Below, piece by piece: positions 1 through 64,000 of a stretch of 64,000 bases of DNA. Below the pieces are notes generated by a model, which ran no database searches, was not told the DNA's origin, and saw nothing but the letters and a program-made list of their open reading frames with translations. Position 1 is the first letter of the stretch. Each line of letters starts with the position of its first letter. The translations under genes were made by a program, and so were the position numbers. Location: NCBI GenBank assembly GCA_902705825.1, contig CACSIL010000050.1, positions 44,273-108,272 of the forward strand. The letters are read 5' to 3'. The stretch comes from Halioglobus japonicus (GTDB lineage: Bacteria > Pseudomonadota > Gammaproteobacteria > Pseudomonadales > Halieaceae).

Positions 1-114
1 GACTCCACTGTTCGATAAGCTTTCAAGAAACTGCAATTTGTCCATTTAAGATTTCCTTACAAGGCACAGCCTGGTGGTACTGCATTTTTGCGCCACTTTG
101 CCATTCACTGGAGC

Positions 115-423
115 CTATTCTGTATTAATGCGCTCTTTGACTCGAAACTCAATATTCATACTCTCATGCAATACCCTGACAATGAGGATGTGCGTAGGTT
201 CGACCACATAAACGATTAAATGCTTCTCATGATGATAAATGCGCACAGGGGGATTCAGCTCTTGTCGCTCTCGGCATTGCAACGGATTTTCTGCCAGATA
301 ATCGAATCGACTATTAAGGCCAGCCAGGTACTTTTTTCGCTGCGGTTTCCCCCACTCGTTTTGGGTGAAACGGCCAATATTCAAAATGTCATTTCTGGCT
401 GCAGGCGTAACTTTGAACGTCAT
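115..423 (-). CDS. parE: ParE/RelE-family toxin
   Basis: This 102-aa protein matches the compact ParE/RelE toxin fold: an N-terminal helical hairpin (residues about 5-45, with PAARNDILNIGRFT and the typical 'YLAGL..RFDYLAENP' helix) followed by a beta-sheet with 'VRIYHHEKHLIVYVV' and 'ILIVRVLHESMNIE'. Those last two strands are the family hallmark. Its ATG overlaps the stop of the upstream antitoxin by one base (TAATG), so the two are translationally coupled in the order antitoxin then toxin. ParE toxins act on DNA gyrase and RelE toxins on mRNA; sequence alone does not separate the two here, but the ParD-type partner favours ParE. It probably stabilises the mobile element in which it lies. 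Confidence 0.9.
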   Translation of the reverse strand: MTFKVTPAARNDILNIGRFTQNEWGKPQRKKYLAGLNSRFDYLAENPLQCRERQELNPPVRIYHHEKHLIVYVVEPTHILIVRVLHESMNIEFRVKERINTE

Positions 424-656
424 TACTGTTTATCTAGCTCGCTTTGGATCTCATCCATATCAAAGTTGTCCAAAACACCACTTTCAAGGCCTTGGGTTAT
501 CGCCGCTTGCAGCACCGCCAGTTTGTCACGTTGCTCTTGATCCTTGCGTATTAGGTCGCGGACATAATCGCTGCTGCTAGCATATTTGCCGAGTTCAATT
601 TGCGCTTGTACCCAATCGCGCATGGGGTCGGGTAGAGAGATATTCATTGTTGCCAT
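423..656 (-). CDS. parD: ParD-type antitoxin
   Basis: This 77-aa protein begins with a ribbon-helix-helix DNA-binding segment (MNISLPDPMRDWVQAQIELGK, residues 4-24) followed by 'YASSSDYVRDLIRKDQEQRD', the second helix typical of the CC2985-type ParD family. The acidic C-terminal tail (DNFDMDEIQSELDKQ) would wrap the toxin. It sits directly upstream of parE and overlaps its start codon. A second in-frame ATG at codon 4 (position 647) could also be used. An 8-bp palindrome upstream (677-684) is a candidate autoregulatory site. Confidence 0.92.
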   Translation of the reverse strand: MATMNISLPDPMRDWVQAQIELGKYASSSDYVRDLIRKDQEQRDKLAVLQAAITQGLESGVLDNFDMDEIQSELDKQ

Positions 657-676
657 CGTTTCAATCCTTTCAACAC

Positions 677-684
677 ATGTACAT
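677..684. promoter_or_regulatory. Candidate ParD operator palindrome
   Basis: ATGTACAT is a perfect palindrome about 20 bp upstream of the parD start. ParD antitoxins repress their own operon through short palindromes in this location. The site is short enough to occur by chance. Confidence 0.3.
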
Positions 685-749
685 CTTAACTATGGCACTT
701 GTTGCCAAATATTGTCAAATTTCAGTGCGTCACCGGCCTGGGTGGTTGG

Positions 750-2029
750 TTATTGATCAAGTGTAGGGCCTTTCCCTATGTCTCGACTGTGTTTGTGCTC
801 AAACACCGTTTTCTCCCCATCCTTGATTGTCTGGTATTGCTGAAAATCATGGGTCAGGTGCTGCGTTTGAATTTCACTGAATGTATTGAGTCGGTCAAGC
901 CGATTTTCTAACCCCTGGCGCTGGTCTAGTTGGCTAAAGATCAATTGATCCTTCTCTTTTTGATCACGCTGATGGGCCACTAGAGCCTCACGCTCGTTTC
1001 GAGCCCTGAGCTGACGATGCCGCCCTGTAACGCGATCAAGTAATCCGTGAAGGCCGCGATTGAAGCGCCCCTGCCTTTGGCGGGTTTCAGCATGCCAGCG
1101 ATCATGATGGTGCTCTCGTAGCGATTGGCGTTCTCCTCTGTGTCGTTTTGTCATCAACCGGAGTTCTTCTTGAATTTTTGACGCCCGAGATCGAACAGCG
1201 GTTTCATGCTCCTGTCGCAGAACAGTTATTCTCTTGGCCATATTTTGAGCAATCTGTGCTTTGGCGTCTTCAACCGTTGGAAGGGTGGCTTCGTCGCTGA
1301 GTATTCCCGTACTTCCTTGGCCGATATTCCGATCCACTTCTTTGAGATGGAAAATACCTCGCACCGATGATCCAGAGCGACGAAGCCACGGCGATCTCCC
1401 TTTGCGAGAATATAGCCTCGCTCTGCGAGCGCTTTCTTGAACGCGTTCTGTGTGTCGCTAATCGCCCAGCTTTCCTGCAAAGCCGCCTTGATCTCTCTGG
1501 GGTCTTTTCCGGCCCGCTTGGCATGCTGCCATTGGCTCATGGTGAAGTTCTTGGGGTCGCACTCCTGCGAGTTTAGAAATCCGCGTGGAATGTCCCATCC
1601 ATGCTTGAGGTACAGTTCTCGGGAGATTTCTTTGAGCTTAAGCTTGGTATGGGAGAGCTGGATAGCCTTCATACTGGCCATCTCAGTGCGCGACCAGACC
1701 GCATGCGCGTGGCGTCTCCCTTTTTTCTCGTGAAGAATGATGGCGCGGGGCTGATTCGTCAGTCCCAGCTTCGCTTCGACCTGATTTATGGCGTCCTCAA
1801 AATCCTGTACCGTCACATTTTCGGTTTTGGGTGGGTTCAGGCTCAGTGAGAATAGGAACTGCTTGGCTTTGGTTCCCCGGCTGACCGCGTAGGCCTCATT
1901 GAGGGCTGAAACCAGATTCTCTGAGACAAAGCCCCGTAACTCATGGAGTTCAACGTGTTCGTTGTCCTCCTTGAGCAGGTGAAGGGCTAAGTCTTTGGCT
2001 CCGCCGCGCTGGTTGCCGTGCAAGATCAT
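750..2029 (-). pseudogene. Mobilization relaxase, frameshifted
   Basis: Two overlapping minus-strand frames make up one gene. The first (2029 to about 1301) carries the nuclease domain: an N-terminal 'MILHGNQRGGAKDLALHLLK', then 'RAIILHEKKGRRHAHAVWSR', whose HxH resembles the metal-binding motif of MobA/VirD2-type relaxases. It keeps sense as far as 'ISAKEVREY'. The second frame resumes with 'LSDEATLPTVEDAKAQIAQ' near 1300 and continues through a long basic, charged coiled region to 750. Codon phase moves from 1 to 2 (mod 3), which a single-base deletion near 1301 explains; restoring one base gives a continuous KEVREY-LSDEATLP junction. The start overlaps the mobC stop (ATGA), as in intact mob operons. 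The product as written would lack its C-terminal half. Real decay and sequencing error cannot be told apart here. Confidence 0.8.
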
Positions 2030-2466
2030 CTGAGCTTGATTTCCAGCGCCTTGATCAGTGCATCGCGCATGGCAATAACGGCCTTGTAGGCGTCTTCTAG
2101 CTGCTGCTCGATATTCTGTGAGACATCCAGCGTACCCATATTGGCTGACTTGGCGAGCTGGTTCAGGTTGGAGGAGAGACGGGATTGCCCCAGCGCTGCC
2201 AGGAGGGCGGCGTATTGCTCTTGGTCGAGCTACGGCGTACGAAGCTCTCTACGCTTTTCTGACTTATCACCAAGCAGCTTATCCCTGCAGTACGCCCCGA
2301 GCGGTCGTTTTCCGGCTCTTTCCTCTAGGTAGGCTCGTTCTTCCTCCGTGAAGCGAATCGCGAACGGTTTCGTCTTACGGGCTGTTGAGGTTGGCTTCGA
2401 GAGGCCTGAAGAAACCTGCCGAAAAGTGCCTGAGAGCTGCGTGCTGTCCACGCCCCAATCGCTCAT
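2026..2466 (-). pseudogene. mobC: MobC relaxosome accessory protein, in-frame amber stop
   Basis: Translation from 2466 gives 'KPFAIRFTEEERAYLEERAG' and 'RPLGAYCRDKLLGDKSEKRR', the ribbon-helix-helix start of plasmid MobC proteins. A TAG at 2230-2232 ends the frame after 78 aa. The same frame continues without another stop as 'LDQEQYAALLAALGQSRLSS', 'NLNQLAKSANMGTL' and 'AYKAVIAMRDALIKAL', the conserved MobC C-terminal half, up to a TGA at 2026-2028. That TGA overlaps the relaxase ATG. The full frame is 146 codons, normal for the family, so the TAG is a point nonsense mutation inside an otherwise well-kept gene. Confidence 0.82.
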
Positions 2467-2951
2467 AGCTCGGGCCCTTGAAAGTAGGGAACATGGTTCT
2501 CAAGGTAGTCATTCCATTGGGCCAGAGTGTCGAAAAGTTGGTTCGAGGTTTCATCCTCAAGGCCCACCATTTTTCTTCTGGGTGCATACTCGACGCATGG
2601 GTTGCACTTTTTACCGAAGACTATAGGTAACACTTTTGTGACGAAAGGGTTCTCCGCCGGTTCGGCCCTGTCTTCGTCAAAGTATCCTAAATCATAGTCA
2701 ATGAAGCTGACTCGCCAGATTTTGTCAACGACCTTGCTGACACTCACGTGCTGACATGTAAGGTTTCTGCAGAGATTGATTTTCCTGCCTCCGATGCAGA
2801 TACGGCCACAGTAGGTGATCTGGATCGTACGGTCATGATAAGGGCGCTCGGGCGACTCCTGATGCCAATGCTCCCTCGCTGAGGGTATGTATAGCTCCCC
2901 TCGGGTATTTCATATTAAAGCTCGCGGCTTGGTTGCCTCCTTTTTGAGCGC
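2463..2951 (-). pseudogene. IS481-type transposase remnant
   Basis: Reading upstream of the 94-aa GTG-initiated frame shows the C-terminus of a DDE integrase/transposase: 'GELYIPSAREHW', 'PYHDRTIQITYCGRICIG', 'RKINL', then 'VVDKIWRVSFIDYDLGYFD' and 'NPFVTKVLP', all familiar from the end of IS481-type transposases. Before this, 'NMKYPR' lies one base out of frame (an extra G near 2896-2900). 'ALKKEATKP' (ending about 2925) is fused close by, although intact relatives have roughly 30 residues between these motifs. So the remnant carries at least a frameshift and an internal deletion. The frame runs on past the usual transposase end to overlap mobC by ATGA; that tail (2463 to about 2615) is not recognised. 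Confidence 0.65.
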
Positions 2952-3054
2952 TAATGCGAGCGCGGTTTCAGCAACCTAGTGATCATTCGACGACCAATCC
3001 CCGGCAGGTCCGGGAATTTGGAAAGACATTGTTCCACATATGCCATTTGTCTTA

Positions 3055-3570
3055 CTACCTGCTAGCCTGATTTTCTCCCGGCACGCGTTTAACTGGTCCT
3101 CGCTCAACTGCCGGGTGGTTATCGTTTTGGGGACGTTTGCGTGCTTCAACATCGTTGAGCTCAAGCGGTTCTCCGCATTCGGAACACGCGATGTAGGCCT
3201 GATAGTCATGGCCACATGTCTTATGGTGTCGGATAATTGGTGGGCCTGCCTCATCCGAATAATATTTGTCACCCCACGTCAGGAGTGTCGAAATCACGGG
3301 GAAGAGCTCCCTCCCTTTCTGTGTGAGGCGATATTCGAACCTGGGAGGTTTTAGCTCATACTGGCTTTGCGCCAATATTCCGTGTTCTTCCAGAAGTTTC
3401 AAGCGTGACGCCAGCGTTGTCCGAGAGAGCTTTAGTCTCTGCTGAAACTCTTCGAATCGTCTTACGCCCAGAAAGCAATCGCTCAACAATGTGAGGGTCC
3501 AAGGGTCCCCTAATACAGCAGAGGAGCGTGCTACCGAGCACTGTTGGTCACTGAGTTTGTCTCGTTTCAT
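3055..3570 (-). CDS. HxlR-family transcriptional regulator
   Basis: This 171-aa protein carries the HxlR winged helix: 'CSVARSSAVLGDPWTLTLLSD' (residues 11-31), 'GVRRFEEFQQRLKLSRTTLASRLKLLEEHGIL', and the wing 'YELKPPRFEYRLTQKGRELFPVI'. Cys11 is in the position used for redox sensing in some members, but that function is not shown here. The C-terminus extends beyond the usual 110-130 aa with two CxxC-like elements (CGHD, CSECGEPLE), possibly a small zinc-binding tail. It is divergent from the molybdopterin enzyme at 3706; the shared 135-bp gap holds two palindromes, so it very likely regulates that gene. Confidence 0.88.
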   Translation of the reverse strand: MKRDKLSDQQCSVARSSAVLGDPWTLTLLSDCFLGVRRFEEFQQRLKLSRTTLASRLKLLEEHGILAQSQYELKPPRFEYRLTQKGRELFPVISTLLTWGDKYYSDEAGPPIIRHHKTCGHDYQAYIACSECGEPLELNDVEARKRPQNDNHPAVERGPVKRVPGENQASR

Positions 3571-3641
3571 CTCTTACTTCTATCAGTCCAAATTCATTAC
3601 AGTCACGCCCCTACCTACAGTGACAAGTTAACACAGCTCTC

Positions 3642-3687
3642 TTGACTTAGTCCATAATGTAAACTAAGTTGGTCCATATTATGGACT
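3642..3687 (+). promoter_or_regulatory. Divergent promoter region with two palindromes
   Basis: ACTTAGT (3645-3651) and ACTAAGT (3663-3669) form a perfect 7-bp inverted repeat with an 11-bp spacer. Just downstream, GTCCATATTATGGAC (3672-3686) is a perfect odd palindrome. In addition AGTCCATAAT (3649-3658) and ATTATGGACT (3678-3687) pair with each other. A possible -35 (TTGACT, 3642-3647) lies over the first arm with a weak -10 (TAAGTT, 3665-3670) at 17 bp. The arrangement suits repression by the divergent HxlR protein; binding is inferred. Confidence 0.55.
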
Positions 3688-3705
3688 TACATAGAGGCTT
3701 TCTAT

Positions 3706-5988
3706 ATGCCAGCTGCCAACCCGCTTGATCCACAACAAGTCGTTGATGCGAAGTACGAAGAGCGAAAGCTACGTCCTGGTGTGACCATGAAGCGTACCAT
3801 TTGTGGCTCATGTGACATCGCGTGCTCTGTGGTCAGCGAAGTGAAGAATGGCCGGGTTGTGCGTGTGCGTTCATCAGACAATCCGATCTTTCGCGATAAC
3901 ATTTGTATGAAGGGCATCATTGCTCCCAAGGGTCTTGCCAACCCCAACCGGATCATGCACCCCATGAAACGCGTGGGAGAACGCGGGTCGGGTAAATGGG
4001 AGCAGGTCAGCTGGGAAGAAGCTTTTGCTGATATCGGCACACGGCTAAAGACAATCATCGCGGAACATGGTCCTGAGGCCTGGGCCGTATCAACGAGCCA
4101 ATGGAATACCGGAACCGATCACGGCTTGGGGCGGCGGATCATGAATCATATCGGCTCGCCAAACTGGACTAGTGGGGTTGCCCTGTGCGCAGGAAATACT
4201 GCGGCAATTAACAGGTTTACCTACGGTTGGTTTCCCATCGGTGATTTCCAGAACACAAAGTGTATTGTCCTGATGGGGCACAACCCGCGTCGACATAGCT
4301 GGACACCGATGTACACATGGATCAAGCAAGCACAGGCTCGTGGTGCGAAGCTGATCGTCACCGACCCGCGTCGCAGCTCAAGCGCTGAACGCGCAGATAT
4401 CTGGCTACCGCTTAAAGTGGGTAGTGATGCTGCGATGATGTTTGGTTGGCTGAAAGTGATTATCGATGAAGAGCTTTACGACAAAGACTTCGTCAAACAG
4501 TGGACGATCGGTTTCGATGAATTGAAAAAACGCGTGGATGAGTATCCACTGGAACGCGTGGGCAAGCTGACTGGTTGCGATCCAGAAATGATTGCGAAAG
4601 CCGCCCGCATGTACGCCACTGAAGGGCCATCAATTATTCCCTGGACGCCGATCACGGATATGCAGCGCAACTCAACATCCGCAATCCGTTTACAGTCAAT
4701 TTTGAGAGCTATCTGCGGCTATGTCGACGTGCCAGGAGGCGAGCTCCTACAGGGTTTCAATCCGGACGTAGTTAACGAGTCCGCGATAGAGATGCACCAT
4801 GTTTTATCTGATGAGCAAAAAGCCAAACAGCTCGGATCAGATGAACACCCCGCGTTTACCTATCGCGGCCAGGAACGCTTCCGCGGCCCAACTAAAAAGG
4901 TATGGGGCCAAGAGTATGCGAATCTAATCATGGGTTGTCACATGACGCCGCCTTCCTCACTGTTTCGCGCTATGGCGGGTGACGGGCCGTATCCAGTCAA
5001 AGCATTCTTTTTTCTGGGCAACAATCCAATAATGAGCTACGCGAATATGAAGCTCATTATCAAAGCGATCATGAATCAGGATCTTGTCGTTGCGCATGAG
5101 CAGTTCATGACGCCGTCGGCGCAACTGGCGGATTATGTACTGCCTGCGGACAGTTGGCTGGAGCGGCCCTGGCTCATGGATTCGTTCGGATGGACTTCGA
5201 CGGTACGCACGTCAGAAAAATCAATGGAGCCGCCCGGTGAGTGCCGCTCAACATTTGAGTTCTGGAAATTGCTTGCAGGTGCGCTGGACCAACCGGAAAT
5301 CGTTCCTTGGGAAACTCTGGAAGATTTCTATGACTACCGCCTGGAGAATTTGGGTATGAGTTGGGAAGAGTTTGTTGCCGAGACAGATGTTCATTTCAAG
5401 GCGCCAGAGTTTCGCAAATACCTCAAGACAGGTTTCGCAACGCCGAGCGGAAAGGTCGAGTTAAAGTCGTCGGCGCTCGAAGAGCTGGGTTTTGATCCAC
5501 TACCTTACTTCCGCGAAGACCCGCCGACTGATCCTGAGTATCCGCTAATGCTTTTCACTGGCGTACGCGAAGACGGATTCTTCCAAACCGGGCATCGGCA
5601 TATCGAGGAGATGCGTGAACGTCATCCAGAGCCCTTGATGTTCGTGAGTCCAGGCACTGCCCGAGAGTTCAAGCTTGATGAAGATGAATGGGTTGAGGTG
5701 GAGAACGAGCTTGCCAAAATATCTATCAAAGTCGCAATTAAGGATGCCATGCCAGACGGGTTGATCAGAATTCCACACGGATGGTGGAAGCCTGAAATGG
5801 AGCAAGGTGCTGGACACTTATCTGGTGCGCTGAAATATGCCGATGCTCAACTCTGTCGAGATGACGAAGATTACCTGGATAGAGAGCAGGGCATTCCGCA
5901 CATCAAAGGTGTGCCGTGCAGGATCAACAAGGTCCCCCAGGACCGGGTAAAAGTTGTAACCGTTGCGGAAGCCGGGTATGCCGAATGA
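3706..5988 (+). CDS. Molybdopterin oxidoreductase (DMSO reductase superfamily)
   Basis: This 760-aa protein belongs to the molybdenum/tungsten bis-MGD enzymes. An N-terminal [4Fe-4S] motif is complete (Cys33, Cys36, Cys40, Cys67 followed by KG). Then comes the catalytic domain with 'SGVALCAGNTAA', where Cys161 is the likely metal ligand, and 'LMGHNPRRHSWTPM', 'LIVTDPRRS' and 'AFFFLGNNPIMSYANM' for cofactor binding. The C-terminal MGD-binding domain (about 610-745) has 'LMLFTGVREDGFFQTGHRHI' and 'IRIPHGWWKPEM'. The overall pattern recalls acetylene hydratase and thiosulfate/polysulfide-reductase-like catalytic subunits; the substrate is unknown. There is no Tat signal, no iron-sulfur subunit and no membrane anchor nearby, so it is probably a cytoplasmic, stand-alone enzyme. 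Met28 is an alternative start close to the Fe-S motif. A 76-aa ORF overlaps its stop. Confidence 0.88.
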   Translation: MPAANPLDPQQVVDAKYEERKLRPGVTMKRTICGSCDIACSVVSEVKNGRVVRVRSSDNPIFRDNICMKGIIAPKGLANPNRIMHPMKRVGERGSGKWEQVSWEEAFADIGTRLKTIIAEHGPEAWAVSTSQWNTGTDHGLGRRIMNHIGSPNWTSGVALCAGNTAAINRFTYGWFPIGDFQNTKCIVLMGHNPRRHSWTPMYTWIKQAQARGAKLIVTDPRRSSSAERADIWLPLKVGSDAAMMFGWLKVIIDEELYDKDFVKQWTIGFDELKKRVDEYPLERVGKLTGCDPEMIAKAARMYATEGPSIIPWTPITDMQRNSTSAIRLQSILRAICGYVDVPGGELLQGFNPDVVNESAIEMHHVLSDEQKAKQLGSDEHPAFTYRGQERFRGPTKKVWGQEYANLIMGCHMTPPSSLFRAMAGDGPYPVKAFFFLGNNPIMSYANMKLIIKAIMNQDLVVAHEQFMTPSAQLADYVLPADSWLERPWLMDSFGWTSTVRTSEKSMEPPGECRSTFEFWKLLAGALDQPEIVPWETLEDFYDYRLENLGMSWEEFVAETDVHFKAPEFRKYLKTGFATPSGKVELKSSALEELGFDPLPYFREDPPTDPEYPLMLFTGVREDGFFQTGHRHIEEMRERHPEPLMFVSPGTAREFKLDEDEWVEVENELAKISIKVAIKDAMPDGLIRIPHGWWKPEMEQGAGHLSGALKYADAQLCRDDEDYLDREQGIPHIKGVPCRINKVPQDRVKVVTVAEAGYAE

Positions 5989-6215
5989 GCGCGCGTGAAC
6001 GCTGGTTAAGAAAGCAAGAGAGGTCCGCCAGACTGGCAGCTTTTTTGGCTGCCAGATCATCTCGAAACAAAAGCCTATCTGACAAGATCTGCCGGTATCT
6101 GGTGAACCGGGCGACTGCCGTTAAACCCGAAGACGATTTCATGCGCGATCCGCTTATTGATAACGATATGGGGTTTGACCCCGACGAGCTCGATCGCTTT
6201 CAGCGTGGGGAGTAA
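5985..6215 (+). CDS. Small coupled protein after molybdoenzyme
   Basis: A 76-aa ORF starts at an ATG that overlaps the molybdoenzyme stop (ATGA, 5985-5988). The frame is open further upstream, but the coupled start is the most natural. The protein is strongly basic at the N-terminus (MSARERWLRKQERSARLAAF), has one cysteine (SDKICRYLV), and ends in a very acidic tail (NDMGFDPDELDRFQRGE). I do not recognise the family. Position suggests a dedicated accessory, chaperone or partner of the molybdoenzyme, but that is inference. The coding sequence contains a hairpin (CTGGCAGC, 6033-6040, with GCTGCCAG, 6048-6055). Confidence 0.6.
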   Translation: MSARERWLRKQERSARLAAFLAARSSRNKSLSDKICRYLVNRATAVKPEDDFMRDPLIDNDMGFDPDELDRFQRGE

Positions 6216-6440
6216 GTAAGGGGAAAGCCAAAATACACCATCAATGAACAACCAATTCGATAATCCGTTGAAGCGTTGGATAAAGCCTTCATGTAAGAAG
6301 ACGGGTAGTCGTAATTCAATAGGTCGCCACTGCCGGACTTTTGCCGGAATCAGTCCTGCTATGTTGTGCATTTCGGTGTGATCTGCAACGGGCATTAACG
6401 ATAAAAAGTTAGATCAAATCAATTGTTTGGAAATAGGCTG
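6216..6440. other. Non-coding stretch before the tRNA fragment
   Basis: Between the small coupled ORF and the tRNA fragment I see no supportable gene, terminator or known repeat; short frames on both strands lack any recognisable domain. It probably represents the outermost end of the integrated element. Confidence 0.5.
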
Positions 6441-6490
6441 GTCGACTTTTAACCCATTGGTCGCTGGTTCGAGTCCAGCACGGCCAACCA
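6441..6490 (+). other. 3' half of tRNA-Lys: probable att site
   Basis: From the anticodon loop CTTTTAA (6446-6452, anticodon TTT) through the variable region, a perfect T-arm (GCTGG-TTCGAGT-CCAGC, 6463-6479), a 3' acceptor strand (ACGGCCA) and CCA at 6488-6490, this is the 3' part of a tRNA-Lys gene. There is no D arm, no matching 5' acceptor strand (TGGCCGT expected) and the 5' anticodon stem does not pair. A lone tRNA 3' end is what integrases leave at the far end of a tRNA-targeting element. The orientation places the element to the left, consistent with the mob and parDE genes there. Confidence 0.75.
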
Positions 6491-6661
6491 TTTTGCAGTT
6501 ATCCCTACTTACACGGGGCGGAATGTTAGTGCAGCCATTACCCGCTCAGGAAAAGCCGGCAGAGCTGTTGGCAGCATTGGGTGAGCCTCTTCGGCGCGCA
6601 ATCAGACGATGTGTTTAGCGGGCTCCCAATCTTCTTGATATGATCATCGCGAACTTCATCT

Positions 6662-7705
6662 ATGCCGGCAATGCAAACCATGGATAGTCAGTTTTACACG
6701 CGATCAGAACCGATCCTTCTGCCGTACTATCCGCGGCTCGTCTATTTGTTGCTGCTTGAGCTCGGGTATGATGATGAACAGATATTTGGTGGATTAGATA
6801 TATGCGCTGATCGGCTGCATGACGAAAAATACCGTCTCAGTGTCGAGCAACACGAACAGTTTATCCTCCGTGTTCTGGGCATAACACAAAACCCTCATTT
6901 TGCCATCCAGATGGGAAAATGGCAGGACTCTTTTACGCCCAACCTTGCACTTATTACCGTCGCCAACAGTGGGAAGATTTCGAAGGCACTACACTTAATC
7001 ACTCGTTACAACAAAATCGTTACACGCGTGTTTTCGATTCGTTCAGTTGAAGCAGATGATTGTGTGGTCATGGAGATTGAGACACATTTGGAACACGACA
7101 GTGTTGTCTACTTTTCCATCAGTGCCTTCGTCCTGTTTCTGGATCATTTTTTTCTGGACGTACTGAAAGGTTCTCATCTCGTAAAGCGTGTGGAACTGGC
7201 TGTTTCGAAGCCAGATGGTTTTGCTGGGGTAAGTGGCGAATTCGCCTTTCCCATGACGTTTGGTCATGCTCGAACACGGGTTCATTTCGACAATACGCTT
7301 CTGGATCAGCCAATGAAACAGGCCGACCCCCAGACGGTTCGTCTCCTTATCGAAATGAGTGAGCGTCAATTACAGGAGGCAGAGGCAGAGCTGAGTTTCG
7401 TCGGAGCAGTTAAATCCCTGCTGATAGAACAGATTGCGTCCCCACCAAAACTCAATGACGCGGCAAAGCAGCTTGGTATCTCCTCGCGAGGGTTGAGAAG
7501 GAAGTTGGAGCAGTCGGGAACGAGCTATCAGAAAGTACTGGATTCTGTTCGGTTGAAGATGGCAAACAGGCTTATAGAAGAAACAGATGCACCCATAGCC
7601 TCCATCGCGTATGAGTTAGGTTTCGACAACGCCTCCGATTTTGGGCGGGCATTCAAGAAATGGAGTGGTCAATCCCCTTCCTCTGTCCGCAGTGGCTCGC
7701 AATAA
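6662..7705 (+). CDS. AraC-family transcriptional regulator
   Basis: This 347-aa protein has an 'arabinose-binding-like' N-terminal domain (residues about 25-215, with 'LSVEQHEQFILRVLGITQNP' and 'GKWQDSFTPNLALITVANSG') and a C-terminal double helix-turn-helix (about 255-345: 'DAAKQLGISSRGLRRKLEQSGTSY' then 'IASIAYELGFDNASDFGRAFKKWSG'). This architecture is typical of OruR/ArgR-like or hydrocarbon/steroid regulators. ATG codons 1, 4 and 7 are all possible starts; none has a convincing ribosome site. It lies just outside the tRNA scar and upstream of the isomerase-like and SDR genes, which are plausible targets. Confidence 0.87.
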   Translation: MPAMQTMDSQFYTRSEPILLPYYPRLVYLLLLELGYDDEQIFGGLDICADRLHDEKYRLSVEQHEQFILRVLGITQNPHFAIQMGKWQDSFTPNLALITVANSGKISKALHLITRYNKIVTRVFSIRSVEADDCVVMEIETHLEHDSVVYFSISAFVLFLDHFFLDVLKGSHLVKRVELAVSKPDGFAGVSGEFAFPMTFGHARTRVHFDNTLLDQPMKQADPQTVRLLIEMSERQLQEAEAELSFVGAVKSLLIEQIASPPKLNDAAKQLGISSRGLRRKLEQSGTSYQKVLDSVRLKMANRLIEETDAPIASIAYELGFDNASDFGRAFKKWSGQSPSSVRSGSQ

Positions 7706-7820
7706 GGCATGGCCATATTTGCATAGTATTTGGCCGTCTTTACCCTCGCTCCAGCTTGCGCCGCTTATGTAGACTACTTCTGACATTGACGAACGGGTCA
7801 TTGGATTTCGGGAGATAGCT

Positions 7821-8489
7821 ATGAGTGAAGTAGTTGATACGTATTGGTCCTTTCGAAGTCCCTATTCGTACCTGGCCATACCAGACTTGTTGCAGCTGCG
7901 GCGGGATTACGATGTCGATATTAGGCTGCGGGTCGTGCTACCCCTGGCAGTGCGAGCCAAGGAAACCGTATTTGACCCCGCCAATCTAAAGCCAGCCCAT
8001 TACATCCTCCTGGACAGCACGCGTCGCAGTGAATTTCTGGGAATACCTTTCGTCTTTCCCCCGAACCCTGACCCTGTTGTGCAGGATTTTGAGACATTTA
8101 AGGTGGCGCAGGAGCAGCCCTTTATCTTCCGGCTCTGTAAGCTGGGTGTTGAAGCAGAACGCCGGGGTAAAGGGCTTGATTTCGCAAATGCTGTTTCACG
8201 CCTGATTATGGGGGGCACTGTGGGCTGGGATCAGGGCGATCATCTCAGGCAAGCCGTCGCCTCGACGGGTCTTGATCTGGATGACCTGGAGGCCGCTACA
8301 GTCAGCGGCGAGCATCTGGAAGAGGTGGAAAGAAACCACGAGCGTCTGGATGCGGCAGGGCATTAAGGTGTCCCGACAATGGTGGTCCGTGGTGAACCTT
8401 TCTTCGGTCAGGACCGGGTAGAGACATTGCGGTGGCGTTTGGACCAGTTCGGTCTGGCCAAGCCCCAGGCCGCCAGCAAACTACTGTAG
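7821..8489 (+). pseudogene. DsbA-family/HCCA-isomerase-like protein, in-frame TAA
   Basis: The first 181 codons encode a thioredoxin-fold protein of the 2-hydroxychromene-2-carboxylate isomerase type: 'TYWSFRSPYSYLAIPDLLQL' at the N-terminus (Ser in place of the DsbA CxxC), then a helical insertion. The frame reaches 'HERLDAAGH' and stops at TAA (8364-8366). In the same frame it continues 'GVPTMVVRGEPFFGQDRVET' and 'LRWRLDQFGLAKPQAASKLL' to TAG (8487-8489). 'AGH-x-GVPT' with the cis-Pro loop and 'GEPFFGQDR' are the conserved C-terminal motifs, and relatives usually have Trp at x. So the TAA replaces a Trp-type codon and removes about 40 essential residues. Full length would be 222 aa, normal for the family. 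A good GGAGA site precedes the ATG. Confidence 0.78.
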
Positions 8490-8525
8490 CGAACAATCAA
8501 ATCTTAGTGAGAACGGAGAAATTAC

Positions 8526-9320
8526 ATGGACCTTCAAATTCGCGGTAAAAAGGCTCTCATGGCTGGCGGCAGTGCTGGTATGGGCAGGGCGACGGCTGAA
8601 CGACTGGCTGAGGCTGGGGCAGAGTTATACATCAGCGCCCGTCGTGAAGAGCGGCTGATGAACGCCGCGAGAGAGATGTCGGAAAAATACGGAGTCAAGG
8701 TCACTGCGGTCGTTGCGGACTCTTCCAAGGAAGAAGGTCGGCGAGCCTTGTTTGAAGCCTGTCCCGACCCGGACATTTTGGCGATCACTATCAAGCCGCC
8801 TGCGCCGAATGGCGATTTTCTCAAGTTGCAGCCTGAAGATTGGCGGGATTCAATCGAAACGGCTCTGATCGGTCCGATAGAAATCATGCGCCATTACATC
8901 CCGGGCATGAAAGAAAAGGGCTGGGGCCGTATCGTGAATATCGCCACATTCTCCGCCAAGAACCCGATGCTATGGCGCCTGATGTCCGGGCCTGCCCGTT
9001 CTGCGCTGATCAACTACACCGCCAGTGTGTCTCGTGAAATTGCCCAGTATGGGGTCAATATCAACAATATCCTCCCGGGTATGTTCGCGACGGAAGGTGC
9101 GGACGAACTTGTGGAGGTCTATGCAGACGCCTTTGGTCTGGAGCGGGATCGGGATGTTGCCATGAATCACTTCCTGGAAAATAACAAGATTCCCGCTGGT
9201 TTTGTCGCGGACGCTGCCGACATGGCGCCTATGGCCGCACTATTGTGCAGCCCGTTGTCGCGATTTATCGTCGGACAGAATATTGTGATTGACGGTGGGC
9301 AACACCATTCCTTGTTTTAG
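8526..9320 (+). CDS. SDR-family protein with atypical active site
   Basis: A 264-aa short-chain dehydrogenase/reductase fold. The dinucleotide motif is present (GGSAGMG, residues 14-20) with 'ISARREERL' for NADP-type recognition. The C-terminal part is typical ('GVNINNILPGMFATEGADEL', 'FIVGQNIVIDGGQHHSLF'). However, the NNAG motif is replaced by 'IKPPAPNG' (89-96), and the catalytic YxxxK region reads 'LMSGPARSALINY' (152-164), with no Tyr-Lys pair. This resembles the 'LSNxxR' subgroup of FabG-like proteins. It may bind NAD(P) without classical catalysis or use another mechanism. GGAGAA lies 5' of the start. It is co-oriented with the broken isomerase-like gene. Confidence 0.85.
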   Translation: MDLQIRGKKALMAGGSAGMGRATAERLAEAGAELYISARREERLMNAAREMSEKYGVKVTAVVADSSKEEGRRALFEACPDPDILAITIKPPAPNGDFLKLQPEDWRDSIETALIGPIEIMRHYIPGMKEKGWGRIVNIATFSAKNPMLWRLMSGPARSALINYTASVSREIAQYGVNINNILPGMFATEGADELVEVYADAFGLERDRDVAMNHFLENNKIPAGFVADAADMAPMAALLCSPLSRFIVGQNIVIDGGQHHSLF

Positions 9321-9709
9321 TCACATGTCGTTGCGGGGTGCAGGCGTTCCTTCAATAAAGGAGCGCTGACGGTAGCGCAATGAGCGGCTTCCAACGAGGG
9401 CGCTAGCTCTCAGTGGTGGTGGCGCTGAGCTACCAAATGCTCCACACATAATTCGGCTTTGCCTTTCTGGCAGCGTGTTGGACTGAACCAAACAGCGATA
9501 CTCCTGTCTACGCAAGGAGTAATTGGAGTTGCGGGATAGTTAATTGCATTAACACTTTGTAACCCGAGCGTCCTTACATAATTTACCCTGGTACGCGAAG
9601 AATTTTGGGATAACGTGTAACATACGCGCGCATATTTGTCCCATTACTTTAGGCTGATTCTCAGCTGCTTTGTACAGGGTCATCGCCAACTCAGTCCGGA
9701 TGGTTATCA
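9321..9709. other. 389-bp intergenic region
   Basis: No coding sequence is supportable. It should hold the promoter of the RND efflux operon. A short inverted pair (ACTCCT/AGGAGT near 9502-9527) is visible but weak. Nothing else stands out. Confidence 0.4.
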
Positions 9710-10786
9710 ATGCAAAATAAATGGGTGAGGCGCCTTTTGCCTCTGCTGGTTTTGGCCGCAGCGGCGGTTATTGCGCTACTACTGATTAATAGCCGTGCGG
9801 AGCTGCCGCGTAGGGAAGGGGTTGCCACGGTGCCCGTGGTGGAGGTTATGACCGCCGAGCCGGGCCCCGTGCCGGTCACTGTGCACTCCCGTGGAATCGT
9901 TGCCGCTCGGTCCAATATCGAGCTGGTTACGGAGGTCTCCGGCGTGGTTGTTGAAGCGGCCCCCGAATTTGTGGAGGGGGGTGCTGTCAGTGAGGGCACC
10001 GTGCTCTTACGTATAGATCCCATCGATTACGAAGTTGCCGTGTCGGCGGCGCGAGCCGCTGTCGCCAGTGCCAAGCTGGCCCTGGCCGAGGCAAATGTGC
10101 TGGTTATGCGCGCTTCCATCGACGAGGCCGAGGCTCAGGTGGAGGCCTCGCAAGACAGGTTACGACAGGCCGAGGCTGAGCTGGCCAATACCACAATAGT
10201 GGCCCCTTTCGACGCGATCATTGACACCAAGCACGCAGACCTTGGGCAGTACGTGCAAGCGGGGACTGCGCTTATGCGGCTTCTCGGCACAGCCAGCGTA
10301 GAGGTGCGATTGCCATTGCTGCCCGAGGATGTGCCTTTCGTTCGATACGGACAGTCAGCGGATGGCAGTTGGCCGATGGTGACCCTCACACGCAATTTCG
10401 GCGCCATTGAACACAGCTGGGAAGCTCGCCTGGTTCGACTGGAGCAGCGAGTGGATGAGCAAACACGGGTGTTTTACCTGGTTGCGGAGGTCATCGCTCC
10501 CTACGATACGACAATTCACTCGTGGCCTCTTTCCGTAGGCCTCTTTGTGCAGGCACAAATCCGCGGTGGAGAGCTTCCCATGGCAACACGCATACCCCGG
10601 TCGGCGCTGCATGGTGGGGACTCTGTTTACCTGGTAGAGGAGGGCAATGTTCGCAAGCGCCCTGTCACTGTATTGCGCCGTGAGCAGGACAGCGTCATCG
10701 TCGGCGAGGGTTTGTCCAGCGGTGATCAGGTGATCGTGTCGCGCCTGGATCTCATGGTGGAAAACATGCCCGTGGCGGTGCAGTAG
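9710..10786 (+). CDS. RND efflux periplasmic adaptor (MFP)
   Basis: A 358-aa membrane-fusion protein. An N-terminal membrane anchor (RLLPLLVLAAAAVIALLLI, residues 8-26) is followed by the lipoyl/barrel-sandwich halves ('GIVAARSNIELVTEVSGVV' and 'TTIVAPFDAIIDTKHADLGQ'). Between them is an alanine- and glutamate-rich alpha-helical hairpin (about 112-160), then a beta-barrel and membrane-proximal domain ('IPRSALHGGDSVYLVEEGNV', 'GLSSGDQVIVSRLDLMVENM'). It links the inner-membrane pump encoded one base downstream to an outer-membrane channel that must be encoded elsewhere. Substrate is unknown. Confidence 0.92.
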   Translation: MQNKWVRRLLPLLVLAAAAVIALLLINSRAELPRREGVATVPVVEVMTAEPGPVPVTVHSRGIVAARSNIELVTEVSGVVVEAAPEFVEGGAVSEGTVLLRIDPIDYEVAVSAARAAVASAKLALAEANVLVMRASIDEAEAQVEASQDRLRQAEAELANTTIVAPFDAIIDTKHADLGQYVQAGTALMRLLGTASVEVRLPLLPEDVPFVRYGQSADGSWPMVTLTRNFGAIEHSWEARLVRLEQRVDEQTRVFYLVAEVIAPYDTTIHSWPLSVGLFVQAQIRGGELPMATRIPRSALHGGDSVYLVEEGNVRKRPVTVLRREQDSVIVGEGLSSGDQVIVSRLDLMVENMPVAVQ

Positions 10787-10787
10787 G

Positions 10788-13700
10788 ATGCAGCCCATAC
10801 AGGAGCGCGGTGCCATTGCCTGGATGGCGGGAAACCCGGTTGCGGCCAATTTGCTGATGCTGGTCGTCATGGTCGGCGGTCTGGCTTCACTGTCCGACAT
10901 GACCAAGGAAGTTTTTCCTACCTTCCCGTCTGAGACGGTCACTATCACCGTGCCCTACCCGGGAAGCTCGCCGGAGGAAGTGGAAGAGGGCATCGTCCGC
11001 AAGGTCGAGGAGGCCATTCAGGATATCGTTGGGGTGGACGAGATCTACTCGGTTGCCAGAGAGGGCGTGGGTGTAGTCACTGTGCAGCTTGAGCCGGGCA
11101 CTCCCATGGCGAAGGCGCTGGGCCAGATCAAAGCCCGGGTTGACGGCATATCCTCTTTTCCCAGGGATGCAGAGGAGCCGGTGGTGGATGAGGTCTTGAG
11201 CCGGACCCGAGCGATGCAACTGACACTGTACGGGCCACTGGAAGAGTCCCAGCTCAAGGAGCTGGCGCAGCAGATGCGAGATGAGGTGTTGTTACTGCCG
11301 GGTATCACCCAGGTAACGCTCCAAGGGGGCCGGGACTACGAGATTTCAATCGAAGTTTCGGACGAGGCCCTGCGTCGCTACGGACTGGCGTTTTCCGACG
11401 TGGTTGTTGCCGTGCAGGCGCGTTCACGCGATTTGCCCGGTGGCAAGCTACGCACAGATGCCGGCTCGATTACCCTGCGCTCGGTTGGCCAGGCCTACCG
11501 CGGCGACGAGTTTGCCGATCTGACCCTGATAAGCCGTGATGACGGTACCAGAATAGCGCTGGGCGATGTGGCCACGGTACGCGATGCCTTTGAGGATCAG
11601 CCCGTATTGAGCCGGCTGAATGGCAAGCCCAGCATTACCCTGGACGTTGACCGGGTCGGCGATCAGGACGTGCTGGCGATGACCGAGCATTTGCGAGAAT
11701 TTGTCGAGAGTAAACAGGCAGAGCTACCACCTGGCGTAGAGTTTACTGCCTGGTCAGATCGCAGTACCGTCCTCAGGGGGCGTATTGAGCTTATGCTCAA
11801 TAGCGCTGTGCAGGGTGCGATTCTGGTGCTGATAACACTGGCCCTGTTTCTCGATCTGTCGCTGGCGTTCTGGGTGATGCTGGGTGTGCCCTTCTCTGCC
11901 CTGGGCGCACTGCTGGCGATTCATCTGTTAGGCATACCTGTATCCATCAATGTGATCTCGGTGTTCGGTTTTATCCTGGTGCTTGGGATGTTGGTCGATG
12001 ACGGTATCGTCACGGCAGAAAGTGCCTACGCCCAACTTGAACAGGAAAATGAGGGCGCTAGCAGCATTGTCCGGGGTGTGCGCAGAGTGGCGGTCGCGAC
12101 CATCTTTGGTGCCCTCACCACAATGATTGCGTTTCTGCCTGCCTGGTTTTTGGATGAGGGTTTCGCGCGTATTCTCACCCAGATCGCGCCCATCGTTGTG
12201 TTCTGTCTGGCCTTTTCACTGTTGGAAACCAAACTGATACTGCCTGCTCATCTACGCCATATTCGAGTCGGAAGTAAAAAGAAAAGAACGGGTTTGCTGG
12301 GTCGATTCACAGCACTGCAGCAGGCTTGTGCCAGTGGTTTACAACGATTTGCCAATACGCATTACCGCTCGGCGCTGGAGTGGGCAGTTCACATGCGCTA
12401 CACGACGTTAGCTATCTTTGTGGCCGGATTGATTGTTTGTGTGTCTCTGATACCGGCGGGCATCGTACGCTTTGTGTTCTTTCCCAGCGTGCCTTCGGAT
12501 CAGATTAACATCACACTCAAGATGCCTCAGGGCACGTCCTGGCAACAGACTCACGACTACACCCTGCGGATCGAGGAGGCAGCACGCGCGATGGACGCGC
12601 GCTATCGCGAGGAAACCGGTTCCGAGCAGGGCGCGATTCTGGAATTGATGTCTTTATCTGTCGAGGATACAGAGTCAACGCTGAAGCTTGAGTTGGTGCC
12701 CAGTACCGAGCGCAATATCACCTCGGTTGAGATGACGGGCTGGTTGCGTGAGAGCCTGGGCGAACTCAGTGGTGTACAGTCTTTAGTGTTTGATGCCAGT
12801 GCAGGCCCTGGCGGGTCTGCAGTGAATGTCGAACTGTCCGGGCAGGATCTCGATGCCCTGCGCGGCGCCGCCAGTGAATTGAAGGCGGCACTGGTAAGTT
12901 TTGAGGGTGTATCTGACATCAGGGACAGCTTCGATGCCGGCGGGCCGGAGCTGGATATTCGAGTGACCCCGGAAGGTGATGCACTGGGGCTGGGCCAGGT
13001 AGAACTTGCCACACAAGTACGCCACGCATTTTTCGGCGCAGAGATACAGCGCCTGCAACGGGGTCGCGACGAGGTTCGCGTTTACGTGCGCTTTCCCGCG
13101 GAAGAGCGCGCCACTGTGGAGTCCTTAAGCTCTATGTGGATTGATGTCCCCGGTCGTGGCAAGGTCCCATTTGCGGTTGTAGGTGAAGCCAGGGAGCTTA
13201 CCGGGGTCAGCGTTATCAACCGCTACAATCGCCAGCGTGTGGTCAACGTGGAGGCGGAAGTTGACAAGGCCCGTATTGAACCTGGTGCCGTTAACCAGGA
13301 GATCACTACCACGCTGCTGCCAGACATTCTGGCGCGTTATCCCGGGGTTACAACGCGACTGAGTGGCGAGGCGGAGGAGCAGGCGGAAACGACCGATTCA
13401 CTGCTTCTTGGCATGATTGCCGTCTTGATGATGGTCTATGCGGCGCTGGCTATTCCACTTCGAAGTTACACTTTACCTATGCTCATTATGTCCGTCATTC
13501 CGTTTGGAATTGTCGGGGCGATTCTGGGGCACCTGATCGTGGGTAGCCCGGTCAGCATGCTGTCGGCCATAGGCATGCTTGGTTTGATCGGTATTGTGGT
13601 GAACGACAGTCTGGTGATGGTGGACAACATTAATGAGCGCTTGCGCTCGCGAGCGGAGCACTGGCGAAACGCGGTGATCGAGGGCAGCGTGCAGCGGTTT

Positions 13701-13937
13701 CGTCCCGTGGTATTGACCTCGGTAACAACGTTCATGGGGCTTCTCCCCATTCAGCTCGAAACTTCGTTGCAGGCGCAGTTTGTTAAACCAATGGCAATTT
13801 CGGTCGGTTTTGGCGTGCTGTTTGCGACCTTCGTAACGCTGTTGCTGGTGCCCGTGCTCTACTACATCGGACGCGATATCAAGGCGCTGTTTGGCCGCGC
13901 CGCGTCCGAGCCGTCGCCGGAAAATACGCCGCCCTAG
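10788..13937 (+). CDS. RND efflux transporter, inner-membrane permease
   Basis: A 1049-aa AcrB/MdtB-like pump with two repeats of six transmembrane helices and two large periplasmic loops. TM1 begins 'NPVAANLLMLVVMVGGLASL'. The proton-relay aspartates are in TM4 ('LGMLVDDGIVTAESAY'), and the matching second-half motif 'GIVVNDSLVMVDNINER' is in TM10. Porter motifs such as 'VTVPYPGSSPEEVEEGI' are at the start of the first loop. It starts one base after the adaptor stop, so the pair is one operon. It probably exports hydrophobic or toxic organics by proton antiport; no TolC-like gene is adjacent. Confidence 0.94.
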   Translation: MQPIQERGAIAWMAGNPVAANLLMLVVMVGGLASLSDMTKEVFPTFPSETVTITVPYPGSSPEEVEEGIVRKVEEAIQDIVGVDEIYSVAREGVGVVTVQLEPGTPMAKALGQIKARVDGISSFPRDAEEPVVDEVLSRTRAMQLTLYGPLEESQLKELAQQMRDEVLLLPGITQVTLQGGRDYEISIEVSDEALRRYGLAFSDVVVAVQARSRDLPGGKLRTDAGSITLRSVGQAYRGDEFADLTLISRDDGTRIALGDVATVRDAFEDQPVLSRLNGKPSITLDVDRVGDQDVLAMTEHLREFVESKQAELPPGVEFTAWSDRSTVLRGRIELMLNSAVQGAILVLITLALFLDLSLAFWVMLGVPFSALGALLAIHLLGIPVSINVISVFGFILVLGMLVDDGIVTAESAYAQLEQENEGASSIVRGVRRVAVATIFGALTTMIAFLPAWFLDEGFARILTQIAPIVVFCLAFSLLETKLILPAHLRHIRVGSKKKRTGLLGRFTALQQACASGLQRFANTHYRSALEWAVHMRYTTLAIFVAGLIVCVSLIPAGIVRFVFFPSVPSDQINITLKMPQGTSWQQTHDYTLRIEEAARAMDARYREETGSEQGAILELMSLSVEDTESTLKLELVPSTERNITSVEMTGWLRESLGELSGVQSLVFDASAGPGGSAVNVELSGQDLDALRGAASELKAALVSFEGVSDIRDSFDAGGPELDIRVTPEGDALGLGQVELATQVRHAFFGAEIQRLQRGRDEVRVYVRFPAEERATVESLSSMWIDVPGRGKVPFAVVGEARELTGVSVINRYNRQRVVNVEAEVDKARIEPGAVNQEITTTLLPDILARYPGVTTRLSGEAEEQAETTDSLLLGMIAVLMMVYAALAIPLRSYTLPMLIMSVIPFGIVGAILGHLIVGSPVSMLSAIGMLGLIGIVVNDSLVMVDNINERLRSRAEHWRNAVIEGSVQRFRPVVLTSVTTFMGLLPIQLETSLQAQFVKPMAISVGFGVLFATFVTLLLVPVLYYIGRDIKALFGRAASEPSPENTPP

Positions 13938-13959
13938 TCAGCGCAATGTTGGTCGCACC

Positions 13960-14041
13960 ACCGAGTATAAAAATGAGGGATGCCAGTTGAAACCTTAAGT
14001 GCGGCATCGTGAGCTTCTCGCAATAATGTTTTATACTCGGT
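13960..14041. repeat. 13-bp inverted repeat flanking the sulfatase leader
   Basis: ACCGAGTATAAAA (13960-13972) and its exact reverse complement (14029-14041) are separated by 56 bp, just upstream of the sulfatase ATG at 14070. The right arm contains TATACT, a possible -10. The pair could be a regulator binding site with looping, or a long stem in the leader RNA. Confidence 0.5.
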
Positions 14042-14069
14042 TAAATCCTATAAAAATTAGAGGCTCCTT

Positions 14070-16370
14070 ATGACGCTTCATGCTCGTATATTGTCGATAC
14101 TTTCCTGCTTTCTGGTCACTTTGACTGGACTGTTGGTTGGCTGTAGTTCCTCCAACGACAATAACAGCCAAGACGAGGAAGCACTCCCGCCAAATATTCT
14201 GTTTATCGTTATGGACGACGTCGGTATCGATCAGATGACGGTATTTGGCTACGGCGGTGTGGGGCCTTTCGATCAAGCACCCAACCCGCCGCTGCAGCCG
14301 TATGACCGCTCGCCCCAGCTGCCCAATATTGACGCCATCGCACAGCAGGGCGTGCTTTTTCGCAACACCTGGTCTATGCCCGCTTGCTCTACCAGTCGCG
14401 CGGTCTTTTTTACCGGCCGCTACCCGCTGCGCACCCAGGTGTTTGGCGCGTTGGGCCAATACGATCTGGCCAATTACCAGGTTTCGCCCTACGAACTCAC
14501 AATGCCTAACTTGCTAAAAGAGCGCGGCTACCAGAACGCTTTATTCGGTAAATTTCATATTGGGTTGCAGGAAAACAACCCCTTCGGTAACGCGATGGTT
14601 AGCGCCCTGGGCTGGGATTACTATTCAGGCTGGCTGGACGAAACCGGCGATCCCTCCTCGATTGATACCTCGGCCGGACTGGGCGAGGAATACGAGGGCC
14701 GTTACATGTGTGGCTTTGTACCCAGTGCAGCGCAGGATGCAGACTATGGCGCAGACATAGGCGCGTGTTACACCGCCGTGGGACAATGCACTGTGATGCG
14801 TGTTGCTGGCGGCATTCCACCGGGCCGTGCCTGCCGCGATAGTGGCGGAATTCTGGACCCGAATCAGTCATGCAACACGACTGTGCCGGCCAATATTGAG
14901 GACGGCTTCAATACTCTTAGCGGGCACTACGTCTCCCCTCTGTGGATCAATGACGAGGAAGGGCGGGCCATCGAAGTGCCGCTTACGGATGTTCGCGCGC
15001 GTACTTACCGTGGCATTGTGCCGGTTGACGGCGCCATCGATTGGATAACGAGTCGCCCCGCGGGTACGCCGTGGTCAGCGACCGTCAGTTTCTCCTCTGT
15101 GCACACCCCGGTTATGCAGCCCCCTCAGGCACTAATCTCTGAGAATGCGGCGGCAGTCAGTCGATTGCTTTGTGCAGCACCTGAGGGAGCGTCAACGGAA
15201 CTTCAGAATCGCGTGTTAGTGGAGCAGCGAGAACTTACCACGCTGATGGTTGAGGCAATTGATGCTGAGTTGTCTCGACTGCTCGTCTCTATCGGAGCCG
15301 CGACGCGTAACGAGGACCAATCTTTGGAGCTCAACCCAGACAGTAATACTATGATCGTCATTCTTGGCGACAACGGTACGTTTGGGTACTCCGTAAAGAT
15401 GCCGTTCGATCCCGTTCGGGCTAAGGGTACGGCTTACCAGACGGGTGTCTGGGTGCCATTGGTCGTGGCGGGGCCGATGGTGAATACGCCCGACCGTGAA
15501 GTTGGGAATATGGTGAATATCGCCGATCTCTATCAACTGTTTGCGGAAGTTGCCGGCATTGAAAATGTCCACGATCTGGTGCCACGCACGCTGGATTCCG
15601 CACCGATGCTGCCCTACCTCACCACACCCGGTGTCGAGAGTCAGCGCGACTACAATTTCACTCAGGTCGGCACTAATCATCAGGCTGGCGGCGCAATTAA
15701 TGCGCCCTGCACGTTCGCTACGAGTTGTAGCCAGATCCCCGTTTCCAAATCAGTGTGCCATGACAACAGTGGTATTTGGTGGGGGGATGAGCCGGATGAG
15801 CCGGGTGTACCCGCCGGTGGGTACGCCCAGTGCTGTGAGGTCAACCAGCATCTTTATGATCAGGGAGAGCCAATGGTCGCACTGCAGCCTCTGGCTGCGG
15901 AGGCGGTTCGCAATGATTTTTACAAGGTCGTGCAGAACCACTATGTCGGTGATGCGAACCCTGATCCCGCTGAATATCCTAATTGCACGTCGAACACCAC
16001 GACCGAGTTTTATCGCATTAACGAAAGAGCACCCATCCCGCAGCTCGATAGAGAAGCAGATAACCTGATTAATCCCGAGACGGGCTTGCCAGATGATCCC
16101 GCCGAAAAAGTGATTTTCGAGGAGCTTCTGCACCAGTTGACGTTAATTGAAGACAGCGTTCAGCCTTGTCCGCCTGGGCCTCCCGCAGGCTATGTCGCCA
16201 GCATCGACGGCAATCAGGATGGTGTCGTCAATGATACTGATCTGGAAAACGTCAACGGGTTCGCCGAAGCTGGCGGCAGTAGTTGGTACGATATAGATGA
16301 AAATGGGACGACAACCGCGACCGACTATACGTTAGTGAACGACTATCTGGGTATTGAATGTGCGAATTAA
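14070..16370 (+). CDS. Lipoprotein sulfatase with dockerin-like C-terminus
   Basis: A 766-aa secreted protein. The signal peptide ends in a lipobox (LLVG-C25-SSS). The alkaline-phosphatase-superfamily sulfatase core starts 'NILFIVMDDVGID' (Asp49 and Asp50 as metal ligands), and the formylglycine position is 'MPACSTSRAVFFTGR' (Cys106). The usual CxPxR core has Thr for Pro. 'MIVILGDNGTFG' supplies the second metal site. The middle is enlarged and cysteine-rich compared with ordinary sulfatases. Residues about 705-766 contain two EF-hand-like dockerin segments ('DGNQDGVVNDTDLENVN' and 'YDIDENGTTTATDYTLVNDY'). It is probably anchored in the outer membrane or at the surface. Substrate unknown, presumably a sulfated polysaccharide or other sulfate ester. 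A GAGG ribosome site precedes the start. Confidence 0.85.
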   Translation: MTLHARILSILSCFLVTLTGLLVGCSSSNDNNSQDEEALPPNILFIVMDDVGIDQMTVFGYGGVGPFDQAPNPPLQPYDRSPQLPNIDAIAQQGVLFRNTWSMPACSTSRAVFFTGRYPLRTQVFGALGQYDLANYQVSPYELTMPNLLKERGYQNALFGKFHIGLQENNPFGNAMVSALGWDYYSGWLDETGDPSSIDTSAGLGEEYEGRYMCGFVPSAAQDADYGADIGACYTAVGQCTVMRVAGGIPPGRACRDSGGILDPNQSCNTTVPANIEDGFNTLSGHYVSPLWINDEEGRAIEVPLTDVRARTYRGIVPVDGAIDWITSRPAGTPWSATVSFSSVHTPVMQPPQALISENAAAVSRLLCAAPEGASTELQNRVLVEQRELTTLMVEAIDAELSRLLVSIGAATRNEDQSLELNPDSNTMIVILGDNGTFGYSVKMPFDPVRAKGTAYQTGVWVPLVVAGPMVNTPDREVGNMVNIADLYQLFAEVAGIENVHDLVPRTLDSAPMLPYLTTPGVESQRDYNFTQVGTNHQAGGAINAPCTFATSCSQIPVSKSVCHDNSGIWWGDEPDEPGVPAGGYAQCCEVNQHLYDQGEPMVALQPLAAEAVRNDFYKVVQNHYVGDANPDPAEYPNCTSNTTTEFYRINERAPIPQLDREADNLINPETGLPDDPAEKVIFEELLHQLTLIEDSVQPCPPGPPAGYVASIDGNQDGVVNDTDLENVNGFAEAGGSSWYDIDENGTTTATDYTLVNDYLGIECAN

Positions 16371-16653
16371 CAGATCGTCAGGACACTGAATACGCTGTAA
16401 CTTCCTGTGCGCGGATGTGAGCTGTAGCAGGCTCACCGCCGCGAACATCGGTTTCAGGTCAACGGACTGACAATGTGTACATTTCTATAGTGTTGCAAGT
16501 ACAGTCAACAGGGCGTTTATTTGGCTTCTGCATCTGCGTTTCATCGCCCCTGCGGTCATGCTTTCCTGTAGGCCTCCATTTTTCGATTAGCCTGAACAAG
16601 CAATTGTCATCGTGATTGGACACTTGCGAGCCACTAAATAACGGATAACAAAA

Positions 16654-18858
16654 ATGGGAATACGCTCTGAGAAAACCTACTGCAGAATCTGCGAGGCCTC
16701 CTGTGGTCTCGTCGTCGATATTGAAACGGACGACAGCGGCGGGGAGACTATTCGAAAAATTACAGCCGATGCTGACCACCCGATCTCCAAAGGGTATGCC
16801 TGCATCAAGGGGACAAGTCTTGCGGGTATCCATCATGATCCAGATCGCGTCAATTTTCCGCTTAAGCGAGTAATGGGGCGCCAGGATAACGATTGCTGGG
16901 AAGAAATAAGTTGGGCGCAGGCAATTGACGAAATTGCGACAAAAGCCCGGGGATTAAAGCTGAACTATGGCGCAAACACTTTAGCTCATTATGCCGGCAA
17001 CCCCACCTACGCGAATTTTAAAAGTATTCTCTGTGTACAAGATTTCATCGCCTGCCTGGGCTCGAATCAGCATTATGCCTCACACTCAGTTGACCTGAAT
17101 AACAAGTTTCAGGTAGCTGCGGATATGTTTGGTGTTGATGTGTTGCACCCGATACCGGACTTCGACCACATGGAATTTTTTATGTGTCTGGGCGGCAACC
17201 CGGTTATTAGCCAGATGTCCGTAGTGAGTGTGATTAACCCGCTGGAAAAACTACAGGCTATCGAAGCGCGCGGCGGAAAAGTCGTGATCGTCGATCCACG
17301 AAGAACCGAAACTGCATCGAAGGTCGGAGAGCACGTGTTCATTCACCCCGGCACAGATGCATTCTTTCTGTTGGCACTCCTTTACGTACTGCACTATGAG
17401 CTCGAGTTCTCAGCGCCATCCATGGAGAAATATATCGAGGGTGCAGATGCGCTAGTGAATGCCGCCAAGGAATGGACGCCTGAACGTGTTTCCTCTATTA
17501 GCGGTATCAGTAGTGCAGTGATTCGACGTATTGCGGCGCAGTATCATGATGCGGATGGTGCAGCCCTTTATATGTCGACGGGTGTGAATATGGGGCCATT
17601 CGGTTCCATCTCGTACTGGGTGCTGCAAGGGATCAATATCCTGTCGGGCAACCTTGATAAACGAGGTGGATTGTTAGTGCCCGAGGGGGCTATCGATTGG
17701 CTGACACTGGCGCAGAAAATTGTTGTCAGCGATCCCGAGGTTACCACCTCACAGGGTTGGCATAAGGTCGCGGGGTGTTTTCCTGTCACGGCTCTGCCCG
17801 AGGACATTCTATGTGACAACGAAGACCGTATTCGCGCGCTCTTTATATCAGCAGGTAACCCCGTTCACTCTACGCCACATCCAAACTGGCAAAAAGCGAT
17901 GGAGCGGCTTGAGCTGGTGGTTAGCGTGGATATCTACATTAACGAAACGGCCGCGCGTTATGCCGACTACGTTTTGCCCGCTACCGATATGCTGGAGAGA
18001 TCTGACTTTCCGCTTTCTCACGTTCCGTTGCAGGCGGTTCCCTACGCACAATACACCAAGGCTGTAGTGCAGCCTCAATTCGATCGGCGTGAAGAGTGGT
18101 CGATTTTCTCGGATCTATTGCTGAGAATCGGTGCGCCGATGGTGTCAGACAAGCCCCTGCTTTTGCTTGCCAGAGCCAACGCGGTGTTACAGCGATTACC
18201 GGGAAAATTCAGATTCACACCCGATCACATACTGAAGTTGCTGCTGTTTTTAGGCAAGAAAGTGTCTTTCAGGCAATTGCTTGCTCATCCTGAAGGCATA
18301 AAACTCGCTGACCATCAGCCAGGCTCTTTCCTGGGGAAACGGCTCAAAAAGCCGATCAATTTCGCACTGGCACGCGTGGCTGCTGATTTACCTCGATTAC
18401 GCGACTATGAGAAGCATATCGCAGCTATCGACAGTAGCCACCAACAGAATACGCTGACACTGATCGGTCGGCGCAGTCGAAAATCACATAACAGCTGGAT
18501 GCACAACAACGCTCATATTAGACAGCCACTATCGAATAGTGCCCAGATCAATTCGAAAGATGCGGCACGCATGGGCTTGCTATCGGGTGACCGCGTTAAA
18601 ATCAGCAGTGACCATGGCGTCATCGAGTTACCGCTCTCGATCACCGCTGACATAATGCCGGGTGTGATTGCCGTACCTCACGGGTGGGGTCACCAGGTCA
18701 CCCGCAATCAGCAATCCAGGCAACTAGCGGGGCAGAATATTAACGATGTGATCCCTGGCGGCGCACAGTGTATGGAGCCGGTGAGCGGGCAGGCAATTCT
18801 GCTAGGTCACCCGGTAGCCGTCGAGAAGGTAACGCAGGGTTCTATTGCAGCAAGCTAG
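16654..18858 (+). CDS. Molybdopterin oxidoreductase (second, orphan)
   Basis: A 734-aa DMSO-reductase-superfamily protein. The [4Fe-4S] cysteines are C10, C13, C17 and C50. The catalytic domain includes 'CLGSNQHYASHSVDLNNKF' (Ser143, Ser145 and Asp147 in the metal-ligand region, no Cys), 'FFMCLGGNPVISQM', 'VVIVDPRRTETASK' and 'LFISAGNPVHSTPH'. The MGD-binding C-terminal domain (about 605-725) has 'RMGLLSGDRVKISSDHG' and 'VIAVPHGWGHQV'. It differs from the first molybdoenzyme in the window in its ligand region. Residues about 500-590 form a less conserved insertion. No Tat signal or redox partner gene is adjacent. Relatives are loosely labelled formate dehydrogenase or nitrate-reductase-like; no substrate can be assigned. 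Confidence 0.87.
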   Translation: MGIRSEKTYCRICEASCGLVVDIETDDSGGETIRKITADADHPISKGYACIKGTSLAGIHHDPDRVNFPLKRVMGRQDNDCWEEISWAQAIDEIATKARGLKLNYGANTLAHYAGNPTYANFKSILCVQDFIACLGSNQHYASHSVDLNNKFQVAADMFGVDVLHPIPDFDHMEFFMCLGGNPVISQMSVVSVINPLEKLQAIEARGGKVVIVDPRRTETASKVGEHVFIHPGTDAFFLLALLYVLHYELEFSAPSMEKYIEGADALVNAAKEWTPERVSSISGISSAVIRRIAAQYHDADGAALYMSTGVNMGPFGSISYWVLQGINILSGNLDKRGGLLVPEGAIDWLTLAQKIVVSDPEVTTSQGWHKVAGCFPVTALPEDILCDNEDRIRALFISAGNPVHSTPHPNWQKAMERLELVVSVDIYINETAARYADYVLPATDMLERSDFPLSHVPLQAVPYAQYTKAVVQPQFDRREEWSIFSDLLLRIGAPMVSDKPLLLLARANAVLQRLPGKFRFTPDHILKLLLFLGKKVSFRQLLAHPEGIKLADHQPGSFLGKRLKKPINFALARVAADLPRLRDYEKHIAAIDSSHQQNTLTLIGRRSRKSHNSWMHNNAHIRQPLSNSAQINSKDAARMGLLSGDRVKISSDHGVIELPLSITADIMPGVIAVPHGWGHQVTRNQQSRQLAGQNINDVIPGGAQCMEPVSGQAILLGHPVAVEKVTQGSIAAS

Positions 18859-18883
18859 GCAGAGACAGGTAAAGGACTCTGCC
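18858..18883. terminator. Hairpin between convergent genes
   Basis: GGCAGAG (18858-18864) pairs with CTCTGCC (18877-18883) in the 42-bp gap between the convergent molybdoenzyme and PHP-domain genes. There is no clear T run, so a role as a two-way terminator is only likely. Confidence 0.35.
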
Positions 18884-18900
18884 AACTGCGTCCCCATTAA

Positions 18901-20331
18901 TCAATCCGCTTCGCGTTGGAGCCAAATGTAGCTGGTGATCGCAGCCAGAGCGTTACCGTCGAGGACGTCGTATCGGTAGCGGTCTTCTCCGGTTGCGGGC
19001 GCTTTGACCATGACTTCGTGAACGAAGGGATCACCCGTGATCTCAACGGTCGTCATCAGCTTGCCGTTCTTCCACACGCGCAGGAACATGCCGGAGGAGG
19101 CCGTAACGGTGGCGCGAAGCGTGCTCGTGTCGGCGAAGACAGTGCTCCCCCTGCGAATACCATCCATTTCTGCCTCGATCATCGGGCCGTTGGGCCCGAG
19201 GACCTGAACCACGGTGCGGCCGTTGCGAATTCCCTCGAGTATGCCTGCAACGCTCAGCTCTTCGGCCCAGACACGTGTGGCGGGTATCGCCAGGGGAGAG
19301 TAGGTCGGTCCGTCGCCCGTACCGCCCCGGTGATCGTCGCTTCCTCCCAGTGCAGCCGCGTGACTCCCGCGCTCAAGAAGATCCTCCCAGAACGGTACGC
19401 CGGTGAAAATACCGCCCATGACTTCGACTCCGTCGATCGTGTCTGGTGCGACATCGTGTTGCCAGCCACAGCCGATGCACAGGTCGCCGACGTTCAGGAG
19501 GGGATGATTGATTGAGATGAGGCCACCCTGCTCGTGTGTGTCGGCAATCGCGGCTTCAATGGTAGCGCCTCTGACCCCGGTGCGGTGGTCTATCCACTGT
19601 GTCGTGCCGATCGTGTTCGCGTGTCCGGCGTAGGTCGTGAACTCCATGCCGGGCAAAAGAAGAACCGGTGTGGTTATCTGGTATGAGGGGAACCAGCTAA
19701 GTTGGCTCACTGTGTTGTGCTCGGACATGAGGACGAAGTCGAGGTCGCGACTCTCTGCGAATGAGATAAGCTCGTCGATGGTCACGGAGCCGTCGGACTC
19801 CACTGTGTGCGAGTGGAAATCTCCTACATACCAGCGCGCGGTGGACTCAAGCGCCTGCGGCGATTCATATGGCCGTCGCTCGGTCTGCGGCGCAAGCGTA
19901 GCCGTGTCGCGCAGGATCACCTCCACGTCGTAGCGTGCGGGCTGTTCGGCAATCTTGGCCTTGCCGACGACAACTTCCCAGGTGCCGGCCGGGATCGGCC
20001 CAGGTATGTAGCTCGGTGAGGCAGCATCGAGGCCTACGATCACAGGCTGCGACTTACCACCACCCCAGCCGCGGAAACCGGTCGGGTCGTCGAGGCCCCA
20101 ATCCAGGATGTTCTCGCTGGAGAGGTCGTCGTGGTGGATCTCGATCTCAGCGACACCCTCGGGCACCTGAAAGGGAAGGAAGAAGTGTGTCTCCTCCCCT
20201 GCGGGAACTTCACCCGAGATCTGAATGCGAGTCTCGCCTTCGAATCGGGTATTGCCCTTGAATCCATTATCGCTGTCGGAACAACTTGCGAGTAACAGCG
20301 CCAATAAGCCGGCTAGGTAAATGGGACGCAT
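18901..20331 (-). CDS. PHP-domain metallohydrolase lipoprotein (CehA/McbA-like)
   Basis: A 476-aa protein with a lipoprotein signal (GLLALLLASC, Cys17). An N-terminal beta-sandwich (about 25-150) precedes a PHP phosphoesterase domain with the metal-binding motifs 'GDFHSHTVESDGSVTIDEL', 'VLMSEHNT', 'GMEFTT', 'GGLISINHPL' and 'ALGGSDDHRG'. A C-terminal beta domain follows. This layout matches CehA/McbA-type carbaryl hydrolases and related exported PHP proteins, so it probably cleaves an ester or phosphoester in the periplasm. It is divergent from the 144-aa gene; the 290-bp gap carries a 12-bp-spaced repeat. Confidence 0.85.
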   Translation of the reverse strand: MRPIYLAGLLALLLASCSDSDNGFKGNTRFEGETRIQISGEVPAGEETHFFLPFQVPEGVAEIEIHHDDLSSENILDWGLDDPTGFRGWGGGKSQPVIVGLDAASPSYIPGPIPAGTWEVVVGKAKIAEQPARYDVEVILRDTATLAPQTERRPYESPQALESTARWYVGDFHSHTVESDGSVTIDELISFAESRDLDFVLMSEHNTVSQLSWFPSYQITTPVLLLPGMEFTTYAGHANTIGTTQWIDHRTGVRGATIEAAIADTHEQGGLISINHPLLNVGDLCIGCGWQHDVAPDTIDGVEVMGGIFTGVPFWEDLLERGSHAAALGGSDDHRGGTGDGPTYSPLAIPATRVWAEELSVAGILEGIRNGRTVVQVLGPNGPMIEAEMDGIRRGSTVFADTSTLRATVTASSGMFLRVWKNGKLMTTVEITGDPFVHEVMVKAPATGEDRYRYDVLDGNALAAITSYIWLQREAD

Positions 20332-20466
20332 TTCTTTTCCTTACTTTCTTGCCTGGTGCAGAGGACTCTAATCGTAATCCAGCGGGGGTCACAATAAAAA
20401 GGCCCGATGATTCCTGTTACTGCAGTGCTTTCGTTTCATTCACACTATATATCACAGAACTTGCCG

Positions 20467-20496
20467 TACCACTTACCTTACCACTTGGCGTACCAC
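20467..20496. repeat. Three TACCAC direct repeats, 12-bp period
   Basis: TACCAC occurs at 20467, 20479 and 20491, exactly 12 bp apart, with the first two extended to TACCACTT. The array is in the divergent intergenic region between the PHP lipoprotein and the 144-aa membrane protein. It could be an array of regulator half-sites or a small chance tandem. Confidence 0.45.
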
Positions 20497-20621
20497 AGGC
20501 GGTCTACTTCTCAGCTGCCAGTGACGTTCGGATACCAGATTGTGGCTGACAATACTGATATTCTCCAATGCGCTGATATTTCGTATATCCTTAGTGAGGG
20601 CCTGAAAACAAGGAAGCAAAA

Positions 20622-21056
20622 ATGACAGAGAAGCCACGGCTGGACGACTTCACCAAGCGATATTTAGTCGGTCTTTTAGTTATTGCGGTGTTGGGCTTTG
20701 CCTGGTGGTTTTCTGGTTGGGACAGGCGAATCGGGCAGCTGAATGCTATTTTGGAGGCTGATGAGGAACTATCCGCCTACCCTTATCAGTTCAAGGTACT
20801 TTCGCTAGAAGACGGCGTTGCTGAAATCTCCAGTCCGCGTTCTGCCGAGGTTCCGGTGATAAAGTTTTTGCGTATTGTCTTTCCGCAACTCCGCGATAGT
20901 AGCGTGACGGACGAGTCTGTGATGGCAGCGCAAGATGAGTTGGTTACGGTGCAATCACGCGCAGGTAAGCTGGTAAGTGACGAAGAGGATGTAAAATCAA
21001 TTCGATGGTCCCTGGACCGCCAATGGTACGAATCTCAAGGTATGTATTTAGATTGA
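20622..21056 (+). CDS. Small membrane-anchored protein, unknown function
   Basis: A 144-aa protein with one N-terminal transmembrane helix (YLVGLLVIAVLGFAWWFSG, residues 14-32) after a short cytoplasmic stretch, then a soluble mixed alpha/beta domain of about 110 residues ('YPYQFKVLSLEDGVAEISS', 'FLRIVFPQL') ending in a Trp-rich segment 'SIRWSLDRQWYESQG'. I recognise no domain. Codon use looks normal. It is convergent with the cyd operon and ends about 70 bp from the cydX stop. The ribosome site is weak (AAGGAAGCAAAA). Confidence 0.7.
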   Translation: MTEKPRLDDFTKRYLVGLLVIAVLGFAWWFSGWDRRIGQLNAILEADEELSAYPYQFKVLSLEDGVAEISSPRSAEVPVIKFLRIVFPQLRDSSVTDESVMAAQDELVTVQSRAGKLVSDEEDVKSIRWSLDRQWYESQGMYLD

Positions 21057-21103
21057 GTTACGAGCTCAATCTACCGCGAGGTGGTAATGAGTACGGCAAT
21101 AGG

Positions 21104-21125
21104 GAATCTGCCTAACAGCAGATTC
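21104..21125 (-). terminator. Hairpin at the end of the cyd operon
   Basis: GAATCTGC (21104-21111) and GCAGATTC (21118-21125) form a perfect 8-bp stem with a 6-nt loop that begins at the cydX stop codon. No T run follows, so termination is plausible but not certain. Confidence 0.4.
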
Positions 21126-21268
21126 TAGTGCGGTTTGTCGTTGCTATCACCATCACGGTCAGAAGGGTCTAGCAGTGCGCGGTCGCTTTGCATTTCAAGC
21201 CACATAGCGTTGATCACGGCGAACATTGCTGCCAAAGGCAGGCCTAACATCCAGGCAAAATACCACAT
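21125..21268 (-). CDS. cydX: Cytochrome bd oxidase small subunit CydX
   Basis: A 47-aa protein directly after cydB. It starts MWYFAWMLGLPLAAMF and continues 'VINAMWLEM', the single-helix signature of CydX (compare MWYFAWILG...NALWLE in enterobacteria). The remaining 20 residues are polar and acidic. It is below usual gene-calling size. A ribosome site (AAGGAACG) precedes the ATG at 21268. CydX stabilises the haem b595/d site of the bd oxidase in E. coli. Confidence 0.9.
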   Translation of the reverse strand: MWYFAWMLGLPLAAMFAVINAMWLEMQSDRALLDPSDRDGDSNDKPH

Positions 21269-21283
21269 GCTACGTTCCTTTTA

Positions 21284-22444
21284 TCAGTAGGCGGAATCAG
21301 AATTAGTGACATCGTTGGCGGTGACCTTGCCCCAAAGCACACGGTATACCCAGGCTGTGTATGCCAGGATTAACGGCATGAATATTACGGTAGCCACCAG
21401 CATTACAAACAGTGTTTGATGTGAAGACGAGCTGTCCCAAACCGTCAATGATGAGCGTGGGTCAATCGATGATGGCAAAAGAAAGGGAAACATGGTCAAC
21501 CCGACTGAAGAAATCGTACCCAGAATGCCGAGCTTGGACCAGAGCAACGTAGAACCCTCGCGTCCAGCGCGCAGCCCCAGTACCGTCATTGCAGCACCCA
21601 GAAGACCCAATATTGGCGCCGCCGCAATCCACGGGCGTTCACTATAGGCTGCGAACCAGGTATCGGTGCGCATCACCTCGGAGTAAAGTGGGTTTGAAGG
21701 CCCGTTAGTAACGACCTCGCCTACCAGCGCATACCCTTCAATTCCCGTGGCCAGCCAGACTCCGCTGAGCACATAACCTGCGATGAATATAAGTCCGGAA
21801 ACGCTGCCGATGGTGCGTGCTCGAGAGGCTACCTCGCCCTCGGTTTTAAACGACAGCCAGGCCGCACCATGCGTGGTCAGCATTGACAGAGAAACCAGAC
21901 CGGTTAGAAGGGCGAAGGGGCTGAGAAGGCCAACAAATTTCGCATGGAACGCCCCTTCATAACGCGTAAATAGATCGGGGGTGAGTTCAAAGGGCACACC
22001 TAACAGTACGTTTCCGATCGCCACACCAAAAAGGAATGCGGGTACGGCTCCACCGATGAACAAACACCAATCCCAGGTTGATCGCCAACGCGGTGACTCG
22101 CGCTTGGAGCGGTATTTGAACGCTACCGGTCGCAGAATCAACGCGGCTAGAATCGCGAACATTGCCAGGTAAAAGCCGGAAAAACTTACCGCATAAAGCG
22201 GCGGCCAGGCGGCAAAAATGGCACCACCACCGAGAATAAACCAGACCTGGTTACCCTCCCATACCGGGCCGACTGAGTTGATGGCGATACGCCTCTCTAC
22301 ATCCGTCTTGCCGACAAAGGGCAATAGGGCGCCCACACCCATGTCGAACCCGTCGGTCAGCGCGAAGCCTATCAACAGGACTCCCAGAAGTGCCCACCAA
22401 ATCACGCGCAAAATATCGTAGCTAATGAATTCGTGCAGAATCAT
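21284..22444 (-). CDS. cydB: Cytochrome bd ubiquinol oxidase subunit II
   Basis: A 386-aa, eight- to nine-helix membrane protein. 'DILRVIWWALLGVLLIGFAL' followed by 'TDGFDMGVGALLPFVGKTDV' is the CydB N-terminal signature, and 'GPVWEGNQVWFILGGGAIFA' is also diagnostic. Length matches the E. coli protein (379 aa). It lies 5 bp after cydA and 15 bp before cydX on the minus strand. With CydA it reduces oxygen with ubiquinol at low oxygen tension. Confidence 0.96.
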   Translation of the reverse strand: MILHEFISYDILRVIWWALLGVLLIGFALTDGFDMGVGALLPFVGKTDVERRIAINSVGPVWEGNQVWFILGGGAIFAAWPPLYAVSFSGFYLAMFAILAALILRPVAFKYRSKRESPRWRSTWDWCLFIGGAVPAFLFGVAIGNVLLGVPFELTPDLFTRYEGAFHAKFVGLLSPFALLTGLVSLSMLTTHGAAWLSFKTEGEVASRARTIGSVSGLIFIAGYVLSGVWLATGIEGYALVGEVVTNGPSNPLYSEVMRTDTWFAAYSERPWIAAAPILGLLGAAMTVLGLRAGREGSTLLWSKLGILGTISSVGLTMFPFLLPSSIDPRSSLTVWDSSSSHQTLFVMLVATVIFMPLILAYTAWVYRVLWGKVTANDVTNSDSAY

Positions 22445-22449
22445 GAAGC

Positions 22450-24045
22450 TTACTCCGTTGGTAGCTCGGTATAGTGACTGAGTCTTTTCCTGTGCAGGTC
22501 GGTCCAGATTCTCGTCTCTTCGACATCTTCAAAAGGACCCTTGCGAATATACTTAAGCATCAACCCTATCTCGACGACGAACAACACCGTATAAAATACG
22601 ATGTACGCGATGAGTGTCAGCAGTACATCCATCACGGATAGATGACTCACTGACATTGCGGTTGGCAACACGCTATCCACTGTCCAGGGTTGGCGACCGT
22701 ACTCGGCCACGAACCAGCCTAACTCTGCGGCAATCCAGGGTGCGGGAATGATTAACACGGCTCCCCGTAATGCCCAGCGCGGATACACCTGGCCGTGAAA
22801 GCTCGAACGCCAGAAGAAGTAAACCATTACTGCAATGAATGCGAAGCCAAGCGCTACCATTACACGAAACGCCCAAAACAGCGGTAGCACTTGCGGTAGC
22901 GTGTCGTTAGCGGCTTGTATTATCTGTGCTTCGGTAGCGTTGCGGGGGTCTTCAACATAACGCTTTAACAAAAAAGCGTAGCCCAGATTGCCGCCGTGAG
23001 CTTCGAAGGTCGCGCGCACCTCGGGGCTTGTGGCGTCGCGATTGTCCCGGATATTCATCAAGGCATCATAGGCGATGATGCCGGATCGCACGCGCTGCTC
23101 GGATTCGTCTATCAAGTCGTTGATACCGGGTATTTCGGTCGTTAGCGAACGCGTGCCAATCAACCCCATTGCATAGGGGATATGAATGGCATATTTCGTT
23201 TCCCGCGCTTCCTGATCAGGTATGCCGACCAAGGTAAACGATGCGGGTGCGGGCTGTGTCTCCCACATACCCTCCATGGCAGCGAGTTTCATCTTCTGAC
23301 TATGGGTGGTCGAGTAACCCGACTCGTCACCCAGCACCACTACGCACAGTGCCGATGCCAGACCAAAGGATGCCGCCACCGTGATTGACCGGCGCGCGAG
23401 CTCTTCGTGCCGCCCTTTTAATAAGTACCAGGCCGACACGCCGAGAACGAAAACGGATGCCGTCACGTAACCGGCTGAGACGGTATGTACAAATTTGGCT
23501 TGAGCCACGGTGTTGAACATGACATCGAAGAAGCTGGTCATCTCCATGCGCATGGTTTCGGGATTAAATTCCGCCCCGACCGGGTTTTGCATCCAGCCAT
23601 TGGCGATCAAAATCCAAAGCGCAGAAAAATTCGATCCGATTGCGACAAGCCAGGCAACGACCAAATGCGCCACCTTGCTAAGCTTGTCCCAGCCGAAAAA
23701 GAACAAACCGACAAACGTCGCTTCAAGGAAAAACGCCATCAGGCCTTCCAGCGCAAGTGGAGCACCGAAAATATCGCCTACATAGTGGCTAAAATAGGAC
23801 CAGTTCATCCCGAACTGGAATTCCATCGTGATACCAGTGGCTACGCCCAGCGCAAAGTTGATGCCAAAGAGCAGCCCCCAGAATTTGGTCATCTGGCGCC
23901 AGATCGGCCGATTTGTCATCACATAGACGGTTTCCATGATCGCAACAATCACCGACAAACCGAGGGTGAGTGGCACGAAAAGAAAGTGGTACATAACCGT
24001 TGTCGCGAACTGCAGACGTGAAAGCTCAACGATATCGAAATCCAT
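22450..24045 (-). CDS. cydA: Cytochrome bd ubiquinol oxidase subunit I
   Basis: A 531-aa haem-binding subunit. 'ELSRLQFATTVMYHFLFVPL' contains His20, equivalent to the haem b595/d ligand His19 of E. coli. 'EYGRQPWTV' is the universal CydA motif near the C-terminus. The periplasmic quinol-binding Q loop is of the long type ('MEGMWETQPAPASFTLVGIP' onward, about residues 245-380). It follows cydC with a 122-bp gap that carries an FNR/Anr-like box, so it may have its own low-oxygen promoter as well as readthrough from cydDC. Confidence 0.97.
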   Translation of the reverse strand: MDFDIVELSRLQFATTVMYHFLFVPLTLGLSVIVAIMETVYVMTNRPIWRQMTKFWGLLFGINFALGVATGITMEFQFGMNWSYFSHYVGDIFGAPLALEGLMAFFLEATFVGLFFFGWDKLSKVAHLVVAWLVAIGSNFSALWILIANGWMQNPVGAEFNPETMRMEMTSFFDVMFNTVAQAKFVHTVSAGYVTASVFVLGVSAWYLLKGRHEELARRSITVAASFGLASALCVVVLGDESGYSTTHSQKMKLAAMEGMWETQPAPASFTLVGIPDQEARETKYAIHIPYAMGLIGTRSLTTEIPGINDLIDESEQRVRSGIIAYDALMNIRDNRDATSPEVRATFEAHGGNLGYAFLLKRYVEDPRNATEAQIIQAANDTLPQVLPLFWAFRVMVALGFAFIAVMVYFFWRSSFHGQVYPRWALRGAVLIIPAPWIAAELGWFVAEYGRQPWTVDSVLPTAMSVSHLSVMDVLLTLIAYIVFYTVLFVVEIGLMLKYIRKGPFEDVEETRIWTDLHRKRLSHYTELPTE

Positions 24046-24112
24046 TGCCTACGCTCCTGACTCTAATCTTGGTATACGGTAGAAAGTGTAGCCTTTTCGA
24101 GATAGAGCGTCA

Positions 24113-24126
24113 TTAACTCAGATCAA
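24113..24126 (-). promoter_or_regulatory. FNR/Anr-like box upstream of cydA
   Basis: On the minus strand the sequence is TTGATCTGAGTTAA, against the FNR/Anr consensus TTGAT-N4-ATCAA. The left half is perfect and the right half matches 3 of 5. It lies 68-81 bp upstream of the cydA ATG, a position suited to oxygen-responsive control of a bd oxidase. Function is inferred from match and context. Confidence 0.45.
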
Positions 24127-24167
24127 GTGGGCTGCCAATACAATACCGTGTGTGAAAGGGGCAATCT

Positions 24168-25769
24168 TCAATTCAGCGTTACTGTTTGCTCAAAAATAGA
24201 ATGATCTATAAAACGGTGTAGAGTTGCCAGTATGGTCGTCTGTGGTAGCGCGGCACGGATACCGTGCAGCATGCGGTCGGCCGTTTCTGCGTCCAGACCC
24301 TCGGTCGGTTCATCCAGAAGCAGAAGTTTGGGCCGTTTTAGAATCGCACGGGCTAAAACCAGTCTACGGGTCTGCCCGCCCGATAGTCCCAGGCCCGCTT
24401 CACTCAGGCTGGCGTCCAGGCCGCCGCGCTCAGCGATCACCTTATCGAGTGCCACGACTTCCAGCGCCCGCCATACCTGATCATCGCTCGCCCCGCTGGC
24501 GAGCCGCATATTCTCTCGCACGGTACCGGCGATCAGAACACTGCGCTGTGGCACCATTGTCACTATATCCCTCAGCTCGGGGTCTGACCACTGCCGTGGA
24601 TGAACGCCAAAAATAGTGATTCCTTTGCTTTCGGCCAAACCGGCAATTTCCATCATGAGGGTCGTTTTGCCGCTCCCGCTCGGCCCCGTCAAAACCGCGG
24701 CATTACCTTGTTCAAGCCTGAGTGCCAGAGTGGGCCTATGAATCTCCAGTACCGGCGCGTTTGTCTGCAGGCGTTGCCGTTTTGACGGTGCTTCTGGCTG
24801 TGTCGTCGCTGCTGCCCCAATCCGCCTTGCGGCACCGAGCATCTTGCCCAGTTCGGCAACCCCACGCCGCAGAGGCAACAAGGTTTCGGCCAGTGCCAAA
24901 GCAACGAACACACCGATGGCTGTCACTGCCGGCCCGGCGATGCCTGTGACAATCAGGTGCTCACCTACTACCAGCGCCAGTGCTGTCACTGCGGCGACCA
25001 GTATCGACAGCGCAGCCCCTGTGCGCCGCTCGACACGATCCAATGTGCGAGCTGCCTCGCGTGTTTGTGTGTCAATTGCTGTGAGTTGTGCTTCGCGCGC
25101 AGCCAGCGCGCCAGTAAGAATTAGCGACTGACGATGGCGAATCATATCGATCGTCCCGCGCCGCAACCGTTGGGTCTGCGCCTCAACCTCAGCTGAAGGT
25201 CGTTTGGTATGGCGAGCCAGGTACCACAGAATCAGCATTGCGATGGGTAAATAGCCCAGGAGCACCGCAGTAGCCATCGACCAGCTTACCAGCCAGCCCA
25301 GTGCAACAAAGGCCGCGAGGTGGGTGATAAGTGCAGCGCTACCCGGCAGTAAGAATCGCAAAATTACGCCGTCCAGTGCATCCACATCTGACACGATGCG
25401 AGTAAGTACTGCCTCGCTTCTCAGTCGCGCCAGCGCGCGGGCATCACTCTGAACCTGGTGCCGTAACACCATTACTCGCAACATGGCTAAAGAGCGCAAT
25501 GTTGCGTCGTGCGTCAGCAGTCGTTCACCGTAGCGAGTGACAGTGCGTCCCAGCGCTAGAAACCGCACGCCCGCTGAGGGGCGAAATACATCGAAAGCAA
25601 TGCCGATACCTGCGATGCCGGCAATGCCTGTCGCGGTAATGAACCAGCCCGATAGGCCTAACAGTGCTATGCCCATCACTAAAGCAATAACAGACAGTAT
25701 GGCACCGCAAACCATCGTCCTAGGTGCGCAAGAGAGCATTAGCCGAATAATGGGTAGCAAAGCTTTCAT
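24168..25769 (-). CDS. cydC: ABC exporter subunit CydC (cytochrome bd assembly)
   Basis: A 533-aa half-transporter. A six-helix membrane domain starts 'MKALLPIIRLMLSCAPRTMV'. The ATPase has Walker A 'LTGPSGSGKTTLM', signature 'LGLSGGQTRRL' and Walker B 'LLLLDEPTEGLD', then 'ILATLHRF' for the switch His. The frame is open another 312 bp upstream, but that stretch is antisense-like arginine-rich sequence inside cydD; the ATG at 25769 overlaps the cydD stop (ATGA) and gives the normal length. CydDC exports glutathione/cysteine and is required for bd oxidase assembly. Confidence 0.93.
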   Translation of the reverse strand: MKALLPIIRLMLSCAPRTMVCGAILSVIALVMGIALLGLSGWFITATGIAGIAGIGIAFDVFRPSAGVRFLALGRTVTRYGERLLTHDATLRSLAMLRVMVLRHQVQSDARALARLRSEAVLTRIVSDVDALDGVILRFLLPGSAALITHLAAFVALGWLVSWSMATAVLLGYLPIAMLILWYLARHTKRPSAEVEAQTQRLRRGTIDMIRHRQSLILTGALAAREAQLTAIDTQTREAARTLDRVERRTGAALSILVAAVTALALVVGEHLIVTGIAGPAVTAIGVFVALALAETLLPLRRGVAELGKMLGAARRIGAAATTQPEAPSKRQRLQTNAPVLEIHRPTLALRLEQGNAAVLTGPSGSGKTTLMMEIAGLAESKGITIFGVHPRQWSDPELRDIVTMVPQRSVLIAGTVRENMRLASGASDDQVWRALEVVALDKVIAERGGLDASLSEAGLGLSGGQTRRLVLARAILKRPKLLLLDEPTEGLDAETADRMLHGIRAALPQTTILATLHRFIDHSIFEQTVTLN

Positions 25770-27409
25770 TGCGCAATGCCTATAGTGCGGTCCATCTCGG
25801 CCGCTAGCATTGGGTCGTGAGTAGCAACAACAAGGGTGTGTCCATCGTTCTGCAGGCGGACCAGGGAGCGAGTAATCGCCGCCGCCGTCTCGGAGTCGAG
25901 ATCGGCGGTCGGCTCGTCGGCGAGGATTAGTTCGCGTCCGCCTAAAACCGCTCGAGCTATCATCAGGCGTCGTGCCTCGCCACCTGATACACCGCCGCCG
26001 GTTTCGCCCAGGCGGGTATCGAGTCCATCTGGAAGGCGTACAACGATATCGCTCGCTTCTGCCTGTTCTAACGCGGGCCACGGGTCAATGCCCAGAGCTT
26101 CTGGGTCAAGCCAATCACGCAAGGTCTGGTCTGGAAAATGCGGTGACTGGGGGATCAGTGCAATACGCGCGCGCCAACTGTCGGCATTCGCGTGATTCAG
26201 TGACTGGCCACAGACCAAAATGGGGTTGGCACTCAGTGGTACTAACCCCGCGATGGCTGCCAGACAGGTACTTTTACCCGCGCCACTTGGGCCTGTCAGC
26301 GCGACTGACTGCCCCGCTCTCAGGCGCAGATTCGGCAGTGCTACGTATTTGCCCGGCAGTGCCGCAGTGGCGTCCTCTATCTCGATACTCAGCTGGCCGG
26401 GCATGGCTTGCGATGCGTTGCCGTGCCCGACAATGCTAACTCTGTCTGCCCCATCGAGAGCGTCAAGCTCTGCCACGACGGCCAACCCTTCTGCGCGGTC
26501 GTGCCAGGCTGCTGCCAAATCCCGGAAGGGTTGGAAAAACTCGGGCGCGATCAATAAGATAAACAGTCCCTCCGCCAGCCCCAGTGGGCTGCCCCAACTA
26601 CCGAAACTGATTGCTCCCAAGAGAGTGAAGCCGATGAAGACGGCGACCATTGCCACGCCCAGCGCGCTGAATAACTCCAATACTGCCGATGAGAGAAACG
26701 CAATACGAAGTACTGCCATAGTGTGTTCTCGCAAAGACTCAGCCCTGTTAGAAAAATCTCCCGCCGCTCGATCCACAGCGCCTAACAGTCGAATATCGAG
26801 CATGGCAGACAGACGTTCCATCAGCATCGCGTTCATCGACCCGATCTCGACCATTTGCCGGCGCGACGCCTGTTCCGCCGCCATGCCGACCAGGGCCATG
26901 AATACCGGGATAAGTGGCCCTGCGATCAGCAGAACCAGCCCGGCTACCCAGGAAAACCAAAAGGTTAATGCGACAAGAGCGAACGGAATGATCGCTACCC
27001 GGACCATGGCAATGTAATACCGGGTGATCCAGGGTTGCAGCAGCGGTAGTTTTTGCGCAATAAGTGCGGCAACCTCGGCTGAACTGGCCGAAGCGCGAGT
27101 GCGTGCTTCGCGTGCAATCAGTGCTGCGCGTTCACGTGAAATGGTGATGTCGGCTGCGTCGAACAAATAGCCGCTTGCGCGATATTCCAGCGCTGCGCGA
27201 AATATCGCAGCTGCCACGAATATCAGTGCGGCTGTGCCAGCTTGCTCTGTGGCACCTGACACCCAGGATGAAATAGCCCAGGCCAGCGCCGCGGCCTGCA
27301 CTGGCCATAGTAGCCCGGCTACGACAGCGAGCACGCTGGCGGTACGCAAATAGCGAGCGACGGGCGCAATAATACGCGTATTCGCCTGTTGGCGTTGCGA
27401 GCTACTCAT
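25766..27409 (-). CDS. cydD: ABC exporter subunit CydD (cytochrome bd assembly)
   Basis: A 547-aa half-transporter. The N-terminal membrane domain includes 'LRTASVLAVVAGLLWPVQAA' and the CydD-like stretch 'WLVLLI..PVFMALVGMAAEQAS' around residues 155-180. The ATPase domain (about 345-545) has Walker A 'LTGPSGAGKSTCL', signature 'GGGVSGGEARRLMIA' and Walker B 'LILADEPTADLD'. First long gene of the operon, followed by cydC through an ATGA overlap. It starts 20 bp after the stop of a 28-aa ORF with a strong ribosome site. Confidence 0.93.
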   Translation of the reverse strand: MSSSQRQQANTRIIAPVARYLRTASVLAVVAGLLWPVQAAALAWAISSWVSGATEQAGTAALIFVAAAIFRAALEYRASGYLFDAADITISRERAALIAREARTRASASSAEVAALIAQKLPLLQPWITRYYIAMVRVAIIPFALVALTFWFSWVAGLVLLIAGPLIPVFMALVGMAAEQASRRQMVEIGSMNAMLMERLSAMLDIRLLGAVDRAAGDFSNRAESLREHTMAVLRIAFLSSAVLELFSALGVAMVAVFIGFTLLGAISFGSWGSPLGLAEGLFILLIAPEFFQPFRDLAAAWHDRAEGLAVVAELDALDGADRVSIVGHGNASQAMPGQLSIEIEDATAALPGKYVALPNLRLRAGQSVALTGPSGAGKSTCLAAIAGLVPLSANPILVCGQSLNHANADSWRARIALIPQSPHFPDQTLRDWLDPEALGIDPWPALEQAEASDIVVRLPDGLDTRLGETGGGVSGGEARRLMIARAVLGGRELILADEPTADLDSETAAAITRSLVRLQNDGHTLVVATHDPMLAAEMDRTIGIAQ

Positions 27410-27429
27410 TAGTCCAGGCGTCCCAGCAT

Positions 27430-27516
27430 CTAGCGCGCGTTGCTGTTAGTGTTGTAATGGCCCCGGGCAGCGGGTTCTTGCTCCAGCCAGGTTTGAATTG
27501 TACTGTCATTCTGCAT
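27430..27516 (-). CDS. 28-aa ORF at the head of the cyd operon
   Basis: A short ORF reads MQNDSTIQTWLEQEP, then AARGHYNTNSNAR, and stops at TAG (27430-27432). It is preceded by GGAGG seven bases from the ATG, a near-ideal ribosome site and stronger than that of cydD, which begins 20 bp downstream. It could be a small protein or a leader peptide whose translation affects cydD. No transmembrane helix, so it is not another CydX-type subunit. I do not recognise it. Confidence 0.45.
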   Translation of the reverse strand: MQNDSTIQTWLEQEPAARGHYNTNSNAR

Positions 27517-27729
27517 TGTGAAACCTCCATACTGCTAGATTAGCGGGAAACCTTATCGTGGTCAGAGCGCTAACACTGTGGGAAAGGTCAGACATTTCTT
27601 CTTTGCAAAAAATCGACCCTGCAGTTTCTCCCGTTGCAGAGATGAGATATGAATTAGTGACCCAGTTGCAGGACATGGCTCAAACGAAATAAAGTAGCAC
27701 TATCTAAAAATAAGAGAAACGCCGCTATC

Positions 27730-30258
27730 ATGGGAAATTTCAGTTTTTACCGTCGGGGGACGACTATGTCCCTCCCAGTCCTCTTCGCCACGTCGTATCT
27801 CGCGTTTGCAGTTTCCGCGCAAGACCTGTCACCCCAGACCAATGCACCCGGAAAGCTGGAAGAGGTGATAGTTACTGCAGAAAAGCGCTCCACCAGTGTA
27901 CAGAATACGCCGATCGCAGTAACGGCCTTTACCGGGGCAGAGCTCGAACGCGCGCTCATCAGTAAACCGATGGACCTGCAGTTCAATGTGCCCAATATGT
28001 TGATGAGCAAAGACAACTTCTCCGCCGCCAGTATTACGATTCGCGGAGTGGGTAATCTGGCTATAGGCTCGGCCAGCGACAGTGGCACGGGAAACCATTT
28101 TGACGGAGTGTATCTCAATAGCGGCAGAATATTTGAGATGGAGTTCTACGATGCGCAGCGCATCGAGGTGCTGCGGGGGCCGCAGGGTACTTTGTACGGT
28201 CGCAACACAACGGCAGGTGTTGTTAACTTCATCACACGCAAGCCGGAAGACGAGTTTGGTGGCAATATCATCGTGGAAGCAGGCAATTACGATGCCGCCA
28301 AAGTTAAAGGTGCCATCAATATTCCGATTACTGACAATATCGCTCAGCGCTTTTCGCTGTTCTATTCCAATCGCAATGGATTCGTTAAAAATCGTTACGA
28401 TGGGAATGATATCGACGGCCGGGATATGTACTCCTTGCGATCAGGTACGCGTTGGGCCAACGACACAACTGATGTAACGCTGACGGTGAATTACTTTCAT
28501 GAGGACGATGACCGTATGCGGGGTAGTAACCAGAGTTGTCTGCGCGACCCGCAAGGCATTATTGGCTGCCTGCCAACAGCACTTACTGATGACAAGCCCA
28601 ACAGCGCGGCGACCGCTTCGGGGTTCATGCTGCAGTCGTTAGTAGCCCCTATCACCGGACTCACATTTCCCGCAGACGATTTTATCAACTCACCGCGCTC
28701 AAGTGATCCGCGCGAACAGTGGATGGACTTTACGCCCAGTTACAAGGTTAAAGATACAATCGTCGTGTTTGAGGTAAACCATGAATTCGGTGATCTGACG
28801 TTGACCTCTCTGAGCGGCTATCACGACTCTGATTTCGACGCTTCTAACGACTATGATTTCACTGTGGCCTCCCAGCTCTGGCCTGTTGACGTTACTATGC
28901 AGCGAGGGCCCGCTGGTCCTATCACTGTTGATCGTCTTTACAATGTTGATCGCGCCGCTTCTTCACCGGAACAGTGGAGTCAGGAGTTGCGTGTGGCATC
29001 CGATTACGACGGTGACTGGAACTTTATGCTCGGTGGCTTCTACCTGAGTTTCAAGGACAACAGCAGCTACTATATCTACTCTTCAGCGATAGAGCTTACG
29101 GGCGAAACATTGGGCATTCCTGAGTCGCAGCGACTGTACGAGAACGAGGTCCGTCCCTATCAACTGGAGACCTATGCGACATTTGGCGAAATATACTGGC
29201 AGGCGAGACCGGATATCAAAGTGACATTGGGTGCGCGTTATACCAGTGAAAAGAAAAAATCAGAACAGCGCACTGTGTATCTCGGCTTTTTGAGCGACCC
29301 TTCATCTGCGAACGACGGCTATAGCAAGTTCGATGGGGATTGGGATGAGCCCACTGGAAAACTCAATGTCAGCTGGGATGCGACCGATGATGTTATGGCG
29401 TATGTCACCCTTTCGCGCAGCTACAAAAGCGGTGGGTTCAACCCGATATCCGCCGAATCGCCATTGTTGGACCCCGCGTTGGGAGGTAGCTCTGATGCCG
29501 CCGAATTTGATCCGGAGTACATTAACGCACTTGAAGTGGGTGTTAAGAGCCGCCTGTTCTCCGATTCCGTGCAGGCCAACGTTACCTACTTTTACTACGA
29601 TTACAGCGATCTGCAGATCGGCAAGATCACCAACCAGACATCGATAAACGAGAATTATGACGCCACGATCCAGGGCTTTGAAGGCGAGTTTATCTGGTTG
29701 CCCGACGACCGCTGGCGCTTGACCGCAAACCTTGCCTGGCTCGACACAGATATGGGTGATGGAGAGAGTGTGGATACAGCGAATATCAATAAGCTGGGTA
29801 CTACAGAGTTTATTCAAACCGGGCCTATATCGAATATTTACACTGGCCCGGGGTGTCCTGGTGGCACGCCGACCTGTGAAGGTCTGCCCTACCAACTGCA
29901 AGGAAACAAACTGCCAAACTCTCCAGAGCTTTCCGTGAATCTTGGCGTGGGTTATTCCTGGCCGTTACCCGATGGTATGAGACTTGACGCGAATACCAAC
30001 TACTATTGGCAGGATGAGTTTTACACCCGGATCTTTAATGCACCTAACGATAAAGTAGACAGCTGGGAAGTGTGGAATGCAACGATTACGCTCTACAGTG
30101 CCGACGAAAGCTGGTTTGTTGGATTGTGGGGCATGAACCTTAACAATGACGATTACGTTACAGGCCAGGCGCTGGGCGATCAAAATGTCGGCTTGGCGAC
30201 TAACCAGTTTTTGCTAGAGCCGAGAACATACGGTGTTAGCGTGGGGTATAACTTCTGA
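27730..30258 (+). CDS. TonB-dependent receptor
   Basis: An 842-aa outer-membrane receptor of the kind abundant in marine Gammaproteobacteria. A signal peptide (SLPVLFATSYLAFAVSA) is followed by a TonB box-like 'KLEEVIVTAEKRSTSVQNTP' (about residues 42-61). The plug contains 'ITIRGVGNL', 'IEVLRGPQGTLYGRNTTAGV' and 'VNFITRKP'. The C-terminal barrel ends 'LEPRTYGVSVGYNF' with a terminal Phe. The plug type is close to receptors linked with uptake of organic substrates rather than classic siderophores, but no ligand can be assigned. It is monocistronic as far as visible. Confidence 0.93.
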   Translation: MGNFSFYRRGTTMSLPVLFATSYLAFAVSAQDLSPQTNAPGKLEEVIVTAEKRSTSVQNTPIAVTAFTGAELERALISKPMDLQFNVPNMLMSKDNFSAASITIRGVGNLAIGSASDSGTGNHFDGVYLNSGRIFEMEFYDAQRIEVLRGPQGTLYGRNTTAGVVNFITRKPEDEFGGNIIVEAGNYDAAKVKGAINIPITDNIAQRFSLFYSNRNGFVKNRYDGNDIDGRDMYSLRSGTRWANDTTDVTLTVNYFHEDDDRMRGSNQSCLRDPQGIIGCLPTALTDDKPNSAATASGFMLQSLVAPITGLTFPADDFINSPRSSDPREQWMDFTPSYKVKDTIVVFEVNHEFGDLTLTSLSGYHDSDFDASNDYDFTVASQLWPVDVTMQRGPAGPITVDRLYNVDRAASSPEQWSQELRVASDYDGDWNFMLGGFYLSFKDNSSYYIYSSAIELTGETLGIPESQRLYENEVRPYQLETYATFGEIYWQARPDIKVTLGARYTSEKKKSEQRTVYLGFLSDPSSANDGYSKFDGDWDEPTGKLNVSWDATDDVMAYVTLSRSYKSGGFNPISAESPLLDPALGGSSDAAEFDPEYINALEVGVKSRLFSDSVQANVTYFYYDYSDLQIGKITNQTSINENYDATIQGFEGEFIWLPDDRWRLTANLAWLDTDMGDGESVDTANINKLGTTEFIQTGPISNIYTGPGCPGGTPTCEGLPYQLQGNKLPNSPELSVNLGVGYSWPLPDGMRLDANTNYYWQDEFYTRIFNAPNDKVDSWEVWNATITLYSADESWFVGLWGMNLNNDDYVTGQALGDQNVGLATNQFLLEPRTYGVSVGYNF

Positions 30259-30387
30259 TGGCCGAGCAGCCTGCGAGAATTGTTAGCCTGGAGGTGGGCT
30301 ACTAGCTCGTGTGAGGTGTGTCTGCTGTGTGCTATGATTTTTGGCTACTGTGGATACAGAACCATTCACTAATTTTCCAACGACAGT

Positions 30388-31161
30388 GTGCGAAGTTCAT
30401 GCGGATGCTCCCACTTTATGTATTACCCTGAACATCAGGTAGCCTTTGTTGCTATCAATAAAACCGGTTCTTCCAGCGTTTTGACGGCGTTAAACGAGGC
30501 TCTCTATAATCGCGATGTGCCAGAGCTTTGGCAGAAAAAACCATTCCACAAGCGCCAGCGAGTGCGCGAAGACCTGAAGCATGCTCAGGCCTATTTTTAC
30601 TATCATGTTCTGGGTGAAGAAACGTATTCAAAGTGCTATGTATTTAGCCAGGTGCGAAACCCGTTTGATAAGGTTGTTTCCGATTTTATCTTCAGGTGCA
30701 GGGCACCCAAAAAAGATGTCGAAACCTGGCGGCAGCAGAGACCCTGGTTTGTCCGGCAGGGCCTGCTTGAGCCAACCAGCACACCCGAGAAAAACCTGTT
30801 CAGGCTCTATGTCGGGGCCCTCGCCAGTGGTGAGCAAAGTCCTCATCCCCACTGGGGAGACATTAGCGCAAACTATGACATGCCGGATGCGCACAAACCG
30901 TTTATTAATCAGGTCGACGGGCTTACGGATCTTGATGGCAAGATCATGGTCGATGAGATATTCAAACTGGAAGATATGCCAGAAGACTGGCGCCGCCTGC
31001 AACACACGATAAGCGCTAAAGCAGGTAGACAGGTGGCTGACCTTCCTCATATCAATAAGTCCGACCGAGATAAGTACAAAAAATACTATGACGATGAGAC
31101 TTACAGAATCGTTAGCGAGCTCTTCAAAGATGACATAGCGTTTTTTGACTATGCCTTCTGA
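30388..31161 (+). CDS. Sulfotransferase-family protein (family 2 type)
   Basis: A 257-aa protein with the sulfotransferase signatures: 'VAFVAINKTGSSSVLTALNE' (5'-phosphosulfate loop) near the N-terminus and 'CYVFSQVRNPFDKVVSDFIF' (3'-phosphate-binding Arg/Ser) about residues 89-108. The C-terminal 'HINKSDRDKYKKYYDDETY' and 'FKDDIAFFDYAF' match family 2 carbohydrate sulfotransferases. It would transfer sulfate from PAPS to a sugar or surface polymer. Start is uncertain: ATG at 30388, or ATG at 30418, which begins MYYPEHQVAF and fits the family N-terminus better. Confidence 0.83.
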   Translation: MRSSCGCSHFMYYPEHQVAFVAINKTGSSSVLTALNEALYNRDVPELWQKKPFHKRQRVREDLKHAQAYFYYHVLGEETYSKCYVFSQVRNPFDKVVSDFIFRCRAPKKDVETWRQQRPWFVRQGLLEPTSTPEKNLFRLYVGALASGEQSPHPHWGDISANYDMPDAHKPFINQVDGLTDLDGKIMVDEIFKLEDMPEDWRRLQHTISAKAGRQVADLPHINKSDRDKYKKYYDDETYRIVSELFKDDIAFFDYAF

Positions 31162-31211
31162 AATCTACTGCTGATATAGGCGGGGTCGATGTGCGTGCCA
31201 TGACCGGCATG

Positions 31212-32438
31212 TCACTTACCTGAACGCTCTGCCTCTATCTGGCGGGCTAGATAACGTTGGAACAACCAAATCGGTTGTTCGAGCTGATTTAATGGGCCGG
31301 GTGTATACGTTTCCGAGCGCAAGCCGGACTGCACTGCACCACACATTTCCATGTCTTCCAGGTGGAATTTGCGCATCAGTTCAACTTCATCGGAGAGCGT
31401 TTTCTCGTACTCTGGCGCGGCCAGCGAATCCGGGTGAATAAGCAGTGTTGTGCGTATCTGCATCTCGCCGGCGGCGACTGGTTGCAGTCGATACCAATAA
31501 ATGCGATCGGCCGCGACAAATAGCAGAGTGGCCGGTGCAGCTAAATACACTGTCCACTCGAGGAAATCCGAGGGTAGCAGGCCCGGCATAGGTTTGAAGC
31601 TCAGGTACTGTGGTTCGCCGTCGATTACTTTCTGTTGTATCTGTTCGGTAAAGGGTAAGTGGCAGATTTGGAAGTGTGTGTTTTCCTCGTCGGTCCAGCA
31701 ACCCTGTGCAGGCATCATAGGTTGGAACGTCGTGTGGTGAGCGCCTACGTGATGGTATGGCTCCATGAAATTTTCAACCAGGACCTTCCAGTTGAAGGGG
31801 CAGTCCCAGCCAAGGTCGGCAACCATCGTGAGCCCCGCCATTTGCCAGCGATCCAGGTAGTCGTCCAGCCCGGAAAATTGCTCGTTAATCGGTTGTGCGT
31901 CGCCGCTAAGGTTTACAAAGACAAGCCCCTGCCATACAGCACTGTTGAATTCATGCAGTCCAAGGGTCTGCTCTGTCACTTCTGGGTGATCCTTCATCAG
32001 TGGCGCACCTTTCAGCTTCCCATCCAGGCCGTACACCCAATGATGATAAGGGCAGCGATACTGTTTACAGTTCCCCGCCTGCTGGTGTTCAAATTCAGGT
32101 GCCATCACGTCCATGCCCCGATGAGCGCAAACACGTGACAGCACCCTTATTGTATTCTCGCCGCTGTTGACCACGCTGATGCGCTCACCCAGTAGCTCCA
32201 GATTGACATAGTCCCCCTTGTTGGCAAGCTGTGACACGTGCGCAATGCTGAGCCATTGGCGTTTTAGAATATGTTCGCTCTCCCAGTTAAAGTAATGTTG
32301 ATCGGTGAACGCCTTGGCCGGTAGCGCTCGTGCCTCGGCAAGGGGTTTGGCGGCAGTGTTACATATTTCCGAGAGGGTTCTGTCCAGTGTTGTCTCGGGC
32401 ACGGCCAGGTCTGGTGAAGGAATAGTTGCTGAAGTCAT
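31212..32438 (-). CDS. Rieske non-haem iron oxygenase, alpha subunit
   Basis: Using the ATG at 32438 (MTSATIPSPD) the protein is 408 aa; the longer frame needs a TTG start at 32513. The Rieske [2Fe-2S] site is 'CAHRGMDVM' (Cys-x-His) with 'CPYHHWVYGLDG' (Cys-x2-His) after a longer than usual spacer. The catalytic domain contains 'NWKVLVENFMEPYHHVGAHH', giving the 2-His facial ligands and the conserved Asn/Glu. Members oxidise aromatic rings, quaternary amines or carnitine-like compounds. No beta subunit, ferredoxin or reductase gene is nearby. It is divergent from emrA. Confidence 0.9.
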   Translation of the reverse strand: MTSATIPSPDLAVPETTLDRTLSEICNTAAKPLAEARALPAKAFTDQHYFNWESEHILKRQWLSIAHVSQLANKGDYVNLELLGERISVVNSGENTIRVLSRVCAHRGMDVMAPEFEHQQAGNCKQYRCPYHHWVYGLDGKLKGAPLMKDHPEVTEQTLGLHEFNSAVWQGLVFVNLSGDAQPINEQFSGLDDYLDRWQMAGLTMVADLGWDCPFNWKVLVENFMEPYHHVGAHHTTFQPMMPAQGCWTDEENTHFQICHLPFTEQIQQKVIDGEPQYLSFKPMPGLLPSDFLEWTVYLAAPATLLFVAADRIYWYRLQPVAAGEMQIRTTLLIHPDSLAAPEYEKTLSDEVELMRKFHLEDMEMCGAVQSGLRSETYTPGPLNQLEQPIWLFQRYLARQIEAERSGK

Positions 32439-32657
32439 TTGTAAGCCCCGTGATTTCCTGTGCTGTGTGCGTATATGCCCCAGTGGTTCATTGGCGCGCA
32501 GTAAATCCAGCAATTAACATGCCATTATGTATGTAAGTTGGTATGGCGCTGATTTATATAGAGTTAACTGAAATAAATCGCTCTGGCTGCCTTTTGCCCG
32601 GTCCAATTACGCACCGTTATTGGCCGTCGGGGAGCTTTTCTGGTGCGCCGGATAACT

Positions 32658-32688
32658 AGTTGATACATCAACTTAATGATTCTAGAAT
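32658..32688 (+). promoter_or_regulatory. emrAB-marR promoter with MarR-type operator
   Basis: AGTTGAT-AC-ATCAACT (32658-32673) is a perfect 16-bp palindrome of MarR-box style. TTGATA (32660-32665) inside it makes a good -35, with TAGAAT (32683-32688) as -10 at exactly 17 bp. Repressor bound here would block RNA polymerase. The third gene of the downstream operon encodes a MarR protein, so autoregulation is expected. Confidence 0.65.
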
Positions 32689-32716
32689 ATGTGCTTTGTG
32701 ACGTTTGGCGCAAGCA

Positions 32717-33859
32717 ATGACCGGTTCAACTAGAAAGACGCAAAGCCGCTGGCTGATTTTCAGCATTCTATTTGTCGCTGCAGTGGCGGGTGCGGGCGTT
32801 GCGGTATGGTATCTGTGGGAGGCACGTTGGTACGAAACAACCGATAATGCCTATCTCACGGGTAACCTGATAGAAGTGAGTGCCCAGATCGACGGAACGG
32901 TGGTTTGGATTGGCCCGGAGCAAAATCAGGCCGTTACTCGCGGGCAAGAAATACTGCGTCTGGCCGACGGTGATGAGTTAGAGTTGCTCGAACTGCGCAA
33001 ACATGAACTCGCGCTGGCAGTGCAGGATGTACTTACGTTACGCGCCGAGGTTAAGCGCCTGGAGGCGCAGCGCCGCCTCAACGTTGTCACTCACGACCTC
33101 GCAGCAGATGAGTTTGAGCGCCGCAAGCGACTCTACCCGAAAAACATGGTGTCCAAAGAGGAATTGGACGCCGCGCAAGCACGTGAGGCCGAAACGAATG
33201 TGGCGCTTGAAACAGCGCAGCTGGCGCTTCAAAAGTCCCAGGTAAGGGCAGGGGAGCAGGCCCTGAATGAGCACCCGATGGTACGGGTTGCCGCAGCGCG
33301 AGTGCGCTCTGCCTATCGAGACTGGCGCAAAACACGCGTTATATCTCCGGTAGACGGCGAGATTGCCCGTCGCAGGGTACAAGCTGGACAAAGCATCAGC
33401 AAAGGCGCACCACTCTTTACGATCGCAGAGCGCAATAACGCGTGGATTGAGGCCAATTTTAAGGAGACACAGCTGCGCCACATACGGCCGGGCCAGGCTG
33501 TGGAAATTTACAGCGATCTGTACGGCTCAGATTTCTCTCTAGAGGGTACTGTGCAAACCATAGGCACTGGCACGGGTTCAGTCTTCTCGTTGCTGCCACC
33601 GCAGAATGCGACCGGCAACTGGATCAAAATTGTGCAGCGTGTGCCGGTGCGCATAGTATTGAACGCTGGCTTCGACCAACAGCACCCACTGCCCTTCGGC
33701 AGCTCAATGGCCGTGCGTGTTGATACGCACGATCGCAGCGGCCAGCGGCTGCAGCCGGTAACAGGCTCTGACCCGGTCGCAGATGCCGATATTTATAGTT
33801 ATCTCGATAAGGGGGCGGATGAATTGGTGGCCCGGATAATCGCCAGTAGCGAGAACTGA
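32717..33859 (+). CDS. emrA: EmrA/HlyD-type membrane-fusion protein
   Basis: A 380-aa adaptor from the ATG at 32717 (MTGSTRKTQ); a TTG 12 bp upstream is in frame. One membrane helix ('WLIFSILFVAAVAGAGVAV') is followed by 'ETTDNAYLTGNLIEVSAQID', the HlyD_D23 barrel-sandwich start, a long coiled-coil hairpin (about 85-190), and 'VISPVDGEIARRRVQAGQSI'. It pairs with the EmrB-like transporter 14 bp downstream to form a multidrug exporter needing an outer-membrane factor from elsewhere. Confidence 0.9.
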   Translation: MTGSTRKTQSRWLIFSILFVAAVAGAGVAVWYLWEARWYETTDNAYLTGNLIEVSAQIDGTVVWIGPEQNQAVTRGQEILRLADGDELELLELRKHELALAVQDVLTLRAEVKRLEAQRRLNVVTHDLAADEFERRKRLYPKNMVSKEELDAAQAREAETNVALETAQLALQKSQVRAGEQALNEHPMVRVAAARVRSAYRDWRKTRVISPVDGEIARRRVQAGQSISKGAPLFTIAERNNAWIEANFKETQLRHIRPGQAVEIYSDLYGSDFSLEGTVQTIGTGTGSVFSLLPPQNATGNWIKIVQRVPVRIVLNAGFDQQHPLPFGSSMAVRVDTHDRSGQRLQPVTGSDPVADADIYSYLDKGADELVARIIASSEN

Positions 33860-33873
33860 GCGAGCCGGCTGCC

Positions 33874-35409
33874 ATGGCTACGGACAGTAAACAAACCTAC
33901 CTGAGCGGTCTGCCGCTGGTGATTGCCACTCTCGCGGTCGCGCTTGCCAGCTTCATGAATATTCTCGACACCACCATCGCGATTGTGGCGTTACCGACAA
34001 TTTCCGGCAATCTTGGAGCAACGGCATCCCAAGGTAGTTGGGTGATAACGATATACAGCGTCTGCCTGGCCGTGGTGCTGCCCCTGTCAGGCTGGATAAC
34101 GCGTCGTTTTGGTGAGGTGCGTGTATTCTGTCTCGCTATACTGATGTTCACCTTAACCTCGTGGCTGTGCGCTATCGCCACGGATTTCAATGAACTGTTA
34201 TTGTTTCGCGCCCTGCAGGGTTTTACCGGTGGCTTGTTGCTACCCTTGTCACAATCACTGTTACTGCGCATGTATCCACCGGAAAAACACGGACTGGCAT
34301 TGGGGATCTGGGCCATCACCAGTGCCGTGGCACCAGTTCTGGGCCCCGTTCTGGGCGGCTATATCACCGATAACTTTGGCTGGCCCTGGATTTTTCTGAT
34401 CAACGTACCTGTCGGCATTTTTGCTGCCTATTTCTGTTGGAAAATGCTGCGAAGTATTGAAAGTGAGGTTCACCGTGAGCCGGTGGACTTTATTGGTCTG
34501 ATCCTGCTCATGGTGGGTGTTATTTGTTTTCAACTGGTGCTCGATAGAGGCCACGAGCTGGATTGGCTGGCTTCCAACCAGATCAGGGTCATGCTGGTAA
34601 TTTCCGTACTGTGCTTTTTCCTGTTTCTGGCATGGGAGTGGGGGGAGGCGCACCCTGTCGTCGATCTGTCGCTGTTTACGCACCGAAATTTTGTCCTCGG
34701 CTCATTGCTTATTTCCGTTATTTACATCTGCTTCATACTGGCCACGGTGCTCACGCCCATCTGGCTCCAGACCACCCAGGGGTATACCGCTACCTGGGCG
34801 GGGATGGTAATGGCGCCTTTTGGAATTCTGCCGCTGATATTAATGCCATTGATAGGGCAGCGCATGCGTCTGTGGGATGCTCGCCCGACAATAACGTTCG
34901 GTATCGCGATTTTCGTTTTGGGCTTCTATCTGCACGCACAATTCAGTGTTGACTCTACAGCAGGCTATATCGCCTTTTGTCGCTTTCTAACGGGTGCAGC
35001 GATGCCTTTTGCCTGGATGCCGCTAATGATATTGGCTTTGGTGGGCCTGCCTGCAGATAAAATGACATCGGCTACCGGGCTCTTCAATTTTTTGCGGATG
35101 TTGGCATCGAGCCTGGGCACGGCTGCAGGCGTTACTCTGTGGGACGACAGGACGATCTACCACAGAAACCAGCTGGTCGAAAACCTCGCTGTGGATTCTA
35201 CCCAATACCAGCAGACAATGGAGCTACTTACGCAGCGTCTGCCAGACGCACAAGCGGCGCTGGCGGCCCTGAATGTCGCGGTGGGTACGCAGGCCCGCAC
35301 ATTGGCGTTGGACGACATTTTTTACCTGAGCGCAGCAGTTATACTTCCTCTCGCTTTTTTCGCGTGGCTACTCCCGGCTCACGCCGAGAACAAGGAGACA
35401 TCTGCATGA
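33874..35409 (+). CDS. emrB: EmrB/QacA (DHA2) multidrug MFS transporter
   Basis: A 511-aa protein with 14 predicted membrane helices. The DHA2 motif 'SFMNILDTTIAIVALPTISG' is in helix 1, 'GWITRRFGEVRVF' is motif A in the 2-3 loop, and 'RALQGFTGGLLLPLSQSLLL' and 'LGPVLGGYITDNFGWPWIFL' (motif C) follow. Proton-driven efflux of hydrophobic compounds with EmrA. Its stop overlaps the marR start (ATGA). Confidence 0.93.
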   Translation: MATDSKQTYLSGLPLVIATLAVALASFMNILDTTIAIVALPTISGNLGATASQGSWVITIYSVCLAVVLPLSGWITRRFGEVRVFCLAILMFTLTSWLCAIATDFNELLLFRALQGFTGGLLLPLSQSLLLRMYPPEKHGLALGIWAITSAVAPVLGPVLGGYITDNFGWPWIFLINVPVGIFAAYFCWKMLRSIESEVHREPVDFIGLILLMVGVICFQLVLDRGHELDWLASNQIRVMLVISVLCFFLFLAWEWGEAHPVVDLSLFTHRNFVLGSLLISVIYICFILATVLTPIWLQTTQGYTATWAGMVMAPFGILPLILMPLIGQRMRLWDARPTITFGIAIFVLGFYLHAQFSVDSTAGYIAFCRFLTGAAMPFAWMPLMILALVGLPADKMTSATGLFNFLRMLASSLGTAAGVTLWDDRTIYHRNQLVENLAVDSTQYQQTMELLTQRLPDAQAALAALNVAVGTQARTLALDDIFYLSAAVILPLAFFAWLLPAHAENKETSA

Positions 35410-35834
35410 TCGATATCGCAAACAGCGAAGCTCGCTATCTGGCGCTGCTGCACCGGCAAATGATGAAGCAACTGGAGCGAGAGCTCGCGCCACTGAACAT
35501 CGGTCCTGGTCGCTATCTTTACCTGTTCAGCTTATATATACGCGATGGACGTCGGCAGCAGGAACTGGCTGATGCTATCGGTGTCGATAAGGCTGCCGCT
35601 ACCCGCGCCCTGAGTCGGCTCGAAGAGTGCGGTTATGTCAGACGCAGTGCCGATAAGGAAGATCGTCGCGCTGTACGTGTATACCTCACTGCAAAAGGGC
35701 GCAAGTTGCGCCCCAAGCTCGAAACGGCGGCGATACATTGTATCGATAACCTCACCAGTGAGCTGGCGGATGACGAGCGGCAGGAGTTACGTCGTTTGCT
35801 GGCAAAGATGGCGTTGCCGCTGGCACCAACATAA
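35406..35834 (+). CDS. MarR-family transcriptional regulator
   Basis: 142 aa from the ATG overlapping the emrB stop; the frame is open upstream only as an emrB shadow. The winged helix is clear: 'RQQELADAIGVDKAAATRALSRLEECGYV' (recognition helix) and 'RRSADKEDRRAVRVYLTAKG' (wing). Flanking helices give the dimer interface. As third gene of emrA-emrB-marR it should sense a drug or substrate and release the palindrome at 32658-32673. Confidence 0.93.
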   Translation: MIDIANSEARYLALLHRQMMKQLERELAPLNIGPGRYLYLFSLYIRDGRRQQELADAIGVDKAAATRALSRLEECGYVRRSADKEDRRAVRVYLTAKGRKLRPKLETAAIHCIDNLTSELADDERQELRRLLAKMALPLAPT

Positions 35835-35915
35835 GGGGAGCACAACATTAGCATGTGTCATCAATAGCGCTATTGCCCTCCCACTCAAATTAACCCCACT
35901 AACGCGCGGTATAAA

Positions 35916-36737
35916 ATGAATTTCCAGTATTACAAAGACAAAGTACAACAGGTTTCGGAGTTTCCCATCGACAGTGAGTGGGGGCAGGGACGAAGCGCTT
36001 TTGGTGGCCTGACCGCTGCACTGCTGTTAGCTCACATTGAACACAAAACTGGCTTAACGGATCGCGATCTTCGCACTATCAATATCCATTTTTGCGGCGC
36101 AGTTATCCTCGATCACCCCTGTACATTTACGCACCGAGTTTTATCGGAGGGAAAGTCCGTCATTCAAATAGAGGGGCAACTGCTACAAGAAGGCCAGGTA
36201 AAAACGCAGGTGGTTGCCTGCTTTAGCATGCAGAGAACGTCTTCCATTCAGGTGACGCATAAACCCGTATTTGCCGCGAAAAGTGTGTCGCAGTCAATGA
36301 GGTTTCCATTTATCAAAGGCCTGGTGCCAGACTTCCTGGAATACTTTGATCTGCGTATTACTGAGGGCAGCTTACCGTTCAGTGGCTCTGATCAATCAAA
36401 GCTGGCAGGGTGGATGCGCTTTGCCGACCCGGTAGAACCCCTTAATGACAGCGCTATGTTAGCCCTCATCGACGCCTGGCCGCCGGCAGTGCTGCCCATG
36501 CTGGATAACCCGGCTCCGGCCAGCTCCATCACCTGGAATGTCGAATTCATTCATCCGCGAGCGCCGTTGCAACGCGATGACTACCTGTTGTATGACTGTG
36601 AGACGGTGCAAGCGGACTCAGGCTATGCCCATACAGAAGCGAAAATATTTCACCCCAATGGTCAATTGCTGGTTCTGAGCCGGCAGTTGGTTGGCATCTA
36701 CGATAATCGGGGTGGCAAGGGAACGGCAGCAGCATAA
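35916..36737 (+). CDS. Acyl-CoA thioesterase-like double hotdog protein
   Basis: A 273-aa protein of the TesB-like thioesterase family. 'GQGRSAFGGLTAALLLAHIE' is the N-terminal hotdog helix, followed by 'IHFCGAVILDHPCTFTHRVL' and 'IQIEGQLLQEGQVKTQVVACF'. The second hotdog contains 'GWMRFADPVEPLNDSAMLAL' and 'LIDAWPPAVLPML', and ends 'GQLLVLSRQLVGIYDNRG'. Probably hydrolyses acyl-CoAs from degradation of fatty or organic acids. Separate from marR by 80 bp; no regulatory element is obvious. Confidence 0.82.
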   Translation: MNFQYYKDKVQQVSEFPIDSEWGQGRSAFGGLTAALLLAHIEHKTGLTDRDLRTINIHFCGAVILDHPCTFTHRVLSEGKSVIQIEGQLLQEGQVKTQVVACFSMQRTSSIQVTHKPVFAAKSVSQSMRFPFIKGLVPDFLEYFDLRITEGSLPFSGSDQSKLAGWMRFADPVEPLNDSAMLALIDAWPPAVLPMLDNPAPASSITWNVEFIHPRAPLQRDDYLLYDCETVQADSGYAHTEAKIFHPNGQLLVLSRQLVGIYDNRGGKGTAAA

Positions 36738-36829
36738 AACTCGCGCAGAACAAAAGCACCTTTCCTGCTGCCGAGGAAGCCTGTCACCAACCGGCCATAT
36801 ATATGCCCTGCGCGTGTTGCATAGCCTTT

Positions 36830-37708
36830 TTAGAGCTTGGGTAATATCACTGCAAATGCAAGGCGCACGTTCCACTCTGCTCCGAAGTCATCGGGTTGTA
36901 CTACAAAGTACTGTGGTTCAAGGACAACGCGGGCAGGTGCTTTCCCAATAAAGAAGGAGTATGTAAGACCTGCACTGACGGGTACCGACCAGACATTATC
37001 GCTATCCGCTTTCCAGTTAGCACTGATAGTGGGGGCTGTGACGAAAGCCCACCGCTTGTTGAACTGATAAGTGAAAAAGTACTGGATATTGGTAAGGCTG
37101 ACATCCTCTCGATCTGAGTTCCCGGAAAACGACCACCAGTGCTGGGCTAACGCTCCGTACGAAAATGTTGGCGATGAATAGAGGGCGACGGCCGCCGGGC
37201 CGGCTGACCATTTTTCGCTCCCCAGTTCATCGTTTGTTGCAGTGGGCATGGTCAATGTTGGCCCTGCGCCCCATTGGAAGGAGCCCTGGTGAGGCGGTTT
37301 CACCAGTGTAAAAGCAACAATATCCCCAAGAGCCATTTTCTGATCCCAGTCAACATGACCAGTGAGTGGGTCGATGTCCGTTGGTATTTCAGCGCGGATA
37401 ATGGGTATCACTGGTCGGTTTATAAGATTCCATCCGGTGTCGCCAATACTTGTTGGAATGAGAGGCTCTATCAAGGTGATGTTCTGGTTGCGAGCCTTGT
37501 CGGTGATCTCTCCCTGGTATTTATAGGTATCATTCTCAGTGATGAACATTGTGTATTCAGTAATTGGGTTTGCCATAGCCTGATTCGCTTCCTCTATGGT
37601 CATGCCTGTCTTTTTGTCAGGCTCGGCCGCGATCGCAGAGCACGATAGCGCTATACCCAGTGGTATTAAGTGAAACAGGATATTGGCGGCGCGACTGGAT
37701 GGTTTCAA
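36830..37708 (-). CDS. Outer-membrane beta-barrel-like protein (paralogue 1)
   Basis: A 292-aa exported protein with a signal peptide (IPLGIALSCSAIAA). The mature part looks like a beta-barrel of the type sometimes labelled neuromedin U or MetA-pathway transporter-like: 'QGSFQWGAGPTLTMPTATND', 'GSEKWSAGPAAVALY', 'YGALAQHWWSFSG', 'NIQYFFTYQFNKRWAFVTAP' and a terminal 'WNVRLAFAVILPKL'. An insertion after the signal ('MTIEEANQAMANPITEY') is shared in type with the paralogue 115 bp upstream. Function unknown; perhaps uptake of hydrophobic compounds. Confidence 0.75.
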   Translation of the reverse strand: MKPSSRAANILFHLIPLGIALSCSAIAAEPDKKTGMTIEEANQAMANPITEYTMFITENDTYKYQGEITDKARNQNITLIEPLIPTSIGDTGWNLINRPVIPIIRAEIPTDIDPLTGHVDWDQKMALGDIVAFTLVKPPHQGSFQWGAGPTLTMPTATNDELGSEKWSAGPAAVALYSSPTFSYGALAQHWWSFSGNSDREDVSLTNIQYFFTYQFNKRWAFVTAPTISANWKADSDNVWSVPVSAGLTYSFFIGKAPARVVLEPQYFVVQPDDFGAEWNVRLAFAVILPKL

Positions 37709-37823
37709 TTGGCGGTTCCTCTGGATCGACTGATTTGGTGTGTTAAGTACTGGGGATGTTATCTAACGCGCTCGATGTCAATCGGGCGGCAGTTTCTATT
37801 AGTCTGCAACTCCATATCCAGAC

Positions 37824-38678
37824 TTAGGGGAAGAGTATTGAAAATTGAAAGTTGATTGCCCATTTGGCACTGTCATCCGGGCGTATTACATTGGCGATGC
37901 CTTGCAATGACGCACTCAATGACTCCCCTGCGACTGTGAATACCTTTCCAAAACCTCCACCCACAGGGACAGTCCACTCATCACCGGAGTCGGCGGTCCA
38001 GTCCGCAGTGATGGTGGAATTACTGTAGAGATACCAGCCTTGAGGGAGGTTGTAGTTGAGGATGTACTGGGCTCCGAATGCGTTGACTTCGTTGCGGCTA
38101 TCTCCGCCACCTGACCAGACATTCTGCAACACTAAACCGGCGCCCCAGTCTTCTTTTGCATAATACAAAACGCCTGACGGGCCGAGGCCAAGTCGGTCGC
38201 TGCCAAGGTCGGAATTGTTGCGTGTCGGCAATAGAACCGCTGGTCCCACCCCCCAGACAAAATCGCCTGTCGGGTTGCTGGCAGTGACATAGAAGTTAAA
38301 CAACGCGTTACCCAGGCCGACCTCATAACCGCCATCTTCCTCCGGCAGCTGAAGTACCGGCACAATAGAATAGGTGATGACTCGCCAGTTCTCTGTCAGC
38401 TTGAAAGGCCACACTACCTGCAACGAATAAGCCCCTTCGGTCCCGCCGGTAACGGGCACATCCGGACTCAAGGTGGTATCCAAGCCCACCTGTCGTAGGC
38501 CGCTGACAGGGTTCTGCTTTAGTTTAGCCAGCTCTTGATCGGAGGGAGATGTGTTTGTCTTCGTTTGCGCGCAGACCAGAGAGGTGCTGGTCAACAGCAC
38601 CGCGATAGCGGCGGTTCGCCCGAAGGATGACGGAATATCTGGAGTCATGGAGTATCGAATCGCTTCTAGAAAAGGCAT
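37824..38678 (-). CDS. Outer-membrane beta-barrel-like protein (paralogue 2)
   Basis: A 284-aa exported protein that shares order and motifs with the next gene: 'GDFVWGVGPAVLLPTRNNSD', 'GSDRLGLGPSGVLYYAKED', 'GAGLVLQNVWSGGGD', 'FGAQYILNYNLPQGWYLYSN' and the C-terminal 'WAINFQFSILFP' ending. It also has 'LAKLKQNPVSGL' after the signal peptide, comparable to the 'NQAMANPITEY' of its neighbour. Met11 (38648) gives a cleaner signal peptide. The two look like a tandem duplication that diverged. Confidence 0.75.
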   Translation of the reverse strand: MPFLEAIRYSMTPDIPSSFGRTAAIAVLLTSTSLVCAQTKTNTSPSDQELAKLKQNPVSGLRQVGLDTTLSPDVPVTGGTEGAYSLQVVWPFKLTENWRVITYSIVPVLQLPEEDGGYEVGLGNALFNFYVTASNPTGDFVWGVGPAVLLPTRNNSDLGSDRLGLGPSGVLYYAKEDWGAGLVLQNVWSGGGDSRNEVNAFGAQYILNYNLPQGWYLYSNSTITADWTADSGDEWTVPVGGGFGKVFTVAGESLSASLQGIANVIRPDDSAKWAINFQFSILFP

Positions 38679-38780
38679 TACGCTGGTTACTGGAAACTGT
38701 CCAATGCTGGGTTCAGGGGGAGTGAGTAGGCTAGCAATGTCTGGTTGCGGCTACTGCGCCTGAATGTAACTGGCTAATGC

Positions 38781-38814
38781 AAAAACCCCCGGTCTGCGAA
38801 GTCTGGGGGCTTTT
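38781..38814 (-). terminator. Rho-independent terminator of the DUF1254 gene
   Basis: CCCCCGG-T-CT closes over a GCGA tetraloop with AG-T-CTGGGGG (one mismatch and a G-T pair), flanked by AAAAA on the left and TTTT on the right. Read on the minus strand it ends in TTTTT, 18 bp after the DUF1254 gene stop. The symmetry could also stop transcription from the other side. Confidence 0.8.
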
Positions 38815-38831
38815 GCCTGTGGCGTTGCGTG

Positions 38832-40238
38832 TTACTCGGTCTTTATGACCGGAGGCGGTGTCCAGGTGCCGTCAAGAATCGATGGATTGTTTTCCTGTGG
38901 CCAGTACATACGCAGCATTGGTATGAAATCACCTTCTGGCGCCGGCAGCCAGTTGGCTTCCTTGTCCTTACCGGGCGACTCATGCTGGAAGTACAGTGTT
39001 ACCGAGCCGTCGGCGTTGCTCTTCAGGTTGTCCCGTGGGCTGACCGTGAATTTGTTCAGCGCGTTGGGAACGAACCACCAGCCCTGGTCGATCATGTACA
39101 TGGTGAATGACCAGAATCCTTTCACCGGCGGCAACTGGTCTTTGGCGAAGGTCACTGTGTAATTGTTGGCCCCATTGAGTGTCTGCCCCTGGCTGTCTAC
39201 CGTGGTGTAGGGATAAACTGCATCTTGCTCCACGTTGGCCGGCCAGCCAAAGGCGGCTACCAGAGCGCGCTTTTTGTAGTCGGTGCCGTAAACACCCAGG
39301 CCCTTGGTGAATATCCAGCCATTGATTTCAGTGCCCATGGCATCCTTGTTGGCATTGATATCGGCCAGCATGACTTGTGGCAGATCTTCCAGTTGTGCCT
39401 GTAGCGCCGGATCCAGTTTGCTGAGCTCGAACGGCTTGCACGGCTCAATGCCGATAGTGGCCATGCGTGCCAGTATCGGAGCATCTTCGGCAGCCGGCGG
39501 TGCGATGTCGCACATCAGTGTGGCGAGTTTGTTGAAATAGGCCGAGGTATCCATGCCGAGGATTACTTCCTGCGGCTTGGCGGTCATGCTGAAGCCCGGG
39601 TTGGCATCCACAGGCGGCGCTTTGGGGGTATAGGGTTTGCCCCAGGCGGATAGCGGGGTGAGCTTCAATTGCGCTTGCAGGTCATTGACCGCCTTGTAGT
39701 CCGCTTCAGTGCCGTCAGCGTAGGTGCGACCGAGAATCAACATTTTGGTGGTGGCGGATTTAACCAGAGTCATACCTTCAGGTACCTCGCCCTCCCAGCC
39801 CGGGCCGGTGAGCAGATAGTTAGCCGCTGCGCCGCCGGTGGTGCGGGTGCCGGGCGATTTGAAGTCGGTCATCCACAGGTTGTACATCGGCATCATGTAG
39901 TAGCGCTTGCCCATATCGGGCTGGCTGAACACCTGTGGCTCGCTCACATCGGCCCAGGCGACGGAATACAGGGTGTCGGCGTTAGGGGCCGAGACGCCAC
40001 GATAACCGGCCGGCGGGTAGCGTTTGACGTTGATAAACTGGCCCATTGGCGCATGCAGCCCTTTGACTGTGTCAACGTTGGTCATCTGTACACGGGTGAT
40101 TTCGGTGGTAATGAGCGAGTAGCCGTAGATATAGGCGTCTTTGGCAATCTGCAGGCCGTCCTCGGTAGCGTTGGCGGTGGAAAAGTTCGCTAGCCCTAAA
40201 CCCATGACAGCGGCTAAAGCGGTGTATTTTAGTTTCAT
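38832..40238 (-). CDS. Exported DUF1254/DUF1214-domain protein
   Basis: 468 aa from the ATG at 40238, which has AGGAAGT nine bases upstream and opens a clear signal peptide (MKLKYTALAAVMGLGLANFS). An in-frame start 26 codons earlier would hide that signal. The N-terminal DUF1254 part has 'DAYIYGYSLITTEITRVQMT', 'GVSAPNADTLYSVAWADVSE' and 'YYMMPMYNLWMTDFKSPGTR'. The C-terminal DUF1214 part has 'PVKGFWSFTMYMIDQGWWFV' and 'LPAPEGDFIPMLRMYWPQE'. The biochemical role of this family is not established. A terminator follows directly. Confidence 0.88.
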   Translation of the reverse strand: MKLKYTALAAVMGLGLANFSTANATEDGLQIAKDAYIYGYSLITTEITRVQMTNVDTVKGLHAPMGQFINVKRYPPAGYRGVSAPNADTLYSVAWADVSEPQVFSQPDMGKRYYMMPMYNLWMTDFKSPGTRTTGGAAANYLLTGPGWEGEVPEGMTLVKSATTKMLILGRTYADGTEADYKAVNDLQAQLKLTPLSAWGKPYTPKAPPVDANPGFSMTAKPQEVILGMDTSAYFNKLATLMCDIAPPAAEDAPILARMATIGIEPCKPFELSKLDPALQAQLEDLPQVMLADINANKDAMGTEINGWIFTKGLGVYGTDYKKRALVAAFGWPANVEQDAVYPYTTVDSQGQTLNGANNYTVTFAKDQLPPVKGFWSFTMYMIDQGWWFVPNALNKFTVSPRDNLKSNADGSVTLYFQHESPGKDKEANWLPAPEGDFIPMLRMYWPQENNPSILDGTWTPPPVIKTE

Positions 40239-40333
40239 ACTGGACTTCCTCGGAGTGTGAAATTCGCGCAGATCGCGCCAATCAAGCGCTGATTGTTCAA
40301 CTAGTACCCTGCTCAAAATGGGCTAAGCGTATC

Positions 40334-40345
40334 TATCACGTGATA
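40334..40345. promoter_or_regulatory. Palindrome upstream of the DUF1254 gene
   Basis: TATCACGTGATA is a perfect 12-bp palindrome about 95 bp upstream of the DUF1254 start and downstream of an AraC-type gene. It is a candidate operator; no regulator can be assigned. Confidence 0.35.
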
Positions 40346-40436
40346 CCTGCATAGACACCCAATGGCTAACAACTAACAGGAGAAAGTATAGAGTATGGCG
40401 GGCGGCTATACTTGCCATTTGGTGCCACGCGGGTGT

Positions 40437-41438
40437 TCAGCCAGCCTGAGTTTGGCGTCGATACTCGCGGGGGGAGAGCGCAGTCCAGCGCTGGAATGCG
40501 CGTGTGAAATGAGCTGCATCGCTGTAACCGAGGTCGTAAGCGATGTCGGTTAATAGTACAGAGGGGTCGCGTAAAAACGACAGGGCCCGTTGCAGTCGCA
40601 CGTGATCGATCAGTGTGCTGTAGTCGAGCTGTAAGTCTCTCAGTCGGCGTTGGAAGGTTCTGATTGAAAGGCCAGCCATCTCGGCAGCCAGTTGGATATT
40701 CATGGTGTGATATCGAAGATAGGTGCCGATTAAAGCACTGAGTGAATCGAGAAAGGCCGCGTTGAGAGGGGCTGGCAACTGCAATTCACAGGGAGGTGGA
40801 TGTGCCTGCGCCTGCATTGGCCAGGCCAGCATGTCGCTCGGGAAAACCACGCAGCTAACAGAATTGCTTGGCCGGATTCGCACACGCTCGAACTCTTTAC
40901 GTCGGGCCAGGCGCGGGATATTAACCTCGCTCACGTACACTTTCGGGGGAGTCCAGTCACGGCCTGCGGCTAGCTGGATGATCTGAATCATTATTTGAAG
41001 GTCGTACAGCTCTGCCTGGTCCTTGCCGGGGGTGCTCGGGTGCTGGCCGCATTGCAGCAGCGTTTGATCTCCCTTGCGCACCACCTCAAACGGCACAGCT
41101 GTGCTGAATTGGCTGGTCATGCGGCAAAATGTCGACAGCGCAATCCACAGAGTCGGCGAAGACTGAAGCCTGGCGGTGAACTCGGGCTCCGACTGCCACA
41201 CCGGCGTGTGTGTCACCGCAAACAGCCCCAGGTCTTCAATGCCTTCGCTGCGCACCACCTTGTCCGCCAGGCCCCATAGAAAGAGTTCTGGAAATACTGC
41301 CTCGGCGTCATCGTACGCAAACAGCGGAAGCTTTGACTCGCGCAACAAGCGCTCGCGCGGAGCGCCGATATGGTCGATGACAGCGAGGAGAGGGCGGACC
41401 TGTGATGCTCGTATAAGAGGAACTGTATCAATGCTCAT
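40437..41438 (-). CDS. AraC-family transcriptional regulator
   Basis: A 333-aa protein with the arabinose-binding-like N-terminal domain ('LLAVIDHIGAPRERLLRESK', 'TLWIALSTFCRMTSQFSTAV') and a C-terminal HTH pair ('IQLAAEMAGLSIRTFQRRLR' and 'LLTDIAYDLGYSDAAHFTRA', then 'FQRWTALSPREYRR'). It is upstream of and co-oriented with the DUF1254 gene, which it may control. Architecturally similar to the regulator at 6.7 kb but not a close copy. Confidence 0.9.
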   Translation of the reverse strand: MSIDTVPLIRASQVRPLLAVIDHIGAPRERLLRESKLPLFAYDDAEAVFPELFLWGLADKVVRSEGIEDLGLFAVTHTPVWQSEPEFTARLQSSPTLWIALSTFCRMTSQFSTAVPFEVVRKGDQTLLQCGQHPSTPGKDQAELYDLQIMIQIIQLAAGRDWTPPKVYVSEVNIPRLARRKEFERVRIRPSNSVSCVVFPSDMLAWPMQAQAHPPPCELQLPAPLNAAFLDSLSALIGTYLRYHTMNIQLAAEMAGLSIRTFQRRLRDLQLDYSTLIDHVRLQRALSFLRDPSVLLTDIAYDLGYSDAAHFTRAFQRWTALSPREYRRQTQAG

Positions 41439-41615
41439 GGGTAGTGGCTTCGTGTTTTTGCATTGGAATTACTCTGACATCACTCTATTGGGCGGGTTCC
41501 CGCTACCTTTACCTAAAGGAAAGTTGATTGCATCTGGTGACACTCCACCGGCTCAATATCTCGGTCACCTCAAACCACGCTCGGCCAGTGTGACATTCTC
41601 CTTTGGCCAGTGGTA

Positions 41616-43280
41616 TCACTCGTGAGTGGGGTGACCCATTGCATCATAGTATTCTTTCCAAAGATCACAATTATGCCGCGTCTCGTAGTAGTTATATGTT
41701 TCGAAAAAGTTGGGTGAAGTATTGTTGAACTCGATTGCATTGTCATCTATCGGGTTGTAAACGTTAAAGTTACCGGCTAGACCGGTGATGGCAAAATCTC
41801 CCCACAAGCGCATAAGTTTCTGACTGAACTGTTTCTCCTCACCCGTTGAAGTAACAGGGTTGGCATTGTTGTCGTAATAATTATCAAAGACGTAGGGTAT
41901 TTCCGCTTGATGGCAAACCGCGGGCGCTTCGCATGATTTCGCCATGGTTACATTGGCATCAGAACCCCAGTAGTTAAATGAGGATTGATAGGCGTTACTA
42001 TATAGATACGTTGTATTGTTCAGATAGTTTTGCGCGCTACTAAAACCTAGAAAACGACGTGATGCACAGACAAAAGCAAAATCGCTAAATAGATTTTTGG
42101 CGTATGTCACATCGGATGCATCATCCTCATTGAACTTGTACCTATCCTTCACAACTATTTTTTCTGCTAATGTTTTCCCAAACAATACGTCAAGATACAA
42201 ATGATAAGCCAATCTGGTTGTCGGTAGGCCTCCGGCATCAGCTATAGGTATGATGATAAAATTACTTTCATCTTTGCTGTTCCCTATTAGTAGGGGCTTG
42301 CTGATGGACGATTGTATTAAGTCGTTATTTACGATTACCTCATCAATGTACGGATGGTAAGGAAACACGCTTGCGAGTTTATGAAAAAGAAAATAGTCAG
42401 CTAAAATGGTTTCGCTTAACTCCACACCGACGATAGAAGAGGCATCGAGATCATAAATACACTCGCTAGAGGCATATTCACACTTTTCAATAAGAGCCGA
42501 TACGGTATCTTTGCCTACGGTTTTCGCGAATTCCTTATCCTTTAACGGCAGCCCCATATAGGGGCTTTGTATAATGCCACGCTTGATATACGGCGTGATC
42601 TGACTTTCATTAGCCAGGTGGATGCCAACGGACGTCGACCCTGCACTGTTACCGAAGATCGTAATAGATTCTTTATCCCCACCAAAGTTTTCAATGTTGT
42701 CGTAAACCCATTGAATGGCCATCTGCTGGTCCATCAAGCCAAAGTTTCCAGAGCCAGTAGACTCAGGCAGAGATAGAAACCCTAAAACGCCTAACCTGTA
42801 ATTGAATGTCACGACTATCACATCGTTCTTATTCACCAAGTTTGACCCGTTGTAGACAGGTTGAGACCCACTTCCTCTCAGGTATGCGCCCCCATGAATG
42901 TAGACCATCACTTTTTTCAATTTGGATGTGTTGGCATCTGATGGCGCCCATACATTTAGATATAGACAATCTTCCGACATAGGAGGACGCGCATAAGCCC
43001 CCTGCTTCTCCTGGGAACAGATATCTCCAAATTTATCTGCAAGTATTGGTGTGGAAAAATCGTCAACTTGTGCTGCTACTTTCCATCTGTTGTTTTGGCT
43101 GGCATCGGCATACTTTATCCCTTTGTAGGAAGTTACCCCTTCGTTATCAATGCCACAAAAACTTCCTGTGCTGGTATCAACTACGTTTCTATCCTCACAG
43201 GGTGAAGAGTCATGATTTTGACATCCTGCCAAGAATAATGACAAGACGATTAACTCAATCATGAAATGGATATTCTTCAT
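41616..43280 (-). CDS. Type-B carboxylesterase lipoprotein
   Basis: A 554-aa alpha/beta-hydrolase. Signal with lipobox LFLAG-C20-QNHDSS. Typical carboxylesterase/cholinesterase motifs: 'EDCLYLNVWAPSD', oxyanion loop 'MVYIHGGAYLRGSG', nucleophile elbow 'ITIFGNSAGSTSV', acid in 'GNSKDESNFI' and His in 'AVCHQAEIPYVFDNYYD'. Base composition is clearly more AT-rich than flanking genes, with many Asn, Ile, Lys and Tyr codons, which suggests acquisition by transfer. It adjoins a region of gene fragments. Confidence 0.88.
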   Translation of the reverse strand: MKNIHFMIELIVLSLFLAGCQNHDSSPCEDRNVVDTSTGSFCGIDNEGVTSYKGIKYADASQNNRWKVAAQVDDFSTPILADKFGDICSQEKQGAYARPPMSEDCLYLNVWAPSDANTSKLKKVMVYIHGGAYLRGSGSQPVYNGSNLVNKNDVIVVTFNYRLGVLGFLSLPESTGSGNFGLMDQQMAIQWVYDNIENFGGDKESITIFGNSAGSTSVGIHLANESQITPYIKRGIIQSPYMGLPLKDKEFAKTVGKDTVSALIEKCEYASSECIYDLDASSIVGVELSETILADYFLFHKLASVFPYHPYIDEVIVNNDLIQSSISKPLLIGNSKDESNFIIIPIADAGGLPTTRLAYHLYLDVLFGKTLAEKIVVKDRYKFNEDDASDVTYAKNLFSDFAFVCASRRFLGFSSAQNYLNNTTYLYSNAYQSSFNYWGSDANVTMAKSCEAPAVCHQAEIPYVFDNYYDNNANPVTSTGEEKQFSQKLMRLWGDFAITGLAGNFNVYNPIDDNAIEFNNTSPNFFETYNYYETRHNCDLWKEYYDAMGHPTHE

Positions 43281-43450
43281 CTATACTGTCCTGTCTCGTC
43301 CAAAATATGTCGTTTGATATTTTCCCATTTTACAATAGGTGGCCGCAGAGGAGTGTCTGTCGACAAGAAACATTTCCGCCATAAGTGAGACTCTATGCCT
43401 GCTGATTTTGTAAACGGGGCACAAGCCCGTTGCTGTGTCAGTGAATCAAT

Positions 43451-43830
43451 ATGATGAACCTATCGGATAGCCAATCTCTGTGGGCAAGATTGGATCGCAT
43501 TCCTGTCTGGCCTTGCCCTTATTCAGTGCTGGCCATTGCCTCAAGTTTGATCGGCCATATTCTTGGTCCTTTTCTGGACAGCCGTCTCGCAGATCATTTT
43601 GGGCGCAAAGCTGCTCTTTTGATCTCTGTGGCGTTATTTTCTCTGGGCTCGTTGTTGTCGGCCGCGAGCCCAAGTCTCGATTGGCTGGTGTTTTGGTGCT
43701 TTGTCGCAGGTATAGGGATCGGAGCCGAGATAGTGTTGGTAACATTTATAGAGCCGACGTGTCGCCCACGCCGTTACGTGGGCGGTGCACCGGGTGGTAT
43801 AGCATTTACGCTTTGGCGGGATGCGCCTGT
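43451..43830 (+). pseudogene. MFS transporter fragment
   Basis: About 90 residues of a major facilitator: 'ASSLIGHILGPFLDSRLADH', then 'FGRKAALLISVALFSLGSLL' (motif A) and 'WCFVAGIGIGAEIVLVTFI'. The frame then leaves sense, while the next frame carries on with 'ADVSPTPLRGRCTGWYSIYA' and stops near 43833. So the N-terminal helices are present with one frameshift near 43750 and everything after helix 5 is missing. The fragment abuts the tail of a FadL-like fragment on the other strand. Confidence 0.7.
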
Positions 43831-44300
43831 TGAAGGCGCATCAGAATCACATTGTCCAGTTTGTACTGAAATCCTGCGGCGTAGTGATAGGTGTCTTTCC
43901 ACTCGGTATTGATTGGCGCGCCGCTGGCGATATTGCCATTCAACTTCAGGTTGCCATCGAACGTGAGATCGAATTTGCTTTGACAGCTTATGCCCACTCG
44001 CGTAGCGTCAGAGAATTCATTGGCAACGCCTACCTTGGTGTCAAAACCGGTGTCGCTTCCGATGAACGCGTCAGACTCCTGCACGTCGAACTTGGTTTTG
44101 GGAATAAGAGCCCCAGCCGCGGCAAACAGTTGATTGCCCTTGATACGTCCTGCGGTGGCGGGGTTGTGGATAATGGTTGATGCTTCATCCTTACCCGCAG
44201 CTGCGCCCGCTGAGGCGCGGCCACCGGCAAAATCACCGTACTCATTCAGCCACAGCCCGCCGGCGAGAGCCTGATTGGCACCCAGCAGGGCAAGGGTCAT
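43806..44300 (-). pseudogene. FadL/OMPP1-type outer-membrane protein fragment
   Basis: Reads 'GGLWLNEYGDFAGGRASAGA' and 'ASTIIHNPATAGRIKGNQLF', the N-terminal hatch of long-chain fatty acid/hydrocarbon porins, then 'ATRVGISCQSKFDLTFDGNL', and finally 'WKDTYHYAAGFQYKLDNVIL'. The last two pieces lie hundreds of residues apart in full-length relatives, so a large internal deletion has occurred; sense ends at about 43845 where the MFS fragment begins. Upstream, the same frame continues as 'HFAYFLQRSA', part of a signal peptide, but no start codon follows the preceding stop. Clearly non-functional. Confidence 0.72.
43820..43842. repeat. Hairpin at the fragment junction
   Basis: GATGCGCCT and AGGCGCATC form a perfect 9-bp stem around GTTGA, precisely where the MFS and FadL fragments meet. 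It may mark the deletion end point or be what remains of a terminator or small repeat. Confidence 0.5.
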
Positions 44301-44411
44301 GGCGCTGCGTTGTAGGAAATACGCGAAGTGAAACCGCCCGGCACTTCAGGCCCGATTATATAGTCAATAATCGCGGTAGACACCGGGTTGCCAGTGCCGA
44401 CTTCGAACGCG

Positions 44412-44753
44412 CTATCCACAACACTTTTTGTATTTCTTGCCACTGCCGCAGAGACAAGGTTCGTTTCGTGCAGGTGTTTTATCCACCTTTACAGTAGCCG
44501 CCTTGTTGAGCAGGGCTGTCAGCTCCGCGATCGATTCTTCAGCGCCTTCACTGGTATCGACACTGATGTCGGCATAGAGTTGCGCATCATCCACCAGCGC
44601 CTGAACTTCTTGCTGGCGCTCCTCGCTGGTAACAACCAGTGCCAGCGGGTATTTCTTGCTACCCCCATTCCTGCTTGCATTGGTCGTATAGGCAACACCG
44701 ACGTGATCCTTGCGTGAATCCTGTCGGCCGTTGAAGAAAAACTTGTCTGACAT
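44412..44753 (-). CDS. SEC-C metal-binding protein (PBPRA1643-like)
   Basis: A 113-aa protein. 'MSDKFFFNGRQDSRKDHVGV' opens it and the SEC-C zinc motif 'ARNEPCLCGSGKKYKKCCG' closes it, the same layout as the PBPRA1643-type SWIM/SEC-C proteins of marine gammaproteobacteria. The middle is a small alpha/beta segment ('YPLALVVTSEERQQEVQALV'). The motif is C-x-C-x8-C-C. Function unknown; SEC-C motifs bind zinc and mediate protein contacts. It follows the frameshifted lipoprotein gene by 35 bp. Confidence 0.85.
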   Translation of the reverse strand: MSDKFFFNGRQDSRKDHVGVAYTTNASRNGGSKKYPLALVVTSEERQQEVQALVDDAQLYADISVDTSEGAEESIAELTALLNKAATVKVDKTPARNEPCLCGSGKKYKKCCG

Positions 44754-44788
44754 TGTCTGGTCCTTGTTGGGGGAGGCCGTGCGGTTGG

Positions 44789-46127
44789 CTAATACTTCTC
44801 GGGGTTGAAGGAAATCTGCATGGGATTGCCCAAGGCGATAGTAACAGGCTGGTAGTATTCTGGCCCGGGTTGCGAGTAAATCGTTTCCGGGTCGGGCTGA
44901 TTCCCTGGCCCGCCCGGGTTGTAGAAAGGCGTGTATGGCGCTGCTGCAGGGATGTGAACCACAGCGATACGGGCAATCGCAGCCTCTTCGCCGCGCAGCA
45001 CGATATCGATCTGATTGTCGTGATCCTCAACATACGCGTCATCATATGACGGGGCGGCCACACCGAGCTCGGCAAGCCCAACTACCTCAATCTCACCGTA
45101 CCCGGGTAATTCATAACGGGTGTCGGTTTCTGTGAGCCACAGCAGCTTGCTGTAGTCATCGGCGGCGATGTCCTCTGGCGCCACGCCAACCCTGAAATAG
45201 CGGGCGAACTCGGATGGGTACATAGACCTGACGCCATCGGGTGAAAAACCGCCGGTGGTGAGAATGCGCAGGCGGTACTGGGCGGCGTCGCCGTAGAGTG
45301 CGACCAGATCATTCGGTGTATATCCGGCTGATTGGCCGGCCGGTGCGCCCTCTCCTGCAAGCCCCGCCGATGATCGTGTCAGTTTGGCGGCGCACAGGCG
45401 AGGACCTTTGCCGCGCGCGTATGCGGTGAGGGGTTCACTGCCATCTCCGAAGCCAAGACCAATGGCATTAAAGAGTCCGTGCGGTGTCACCAGCATCAAT
45501 TCATCGACAATTTCGAATTGCACCGGATACACCGCATCGGGATTGGAAGGGTCCAGACGATTACCAAAATTGCCGTTCATTACCAGCGTACTGCGCTCGT
45601 TGTACTCTGCATTGGGTAAAAGCCCGATGTTCATCGGTGTGATGGCTTCACCATTGTTCAAGCGCACGACAATGTCTTCGCGCCGCACTGAAGAGGCCAG
45701 CACCGGGTTGGAGAACTCCATCGGCAAACCGTCGCCGAAAGGCGAGGGGTAGCCAAAACTGTTCGTGATCGTGCTAAGAGACACTGCTGAGGTGTATGCA
45801 CGCAGAGCAATCGTCGCTGGATCGACTGCGCTGCTAACGTTGTGCCAGCCGGCACCCGCGCTGCGCGTCAGCGCTTCCGGTTCTTCTAACGTCTGTCCAT
45901 CTGCACCAAATTCGGGAATGCCATTGATGTCTGTGAAGCCAAGGCCTGCAGCTAAAATGGCGGGCTCTTCTTGCCAGTAATCAGCCTCAATCAGCAGATC
46001 TACCATCATCGCTTGATAAAACGGCGGCAGCGGAAGGTCATTGTCCTGAGAAGAGGATGAGCTGTTATCGCGGGCGAGTAGTCCAGCTGATAGTAGCAGG
46101 ATCAGGGTTTTTACGCGTGGCAGACAC
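44789..46127 (-). pseudogene. Secreted protein, N-terminal frameshift, unknown family
   Basis: The main frame (46009 to 44789) starts at an ATG inside the mature protein. Upstream in that frame there is a signal-like 'TLILLLSAGLLA' but no ATG, GTG or TTG. A GTG at 46127 with GGGAG seven bases before it reads MSATRK and then leaves frame at a run of five A (plus-strand T5, 46108-46112). With four A it would give MSATRKTLILLLSAGLLA followed by DNSSSSQD. The lipobox position is Arg (CGC, 46072-46070) where Cys (TGC) would be expected. So an insertion in a homopolymer and a possible Cys-to-Arg change affect export. The 400-residue body is unrecognised ('LVTPHGLFNAIGLGFGDGSE', 'IRIAVVHIPAAAPYTPFYNP'-like proline-rich end). 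Downstream of the OprC-like receptor. Confidence 0.6.
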
Positions 46128-46240
46128 TGTCTTACTCCCTTGAGGAATGAAATGACTTTAGGTGCAGCCCTGGGAGAGTAATGACGTTACTTTGCAGGCC
46201 GATAGTGTCTGTTATAGCGAATGGGAATAGTGCGCTCAAT

Positions 46241-46267
46241 ACTATTGGCAACTTAACTGCCAATAGT
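46241..46267. terminator. Perfect 10-bp hairpin after the copper-receptor gene
   Basis: ACTATTGGCA (46241-46250) and TGCCAATAGT (46258-46267) enclose ACTTAAC. It lies 66 bp past the receptor stop on the minus strand. There is no T run, so it may be a terminator, an RNA-stabilising element or an operator for the next gene. Confidence 0.45.
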
Positions 46268-46332
46268 TGCCAGGATTGATGTCTGGGCCGGTTGACGTTT
46301 TCTCGAGCGCGTATGACGTGAGCCAGGAAAGC

Positions 46333-48534
46333 CTAGAAGCTGTAATTGGCTCCTACGTAAAGAGACCGGCCCATGCCGGGCACGGTAACCCCCCAGGGGA
46401 CGCCAGTGGGGCTCATGGTTTGCCCCTGGCCGACATAGGCGCCACCCAGCGGCATGTCGTAGCCTTTGTCGAATGCATTTTCCACGCCCAGATCCAGTCT
46501 CAAGTCGCGCCATGTATAACTGCCGCGAATATTGAACAGGCTATAGCTGGATGTCGACACCTCGTTACGGACTTCGGATACGTCGTCCTTATCGGCGACC
46601 ACCTGCCACTCCAGTGCACCGGTCCAGGCCAGCTTGGTGTACTCAAGCATGGCCGTCGCGTTCAGTGGCATGATGTTGTAAAGGTTGTCGCCCGTCGAGT
46701 CGTTTTCACCTTTGACATAGCTGACGGTGCCGCGGAGAGTGAAGTCACCCAATGACGCATTCCCACCCAGATGGCGGAAGCCCGAGATGTCAACGCCATA
46801 CAGCTTGGCATCCTCGTTATCAAACGTCAGATAGCGAAACCCGGGAATTGCATTGGACTCCATGCACATCATGGCGGTACACGTGGTCGCGTCAATATAG
46901 CTCTGCACATAGGTGAAATAGGGGGATACTCTCAGTTGCCAGTGCTCCTGCCGGGGATCGTGCCAGTCCAGAGTCACGCTGACGGTGTTGGCAATTTCGG
47001 GGTCGAGATCAAGGTTACCAACGTAGCCGTTGCCATCGCCGGCCAGATTGATCATGCGCATGGCCATGCCGACCGTCGACCACGTGTAGCGCTCGTAGAG
47101 ATTCGGCGAGCGTGTCTTGCGCGCCACGCCAAATTCCCAACTCAGCGATTGGCTGGGGATATAGCGCGCCTGCAGGCTGGCATCCCAGTTGTTGTCGTTG
47201 ATGCTGTGGTCCTGGGCATTGAAAGCGACGGCATCGGCCTGATACATCATGCTGTAGCCCTGAACATCATCGCTGTCCATGCGCACGGCTTCGTAGCGTA
47301 TACCGGCCAGCGTCATCCACTGCTCGTTCCACTGCGCCTGCCATTCACCGAATGCCGCGTAACGATCGCGCTTGCCATTGCGGATATTCCAGAAGGTCTC
47401 CGGCGACATCATCATGCCCGAGCCAGAAGGCGGCCACCAGTCATCCAACTGGTACAGCTGCACTTCACCGCCCATGCGCAGCAGGTCGCGGTCCGAGAGC
47501 TTGTAATCCACTGCTAGCGCCGCGCCGCTGTTCTTGCCGCGGGTTTTCATCGGCATGCCGGGCGCGTCGCCGTACCAGTACTGTTTATCGTCGCCGAAGT
47601 TCATCTCGTGCGTGGTTTTTTCGTAAAAGATGCGCGAGTTGATTTCACCCCATGCGTAGTCAGCACTGTGCCTCAGTACGATCTGGGTGCTCTCGTTGTC
47701 CAGCATGTCCATGCGCTGGTTGGGAAAGCCCTGATCGGGGATGTGCTGGTAGCCCACCTCAAGGTCGATCAGATGGTTGTCCAGTTTTATCGCGGCGCCG
47801 ACTTGCTGGTTTTGTGTCTCATAGTAGGTCGAGCCGACCTCATCGGCTGCCAGTGAACCCCGCCCAGGCGCTGCGGGTCCGGCTGGCTTAAAATTCTTGC
47901 CGGCCTTGTAGTCATCTGCCGTGGCATAGGCGCCGCTGTAACGTACACTGATCCATTCATTGGCCGCGGTTAACGTCAGGTTGGCGCCATAGGCGTCGCC
48001 ATTGGAGCGGTAGAACGTACCCATTTCGCCGCCGAGGAGGGCATCGTCGCCATCGTTTGTAAATTCTGGCTCGGGCGATTTAACGATGATGGTGCCACCG
48101 ATACTGTCGCCACCCTGGCTCACTGGTGTGATACCGGCCAGAACTTCAATGCTGTCTACATTGGTGGGGTCGATATAGCTCATTGGCGGGTTCATATGGT
48201 TGCCGCAGGCAGAGACCAGGTCCATACCGTCGACTTTGATGCGCAGACGGTCATCGCCTAGCCCGCGAATCACGGGCAGGCTTGAAACACCGCCGGCATT
48301 GTATACGTTGATGCCGGGGAGTCCGCGTAACAGGGCGGCACTGTCGCTGGTGGCGGCGCGTTTGGGTCGCAAATCATCGGCAGTGAGTTGAGTCGCACCG
48401 TTGGCTGCATCCCATTCGGTGGCGGTAACCAGCACTTCGCTGATTTCCTCGTTGTGCTCTATGTGGTCGGCATTGGCAAGAGTTGAGCTGCAAGCAAGTA
48501 ATGCGACGAGTAGGGGGCGTTGGTGAAAGCCCAT
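46333..48534 (-). CDS. TonB-dependent copper receptor (OprC/NosA-like)
   Basis: A 733-aa receptor. Signal peptide (LLVALLACSSTLANA), His-rich start of the mature protein (DHIEHNEEISEVLVTATEWD, including the TonB box), and plug motifs 'LLRGLPGINVYNAGGVSSLP' and 'DSIGGTIIVKSPEPEF'. The plug has 'DLVSACGNHMNPPMSYIDP', the Cys/His/Met-rich segment characteristic of OprC-type copper receptors. Met-rich barrel stretches ('SGSGMMMSPETFW', 'AMMCMESNAIPG') fit copper handling. The barrel ends 'GMGRSLYVGANYSF'. Copper specificity is inferred from family motifs. Confidence 0.87.
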   Translation of the reverse strand: MGFHQRPLLVALLACSSTLANADHIEHNEEISEVLVTATEWDAANGATQLTADDLRPKRAATSDSAALLRGLPGINVYNAGGVSSLPVIRGLGDDRLRIKVDGMDLVSACGNHMNPPMSYIDPTNVDSIEVLAGITPVSQGGDSIGGTIIVKSPEPEFTNDGDDALLGGEMGTFYRSNGDAYGANLTLTAANEWISVRYSGAYATADDYKAGKNFKPAGPAAPGRGSLAADEVGSTYYETQNQQVGAAIKLDNHLIDLEVGYQHIPDQGFPNQRMDMLDNESTQIVLRHSADYAWGEINSRIFYEKTTHEMNFGDDKQYWYGDAPGMPMKTRGKNSGAALAVDYKLSDRDLLRMGGEVQLYQLDDWWPPSGSGMMMSPETFWNIRNGKRDRYAAFGEWQAQWNEQWMTLAGIRYEAVRMDSDDVQGYSMMYQADAVAFNAQDHSINDNNWDASLQARYIPSQSLSWEFGVARKTRSPNLYERYTWSTVGMAMRMINLAGDGNGYVGNLDLDPEIANTVSVTLDWHDPRQEHWQLRVSPYFTYVQSYIDATTCTAMMCMESNAIPGFRYLTFDNEDAKLYGVDISGFRHLGGNASLGDFTLRGTVSYVKGENDSTGDNLYNIMPLNATAMLEYTKLAWTGALEWQVVADKDDVSEVRNEVSTSSYSLFNIRGSYTWRDLRLDLGVENAFDKGYDMPLGGAYVGQGQTMSPTGVPWGVTVPGMGRSLYVGANYSF

Positions 48535-48606
48535 GCATGTCTCCCTGAGTGGTTCGAATTCAGGGGCGGCATTGTAGACAAGTTTTCAGCAACTGAAGAT
48601 GTGGCA

Positions 48607-48641
48607 AATTGTCGCAGGCGAATAAGCACCTGCGGACAATT
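48607..48641 (-). terminator. Hairpin between transglutaminase-like gene and copper receptor
   Basis: AATTGTCGCAGG (48607-48618) and CCTGCGGACAATT (48629-48641) pair over 12 bp with a one-base bulge. The stem lies 19 bp after the transglutaminase-like stop on the minus strand and is followed by TTT only. Probably a terminator separating the two genes. Confidence 0.55.
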
Positions 48642-48659
48642 ATGACGGTAGCGGTTTGG

Positions 48660-49355
48660 CTACCTCTCTGTTTCGAGCTCCACATCGGTGGCCCAGTCGC
48701 CCGCTTGGGGAATGTTCTCGCTAGCAGTATCAGCGAATAAGCTCGGATAGTGTGTTTGCATGGTGGTCATCATGTCGTCGAATGGAAGATCCAGATACTC
48801 CCCGCGGTCATTGAGGTATTCCATGTGTCGATTACCTGCAACATCGAACTCGTGGTAGAGGCTATCCTCCAGGCCATTGAACTCCAGTGGTCGCAGGGCA
48901 AACTTTTCACACAGCTCGATGTTAAATGCCGGCGTGGCCTTGACCCAGCGGCCCTCGAGAAAGAGTGAGGTATAACCGTGGTAATAGAAGACATCCGTTT
49001 GCATGGATTGGCGCAGGCGCTCGGTAGACAGGTGATTGCGCACGTCCGCATAGCCCACTCTGGCGGGAATACCCTGTGCGCGGCACAGTGCTGCCAGCAA
49101 TAATGCTTTGGGAACGCACCAACCTTCGCCGACTGTCAGAGTGGCGCTGGCAAGGTAGGCTTCAGGGGTTTTCTCTACGCGATAGGGGTTGTAGCGCACC
49201 TGATCCCGCACCCAGTAGTAAAGGCTGACGGCATTGGCGACATCTCCGGCCGAGGAGGCTGTTAGTGATGTGGCCAGCGTCGTGATGGACGGGTGTGCGC
49301 TGTCGATAAAACGGCTGGGCGCGAGGCATTCCTCTGGGTGCGGGAAATCAATCAT
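48660..49355 (-). CDS. Transglutaminase-like cysteine protease-fold protein
   Basis: A 231-aa cytoplasmic protein with the transglutaminase-like core: 'VSLYYWVRDQVRYNPYRVEK', catalytic Cys in 'VGEGWCVPKALLLAALCRAQ' followed by 'GIPARVGYADV', catalytic His in 'VFYYHGYTSLFLEG', and Asn/Asp region 'RWVKATPAFN'. Relatives are of the YebA/Ta0027 type, peptidase- or amidase-like; substrate unknown. It lies between the DUF3365 haem protein and the copper receptor, all on the minus strand, but separated from the receptor by a hairpin. Confidence 0.85.
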   Translation of the reverse strand: MIDFPHPEECLAPSRFIDSAHPSITTLATSLTASSAGDVANAVSLYYWVRDQVRYNPYRVEKTPEAYLASATLTVGEGWCVPKALLLAALCRAQGIPARVGYADVRNHLSTERLRQSMQTDVFYYHGYTSLFLEGRWVKATPAFNIELCEKFALRPLEFNGLEDSLYHEFDVAGNRHMEYLNDRGEYLDLPFDDMMTTMQTHYPSLFADTASENIPQAGDWATDVELETER

Positions 49356-49428
49356 TGTGCGGACTCTTTCACCAAATTGGTTTACGGGGCGTGTTGAAAT
49401 CCGCAGCGTACAATATTGTCAGCACAAG

Positions 49429-49983
49429 CTAAAGTTTGCCGGATACGCTGATGGCGCCGCGCACTTCACCCAGACTGTAGCCGGTGGCCCAATCGTCGGG
49501 GTAGTACTCTTGCAATGTGTCCTGAACATCATCTGCAAGCGTTTCGCCGTGGCAGACCAGACATAGAGGCTCTACTACCTGAGCTTGCATATAGCGATAT
49601 TGCCCTTTGATGACTTCACCGACATACAGATCTGCTGGAGCTTCGCCTGCGGCCTGGCGCCGGTCGAAGTCTAGTAGGACATCGTGTTCCCAGGTGTCGG
49701 GCACTGCCCGGCTGGCATTGCGTGATTTGAGGCTGACACGCTTCACGGACCAGCCGGACTCGGCGCTGAGCGCATCTGCAATCTCCGGTGCTATGTCAGC
49801 GCACACGGCGATGGCGTTAGTCGGGCCTCCGTCAGCCATGGCCTGCTTTAACTGCGGTTTCAACATGCCGACGAAGCGGTCGGCCAGCGCGGCCGCTTGC
49901 TTTTGATGTTCATTCGTTGTGTCCGCGCTCAGAATCTGTGAGTAGCCGACGGCCAAAAGTGCGATGAGAATCAATCTACGCAT
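49429..49983 (-). CDS. DUF3365 haem-binding periplasmic protein
   Basis: 184 aa from the ATG at 49983, which opens a signal peptide (MRRLILIALLAVGYSQILSA); the frame is open upstream but without signal character. The mature part has 'ALADRFVGMLKPQLKQAMAD' and 'IAVCADIAPEIADALSAESG', 'VSLKSRNASRAVPDTWE' and one c-type haem motif 'CLVCHG' near residue 145, as in Tll0287-like DUF3365 proteins. Likely a periplasmic redox or gas/redox-sensing cytochrome. Role unknown. Confidence 0.82.
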   Translation of the reverse strand: MRRLILIALLAVGYSQILSADTTNEHQKQAAALADRFVGMLKPQLKQAMADGGPTNAIAVCADIAPEIADALSAESGWSVKRVSLKSRNASRAVPDTWEHDVLLDFDRRQAAGEAPADLYVGEVIKGQYRYMQAQVVEPLCLVCHGETLADDVQDTLQEYYPDDWATGYSLGEVRGAISVSGKL

Positions 49984-50280
49984 GATGTCATTTCCATTAT
50001 CCATGAGGTAAGTCAATCCTATAGGTGGTTCACGAGAGTGCGCCATGATGCAGCTCAATGAATCCTGATTGCGGCGATTTCGGGGGCGGCGCAAAGTGGG
50101 TGATTCGCTACCACTGATGCCGCAGTGAGTTCTTTAACAGCGCCAATATGAAGTGGTAGGCTAGGGTATAGAGGGCTGGCCGTGTGCATAGAAGGTCAGT
50201 GCCGTTGCTGATGCCACTGGGATGTAGATTGTTCTCGGTGATATCAGTACCTACTGTATTGCCAGGAGAATTTATATCCA

Positions 50281-51099
50281 ATGCTCTGGGGTGTAGGCAT
50301 CATTATCGGACTCGTTCTCGGCCTTACAGGCGCCGGAGGGTCTGTATTTGCCGTACCATTATTGATATGGATAGTTGGGCTGGAGCCCTCGCAGGCGATT
50401 GGCATCTCGTTAGGGGTTGTCGCCATCGCCGCATTGTTTGGGGTGATCACCCGTTTGCGCAGCGGCGAAATACAGTGGTTGCCTGCGTTGGTATACGCCA
50501 CTCTCGGTTCGATTGTTGCGCCCGTCGGCCAGTGGCTGAACCAGCGCATTGATGATCAGTGGCTGATGGCTGGTTTCGGATTTCTGGTGCTAATTATTGC
50601 GTTGCGTCTTTGGTTGCAGGCCAGCAGAAGTCCGCAGGAAACGCGGGCGGTGCGTGCGAGCGTAAGCGCAGGGAAAGACGATGCCGGAGCCGTCTGTCGT
50701 ATGATCAATAACCAGCCGTTTAGAATCGGCCTGCCCTGTGCTGCGGGCATGAGTGGTGGTGCAATACTCACCGGTATCCTGTCTGGTCTGTTTGGTGTGG
50801 GGGGTGGGTTTATTATCGTTCCCACCCTGCTGTTTCTCACCAGAATTTCTATTCGTCAGGCGGTGGCCACTTCGCTGGTTGTGATCAGCGCGGTTGGAAT
50901 CAGCGGTTTCAGCAGTTTTTTGTTAGGCGGGGGAAACCCGGGTACCGGCATTCTGCTGCAAGTCGCAGCCGGTAGTATTGTTGGTATGACCGCGGGAGTT
51001 TTCTGCAGTCGCTTCCTCAGCGGCCCTGTGTTGCAAAAAGTCTTTGCAGTGATGATGTTAGCGATCGGCGGCATCACCGTGTATACCCAAGTTTTATGA
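50281..51099 (+). CDS. TauE/SafE-family sulfite/anion exporter
   Basis: A 272-aa protein with eight or so membrane helices in two homologous halves, each starting with the TauE signature: 'GIIIGLVLGLTGAGGSVFAV' and 'GILSGLFGVGGGFIIVPTLL'. The helix 3 motif 'GISLGVVAIAALFGV' and the second-half 'ATSLVVISAVGISGF' are also conserved. Start chosen at 50281 with AGGAG 13 bases upstream. It is 13 bp upstream of a persulfide dioxygenase, so it most likely exports the sulfite or thiosulfate made by that enzyme. Confidence 0.9.
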   Translation: MLWGVGIIIGLVLGLTGAGGSVFAVPLLIWIVGLEPSQAIGISLGVVAIAALFGVITRLRSGEIQWLPALVYATLGSIVAPVGQWLNQRIDDQWLMAGFGFLVLIIALRLWLQASRSPQETRAVRASVSAGKDDAGAVCRMINNQPFRIGLPCAAGMSGGAILTGILSGLFGVGGGFIIVPTLLFLTRISIRQAVATSLVVISAVGISGFSSFLLGGGNPGTGILLQVAAGSIVGMTAGVFCSRFLSGPVLQKVFAVMMLAIGGITVYTQVL

Positions 51100-51112
51100 T
51101 GGAGGTGTTGTT

Positions 51113-51811
51113 ATGATATTTCGACAATTGTTTGAACGAGAGAGTTCCACCTACACGTATTTGCTTGGCGATGAGGCAAGCCGTGAAGCGGTATTGATAG
51201 ACCCGGTCAATACAGAGATAGAGCTGTATATGCGACTGCTCAACGAACTGGGGTTGCGACTCGTGGTGGCGCTCGATACTCATGTGCATGCGGATCACAT
51301 CACCGCGCTCGGTGAGCTGCGTAAACGCACTGCGTGTACAACCATGGTAGGTTTTTCCGGGGAGGTCGACTGTGCCTCGGAAGGGCTTGAGGATGGCAAG
51401 ATCATCAAGGTCGGCGATATCGTCATCGACGTGCTGTATACACCGGGGCACACCGATGACAGTTTCAGTTTTCTTGTGAACGACAATGCAACCAAGTTTT
51501 TATTCAGTGGTGATACTCTGTTGATTCGTGGCACGGGGCGAACCGACTTCCAAAACGGCGACCCGGCACAACTTTACGCCAGTCTGCATAACAAACTTCT
51601 GAGCTTGCCGGACGATACCAGGGTCTATCCGGCCCACGACTACAAGGGCTGGACCATGTCGACCATTGGCGAAGAGAAACGTACCAACCCACGACTGGAG
51701 CCTGCCACCGAGGCCGCTTTTATCGAGCTGATGAACAACCTGAATCTGCCAAACCCCAAGATGATGGATGTGGCCGTGCCTGCCAACCGCGCCTGTGGGA
51801 TGCAAGTCTAG
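51113..51811 (+). CDS. Persulfide dioxygenase (ETHE1-like)
   Basis: A 232-aa metallo-beta-lactamase-fold enzyme. 'DTHVHADHITAL' gives His57, His59, Asp61 and His62; 'YTPGHTDDSFSF' gives His113; 'FSGDTLLIRGTGRTDFQNGD' gives Asp134 and the ETHE1-type substrate loop; 'YPAHDYKGWTMSTIGEEKRT' is the ETHE1 signature. It oxidises glutathione persulfide to sulfite and glutathione. It follows the TauE gene with a GGAGGTG ribosome site. No sulfide:quinone reductase gene is in the window. Confidence 0.93.
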   Translation: MIFRQLFERESSTYTYLLGDEASREAVLIDPVNTEIELYMRLLNELGLRLVVALDTHVHADHITALGELRKRTACTTMVGFSGEVDCASEGLEDGKIIKVGDIVIDVLYTPGHTDDSFSFLVNDNATKFLFSGDTLLIRGTGRTDFQNGDPAQLYASLHNKLLSLPDDTRVYPAHDYKGWTMSTIGEEKRTNPRLEPATEAAFIELMNNLNLPNPKMMDVAVPANRACGMQV

Positions 51812-51884
51812 TGATAATGTTTGGCCTGGGAATACTGGGCAAGGAGTTGTCAATGTTGTTTGCCAAACCGCCCCGTAACGCGCT

Positions 51885-53186
51885 GTGAACATAGTCGACA
51901 CATGCGGCCTCAGCACGAGTGTCGCAAATCCGATCGCCAGAGACGCCGTCGCCCGCTACGTGGACACTGTGCTGCGGTACTCAGCGCATTGGGAAAGCGC
52001 GCTTGAGGCGCTTGAGATCGAGCCGGAGAATGTGCTGGTGCGCGTGTTGGCGGCGGACTTCTATCTGGCGAAGGGGAATGTCGCTGAAACACAGGAGCAA
52101 TTGCGGCATGCGTTGCGAGTCGAAGAGAGTGGTCCGGATTCTCTATCCCCCCGGGAGAGGGCGCTGAGTCGCGCGATGAGGCAGTGGCTGGTTGAGGGAG
52201 CGCCACATGAGGCTCTGGCCACACTAATGGACGCACTCACGCAGTGGCCAACGGATCTGTTTATGCTCAAGCGCGCGCAGCTTGTGGCGTTTGTGCTAGG
52301 CGATTACAAGGCGATGCTGCAAGCAGCCAGGATATCTGAGAGAGAGTGCCAGGAGACGCCCCTGTTCTATGGGCTACTCAGCTTTGCATTAGAACAGAAC
52401 GGTGAGGCTGGTCTCGCCGAGGTTGCGGCGCGCCGCGCACTGGAGATTGATGCGAGAGATGTGTGGGCACAGCACTGTCTCGCGCACACACTTTACTTTA
52501 GCGGCAGGCACGAGGAGGGCACGGCGTTTCTTCAGGCGCACGCCAGTGATTGGGATGATTGTATGTCCTTTATGTATACCCACAACTACTTCCATCTCGC
52601 GATTGCCCATCTCGCACTCGGGCACTGGCGTACCGTGGAGCATATTTTTGACGAGCATGTGTGGCCACTGGCGGAGCCTGCTCCTGTGGGCGACGGCCGC
52701 GCCTTCGCGCGCACAGATCGCGCAGACGTACAGGACCAGCTCGGCGCGCTCGGGTTACTGCTCAAGTACGAGTTGCGCCGCGCCGTATACGGAGTTGATA
52801 ACCCTGTCGCGTCGCGCTGGGCCAGCGTGCTTGAGTATGTCGCATTGCCTGTGCGCTCGCTGGATCCATTGCACGATGTACTCGTCGTGCACGCGCTGGT
52901 CCGTCTGGGGCGGCTTGACGAGGCTGAGGTAGCGGTTAACACGACGATGCGCGAGTATGTGGAGGCGCAGCAAGATGTCTCGCGTCGCAATGATCTCACC
53001 GTGCAGTGGCTGGGCTATGCACGTGGCGTGCTCGCGGCGGGCCGTGGCGATTGGGGCGAGGCCGCTGAGTTAATCACGCAGGCGCTGGCAACACACGGTG
53101 GCGCGGCAATGGGCGGCTCCAATGAACAACGGGAAGTGCTCCACGAGTTTCTGCTACTCGCGCTCGACAATTCCGGGCAAAGTTGA
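51885..53186 (+). CDS. TPR-repeat protein (TTC38-like)
   Basis: A 433-aa, all-helical protein starting at GTG. Repeats are visible through 'AHWESALEALEIEPENVLVR', 'ALTQWPTDLFMLKRAQLVAF', 'AARRALEIDARDVWAQHCLA' and 'HTLYFSGRHEEGTAFLQAH', and the layout resembles TTC38-like proteins. No signal peptide, so cytoplasmic. A tiny ORF (ATG at 51853 with AAGGAG) ends at a TGA overlapping this GTG and might couple its translation. Arg/Ala/Leu-rich. Function unknown. Confidence 0.8.
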   Translation: MNIVDTCGLSTSVANPIARDAVARYVDTVLRYSAHWESALEALEIEPENVLVRVLAADFYLAKGNVAETQEQLRHALRVEESGPDSLSPRERALSRAMRQWLVEGAPHEALATLMDALTQWPTDLFMLKRAQLVAFVLGDYKAMLQAARISERECQETPLFYGLLSFALEQNGEAGLAEVAARRALEIDARDVWAQHCLAHTLYFSGRHEEGTAFLQAHASDWDDCMSFMYTHNYFHLAIAHLALGHWRTVEHIFDEHVWPLAEPAPVGDGRAFARTDRADVQDQLGALGLLLKYELRRAVYGVDNPVASRWASVLEYVALPVRSLDPLHDVLVVHALVRLGRLDEAEVAVNTTMREYVEAQQDVSRRNDLTVQWLGYARGVLAAGRGDWGEAAELITQALATHGGAAMGGSNEQREVLHEFLLLALDNSGQS

Positions 53187-53441
53187 GTTAGCGCCGTTCA
53201 GTGCGAATGCCGGTATTCGCTTTCCTGGATCATTTGGCCAGTTGAAGTATTTGTGCCATCGCGCATGGCCTTTACTCGGCCGGCTGCAGTTGGCCGTACA
53301 GCATCAGACTGTGGCACATGGCCGTTAACTGTTACTCAAATCTTCAATCGTGATGGCAGTGAGAAACCCGGTGAAGTATCGCCCCAGACCCTTTACTATT
53401 CATGCCCAATAACTAAAAACTATAATTATGAGATCAGTCAT

Positions 53442-54977
53442 ATGGCGCCGACAGCACTGAACAGAGAAGAACGCTCTGCGGATAAAAAACCACAACCGGA
53501 TTATGAGGTGGTCGTCATTGGAGGTGGTTTTTCAGGCATCGGTGCGGGTATCAAGTTAAAGAAGGCGGGTATTCATTCATTTACCATACTGGAGCGAGGC
53601 GAAGACGTCGGCGGCGTCTGGAACTTCAATACCTATCCGGGGATAGCCGTAGATATCAGTTCATTCTCCTATTCGTTTTCCTTTGAGCAGAATCCAAATT
53701 GGTCGCGCATGTTCGCGCCAGGGAAAGAACTCAAGGCCTATGCCGACCATTGTGTCGACAAATACGAATTGCATGAGCATTTCAAATTCAATACCAGTGT
53801 TACGAAAACCGAGTTCGATGAAGACAACCATGTATGGACTATCTTTCTTGGTGATGGCAGCAAAATTGTTACCCGTTATATTTTTTCCTGTACAGGTCCT
53901 CTGTCTCAACCAAAGTCCCCCGAGATCAAAGGCCTGAAGGAGTTTACCGGTAAGGTGATGCACCCGGCGAGGTGGGATCATGACTACGATATAAAGAACA
54001 AAAATGTCGCCGTCGTTGGAACCGGAGCAACCTCTGTGCAGTTGGTGCCAACCATAGCGCCGGATGTAGCGCGTCTGGATGTTTATCAGCGCACCCCAAT
54101 CTGGATTCTGCCCAAACCGGACAGGCCCATTAGCAGCAGGGAGAAATTTGCGTTTAACCACATTCCGGGCGCACAATCAGCCGTGCGCATGTTCACCAAT
54201 ATCATGACGGAAATGATAATGGTGATTGGCATCATCTATAACAAGCAGTTCCCGCAGATTATTCGCTATGCCGAGAAAACCTGTCATAAGCACCTGAAGG
54301 CGCAGATCAAAACGCCGGAGTTACGGCAAAAACTCACGCCTGGCTATGGTTTTGGATGCAAGCGACCGAGTATATCGAATAAGTATTTTCCCGCCTTCAA
54401 TCGGGATAATGTCAATCTCATTACGGATGGCATCGAAAGAATTACCACGAACGGGATTGTAACCGCTGACGGCACTGCGCGGGATGTCGATTGCCTGATC
54501 ACCGCTACGGGTTATAAAACCATGGTGAAAGGCAATCTACCTACCTATGAAGCGTACGGTGTTGGCGGATTGGAGTTGGGAAGCTTCTGGGAAGAAAGCA
54601 GGTATCAAGCCTATGAGGGTATTACGGTCCCACGGTTTCCGAATTACTTCACTATTTCCTTCGGGCCGCGCAGTGTCTCGGGCGCTTCATGGTTTTCGAT
54701 TATCGAAGCACACACAACCCATGCCATTCGATGTGTCAAAGAGGCAAGTCGTCGAAACACGACCAGTGTCGAAGTGAAACAAGACGCTCACGATCAGTAC
54801 TATAGAAAAGTACTAAGGCGTGAGAAGAATAATGTGATGTTCAACAACGATTGTGCCGGGGCCAATAGCTATTACTTTGACGACAAGGGTGATGCGGCCT
54901 ATTTGCGGCCCTCATCCGGCCTGGAGATGTGGTGGCAGAGTCGTCATTTTCCTTTCAAGCACTACCAGTTTAAGTAG
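53442..54977 (+). CDS. Flavin-containing (Baeyer-Villiger-type) monooxygenase
   Basis: 511 aa from the ATG at 53442; the frame is open further upstream, but that part lacks sense. FAD motif 'VVVIGGGFSGIGAGIKLKKA' (GxGxxG at 27-32), 'GEDVGGVWNFNTYPGIAVD', NADP motif 'NVAVVGTGATSVQLVPTIA' and the BVMO-like fingerprint 'FTGKVMHPARWDHD'. 'DCLITATGYKT' is the late conserved segment. It would insert oxygen into ketones or oxidise heteroatoms, using NADPH. The SDR gene 34 bp downstream could supply the ketone from an alcohol, a common pairing. Confidence 0.9.
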   Translation: MAPTALNREERSADKKPQPDYEVVVIGGGFSGIGAGIKLKKAGIHSFTILERGEDVGGVWNFNTYPGIAVDISSFSYSFSFEQNPNWSRMFAPGKELKAYADHCVDKYELHEHFKFNTSVTKTEFDEDNHVWTIFLGDGSKIVTRYIFSCTGPLSQPKSPEIKGLKEFTGKVMHPARWDHDYDIKNKNVAVVGTGATSVQLVPTIAPDVARLDVYQRTPIWILPKPDRPISSREKFAFNHIPGAQSAVRMFTNIMTEMIMVIGIIYNKQFPQIIRYAEKTCHKHLKAQIKTPELRQKLTPGYGFGCKRPSISNKYFPAFNRDNVNLITDGIERITTNGIVTADGTARDVDCLITATGYKTMVKGNLPTYEAYGVGGLELGSFWEESRYQAYEGITVPRFPNYFTISFGPRSVSGASWFSIIEAHTTHAIRCVKEASRRNTTSVEVKQDAHDQYYRKVLRREKNNVMFNNDCAGANSYYFDDKGDAAYLRPSSGLEMWWQSRHFPFKHYQFK

Positions 54978-55011
54978 CAGGTTTACCAGCGGTTCAACGG
55001 GGGAGCACGGA

Positions 55012-55809
55012 ATGTCAATGTACAACGGAAAATCGGCCATTGTTACCGGTGGTGCATCGGGAATTGGTAGAAGTCTGTCGAAATTGTTGATAGAACAAGG
55101 TGCGCACGTTTTGATAGCAGACATCTCGGGTGCCGCGAGTGCGGCGCAAGAACTGGGCTGTGAAGGGATCGCGCTGGATGTGACGGATCGGATCGCCGTC
55201 GCGCGATGCGTTGAAGATTTTGCGCAATCGCAAGGCGGACTGGACTATATGTTCAATAATGCTGGAATTCTAGTAGTTGGCGATGCGAAGGCCATGTCCT
55301 ATGAGGATTGGGATAATGTGATCAGCATCAATCTCATGGGTATTGTAAATGGCGTTTATGCCGCTTACGCCATTATGACGGAACAAGGGTATGGGCATAT
55401 TGTGAATACCGGGTCGCTCGCGGGACTGTTACCGTCGCCCACGGCAGTACCTTACTGCACCTCAAAATTTGCAGTGGTCGGACTTACACAATCACTGCGC
55501 GCCGAAGCAAAACGCTACGGTGTAAAGGTGAGTGCGATCTGCCCGGGTTTTGTCAGCACGCCAATGGGTGACAACAGCAAAATGGTTGGCGGAATGGATA
55601 GACAGAAATCACTTGATTCGGTTAATGCAGTTGGTGGTTATATCTCACCGGATGAGCTCGCCCGCAGGGCATTGAAGGGCGTGAGCCGTAATCGAGAGCT
55701 TATTGTTATCCCAACAAAGATCCGCGTTATGGCCAGTATTCTAAGACGATTCCCAGAGCTGGGCTCGTTGGTTACCAATCTCATGGCCAGCGGCATGAAG
55801 CGCGTTTGA
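55012..55809 (+). CDS. Short-chain dehydrogenase/reductase
   Basis: 265 aa from the ATG at 55012 (GGGGGAG upstream); the open frame further 5' overlaps the monooxygenase and is not sense. Complete classical SDR: 'AIVTGGASGIGRSLSK' (TGxxxGxG), 'DYMFNNAGILVVG' (NNAG), catalytic Ser in 'VNTGSLAGLLPSPTA' and 'VPYCTSKFAVVGLTQ' (YxxxK). 'ADISG' after strand 2 suggests NAD preference. The C-terminal extension 'ILRRFPELGSLVTNL' is like that of steroid or long-chain alcohol SDRs. Probably same operon as the monooxygenase. Confidence 0.92.
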   Translation: MSMYNGKSAIVTGGASGIGRSLSKLLIEQGAHVLIADISGAASAAQELGCEGIALDVTDRIAVARCVEDFAQSQGGLDYMFNNAGILVVGDAKAMSYEDWDNVISINLMGIVNGVYAAYAIMTEQGYGHIVNTGSLAGLLPSPTAVPYCTSKFAVVGLTQSLRAEAKRYGVKVSAICPGFVSTPMGDNSKMVGGMDRQKSLDSVNAVGGYISPDELARRALKGVSRNRELIVIPTKIRVMASILRRFPELGSLVTNLMASGMKRV

Positions 55810-56041
55810 AGCCGGCAGGTGAGCCGGCGGAACCCCTTGTCCTGGCCGGGCTCGGCGTCGTGTGAGGCGCTCCCAGATGCATTCTGAGTGGCTGTGGCAA
55901 GCCAGCTGACGTGCCACAAGAAAAATAATACTGAGGCATATTTCTGTAAATGTGGGTGCCATTGATCCAGATGAAGGTTTGACGCGTATCACCGAAAGCG
56001 TCTGACAAAATTCATCCCCACAACAAGCAGGAGCTGGACAT

Positions 56042-57622
56042 ATGATTGTCTGCATGAAGCGTCTACCAAGGTTTAAGCTATTCAGAACACATTTTTGGTC
56101 GGGTATGTTATTGCCATTATTGCTCAGCCTATTTGCGATGAATGTCGCGCAGGCTGAGGAAAAGCCCAATATTCTCATTATCTGGGGTGACGACGTAGGT
56201 TGGTTCAACACCAGTGCATACAACCGCGGGATGATGGGATATCGAACACCCAATATCGACAGTATCGCCTCAGAGGGTGGCCTGTTCACAGACTGGTATG
56301 GGCAGCAGAGTTGCACTGCAGGCCGCGCCGCGTTTATCACCGGGCAGAGCCCGTTTCGTACAGGCCTGTTGAAAGTTGGCTTGCCAGGTGCCAAAGAAGG
56401 CATATCTGAAAAAGACCCCACGCTGGCAGGGCTGCTGAAAAACCACGGTTACATGACGGCGCAATACGGCAAAAATCACCTCGGTGACCTCGACTCTCAT
56501 CTGCCTACCAACCACGGTTTCGACGAGTTTTTTGGCAACTTGTATCACCTGAATGCCGAGGAAGAACCGGAGAGCCCGGATTACCCCAAGGGAGCGGCTT
56601 TCGCCAAGAAATTTGGCCCGCGTGGTGTCATCATGTCGAGCGCGGACGGCACAATCGAGGACACCGGGCCGCTGTCCAGAAAGCGCATGGAAACAGTGGA
56701 TGAGGAAGTGACAGCTGGCGCTATCAACTTCATGGAGCGAGCTGTTAAGGCAGACAAGCCCTTCTTCCTCTGGTGGAACTCCACGCGCATGCATGTGAAC
56801 ACGCATCTGAAGCCTGAATCCGATGGTGTTACAGGGCTTGGCATTTATGCTGACGGTATGGCCGAGCATGACAAGCATGTCGGTGAACTGCTGGCGAAGG
56901 TCGATGCGCTCGGTATCGAGGGCAACACCATCATCATGTACTCTACCGATAATGGTGCCGAGATGTTTACCTGGCCCGACGGCGGTATGTCACCGTTTCG
57001 CAACGAAAAGAATACCAACTGGGAAGGCGGTTATCGCGTTCCTACGATGATCAAGTGGCCTGGCGTGATTAAGCCCGGAACCGTCTACAATGACGTGTTT
57101 TCCCATGAGGACATGCTGCCTACCTTGTTGGCGGCGGCCGGAGAGCCAGACGTCAAGGAAAAACTGCTCAAAGGACATAGCGCGATCGGCCGGAACTACA
57201 AAGTTCATCTGGATGGCTACAATCTAATGCCGTACTTTAGCGGCGAAGTAGAAACAGGGCCGCGGCAGGAGTTTTTCTACTGGACGGATGACGGTCAGCT
57301 CGCAAACCTGCGCTACGGGCGCTGGAAAATGGTGTTCATGGAGCAGCGCGCACACGGCTTTAACGTTTGGCAGGATCCGATGGTAGTACTGCGTCTGCCG
57401 AAACTGTTTGATCTGCGCGGCGACCCGTTTGAGCGAGCAGATGTAGAGGCCGCTCCCTATGACATGTGGCGTTTTGATCGAGCCTATTTGATTTTGCCCG
57501 CGGTAAATTACGTCGCAGAGCATCTGGCCACTTATCAGGAGTTCCCGCCGCGCCAGGAAGCGGGTAGTTTTAATCTCAACAAAGTACTGGAAACCTTGCA
57601 GAGCAACTCGGTCAGCAATTAG
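56042..57622 (+). CDS. Arylsulfatase, periplasmic
   Basis: A 526-aa sulfatase. Signal peptide 'MLLPLLLSLFAMNVAQAEEK' after a short basic start; AGGAG is 10 bases before the first ATG. Core motifs: 'NILIIWGDDVGWFNTSAYN' (Asp50, Asp51), 'YGQQSCTAGRAAFITGQSPF' with Cys91 as the formylglycine precursor (CTAGR, a known non-proline variant), 'MTAQYGKNHLGD' and 'IIMYSTDNGAEMFTWPDGG'. The C-terminal tail 'TYQEFPPRQEAGSFNLNKVL' is shared in style with the partial sulfatase at the right edge ('TYREFPSLQMPASYNLDQVI'), so the two are related. Needs formylglycine-generating enzyme from elsewhere. A strong terminator follows. Confidence 0.92.
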   Translation: MIVCMKRLPRFKLFRTHFWSGMLLPLLLSLFAMNVAQAEEKPNILIIWGDDVGWFNTSAYNRGMMGYRTPNIDSIASEGGLFTDWYGQQSCTAGRAAFITGQSPFRTGLLKVGLPGAKEGISEKDPTLAGLLKNHGYMTAQYGKNHLGDLDSHLPTNHGFDEFFGNLYHLNAEEEPESPDYPKGAAFAKKFGPRGVIMSSADGTIEDTGPLSRKRMETVDEEVTAGAINFMERAVKADKPFFLWWNSTRMHVNTHLKPESDGVTGLGIYADGMAEHDKHVGELLAKVDALGIEGNTIIMYSTDNGAEMFTWPDGGMSPFRNEKNTNWEGGYRVPTMIKWPGVIKPGTVYNDVFSHEDMLPTLLAAAGEPDVKEKLLKGHSAIGRNYKVHLDGYNLMPYFSGEVETGPRQEFFYWTDDGQLANLRYGRWKMVFMEQRAHGFNVWQDPMVVLRLPKLFDLRGDPFERADVEAAPYDMWRFDRAYLILPAVNYVAEHLATYQEFPPRQEAGSFNLNKVLETLQSNSVSN

Positions 57623-57647
57623 AGCTGAAACAACAGGCTGTTGGATC

Positions 57648-57674
57648 AACGGGCGCCACTGGCGCCCGTTTTAC
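57648..57674 (+). terminator. Rho-independent terminator of the arylsulfatase gene
   Basis: AACGGGCGCC and GGCGCCCGTT form a perfect 10-bp stem around ACT, ending in TTTTA, 26 bp after the sulfatase stop. It also rules out the upstream in-frame start of the next gene. Confidence 0.85.
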
Positions 57675-57700
57675 TCGCGGCCTCAGCAAAGGAAAGCGCA

Positions 57701-59404
57701 ATGATGAGTAAATTTGGCAGATTGGCGACAGTCACTTTTCTGCTGTTAGCCAGCGGCCTTGCAGCCCACGCCGGCTCAGCCGATAAACCGAAACTGATCT
57801 TGCAGGTAACCGTGGACCAACTGCGCGGCGATCTCCCAACCCGATATTACGATCGCCTTGGTAAGGCGGGTTTTCGCTATCTGTGGGAATCCGGCATTGT
57901 CTACCCCAACGCTCATCACGGCCATGCCAACACCGAGACGATCGTCGGCCACGCCACTCTGGCAACAGGCACCCACCCTGCCATTCACGGCATGGTGGGT
58001 AATCTATGGTTCGACCGTGAGACGGGTTTTACCACCTACAATGTCGAAGACTCACGCTATCGTCTACTGACCGCTGGTGCAGCTGTCGATGCAGGGACCG
58101 AGATTGATCCAACCCAGCGCGCGGCGCGCAGCGACGGACGCTCGCCGGCGGCGATGCTGGTGACTACATTTGCCGATGAGTTGCGCAGTAATACCGGGGG
58201 CGAAGCCAAGGCTGTCGGCATTTCGGTCAAGGATAGGGGGGCGATTTCAATGGCGGGGCACTCGGGTACGGCTTACTGGTTTTCCAAGGCAGGTGGCGAG
58301 TTCGTCACCAGCAATTATTACCGCGATGAGTATCCTGCGTGGGTGACGCAGTGGAATGATAAACAACTCGTGAAGCGCTATGCGGGAAAGCAGTGGCAGC
58401 TGATGCACGAGCAAGACACCTATCTTTTTGGCGACTCCGATGACCGTGAGTGGGAGGCCGATGTCGGCGGGTTTGGTCGGGTATTTCCACATGAGTATGG
58501 GCCGGGAGATAGCCGGTACTACACAACCTTACTCACCCTGAGCCCGGCGGGAGACGAATTGGTTCTTGATTTCGCCAAGTCGGCGCTGGTGGAGGAGCAG
58601 CTCGGTAAGGATTCAGTCACGGATTACCTGAGCATCAGCTTTTCCTCCACTGACTATGTAGGCCATGTATTTGGGCCATCCAGTCTGGAATCGGAAGATA
58701 ATATCCTGCGCCTTGATCGTACCCTTGAGGAGCTTTTTGCCTTTGTGGACAAGCATGTGGGGCTCGATCACACACTAATCGTACTATCGGCAGACCACGG
58801 CGGCCCGGATGCGCCGGGCTATCTTAACAGCCTGGGTATTCCGGCAGGCTATATCGATCCGGACAGTTGGGACAAGGCCGCAGCGATCTCGCGTATCAAG
58901 GCGAAGTTCAATATCGACGGCCCTCTTATTGAAACGTATGAACACCCCTATCTGTATTTCAGTGCAGAGGTCAGGAACAACAAACAGATAGACCAGCAAG
59001 CGCTTGAAGAGGACGTGGTGGAGGAGCTTTCCAGGTTCCACGGTGTCTCTCTCGCGGTATCGAGCTCGGCTCTACGCCGCGGCAATCTTCCTGATACCGA
59101 TATTTATCGAGCGGTGATCAATAACTTCAATACCAAACGCTCCGGGGATATCTTCGTGGTCTTCGAGCCGAATTGGTTCATCGCTGATTTTGACGGCCTT
59201 ACGGTGGCGTCCACCCACGGCTCGCCGTGGAACTATGACACCCATGTGCCGCTGGTTTTTGCCGGTGTCCACCTGCAGCCAGCGACGATTGAAAGGCAGG
59301 TTGAAACCGTTGATGTTGCGGTAACGCTCGCGGCCTATATGGGTATCAAGCCTCCCTCGGGAGCTGTGGGCCAGGTATTGGAAGAGGTTGTAAGCAGAAA
59401 GTAA
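57701..59404 (+). CDS. PafA-like alkaline phosphatase/phosphodiesterase
   Basis: 567 aa from ATGATG at 57701 with AAAGGAAA upstream, opening a signal peptide (LATVTFLLLASGLAAHAGSA). Alkaline-phosphatase superfamily, PafA/NPP branch: 'QVTVDQLRGDLPTRYYDRL' (Asp39 metal ligand), nucleophile Thr80 in 'HANTETIVGHATLATGTHP', 'SISFSSTDYVGHVFGPSS' and 'IVLSADHGGPDAPGYL' for the metal sites, and 'STHGSPWNYDTHVPLVF' with the final His. A periplasmic monoesterase that releases phosphate from organic esters; it is known to be useful in marine phosphate scavenging. Confidence 0.92.
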   Translation: MMSKFGRLATVTFLLLASGLAAHAGSADKPKLILQVTVDQLRGDLPTRYYDRLGKAGFRYLWESGIVYPNAHHGHANTETIVGHATLATGTHPAIHGMVGNLWFDRETGFTTYNVEDSRYRLLTAGAAVDAGTEIDPTQRAARSDGRSPAAMLVTTFADELRSNTGGEAKAVGISVKDRGAISMAGHSGTAYWFSKAGGEFVTSNYYRDEYPAWVTQWNDKQLVKRYAGKQWQLMHEQDTYLFGDSDDREWEADVGGFGRVFPHEYGPGDSRYYTTLLTLSPAGDELVLDFAKSALVEEQLGKDSVTDYLSISFSSTDYVGHVFGPSSLESEDNILRLDRTLEELFAFVDKHVGLDHTLIVLSADHGGPDAPGYLNSLGIPAGYIDPDSWDKAAAISRIKAKFNIDGPLIETYEHPYLYFSAEVRNNKQIDQQALEEDVVEELSRFHGVSLAVSSSALRRGNLPDTDIYRAVINNFNTKRSGDIFVVFEPNWFIADFDGLTVASTHGSPWNYDTHVPLVFAGVHLQPATIERQVETVDVAVTLAAYMGIKPPSGAVGQVLEEVVSRK

Positions 59405-59769
59405 TGACTGCTACCGCCGGTAGCTTGTGGTAAATGGACATTGCTGAACGGCAATCGTCAGCGACTGTAATTTTTTGGTGACCACTAGAAAAGGGTTTTG
59501 CAAGCTTCTCGCACAATAAATGTAGTACAATAGGCGGTTAATTTGTTGTGATATAAGGTAAAGCGCTTTGTTTACTACGCCGCCATAAGCACTTCCTCCC
59601 AAAAGACACCCCTCTTCGGGTGACTTCTCTGTGCCGGTATCCCGGTTGGCACCAACAATTATTGATACACCAATGCACAATCCGTAGCTATAGCGGAAGG
59701 ACTGGGCTGCCCCATCTTCCTTTCATCGCTGTATGCAGTGTTGTTTGAAAATACATTACAAGGTTTCCT
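59405..59769. other. 365-bp intergenic region before the SulP gene
   Basis: No gene can be supported. A short UUCG-type hairpin (CACCC-ctcttc-GGGTG, near 59607-59622) and AAAGCGCTTT (59562-59571, a 10-bp palindrome) are visible. It presumably contains the SulP-usp promoter. Confidence 0.4.
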
Positions 59770-61257
59770 ATGCTTCAAAAAATGAAACTCGAGTGGCTCT
59801 CCAACATACGCGGAGATGTACTCGCAGGCCTGGTTGTGGCGCTGGCTCTGATTCCCGAGGCCATCGCCTTCTCTATCATTGCCGGTGTTGACCCTAAAGT
59901 GGGTTTGTACGCCTCGTTCTGTATTGCTGTCGTCATTGCGATAGTAGGCGGGCGTCCAGGCATGATTTCCGCCGCAACGGGAGCCATGGCCTTACTCATG
60001 GTCACATTGGTCAAAGACCATGGCTTGCAATACCTGCTGGCGGCAACACTGTTAACCGGTGTATTTCAAATTGTAGCCGGGTATTTGAAGCTGGGAGGCC
60101 TGATGCGTTTTGTTTCCCGCTCAGTGGTGACCGGTTTCGTGAATGCACTTGCTATCCTTATCTTCATGGCACAGTTACCCGAATTAACCAACGCCACTTG
60201 GCACGTGTATGCGATGACCGCAGCGGGGCTGGGCATTATCTATCTGTTCCCCTATTTCCCTGTCATAGGCAAAACGGTCCCCTCGCCATTGGTTTGTATC
60301 GTGGTGCTGACAGCTGTGGCGCTGTTTCTGGGGCTGGACATCCGTACTGTGGGAGACATGGGGCAATTACCCGATACCCTGCCCGTATTCCTCTGGCCTG
60401 AGGTGCCCCTCAATCTCGACACATTGATGATTATTCTGCCCTATTCAATCGCGCTGGCCGTTGTCGGATTACTTGAATCCATGATGACAGCAACCATTGT
60501 TGATGACCTGACAGATACTAAAAGTGACCGGAACCAGGAGTGTAAGGGGCAGGGTATCGCGAATATTGGTGCTGGCTTGATGGGTGGTATGGCGGGCTGC
60601 GCGATGATCGGTCAGTCCATTATCAATGTAAAATCCGGTGGTAGAGGGCGCCTGTCAACGTTTCTGGCGGGTGTGTTTTTGATCATCATGATTGTTTTTC
60701 TTGATGACTGGCTAAAACAGATTCCGATGGCAGCACTGGTTGCGGTAATGGTCATGGTTTCAATAGGAACCTTCTCCTGGAGCTCAATCAGAGATCTGAA
60801 GAAAAACCCGCTTTCAAGCAATATTGTTATGATCGCGACGGTTATCGTTGTGGTTGCAACGCACAACCTGGCCCTTGGTGTCCTGGTTGGTGTGCTGTTG
60901 GCAACGCTGTTCTTTGCCAACAAGATTGGCCGGTTTATGGTTGTTAAGCCAGAGCAAATCGATGGGGATGTGCGTGTTTATCAGGTGGCCGGTCAGGTTT
61001 TCTTTGCGTCATCTGAGCAATTTATAGAGTCTTTTGACTTCAAGGAAGCGGTGGATAAAGTTGTTATCGACCTGACACATGCGCATTTTTGGGATATCAC
61101 TGCTGTATCCTCTCTTGATAAAGTGGTGATCAGGTTCCGGCGAGAAGGTGCTGAGGTAGAGGTTATCGGAATGAGTGAAGCTACCGAGACGATCGTCGAC
61201 AAATTCGGAGTCCATAATGATGCCGGTGAAGTTGAAAAACTGATGGCCGGACACTAA
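59770..61257 (+). CDS. SulP-family anion transporter with STAS domain
   Basis: A 495-aa protein. Helices 1-3 contain '[20 protein letters not shown]' and '[16 protein letters not shown]', the SulP signature; '[15 protein letters not shown]' follows. '[11 protein letters not shown]' and '[20 protein letters not shown]' are also conserved. A C-terminal STAS domain begins about residue 395 ('[17 protein letters not shown]', '[20 protein letters not shown]'). SulP proteins carry sulfate, bicarbonate or other anions. The next gene, 10 bp downstream, is a universal stress protein, an association seen for bicarbonate-type members, so sulfate is not certain. Confidence 0.92.
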
Positions 61258-61267
61258 GGGGATAGCA

Positions 61268-62119
61268 ATGAAAAAAATAATTACATGTGTGGACGGCTCA
61301 GCTTACTCCGATGCTGTATGTAATGCTGGCATATGGGCGGCCAGGAAGCTCGATAAGGCTATTCTTTTTTTGCATGCTATTGAAAAGAAAAATACCGCCG
61401 AAATAGAGGATTTAAGCGGTGCTATCGGGCTCGGCGCGCGTTCCTCTCTGCTGCATGAGATGGCTTCATTGGATGAGAAAAGAAGTAAGCTGGCATTGGA
61501 GGTTGGCAAGGAAATGCTCGGCCATGCCTGCGATTTGGCCGCCGAGAGGGGCTGTGAGGTGATCGAGAAGACCCAGCGACATAGCGATATTGTAGAAGCA
61601 ATATGCGATCTGGAGTCCGATGCGCGTCTGGTTGTGATCGGTCGTTCAGGCGAAAGTCACGGACAAAATTTCAAAGCCCTGGGCTCGCATATAGAACAAA
61701 TCATTCGACAGGTTCATACCCCCGTTCTTATCGCCAACAAAGACTTTTCCGAGCCCAAGAGCTTCATGCTGGCCTATGACGGCCGAGCGACGGCCGACAA
61801 GGCCGTGAAACGGATCATTGATGGCGGGTTACTTCACAATATGGTCTGTCATCTGGTAACCGTAAAAAACAGCCAAAGCGGCTTAATGGATAAATTCAAA
61901 CACACTGAAAAGCTACTGGTTGAGAGTGGCTTTGAAGTGCGCTCCAGTTTTCTGGAAGGGAATATTTTCAGTGCGTTGACAGAATATAAAGCCAACAATG
62001 AAGTAGAAATGCTCGTCATGGGTGCTTTTTCGCACTCCAAACTTGCCAAAGCATTTTTGGGCAGTAATACACTGAAAATGATAGAGAACACGCATCTGCC
62101 ACTTATTATCTTGCGGTAG
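61268..62119 (+). CDS. Tandem universal stress protein (UspA family)
   Basis: A 283-aa protein of two Usp domains: the first starts 'MKKIITCVDGSAYSDAVCNA' and ends 'RQVHTPVLIANKDF'; the second runs from 'SFMLAYDGRATADKAVKRII' to 'VMGAFSHSKLAKAFLGSNTL' and 'THLPLIILR'. The G-x2-G-x9-G ATP loop is only partly present ('IGRSGESHGQNFKALGSHIE' in domain 1), so nucleotide binding may be limited. Probably co-transcribed with the SulP transporter and may modulate it. Confidence 0.92.
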   Translation: MKKIITCVDGSAYSDAVCNAGIWAARKLDKAILFLHAIEKKNTAEIEDLSGAIGLGARSSLLHEMASLDEKRSKLALEVGKEMLGHACDLAAERGCEVIEKTQRHSDIVEAICDLESDARLVVIGRSGESHGQNFKALGSHIEQIIRQVHTPVLIANKDFSEPKSFMLAYDGRATADKAVKRIIDGGLLHNMVCHLVTVKNSQSGLMDKFKHTEKLLVESGFEVRSSFLEGNIFSALTEYKANNEVEMLVMGAFSHSKLAKAFLGSNTLKMIENTHLPLIILR

Positions 62120-62248
62120 ATGTTTTTCCATTATCAGAGCAAGGCATATTCGTATGAACTGCTGTTTGCACTTGCGAGCGAGCATTGCACAGCCTCGCTT
62201 TCCGACTTAGAACAGCCAGCAGTCGCTGAGCTGTCACCGGCTACACAT

Positions 62249-62273
62249 CGCGGGTGAGGTGAAAACACCCGCG
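62249..62273. terminator. Hairpin between convergent usp and HAD genes
   Basis: CGCGGGTG (62249-62256) and CACCCGCG (62266-62273) form a perfect 8-bp GC-rich stem with a loop containing GAAAA. No T run on either side, so termination is inferred from the convergent position. Confidence 0.45.
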
Positions 62274-62350
62274 TGCTTCGAGTATGATCGACTGCTTAAA
62301 GCAGCTGCAACCATACAACAATAGGCTGTGAGCCAGCCTCCGTCGAGCGT

Positions 62351-63397
62351 CTAATCTTCTAGCTCGAACGGGAATATAACCTTCCAATCCGTTTTCATAT
62401 TGACAAGAATCCAGCCGCTGGCTGCAGCCTCATCCAGCCCTTTATCCAATTTACCAACATGACTGTTACGATCATAGGCGTATTCACGGACGGCGTCGGT
62501 GTGGTGCAACAGCAGGCCCAGGCTGCGGCCTTCGCCTGCCTTGGTGTACTGAAGCATCTCGATATCGCCATCGGAGTTGCCAAAGGCGAGGATTGGGCGC
62601 TGCCCGATGTGCTGATAGATGCCCACTGGTTTGCCTGCCTTGTCATCGATAAAGTTGATTTTGGGCATACGCACGAGTGCCGGTTTCCCATCCTTCATCT
62701 GGAACTCACTCACGACGCTTGAGCCCACGACTTGATTGGGTGGAATACCGTAGGCTTTTTCCGTCATGGGGCGCATAAACTGGATGCCGCCACCCGAGAC
62801 AATATAGGTTTTAAAACCGTTCGCTCGCAAATATTCCAGTAACTCCAGTTGTGGTTGGTAAACCAGTTCCGGGTAGGTGTGCTTGAATCGATCATTTTTT
62901 GCCGTCGCCAGCCAGGCCGCAGCCTCCTGCTCGAATTCGGGGGCGGTCATGCCGGAGTGAGTGGCCATCATGATTTCCATCAGGCCTTTCATGCCGGTCG
63001 CGCCCAGTGCTTCCATATCATTGTCCAGTACGGCCTTGAATGGCATCGTGGTTTTCCACTCTGGGTGCTGGGGTGCGAGTTCATGCACACGGGTAAACGC
63101 AAACCGCAATTGTGTATAGATAGGGTATTCAAGCCACAGCGTGCCGTCGTTATCAAAGGTTGCGACACGGTTGGATGGTGCCACGAAATCCTTGCCGCCC
63201 GGCTCTGTGACCGCTTGCACGAATTCGGTCAGGGTGGATTTAATCGCGCCCTCAGACCAGGACGGTAGAGGGTCTGTGGCTGCTGCGCTGTGTGCTGACG
63301 ACAGGACAAACAGCAAGCTCCCCAGAAGAAGTCCTGCGGCTTGCGCCATTCGTTTGCCACGGCCGCCAAGTCGATGTTTAAAGTTTATTAGGCTCAT
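62351..63397 (-). CDS. Periplasmic HAD-family phosphatase
   Basis: A 348-aa protein with a signal peptide (GLLLGSLLFVLSSAHSAAA). HAD motif I is 'VATFDNDGTLWLEY' (nucleophile Asp and second Asp), motif II 'TYIVSGGGIQFM', motif III Lys near 'KTYGIPPNQ'-region and motif IV 'ILAFGNSDGDIEML'. SerB-like cap between I and II. A haloacid-dehalogenase phosphomonoesterase acting in the periplasm, in line with the neighbouring PafA and sulfatase genes. GGAGAG precedes the first ATG. Confidence 0.88.
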   Translation of the reverse strand: MSLINFKHRLGGRGKRMAQAAGLLLGSLLFVLSSAHSAAATDPLPSWSEGAIKSTLTEFVQAVTEPGGKDFVAPSNRVATFDNDGTLWLEYPIYTQLRFAFTRVHELAPQHPEWKTTMPFKAVLDNDMEALGATGMKGLMEIMMATHSGMTAPEFEQEAAAWLATAKNDRFKHTYPELVYQPQLELLEYLRANGFKTYIVSGGGIQFMRPMTEKAYGIPPNQVVGSSVVSEFQMKDGKPALVRMPKINFIDDKAGKPVGIYQHIGQRPILAFGNSDGDIEMLQYTKAGEGRSLGLLLHHTDAVREYAYDRNSHVGKLDKGLDEAAASGWILVNMKTDWKVIFPFELED

Positions 63398-63442
63398 TGC
63401 TAAGCTCTCCGTATCCAGTTTAATGAATCATCATGATCCAAC

Positions 63443-63474
63443 AAAAAAAACGGGCACCTTTTCGGGGCGCCCGC
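63443..63474 (-). terminator. Rho-independent terminator of the right-edge sulfatase
   Basis: On the minus strand, GCGGGCGCC pairs with GGTGCCCG (one G-T) around a CCGAAAA loop and is followed by TTTTTTTT. It lies 35 bp after the sulfatase stop and separates it from the HAD phosphatase gene. Confidence 0.85.
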
Positions 63475-63508
63475 TGACAAACATCATACGTTACGTATGA
63501 CGCCCCGC

Positions 63509-64000
63509 CTATTCCCCAGCGTGGCTGATATGCTTCGTATCTTTCATCGCCGCAATAACCTGATCCAAATTGTAGCTCGCAGGCATCTGCAACGATGGGA
63601 ACTCCCGGTAAGTCTCAAGCTCTTTCAGCCATAACAACTGGCCTATGGGCAGCAGGTTCCAGTCATAGATGTACGCGGTGCTCGGCGCTGCCAACGTACC
63701 ACCCATGCTCATGAAGCCTTTCTGGTCCTGCCCGACGTTTTGCTCGAAAGGGTCGCGCTTGATATTGTTGACCATTGTCCAGTGATAGGTAACTGGCGGT
63801 AACAGGCCTCCGGTAGGCGAAGCAGACTGCATGGTGTAATAGAACTTCCAGTTCTTATACCGCACCGCAGATGGGTGTTGGCCGGTATAATAGAAGAAGG
63901 TTTCGCGTGCCGAGTCGCTCTTACCTTCAAGGTAGTCACGCTGATCGACGCCGTCCAATGTTGTCTTGAGGATGCCAGGATATTTTCCAGCCTCGATTTG
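63509..64000 (-). CDS. Arylsulfatase, C-terminal part (cut by window edge)
   Basis: The frame is open to the window end, so the N-terminal portion lies outside. Visible are 'KTTLDGVDQRDYLEGKSDSA', 'ETFFYYTGQHPSAVRYKNWK', and the tail 'ETYREFPSLQMPASYNLDQV'. This matches the C-terminal region of arylsulfatases and resembles the end of the sulfatase at 56-57.6 kb. The active-site Cys region is not in the window. A TTG at 63958 is not a credible start. Confidence 0.82.
   Translation of the reverse strand, partial: QIEAGKYPGILKTTLDGVDQRDYLEGKSDSARETFFYYTGQHPSAVRYKNWKFYYTMQSASPTGGLLPPVTYHWTMVNNIKRDPFEQNVGQDQKGFMSMGGTLAAPSTAYIYDWNLLPIGQLLWLKELETYREFPSLQMPASYNLDQVIAAMKDTKHISHAGE

Follow-up and report, generated by a model that had tools for sequence, protein, structure and literature searches.

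Results

The analyzed window, a stretch of 64,000 nucleotides from Halioglobus japonicus, carries a gene for a 760-amino-acid molybdoenzyme, followed directly by a gene for a 76-amino-acid protein and preceded by a divergent regulator gene (Table 1). A sequence-only reading had described these genes as an island-borne trio. An island-borne setting is indeed supported, because a relaxase gene and the 3' half of a tRNA-Lys lie nearby and because no homologue was found at E < 1e-100 in the other genomes of the genus (17 of 17), but the supported island is one of undefined extent. An Rfam search of positions 2700-7000 gave zero matches. Downstream of the unit, at 6662-9320, the window contains AraC, DsbA-like, and SDR genes. 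We rejected these as members of the unit because their positions are not fixed among loci (AraC-type genes in five loci, SDR-type genes in six).

Table 1. Features of the locus, with positions counted in the window.
Feature	Position	Strand	Description
Relaxase gene	1226..2029		PF03432
HxlR-family regulator gene	3055..3570	-	171 aa; divergent from enzyme; PF01638
Operator-like box 1	3649..3665	+	AGTCCA-N5-TGGACT, 2 mismatches
Operator-like box 2	3671..3687	+	1 mismatch; 22 bp from box 1
Enzyme gene	3706..5988	+	760 aa; bis-MGD/[4Fe-4S] enzyme, assigned to the acetylene hydratase subfamily
Small accessory gene	5985..6215	+	76 aa, predicted helical; ATGA overlap with enzyme stop
tRNA-Lys 3' half	6444..6490

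The Pfam domains Molybdopterin, Molydop_binding, and Molybdop_Fe4S4 all exceed their cut-offs in the enzyme, which by this measure is a complete bis-MGD/[4Fe-4S] catalytic subunit, as had been claimed. Its top PDB match is the acetylene hydratase (AH) of Pelobacter (Syntrophotalea) acetylenicus, 2E7Z, with 679 bits and E 1e-202 (next match 207 bits), and the two proteins share 45% identity over the whole length. The [4Fe-4S] cysteines 9, 12, 16, and 46 of AH correspond to Cys33, Cys36, Cys40, and Cys67, and the catalytic Asp13 corresponds to Asp37 inside the N-terminal Cys motif. Cys161, already proposed as the probable ligand, aligns with the metal-ligand Cys141; Lys48, Trp179, Trp293, and Arg606 are kept as well. 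The hydrophobic ring of AH (Ile113, Ile142, Trp472), in contrast, is not kept, the enzyme having Trp133, Ala162, and Phe494 at these positions. We take Ile113 and Ile142 to be members of this ring, and the isoleucine that was exchanged to alanine in the Pelobacter pocket to be Ile142. No twin-Arg or hydrophobic leader was seen in the enzyme sequence, in line with the earlier statement that a Tat signal is absent. The AF2 model of the enzyme is too poor for use (pLDDT 59). A stand-alone polysulfide/thiosulfate reductase or formate dehydrogenase was considered and rejected on the basis of the tree placement, far weaker PDB matches, and the NCBIfam search, in which none of the families listed (25 of 27) reached its cut-off.

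In a 40-row tree, in which some long branches are flagged, the enzyme falls into a branch of 30 rows (support 100/99). This branch is the sister of the Pelobacter AH (98/97), and an enzyme encoded on the mobilizable Rhodococcus opacus plasmid pRop44186_a (WP_120661552.1), a putative Mo-dependent AH, lies just outside both (100/99). Tree and counts leave out the hits L018-L021 (22-36% identity), other bis-MGD paralogues (window 16654, L049 4145, L052 8210), and duplicate views of one place (L001, L022, L032, L033, L037, L038, L040, L041, and L043). The equivalents of Cys141, Asp13, the Fe-S cysteines, Lys48, Trp179, and Trp293 are kept in all 30 clade rows. Asp13 together with Trp179 is also present in AH and the R. 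opacus enzyme, but in none of eight farther relatives, where position 13 is, for example, Tyr (L030) or Phe (L031). According to published descriptions, Asp13 occurs specifically in the AH subfamily, within which Cys141 is strictly conserved (PMC12096430). The remodeled pocket is likewise a property of the clade, with Ala at position 142 in 30/30 rows and Trp at position 113 in 29/30. The R. opacus enzyme, 41% identical to the window enzyme and with Asp13 and Cys141 kept, has Ile113/Leu142/Trp472 instead. Homology, active-site residues, and tree place the enzyme in the AH subfamily within the DMSOR family and strongly support the AH-like chemistry that had been suggested.

The start codon of the small gene overlaps the TGA stop of the enzyme gene as ATGA, which bears out the translational coupling noted before. 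Of the 30 clade rows, 28 have a small ORF coupled to the enzyme gene, and in 23 of these it starts at -3. Among 26 AH-type enzymes, 24 (with one place counted twice) are followed by a coupled ORF of 50-100 aa; among 276 other genes from the same loci with a length of 150 aa or more, 7 are. This control set still holds the L003 and L015 enzymes, which the motif filter missed, and L003 is among the seven positives. Behind all seven relatives outside the clade, a coupled ATG/GTG ORF of 50-100 aa between -4 and +5 is absent. Differences at codon positions 1/2/3, summed over pairs of ten orthologues, amount to 1133/897/2217, while dS is saturated, so that dN/dS is not usable. Because of this codon-position bias and the excess of coupled ORFs over the control genes, the small ORF is more than a chance frame, and at the level of sequence we regard its product as a real protein. 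Two enzyme copies, in genome G694, have no separate small ORF. The C-terminal tail of one of them resembles the C-terminal motif of the small protein (12.7 bits; 1 in 5000 shuffles scores as high), so that the motif may have been fused to this enzyme.

The small protein was reported as unrecognized, and it has remained so: nothing scored below E 0.001 in Pfam, NCBIfam, PHROGs, or PDB. Single members match unrelated families weakly and in a scattered manner (best E 0.0013), with LYTB and DUF2014 in Pfam for one member each at E 0.022 or worse, and the PDB profile search returned one unrelated chain (E 0.59). The predicted structure is a helical hairpin with short C-terminal helices, of moderate quality (pLDDT 74, pTM 0.38), for which Foldseek gave a single, meaningless match (E 7.9). 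A basic head and an acidic tail mark the sequence, type-B members lack the acidic motif, and no transmembrane stretch was seen. Profile matches occur beside the enzyme alone, apart from one in G839 (E 0.009), which by eye is a frame resembling a membrane protein, next to a ParA-like gene, and which we take as chance.

The product of the divergent gene contains an HxlR domain (E 2.8e-22, 78.8 bits versus a cut-off of 20.8), and one N-terminal and three C-terminal cysteines are kept in all eight aligned orthologues. Among the 30 clade rows, the upstream regulator is HxlR in ten, all divergent to the enzyme, TetR in five, and MarR in three, with none assigned in twelve. Hence, of the proposed regulator-enzyme-small protein trio only the enzyme and the small protein form a constant pair; the regulator is an exchangeable part. 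A box with at most one mismatch is found in 9/10 HxlR loci versus 0/10 other upstream regions (best there three mismatches), the pattern having been derived from the tested loci. At two mismatches the window has four matches, a number reached by 9 of 100 shuffles and therefore not clearly enriched, and at one mismatch the genome has three places versus 18 for the reversed control, which is no enrichment.

The sequence-only reading had found no electron-transfer partner. Indeed, no ORF called in the window's first 20 kb has a CxxCxxCxxxC motif, and the unusual redox partner that had been considered is unsupported at the window. The 27 clade loci comprise 353 ORFs of 70 aa or more, of which two have the motif, both more than 4 kb from the enzyme, and no Fe-S partner gene is adjacent to the enzyme in any of these loci, unlike in multi-subunit redox complexes (Psr/Phs, Fdh). 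Other redox genes within a few kb of a clade enzyme encode a cytochrome c (L003), a Pyr_redox protein (L006), a flavodoxin-fold protein (L045), and a weakly matching FAD_binding_6 protein (L008 8241-9053). In two farther relatives (L030, L031), ferredoxin-type genes lie no more than about 3.5 kb away. A conserved substrate pathway around the unit was sought and rejected, as the flanking genes differ from locus to locus. In L045 (G694), the enzyme is accompanied by an aldehyde dehydrogenase, an AMP-binding ligase, and a sodium:solute symporter; the aldehyde-dehydrogenase cluster appears in 1 of 27 clade loci, and AMP-binding-type genes, by clustering, are confined to L012, L045, L048, and L053.

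Discussion

With somewhat better than even confidence, we read the enzyme from its sequence as a cytoplasmic and probably non-redox hydratase, whose substrate would be acetylene or a related small, unsaturated compound, equipped with an FdsD-like maturation or cap subunit. The unit would be a regulated, horizontally mobile two-gene operon, whose Mo (or W) enzyme adds water, with no net redox change, to a small molecule that has a triple bond or is unsaturated in another way. Acetylene would be the default candidate, yet a somewhat different substrate appears about as likely because of the remodeled pocket (Ile142 to Ala and Ile113 to Trp). The small helical protein may bind the apo-enzyme during synthesis and aid bis-MGD insertion or capping, and HxlR (elsewhere TetR or MarR) would repress the operon at the boxes, with release once the substrate or a reactive product is present. 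FdsD, the delta subunit of NAD-dependent formate dehydrogenase, is a helical protein of 71 aa near the FdsA C-terminus; it promotes the insertion of bis-MGD and is believed to keep the cap domain locked (PMC7171172). The small protein is of similar size, predicted helical, and likewise co-encoded with a bis-MGD subunit, so that the proposed function would be analogous, although neither its sequence nor its fold matched FdsD. Reasonable activity of recombinant AH is reported to have required an N-terminal E. coli chaperone fusion, which allowed cofactor incorporation (PMC6013536). Against a hydratase stands that an Ile-to-Ala exchange in the hydrophobic pocket caused marked activity loss in the Pelobacter enzyme (PMC6013536); the clade carries Ala at the position that we take to be the same.

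The same exchange weighs on the possibility that the clade consists of true acetylene hydratases for acetylene use in aerobes, in which the large Trp at 113 compensates for the small Ala found at 142 in all rows. Three points speak for it: the clade is the sister of the Pelobacter AH, and the R. opacus enzyme branches off outside this pair; R. opacus is described as an aerobic acetylenotroph with a Mo-dependent AH (PMC7858054); and the L045 gene set fits a route from acetylene via acetaldehyde and acetate to acetyl-CoA. However, the R. opacus gene is a putative AH of its host, the aldehyde-dehydrogenase cluster is seen once, and AMP-binding-type genes are seen in four loci only. We hold this explanation to be a serious possibility on the less probable side. 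Defining traits of an AH (EC 4.2.1.112) are the hydration of acetylene to acetaldehyde, tungsten dependence, and a monomeric form. The Pelobacter AH is described as monomeric (PMC12096430), whereas the window enzyme gene has a coupled partner. One study places Fe-S-binding protein genes nearly adjacent to all its reference and putative AH genes but one (PMC7858054), which counts against our main reading and is a caveat to our finding that the phylogeny shows no clade with known partners; the 30-row clade lacks such genes. The Pelobacter SFB93 enzyme follows this pattern and has a MarR gene upstream (PMC7858054) in place of HxlR, and the R. opacus gene is followed by ferritin-like and FdxA genes, with no coupled small ORF. 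AH is further described as very substrate-specific and O2-sensitive (PMC6013536). Many clade hosts look aerobic, judging from their names, which is at odds with an O2-sensitive AH and weighs against the main reading.

Instead of acting as a maturation factor, the small protein could regulate the enzyme or serve as a tether to a membrane or partner protein. The basic helical head with acidic tail, the predicted hairpin with short C-terminal helices, and the type-B members without the acidic motif would suit such roles. We consider it somewhat unlikely, as the protein accompanies the enzyme across differing contexts and regulators, shows no transmembrane stretch, and has a motif that may be fused to one enzyme's C-terminus.

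A redox enzyme, namely a reductive dehydroxylase or oxygen-transfer enzyme fed by a general ferredoxin or flavodoxin encoded elsewhere, is in our judgment unlikely. In its favor, the [4Fe-4S] cluster is kept, a flavin, cytochrome, or flavodoxin-fold gene lies close to the enzyme in a few clade loci, farther relatives have ferredoxin-type genes, and AH is the closest characterized relative of the catechol dehydroxylases (Dadh, Cldh, and others; PMC7028382). Yet the clade groups with AH, no Fe-S gene is adjacent in 27 loci, and the Asp13/Trp179 pair separates all clade rows from the farther relatives. The catechol dehydroxylases are reductive enzymes, which by description sets them apart from the proposed non-redox enzyme. 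Finally, the chance that a spurious overlapping frame explains the small ORF, as its shortness and the weak, scattered matches might suggest, is negligible given the codon-position bias, the in-frame conservation, the presence in 28/30 rows, and the coupled-ORF control.

Returning to the non-redox hydratase with its helper subunit, we tentatively propose, at rather less than an even chance, that it represents a new hydratase class within the AH subfamily. In Proteobacteria, marine ones among them, it would act on a new substrate (a larger alkyne, or another small molecule that is unsaturated or toxic), possess the first dedicated maturation or cap subunit of any AH-type enzyme, and travel as a self-contained, regulator-swapping cassette. 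In the titles, abstracts, and passages covered by the literature search, which took in few subscription papers, we found no description of such a small protein or of HxlR paired with AH. AH is called the only known Mo/W enzyme without redox catalysis; its mechanism is disputed, and the biochemical data come from one anaerobe (PMC12096430, PMC6013536). The sister branch, which has many members and a natural exchange of pocket residues, offers a direct test of the role of the pocket. The coupled protein may be the type of helper whose absence hampers the production of active AH in E. coli and, if so, would add a new type of accessory protein to those of molybdoenzymes. Both its role and acetylene as the substrate are our inferences, and survey genes named "acetylene hydratase" by profile may act on something else. 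A further AH-related bis-MGD module is found in the Caldithrix metallopterin ergothioneine synthase, which differs by its 27% identity to AH and its cysteine desulfurase fusion (PMC9516567).

A local rather than general observation is that MobA- and MobB-type genes, which fit cofactor supply, lie near the enzyme in L006 and, by clustering, in L007.

Results and Discussion

In the window, the 760-aa enzyme and its coupled small ORF are present as the sequence-only reading had described them, as is the divergent HxlR gene, and three Pfam domains establish the enzyme as a bis-MGD catalytic subunit. Its top relative in the PDB is the acetylene hydratase (AH) of Pelobacter acetylenicus (2e7z; 679 bits, E 1e-202, 45% identity), with thiosulfate reductase as second-best match at 207 bits. 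The phylogeny proposed in that reading, here a 40-row tree with L016/L017 as outgroup, places the enzyme in one branch of 30 rows (100/99), called the clade below. Sister to it is AH (98/97), next out comes a plasmid enzyme of Rhodococcus opacus (L029; 100/99), and then farther relatives. Because the tree program flagged long branches (L034, L039, L029, AH, L045, L036 and L035), the joint grouping of the clade with AH and R. opacus is more secure than the sequence in which those two branch off. Since the own genome encodes 10 PF00384 proteins, synthesis of bis-MGD there can be assumed. AH-family genes as such are already known from surveys (PMC10100899, PMC7858054), and a review calls similar AH-subfamily proteins biochemically uncharacterised (PMC12096430). 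In the literature searched, with partial coverage, we found nothing on the clade or its characteristic pocket residues, nor on the small protein.

Features of the unit and its flanks (window coordinates)
Feature	Position	Strand	Remarks
MobA/VirD2-type relaxase domain	1226-2029	-	overlaps second long frame 750-1364
HxlR regulator gene	3055-3570		divergent to enzyme; Pfam HxlR
Operator-like boxes	3649 and 3671		22 bp apart; resemble AGTCCA-N5-TGGACT
Enzyme ORF	3706-5988		760 aa; Pfam bis-MGD domains
Small ORF	5985-6215		76 aa; overlaps enzyme ORF
tRNA-Lys (TTT) 3' half	6444-6490		5' half missing; 229 bp after small ORF

All 30 clade rows keep Cys9, Cys12, Cys16, Cys46, Asp13, Lys48, Cys141, Trp179 and Trp293 (AH numbering), and 29 keep Arg606. 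Asp13 and Trp179 are also found in AH and R. opacus, and in 0/8 farther relatives. The functions of Asp13, Cys141, Trp179 and Trp472 follow PMC12096430; those of Ile14, Ile113, Ile142, Lys48, Trp293 and Arg606 of AH are taken as background. In the pocket, Ile142 is replaced by Ala throughout the clade and Ile113 by Trp in 29/30 rows, the exception being the divergent L045 with its Trp shifted by one residue, while position 472 holds Phe (15), Trp (7), Tyr (5), Met (1), Leu (1) or a gap (1). The alignment thus indicates kept catalytic residues in an altered pocket, where Trp would fill one side and Ala open another; either these exchanges compensate each other or the substrate has shifted. According to a review (PMC6013536), replacing an Ile of the AH pocket by Ala causes marked activity loss, and AH is inactive on ethylene, cyanide, nitriles, isonitriles and acetylene derivatives. 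The AH-related enzymes L034, L035, L036 and L039 have His or Lys at the Asp13 position and probably perform a different chemistry; by eye, a ferredoxin-like 4Fe-4S frame comes next after the L035 enzyme. A second stand-alone bis-MGD enzyme of the window (734 aa, 16654-18858, plus strand), 10.7 kb downstream, is not AH-like, with Asp in the metal-ligand column and Glu in the Asp13 column.

We propose that reduced Mo or W at the bis-MGD, carrying a water ligand beside Asp37, would add water to a small unsaturated substrate without net electron transfer; the pocket would be walled by Trp133, Ala162, Trp199, Trp313 and Phe494 (numbering of the window enzyme). Across 27 clade loci, several of them short or truncated at contig ends, a simple longest-first rule called 353 ORFs of 70 aa or more; two of these contain a CxxCxxCxxxC motif, both more than 4 kb from the enzyme. 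A Pfam scan of part of the neighbouring genes gave a weak FAD_binding_6 protein near L008, a two-domain cytochrome c near L003, Pyr_redox and peroxiredoxin genes near L006 and a flavodoxin-fold protein near L045. In one study (PMC7858054), all but one of its reference and putative AH genes have a gene for an Fe-S-binding protein almost next to them, so that the clade loci, where none is adjacent, differ from them.

The small protein was called unrecognised, and indeed neither Pfam nor NCBIfam yields a match at E up to 1; its 15-member family gives weak, scattered single-member matches only (best E 0.0013). In the neighbourhood survey suggested earlier, a small ORF directly follows the enzyme in 28/30 clade rows, at offset -3 in 23 (ATG or GTG overlapping the stop) and between -10 and +5 in the other five; in L004 an alternative TTG start further upstream is possible. 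As a control, coupled small ORFs follow 24/26 AH-type enzymes (L032 and L047 being the same place) versus 7/276 other genes, which include the misfiled L003 and L015 enzymes, L003 being among the seven positives. Outside the clade, 7 relatives were compared, and in none is the enzyme followed by a coupled ORF of 50-100 aa that starts with ATG or GTG between -4 and +5. Differences between the small ORFs distribute over codon positions 1/2/3 as 1133/897/2217. Directly 3' of the small ORF, L002 (8556-8927, scanned) and L003 (8519-8890, by clustering) carry a DUF7009 protein; none was seen in the window.

Two forms can be distinguished. In the larger clade branch (23 rows), 21 rows have type A (68-95 aa), most members with a conserved tail around DFMRDxxIDNDxGFDPDELDRYQ (alignment A1, 15 members), and the two copies in genome G694 have none. 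The other branch (7 rows) has type B, 55-60 aa and lacking this tail (alignment A3, 5 members). Both forms match in a helical hairpin (hhalign P 6.9e-5, probability 63%), and since the match is weak, their kinship is likely, short of proof. Profile searches hit 4/140 genomes of the family, three adjoining the enzyme and one judged chance, and 2/398 of the phylum, both adjoining it; type B lies below the profile's reach, so these searches are uninformative on it. A structural model predicts helices 3-27, 31-44, 56-59 and 66-74 (pLDDT 74, pTM 0.38), with a single Foldseek match at E 7.9. The L045 enzyme of G694 ends in a tail like that of type A (12.7 bits, reached by 1/5000 shuffles, the tail having been picked after inspection) and is, as a whole, the top match beyond the small-protein family (E 0.01), a resemblance that is suggestive only. 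L046, the other copy, has neither small ORF nor such a tail.

Coupled translation would produce the small protein right after the enzyme, and it may aid cofactor insertion or act as a cap, as FdsD, the delta subunit of NAD-dependent formate dehydrogenase, is thought to do for the bis-MGD subunit FdsA (PMC7171172). The likeness is one of analogy; no test run gave kinship. Recombinant AH reached reasonable activity only with an E. coli chaperone fused N-terminally, according to a review (PMC6013536), which makes a dedicated helper for an AH-type enzyme plausible.

Upstream, the regulators vary. HxlR is divergent in 10 clade rows (window, L002, L005, L008, L009, L010, L015, L024/L053, L025, L055), TetR lies upstream in 5 (L003, L007, L014 and L047 divergent; L050, of the L027 row, co-directional), and MarR is divergent in 3 (L011, L046 and, by clustering, L048). 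This leaves 12 rows without assignment, including L026/L049, where an HxlR-like gene is found 3 kb upstream, next to a further bis-MGD gene. The box AGTCCA-N5-TGGACT occurs with 0 or 1 mismatch in the divergent gap of 9/10 HxlR loci, which are partly related and hence non-independent. At most 1/400 dinucleotide shuffles do as well at any HxlR locus, a rarity overstated since the pattern derives from the same loci. The box is absent from L015 (best 5 mismatches), which has a regulator just 34% alike, and from 10 further upstream regions, where the best matches have 3 to 6 mismatches. Across the window, four matches occur at up to 2 mismatches, two being the operator-like boxes, and 9/100 shuffles equal this. 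A second, mostly weaker box lies 21-22 bp off in L002, L009, L005 and L025 and 31 bp off in L010. In the eight HxlR orthologues aligned, one Cys is conserved near the N-terminus and three near the C-terminus, a pattern that would fit the sensing of redox state or electrophiles.

Enzyme homologues at E<1e-100 occur in 10/140 genomes of the family, 5/369 of the class and 4/398 of the phylum, each count taking in the own genome as well as several more distant relatives of AH, and in 0/17 other genomes of the genus. Among the four nearest tree rows are G237, which belongs to a different family within the class, and an alphaproteobacterial MAG, Hellea. The relaxase and the tRNA-Lys 3' half flank the unit, one per side. 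An intact tRNA-Lys is found on a different contig. The half is possibly the attachment-site scar of an integrated element; the relaxase gene, given the overlapping frame, may be split. A toxin-antitoxin-like pair was seen by eye at 115-656 on the minus strand.

The R. opacus homologue L029 (NZ_CP082159.1, 636946-639306; 42% to Pelobacter AH) lies among ferritin-like, FdxA and MoeZ genes and transposases. The plasmid record names soil at Tuebingen as source, and the strain presumably belongs to the acetylene-degrading isolates reported by Rosner et al. 1997; no paper with the host's strain number was found in the literature searched. PMC7858054 describes the enzyme of the aerobic acetylenotroph R. 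opacus as Mo-dependent, and L029 is a candidate for an aerobic Mo acetylene hydratase. The two AH-subfamily copies of G694 (L045/L046, contig 141) are separated by 10 kb. Their neighbours include genes for an aldehyde dehydrogenase, an AMP-binding ligase, a sodium:solute symporter and a flavodoxin-fold protein and, by clustering, SDR-type and enoyl-CoA-hydratase-like genes; we regard this as the best locus for seeking a pathway.
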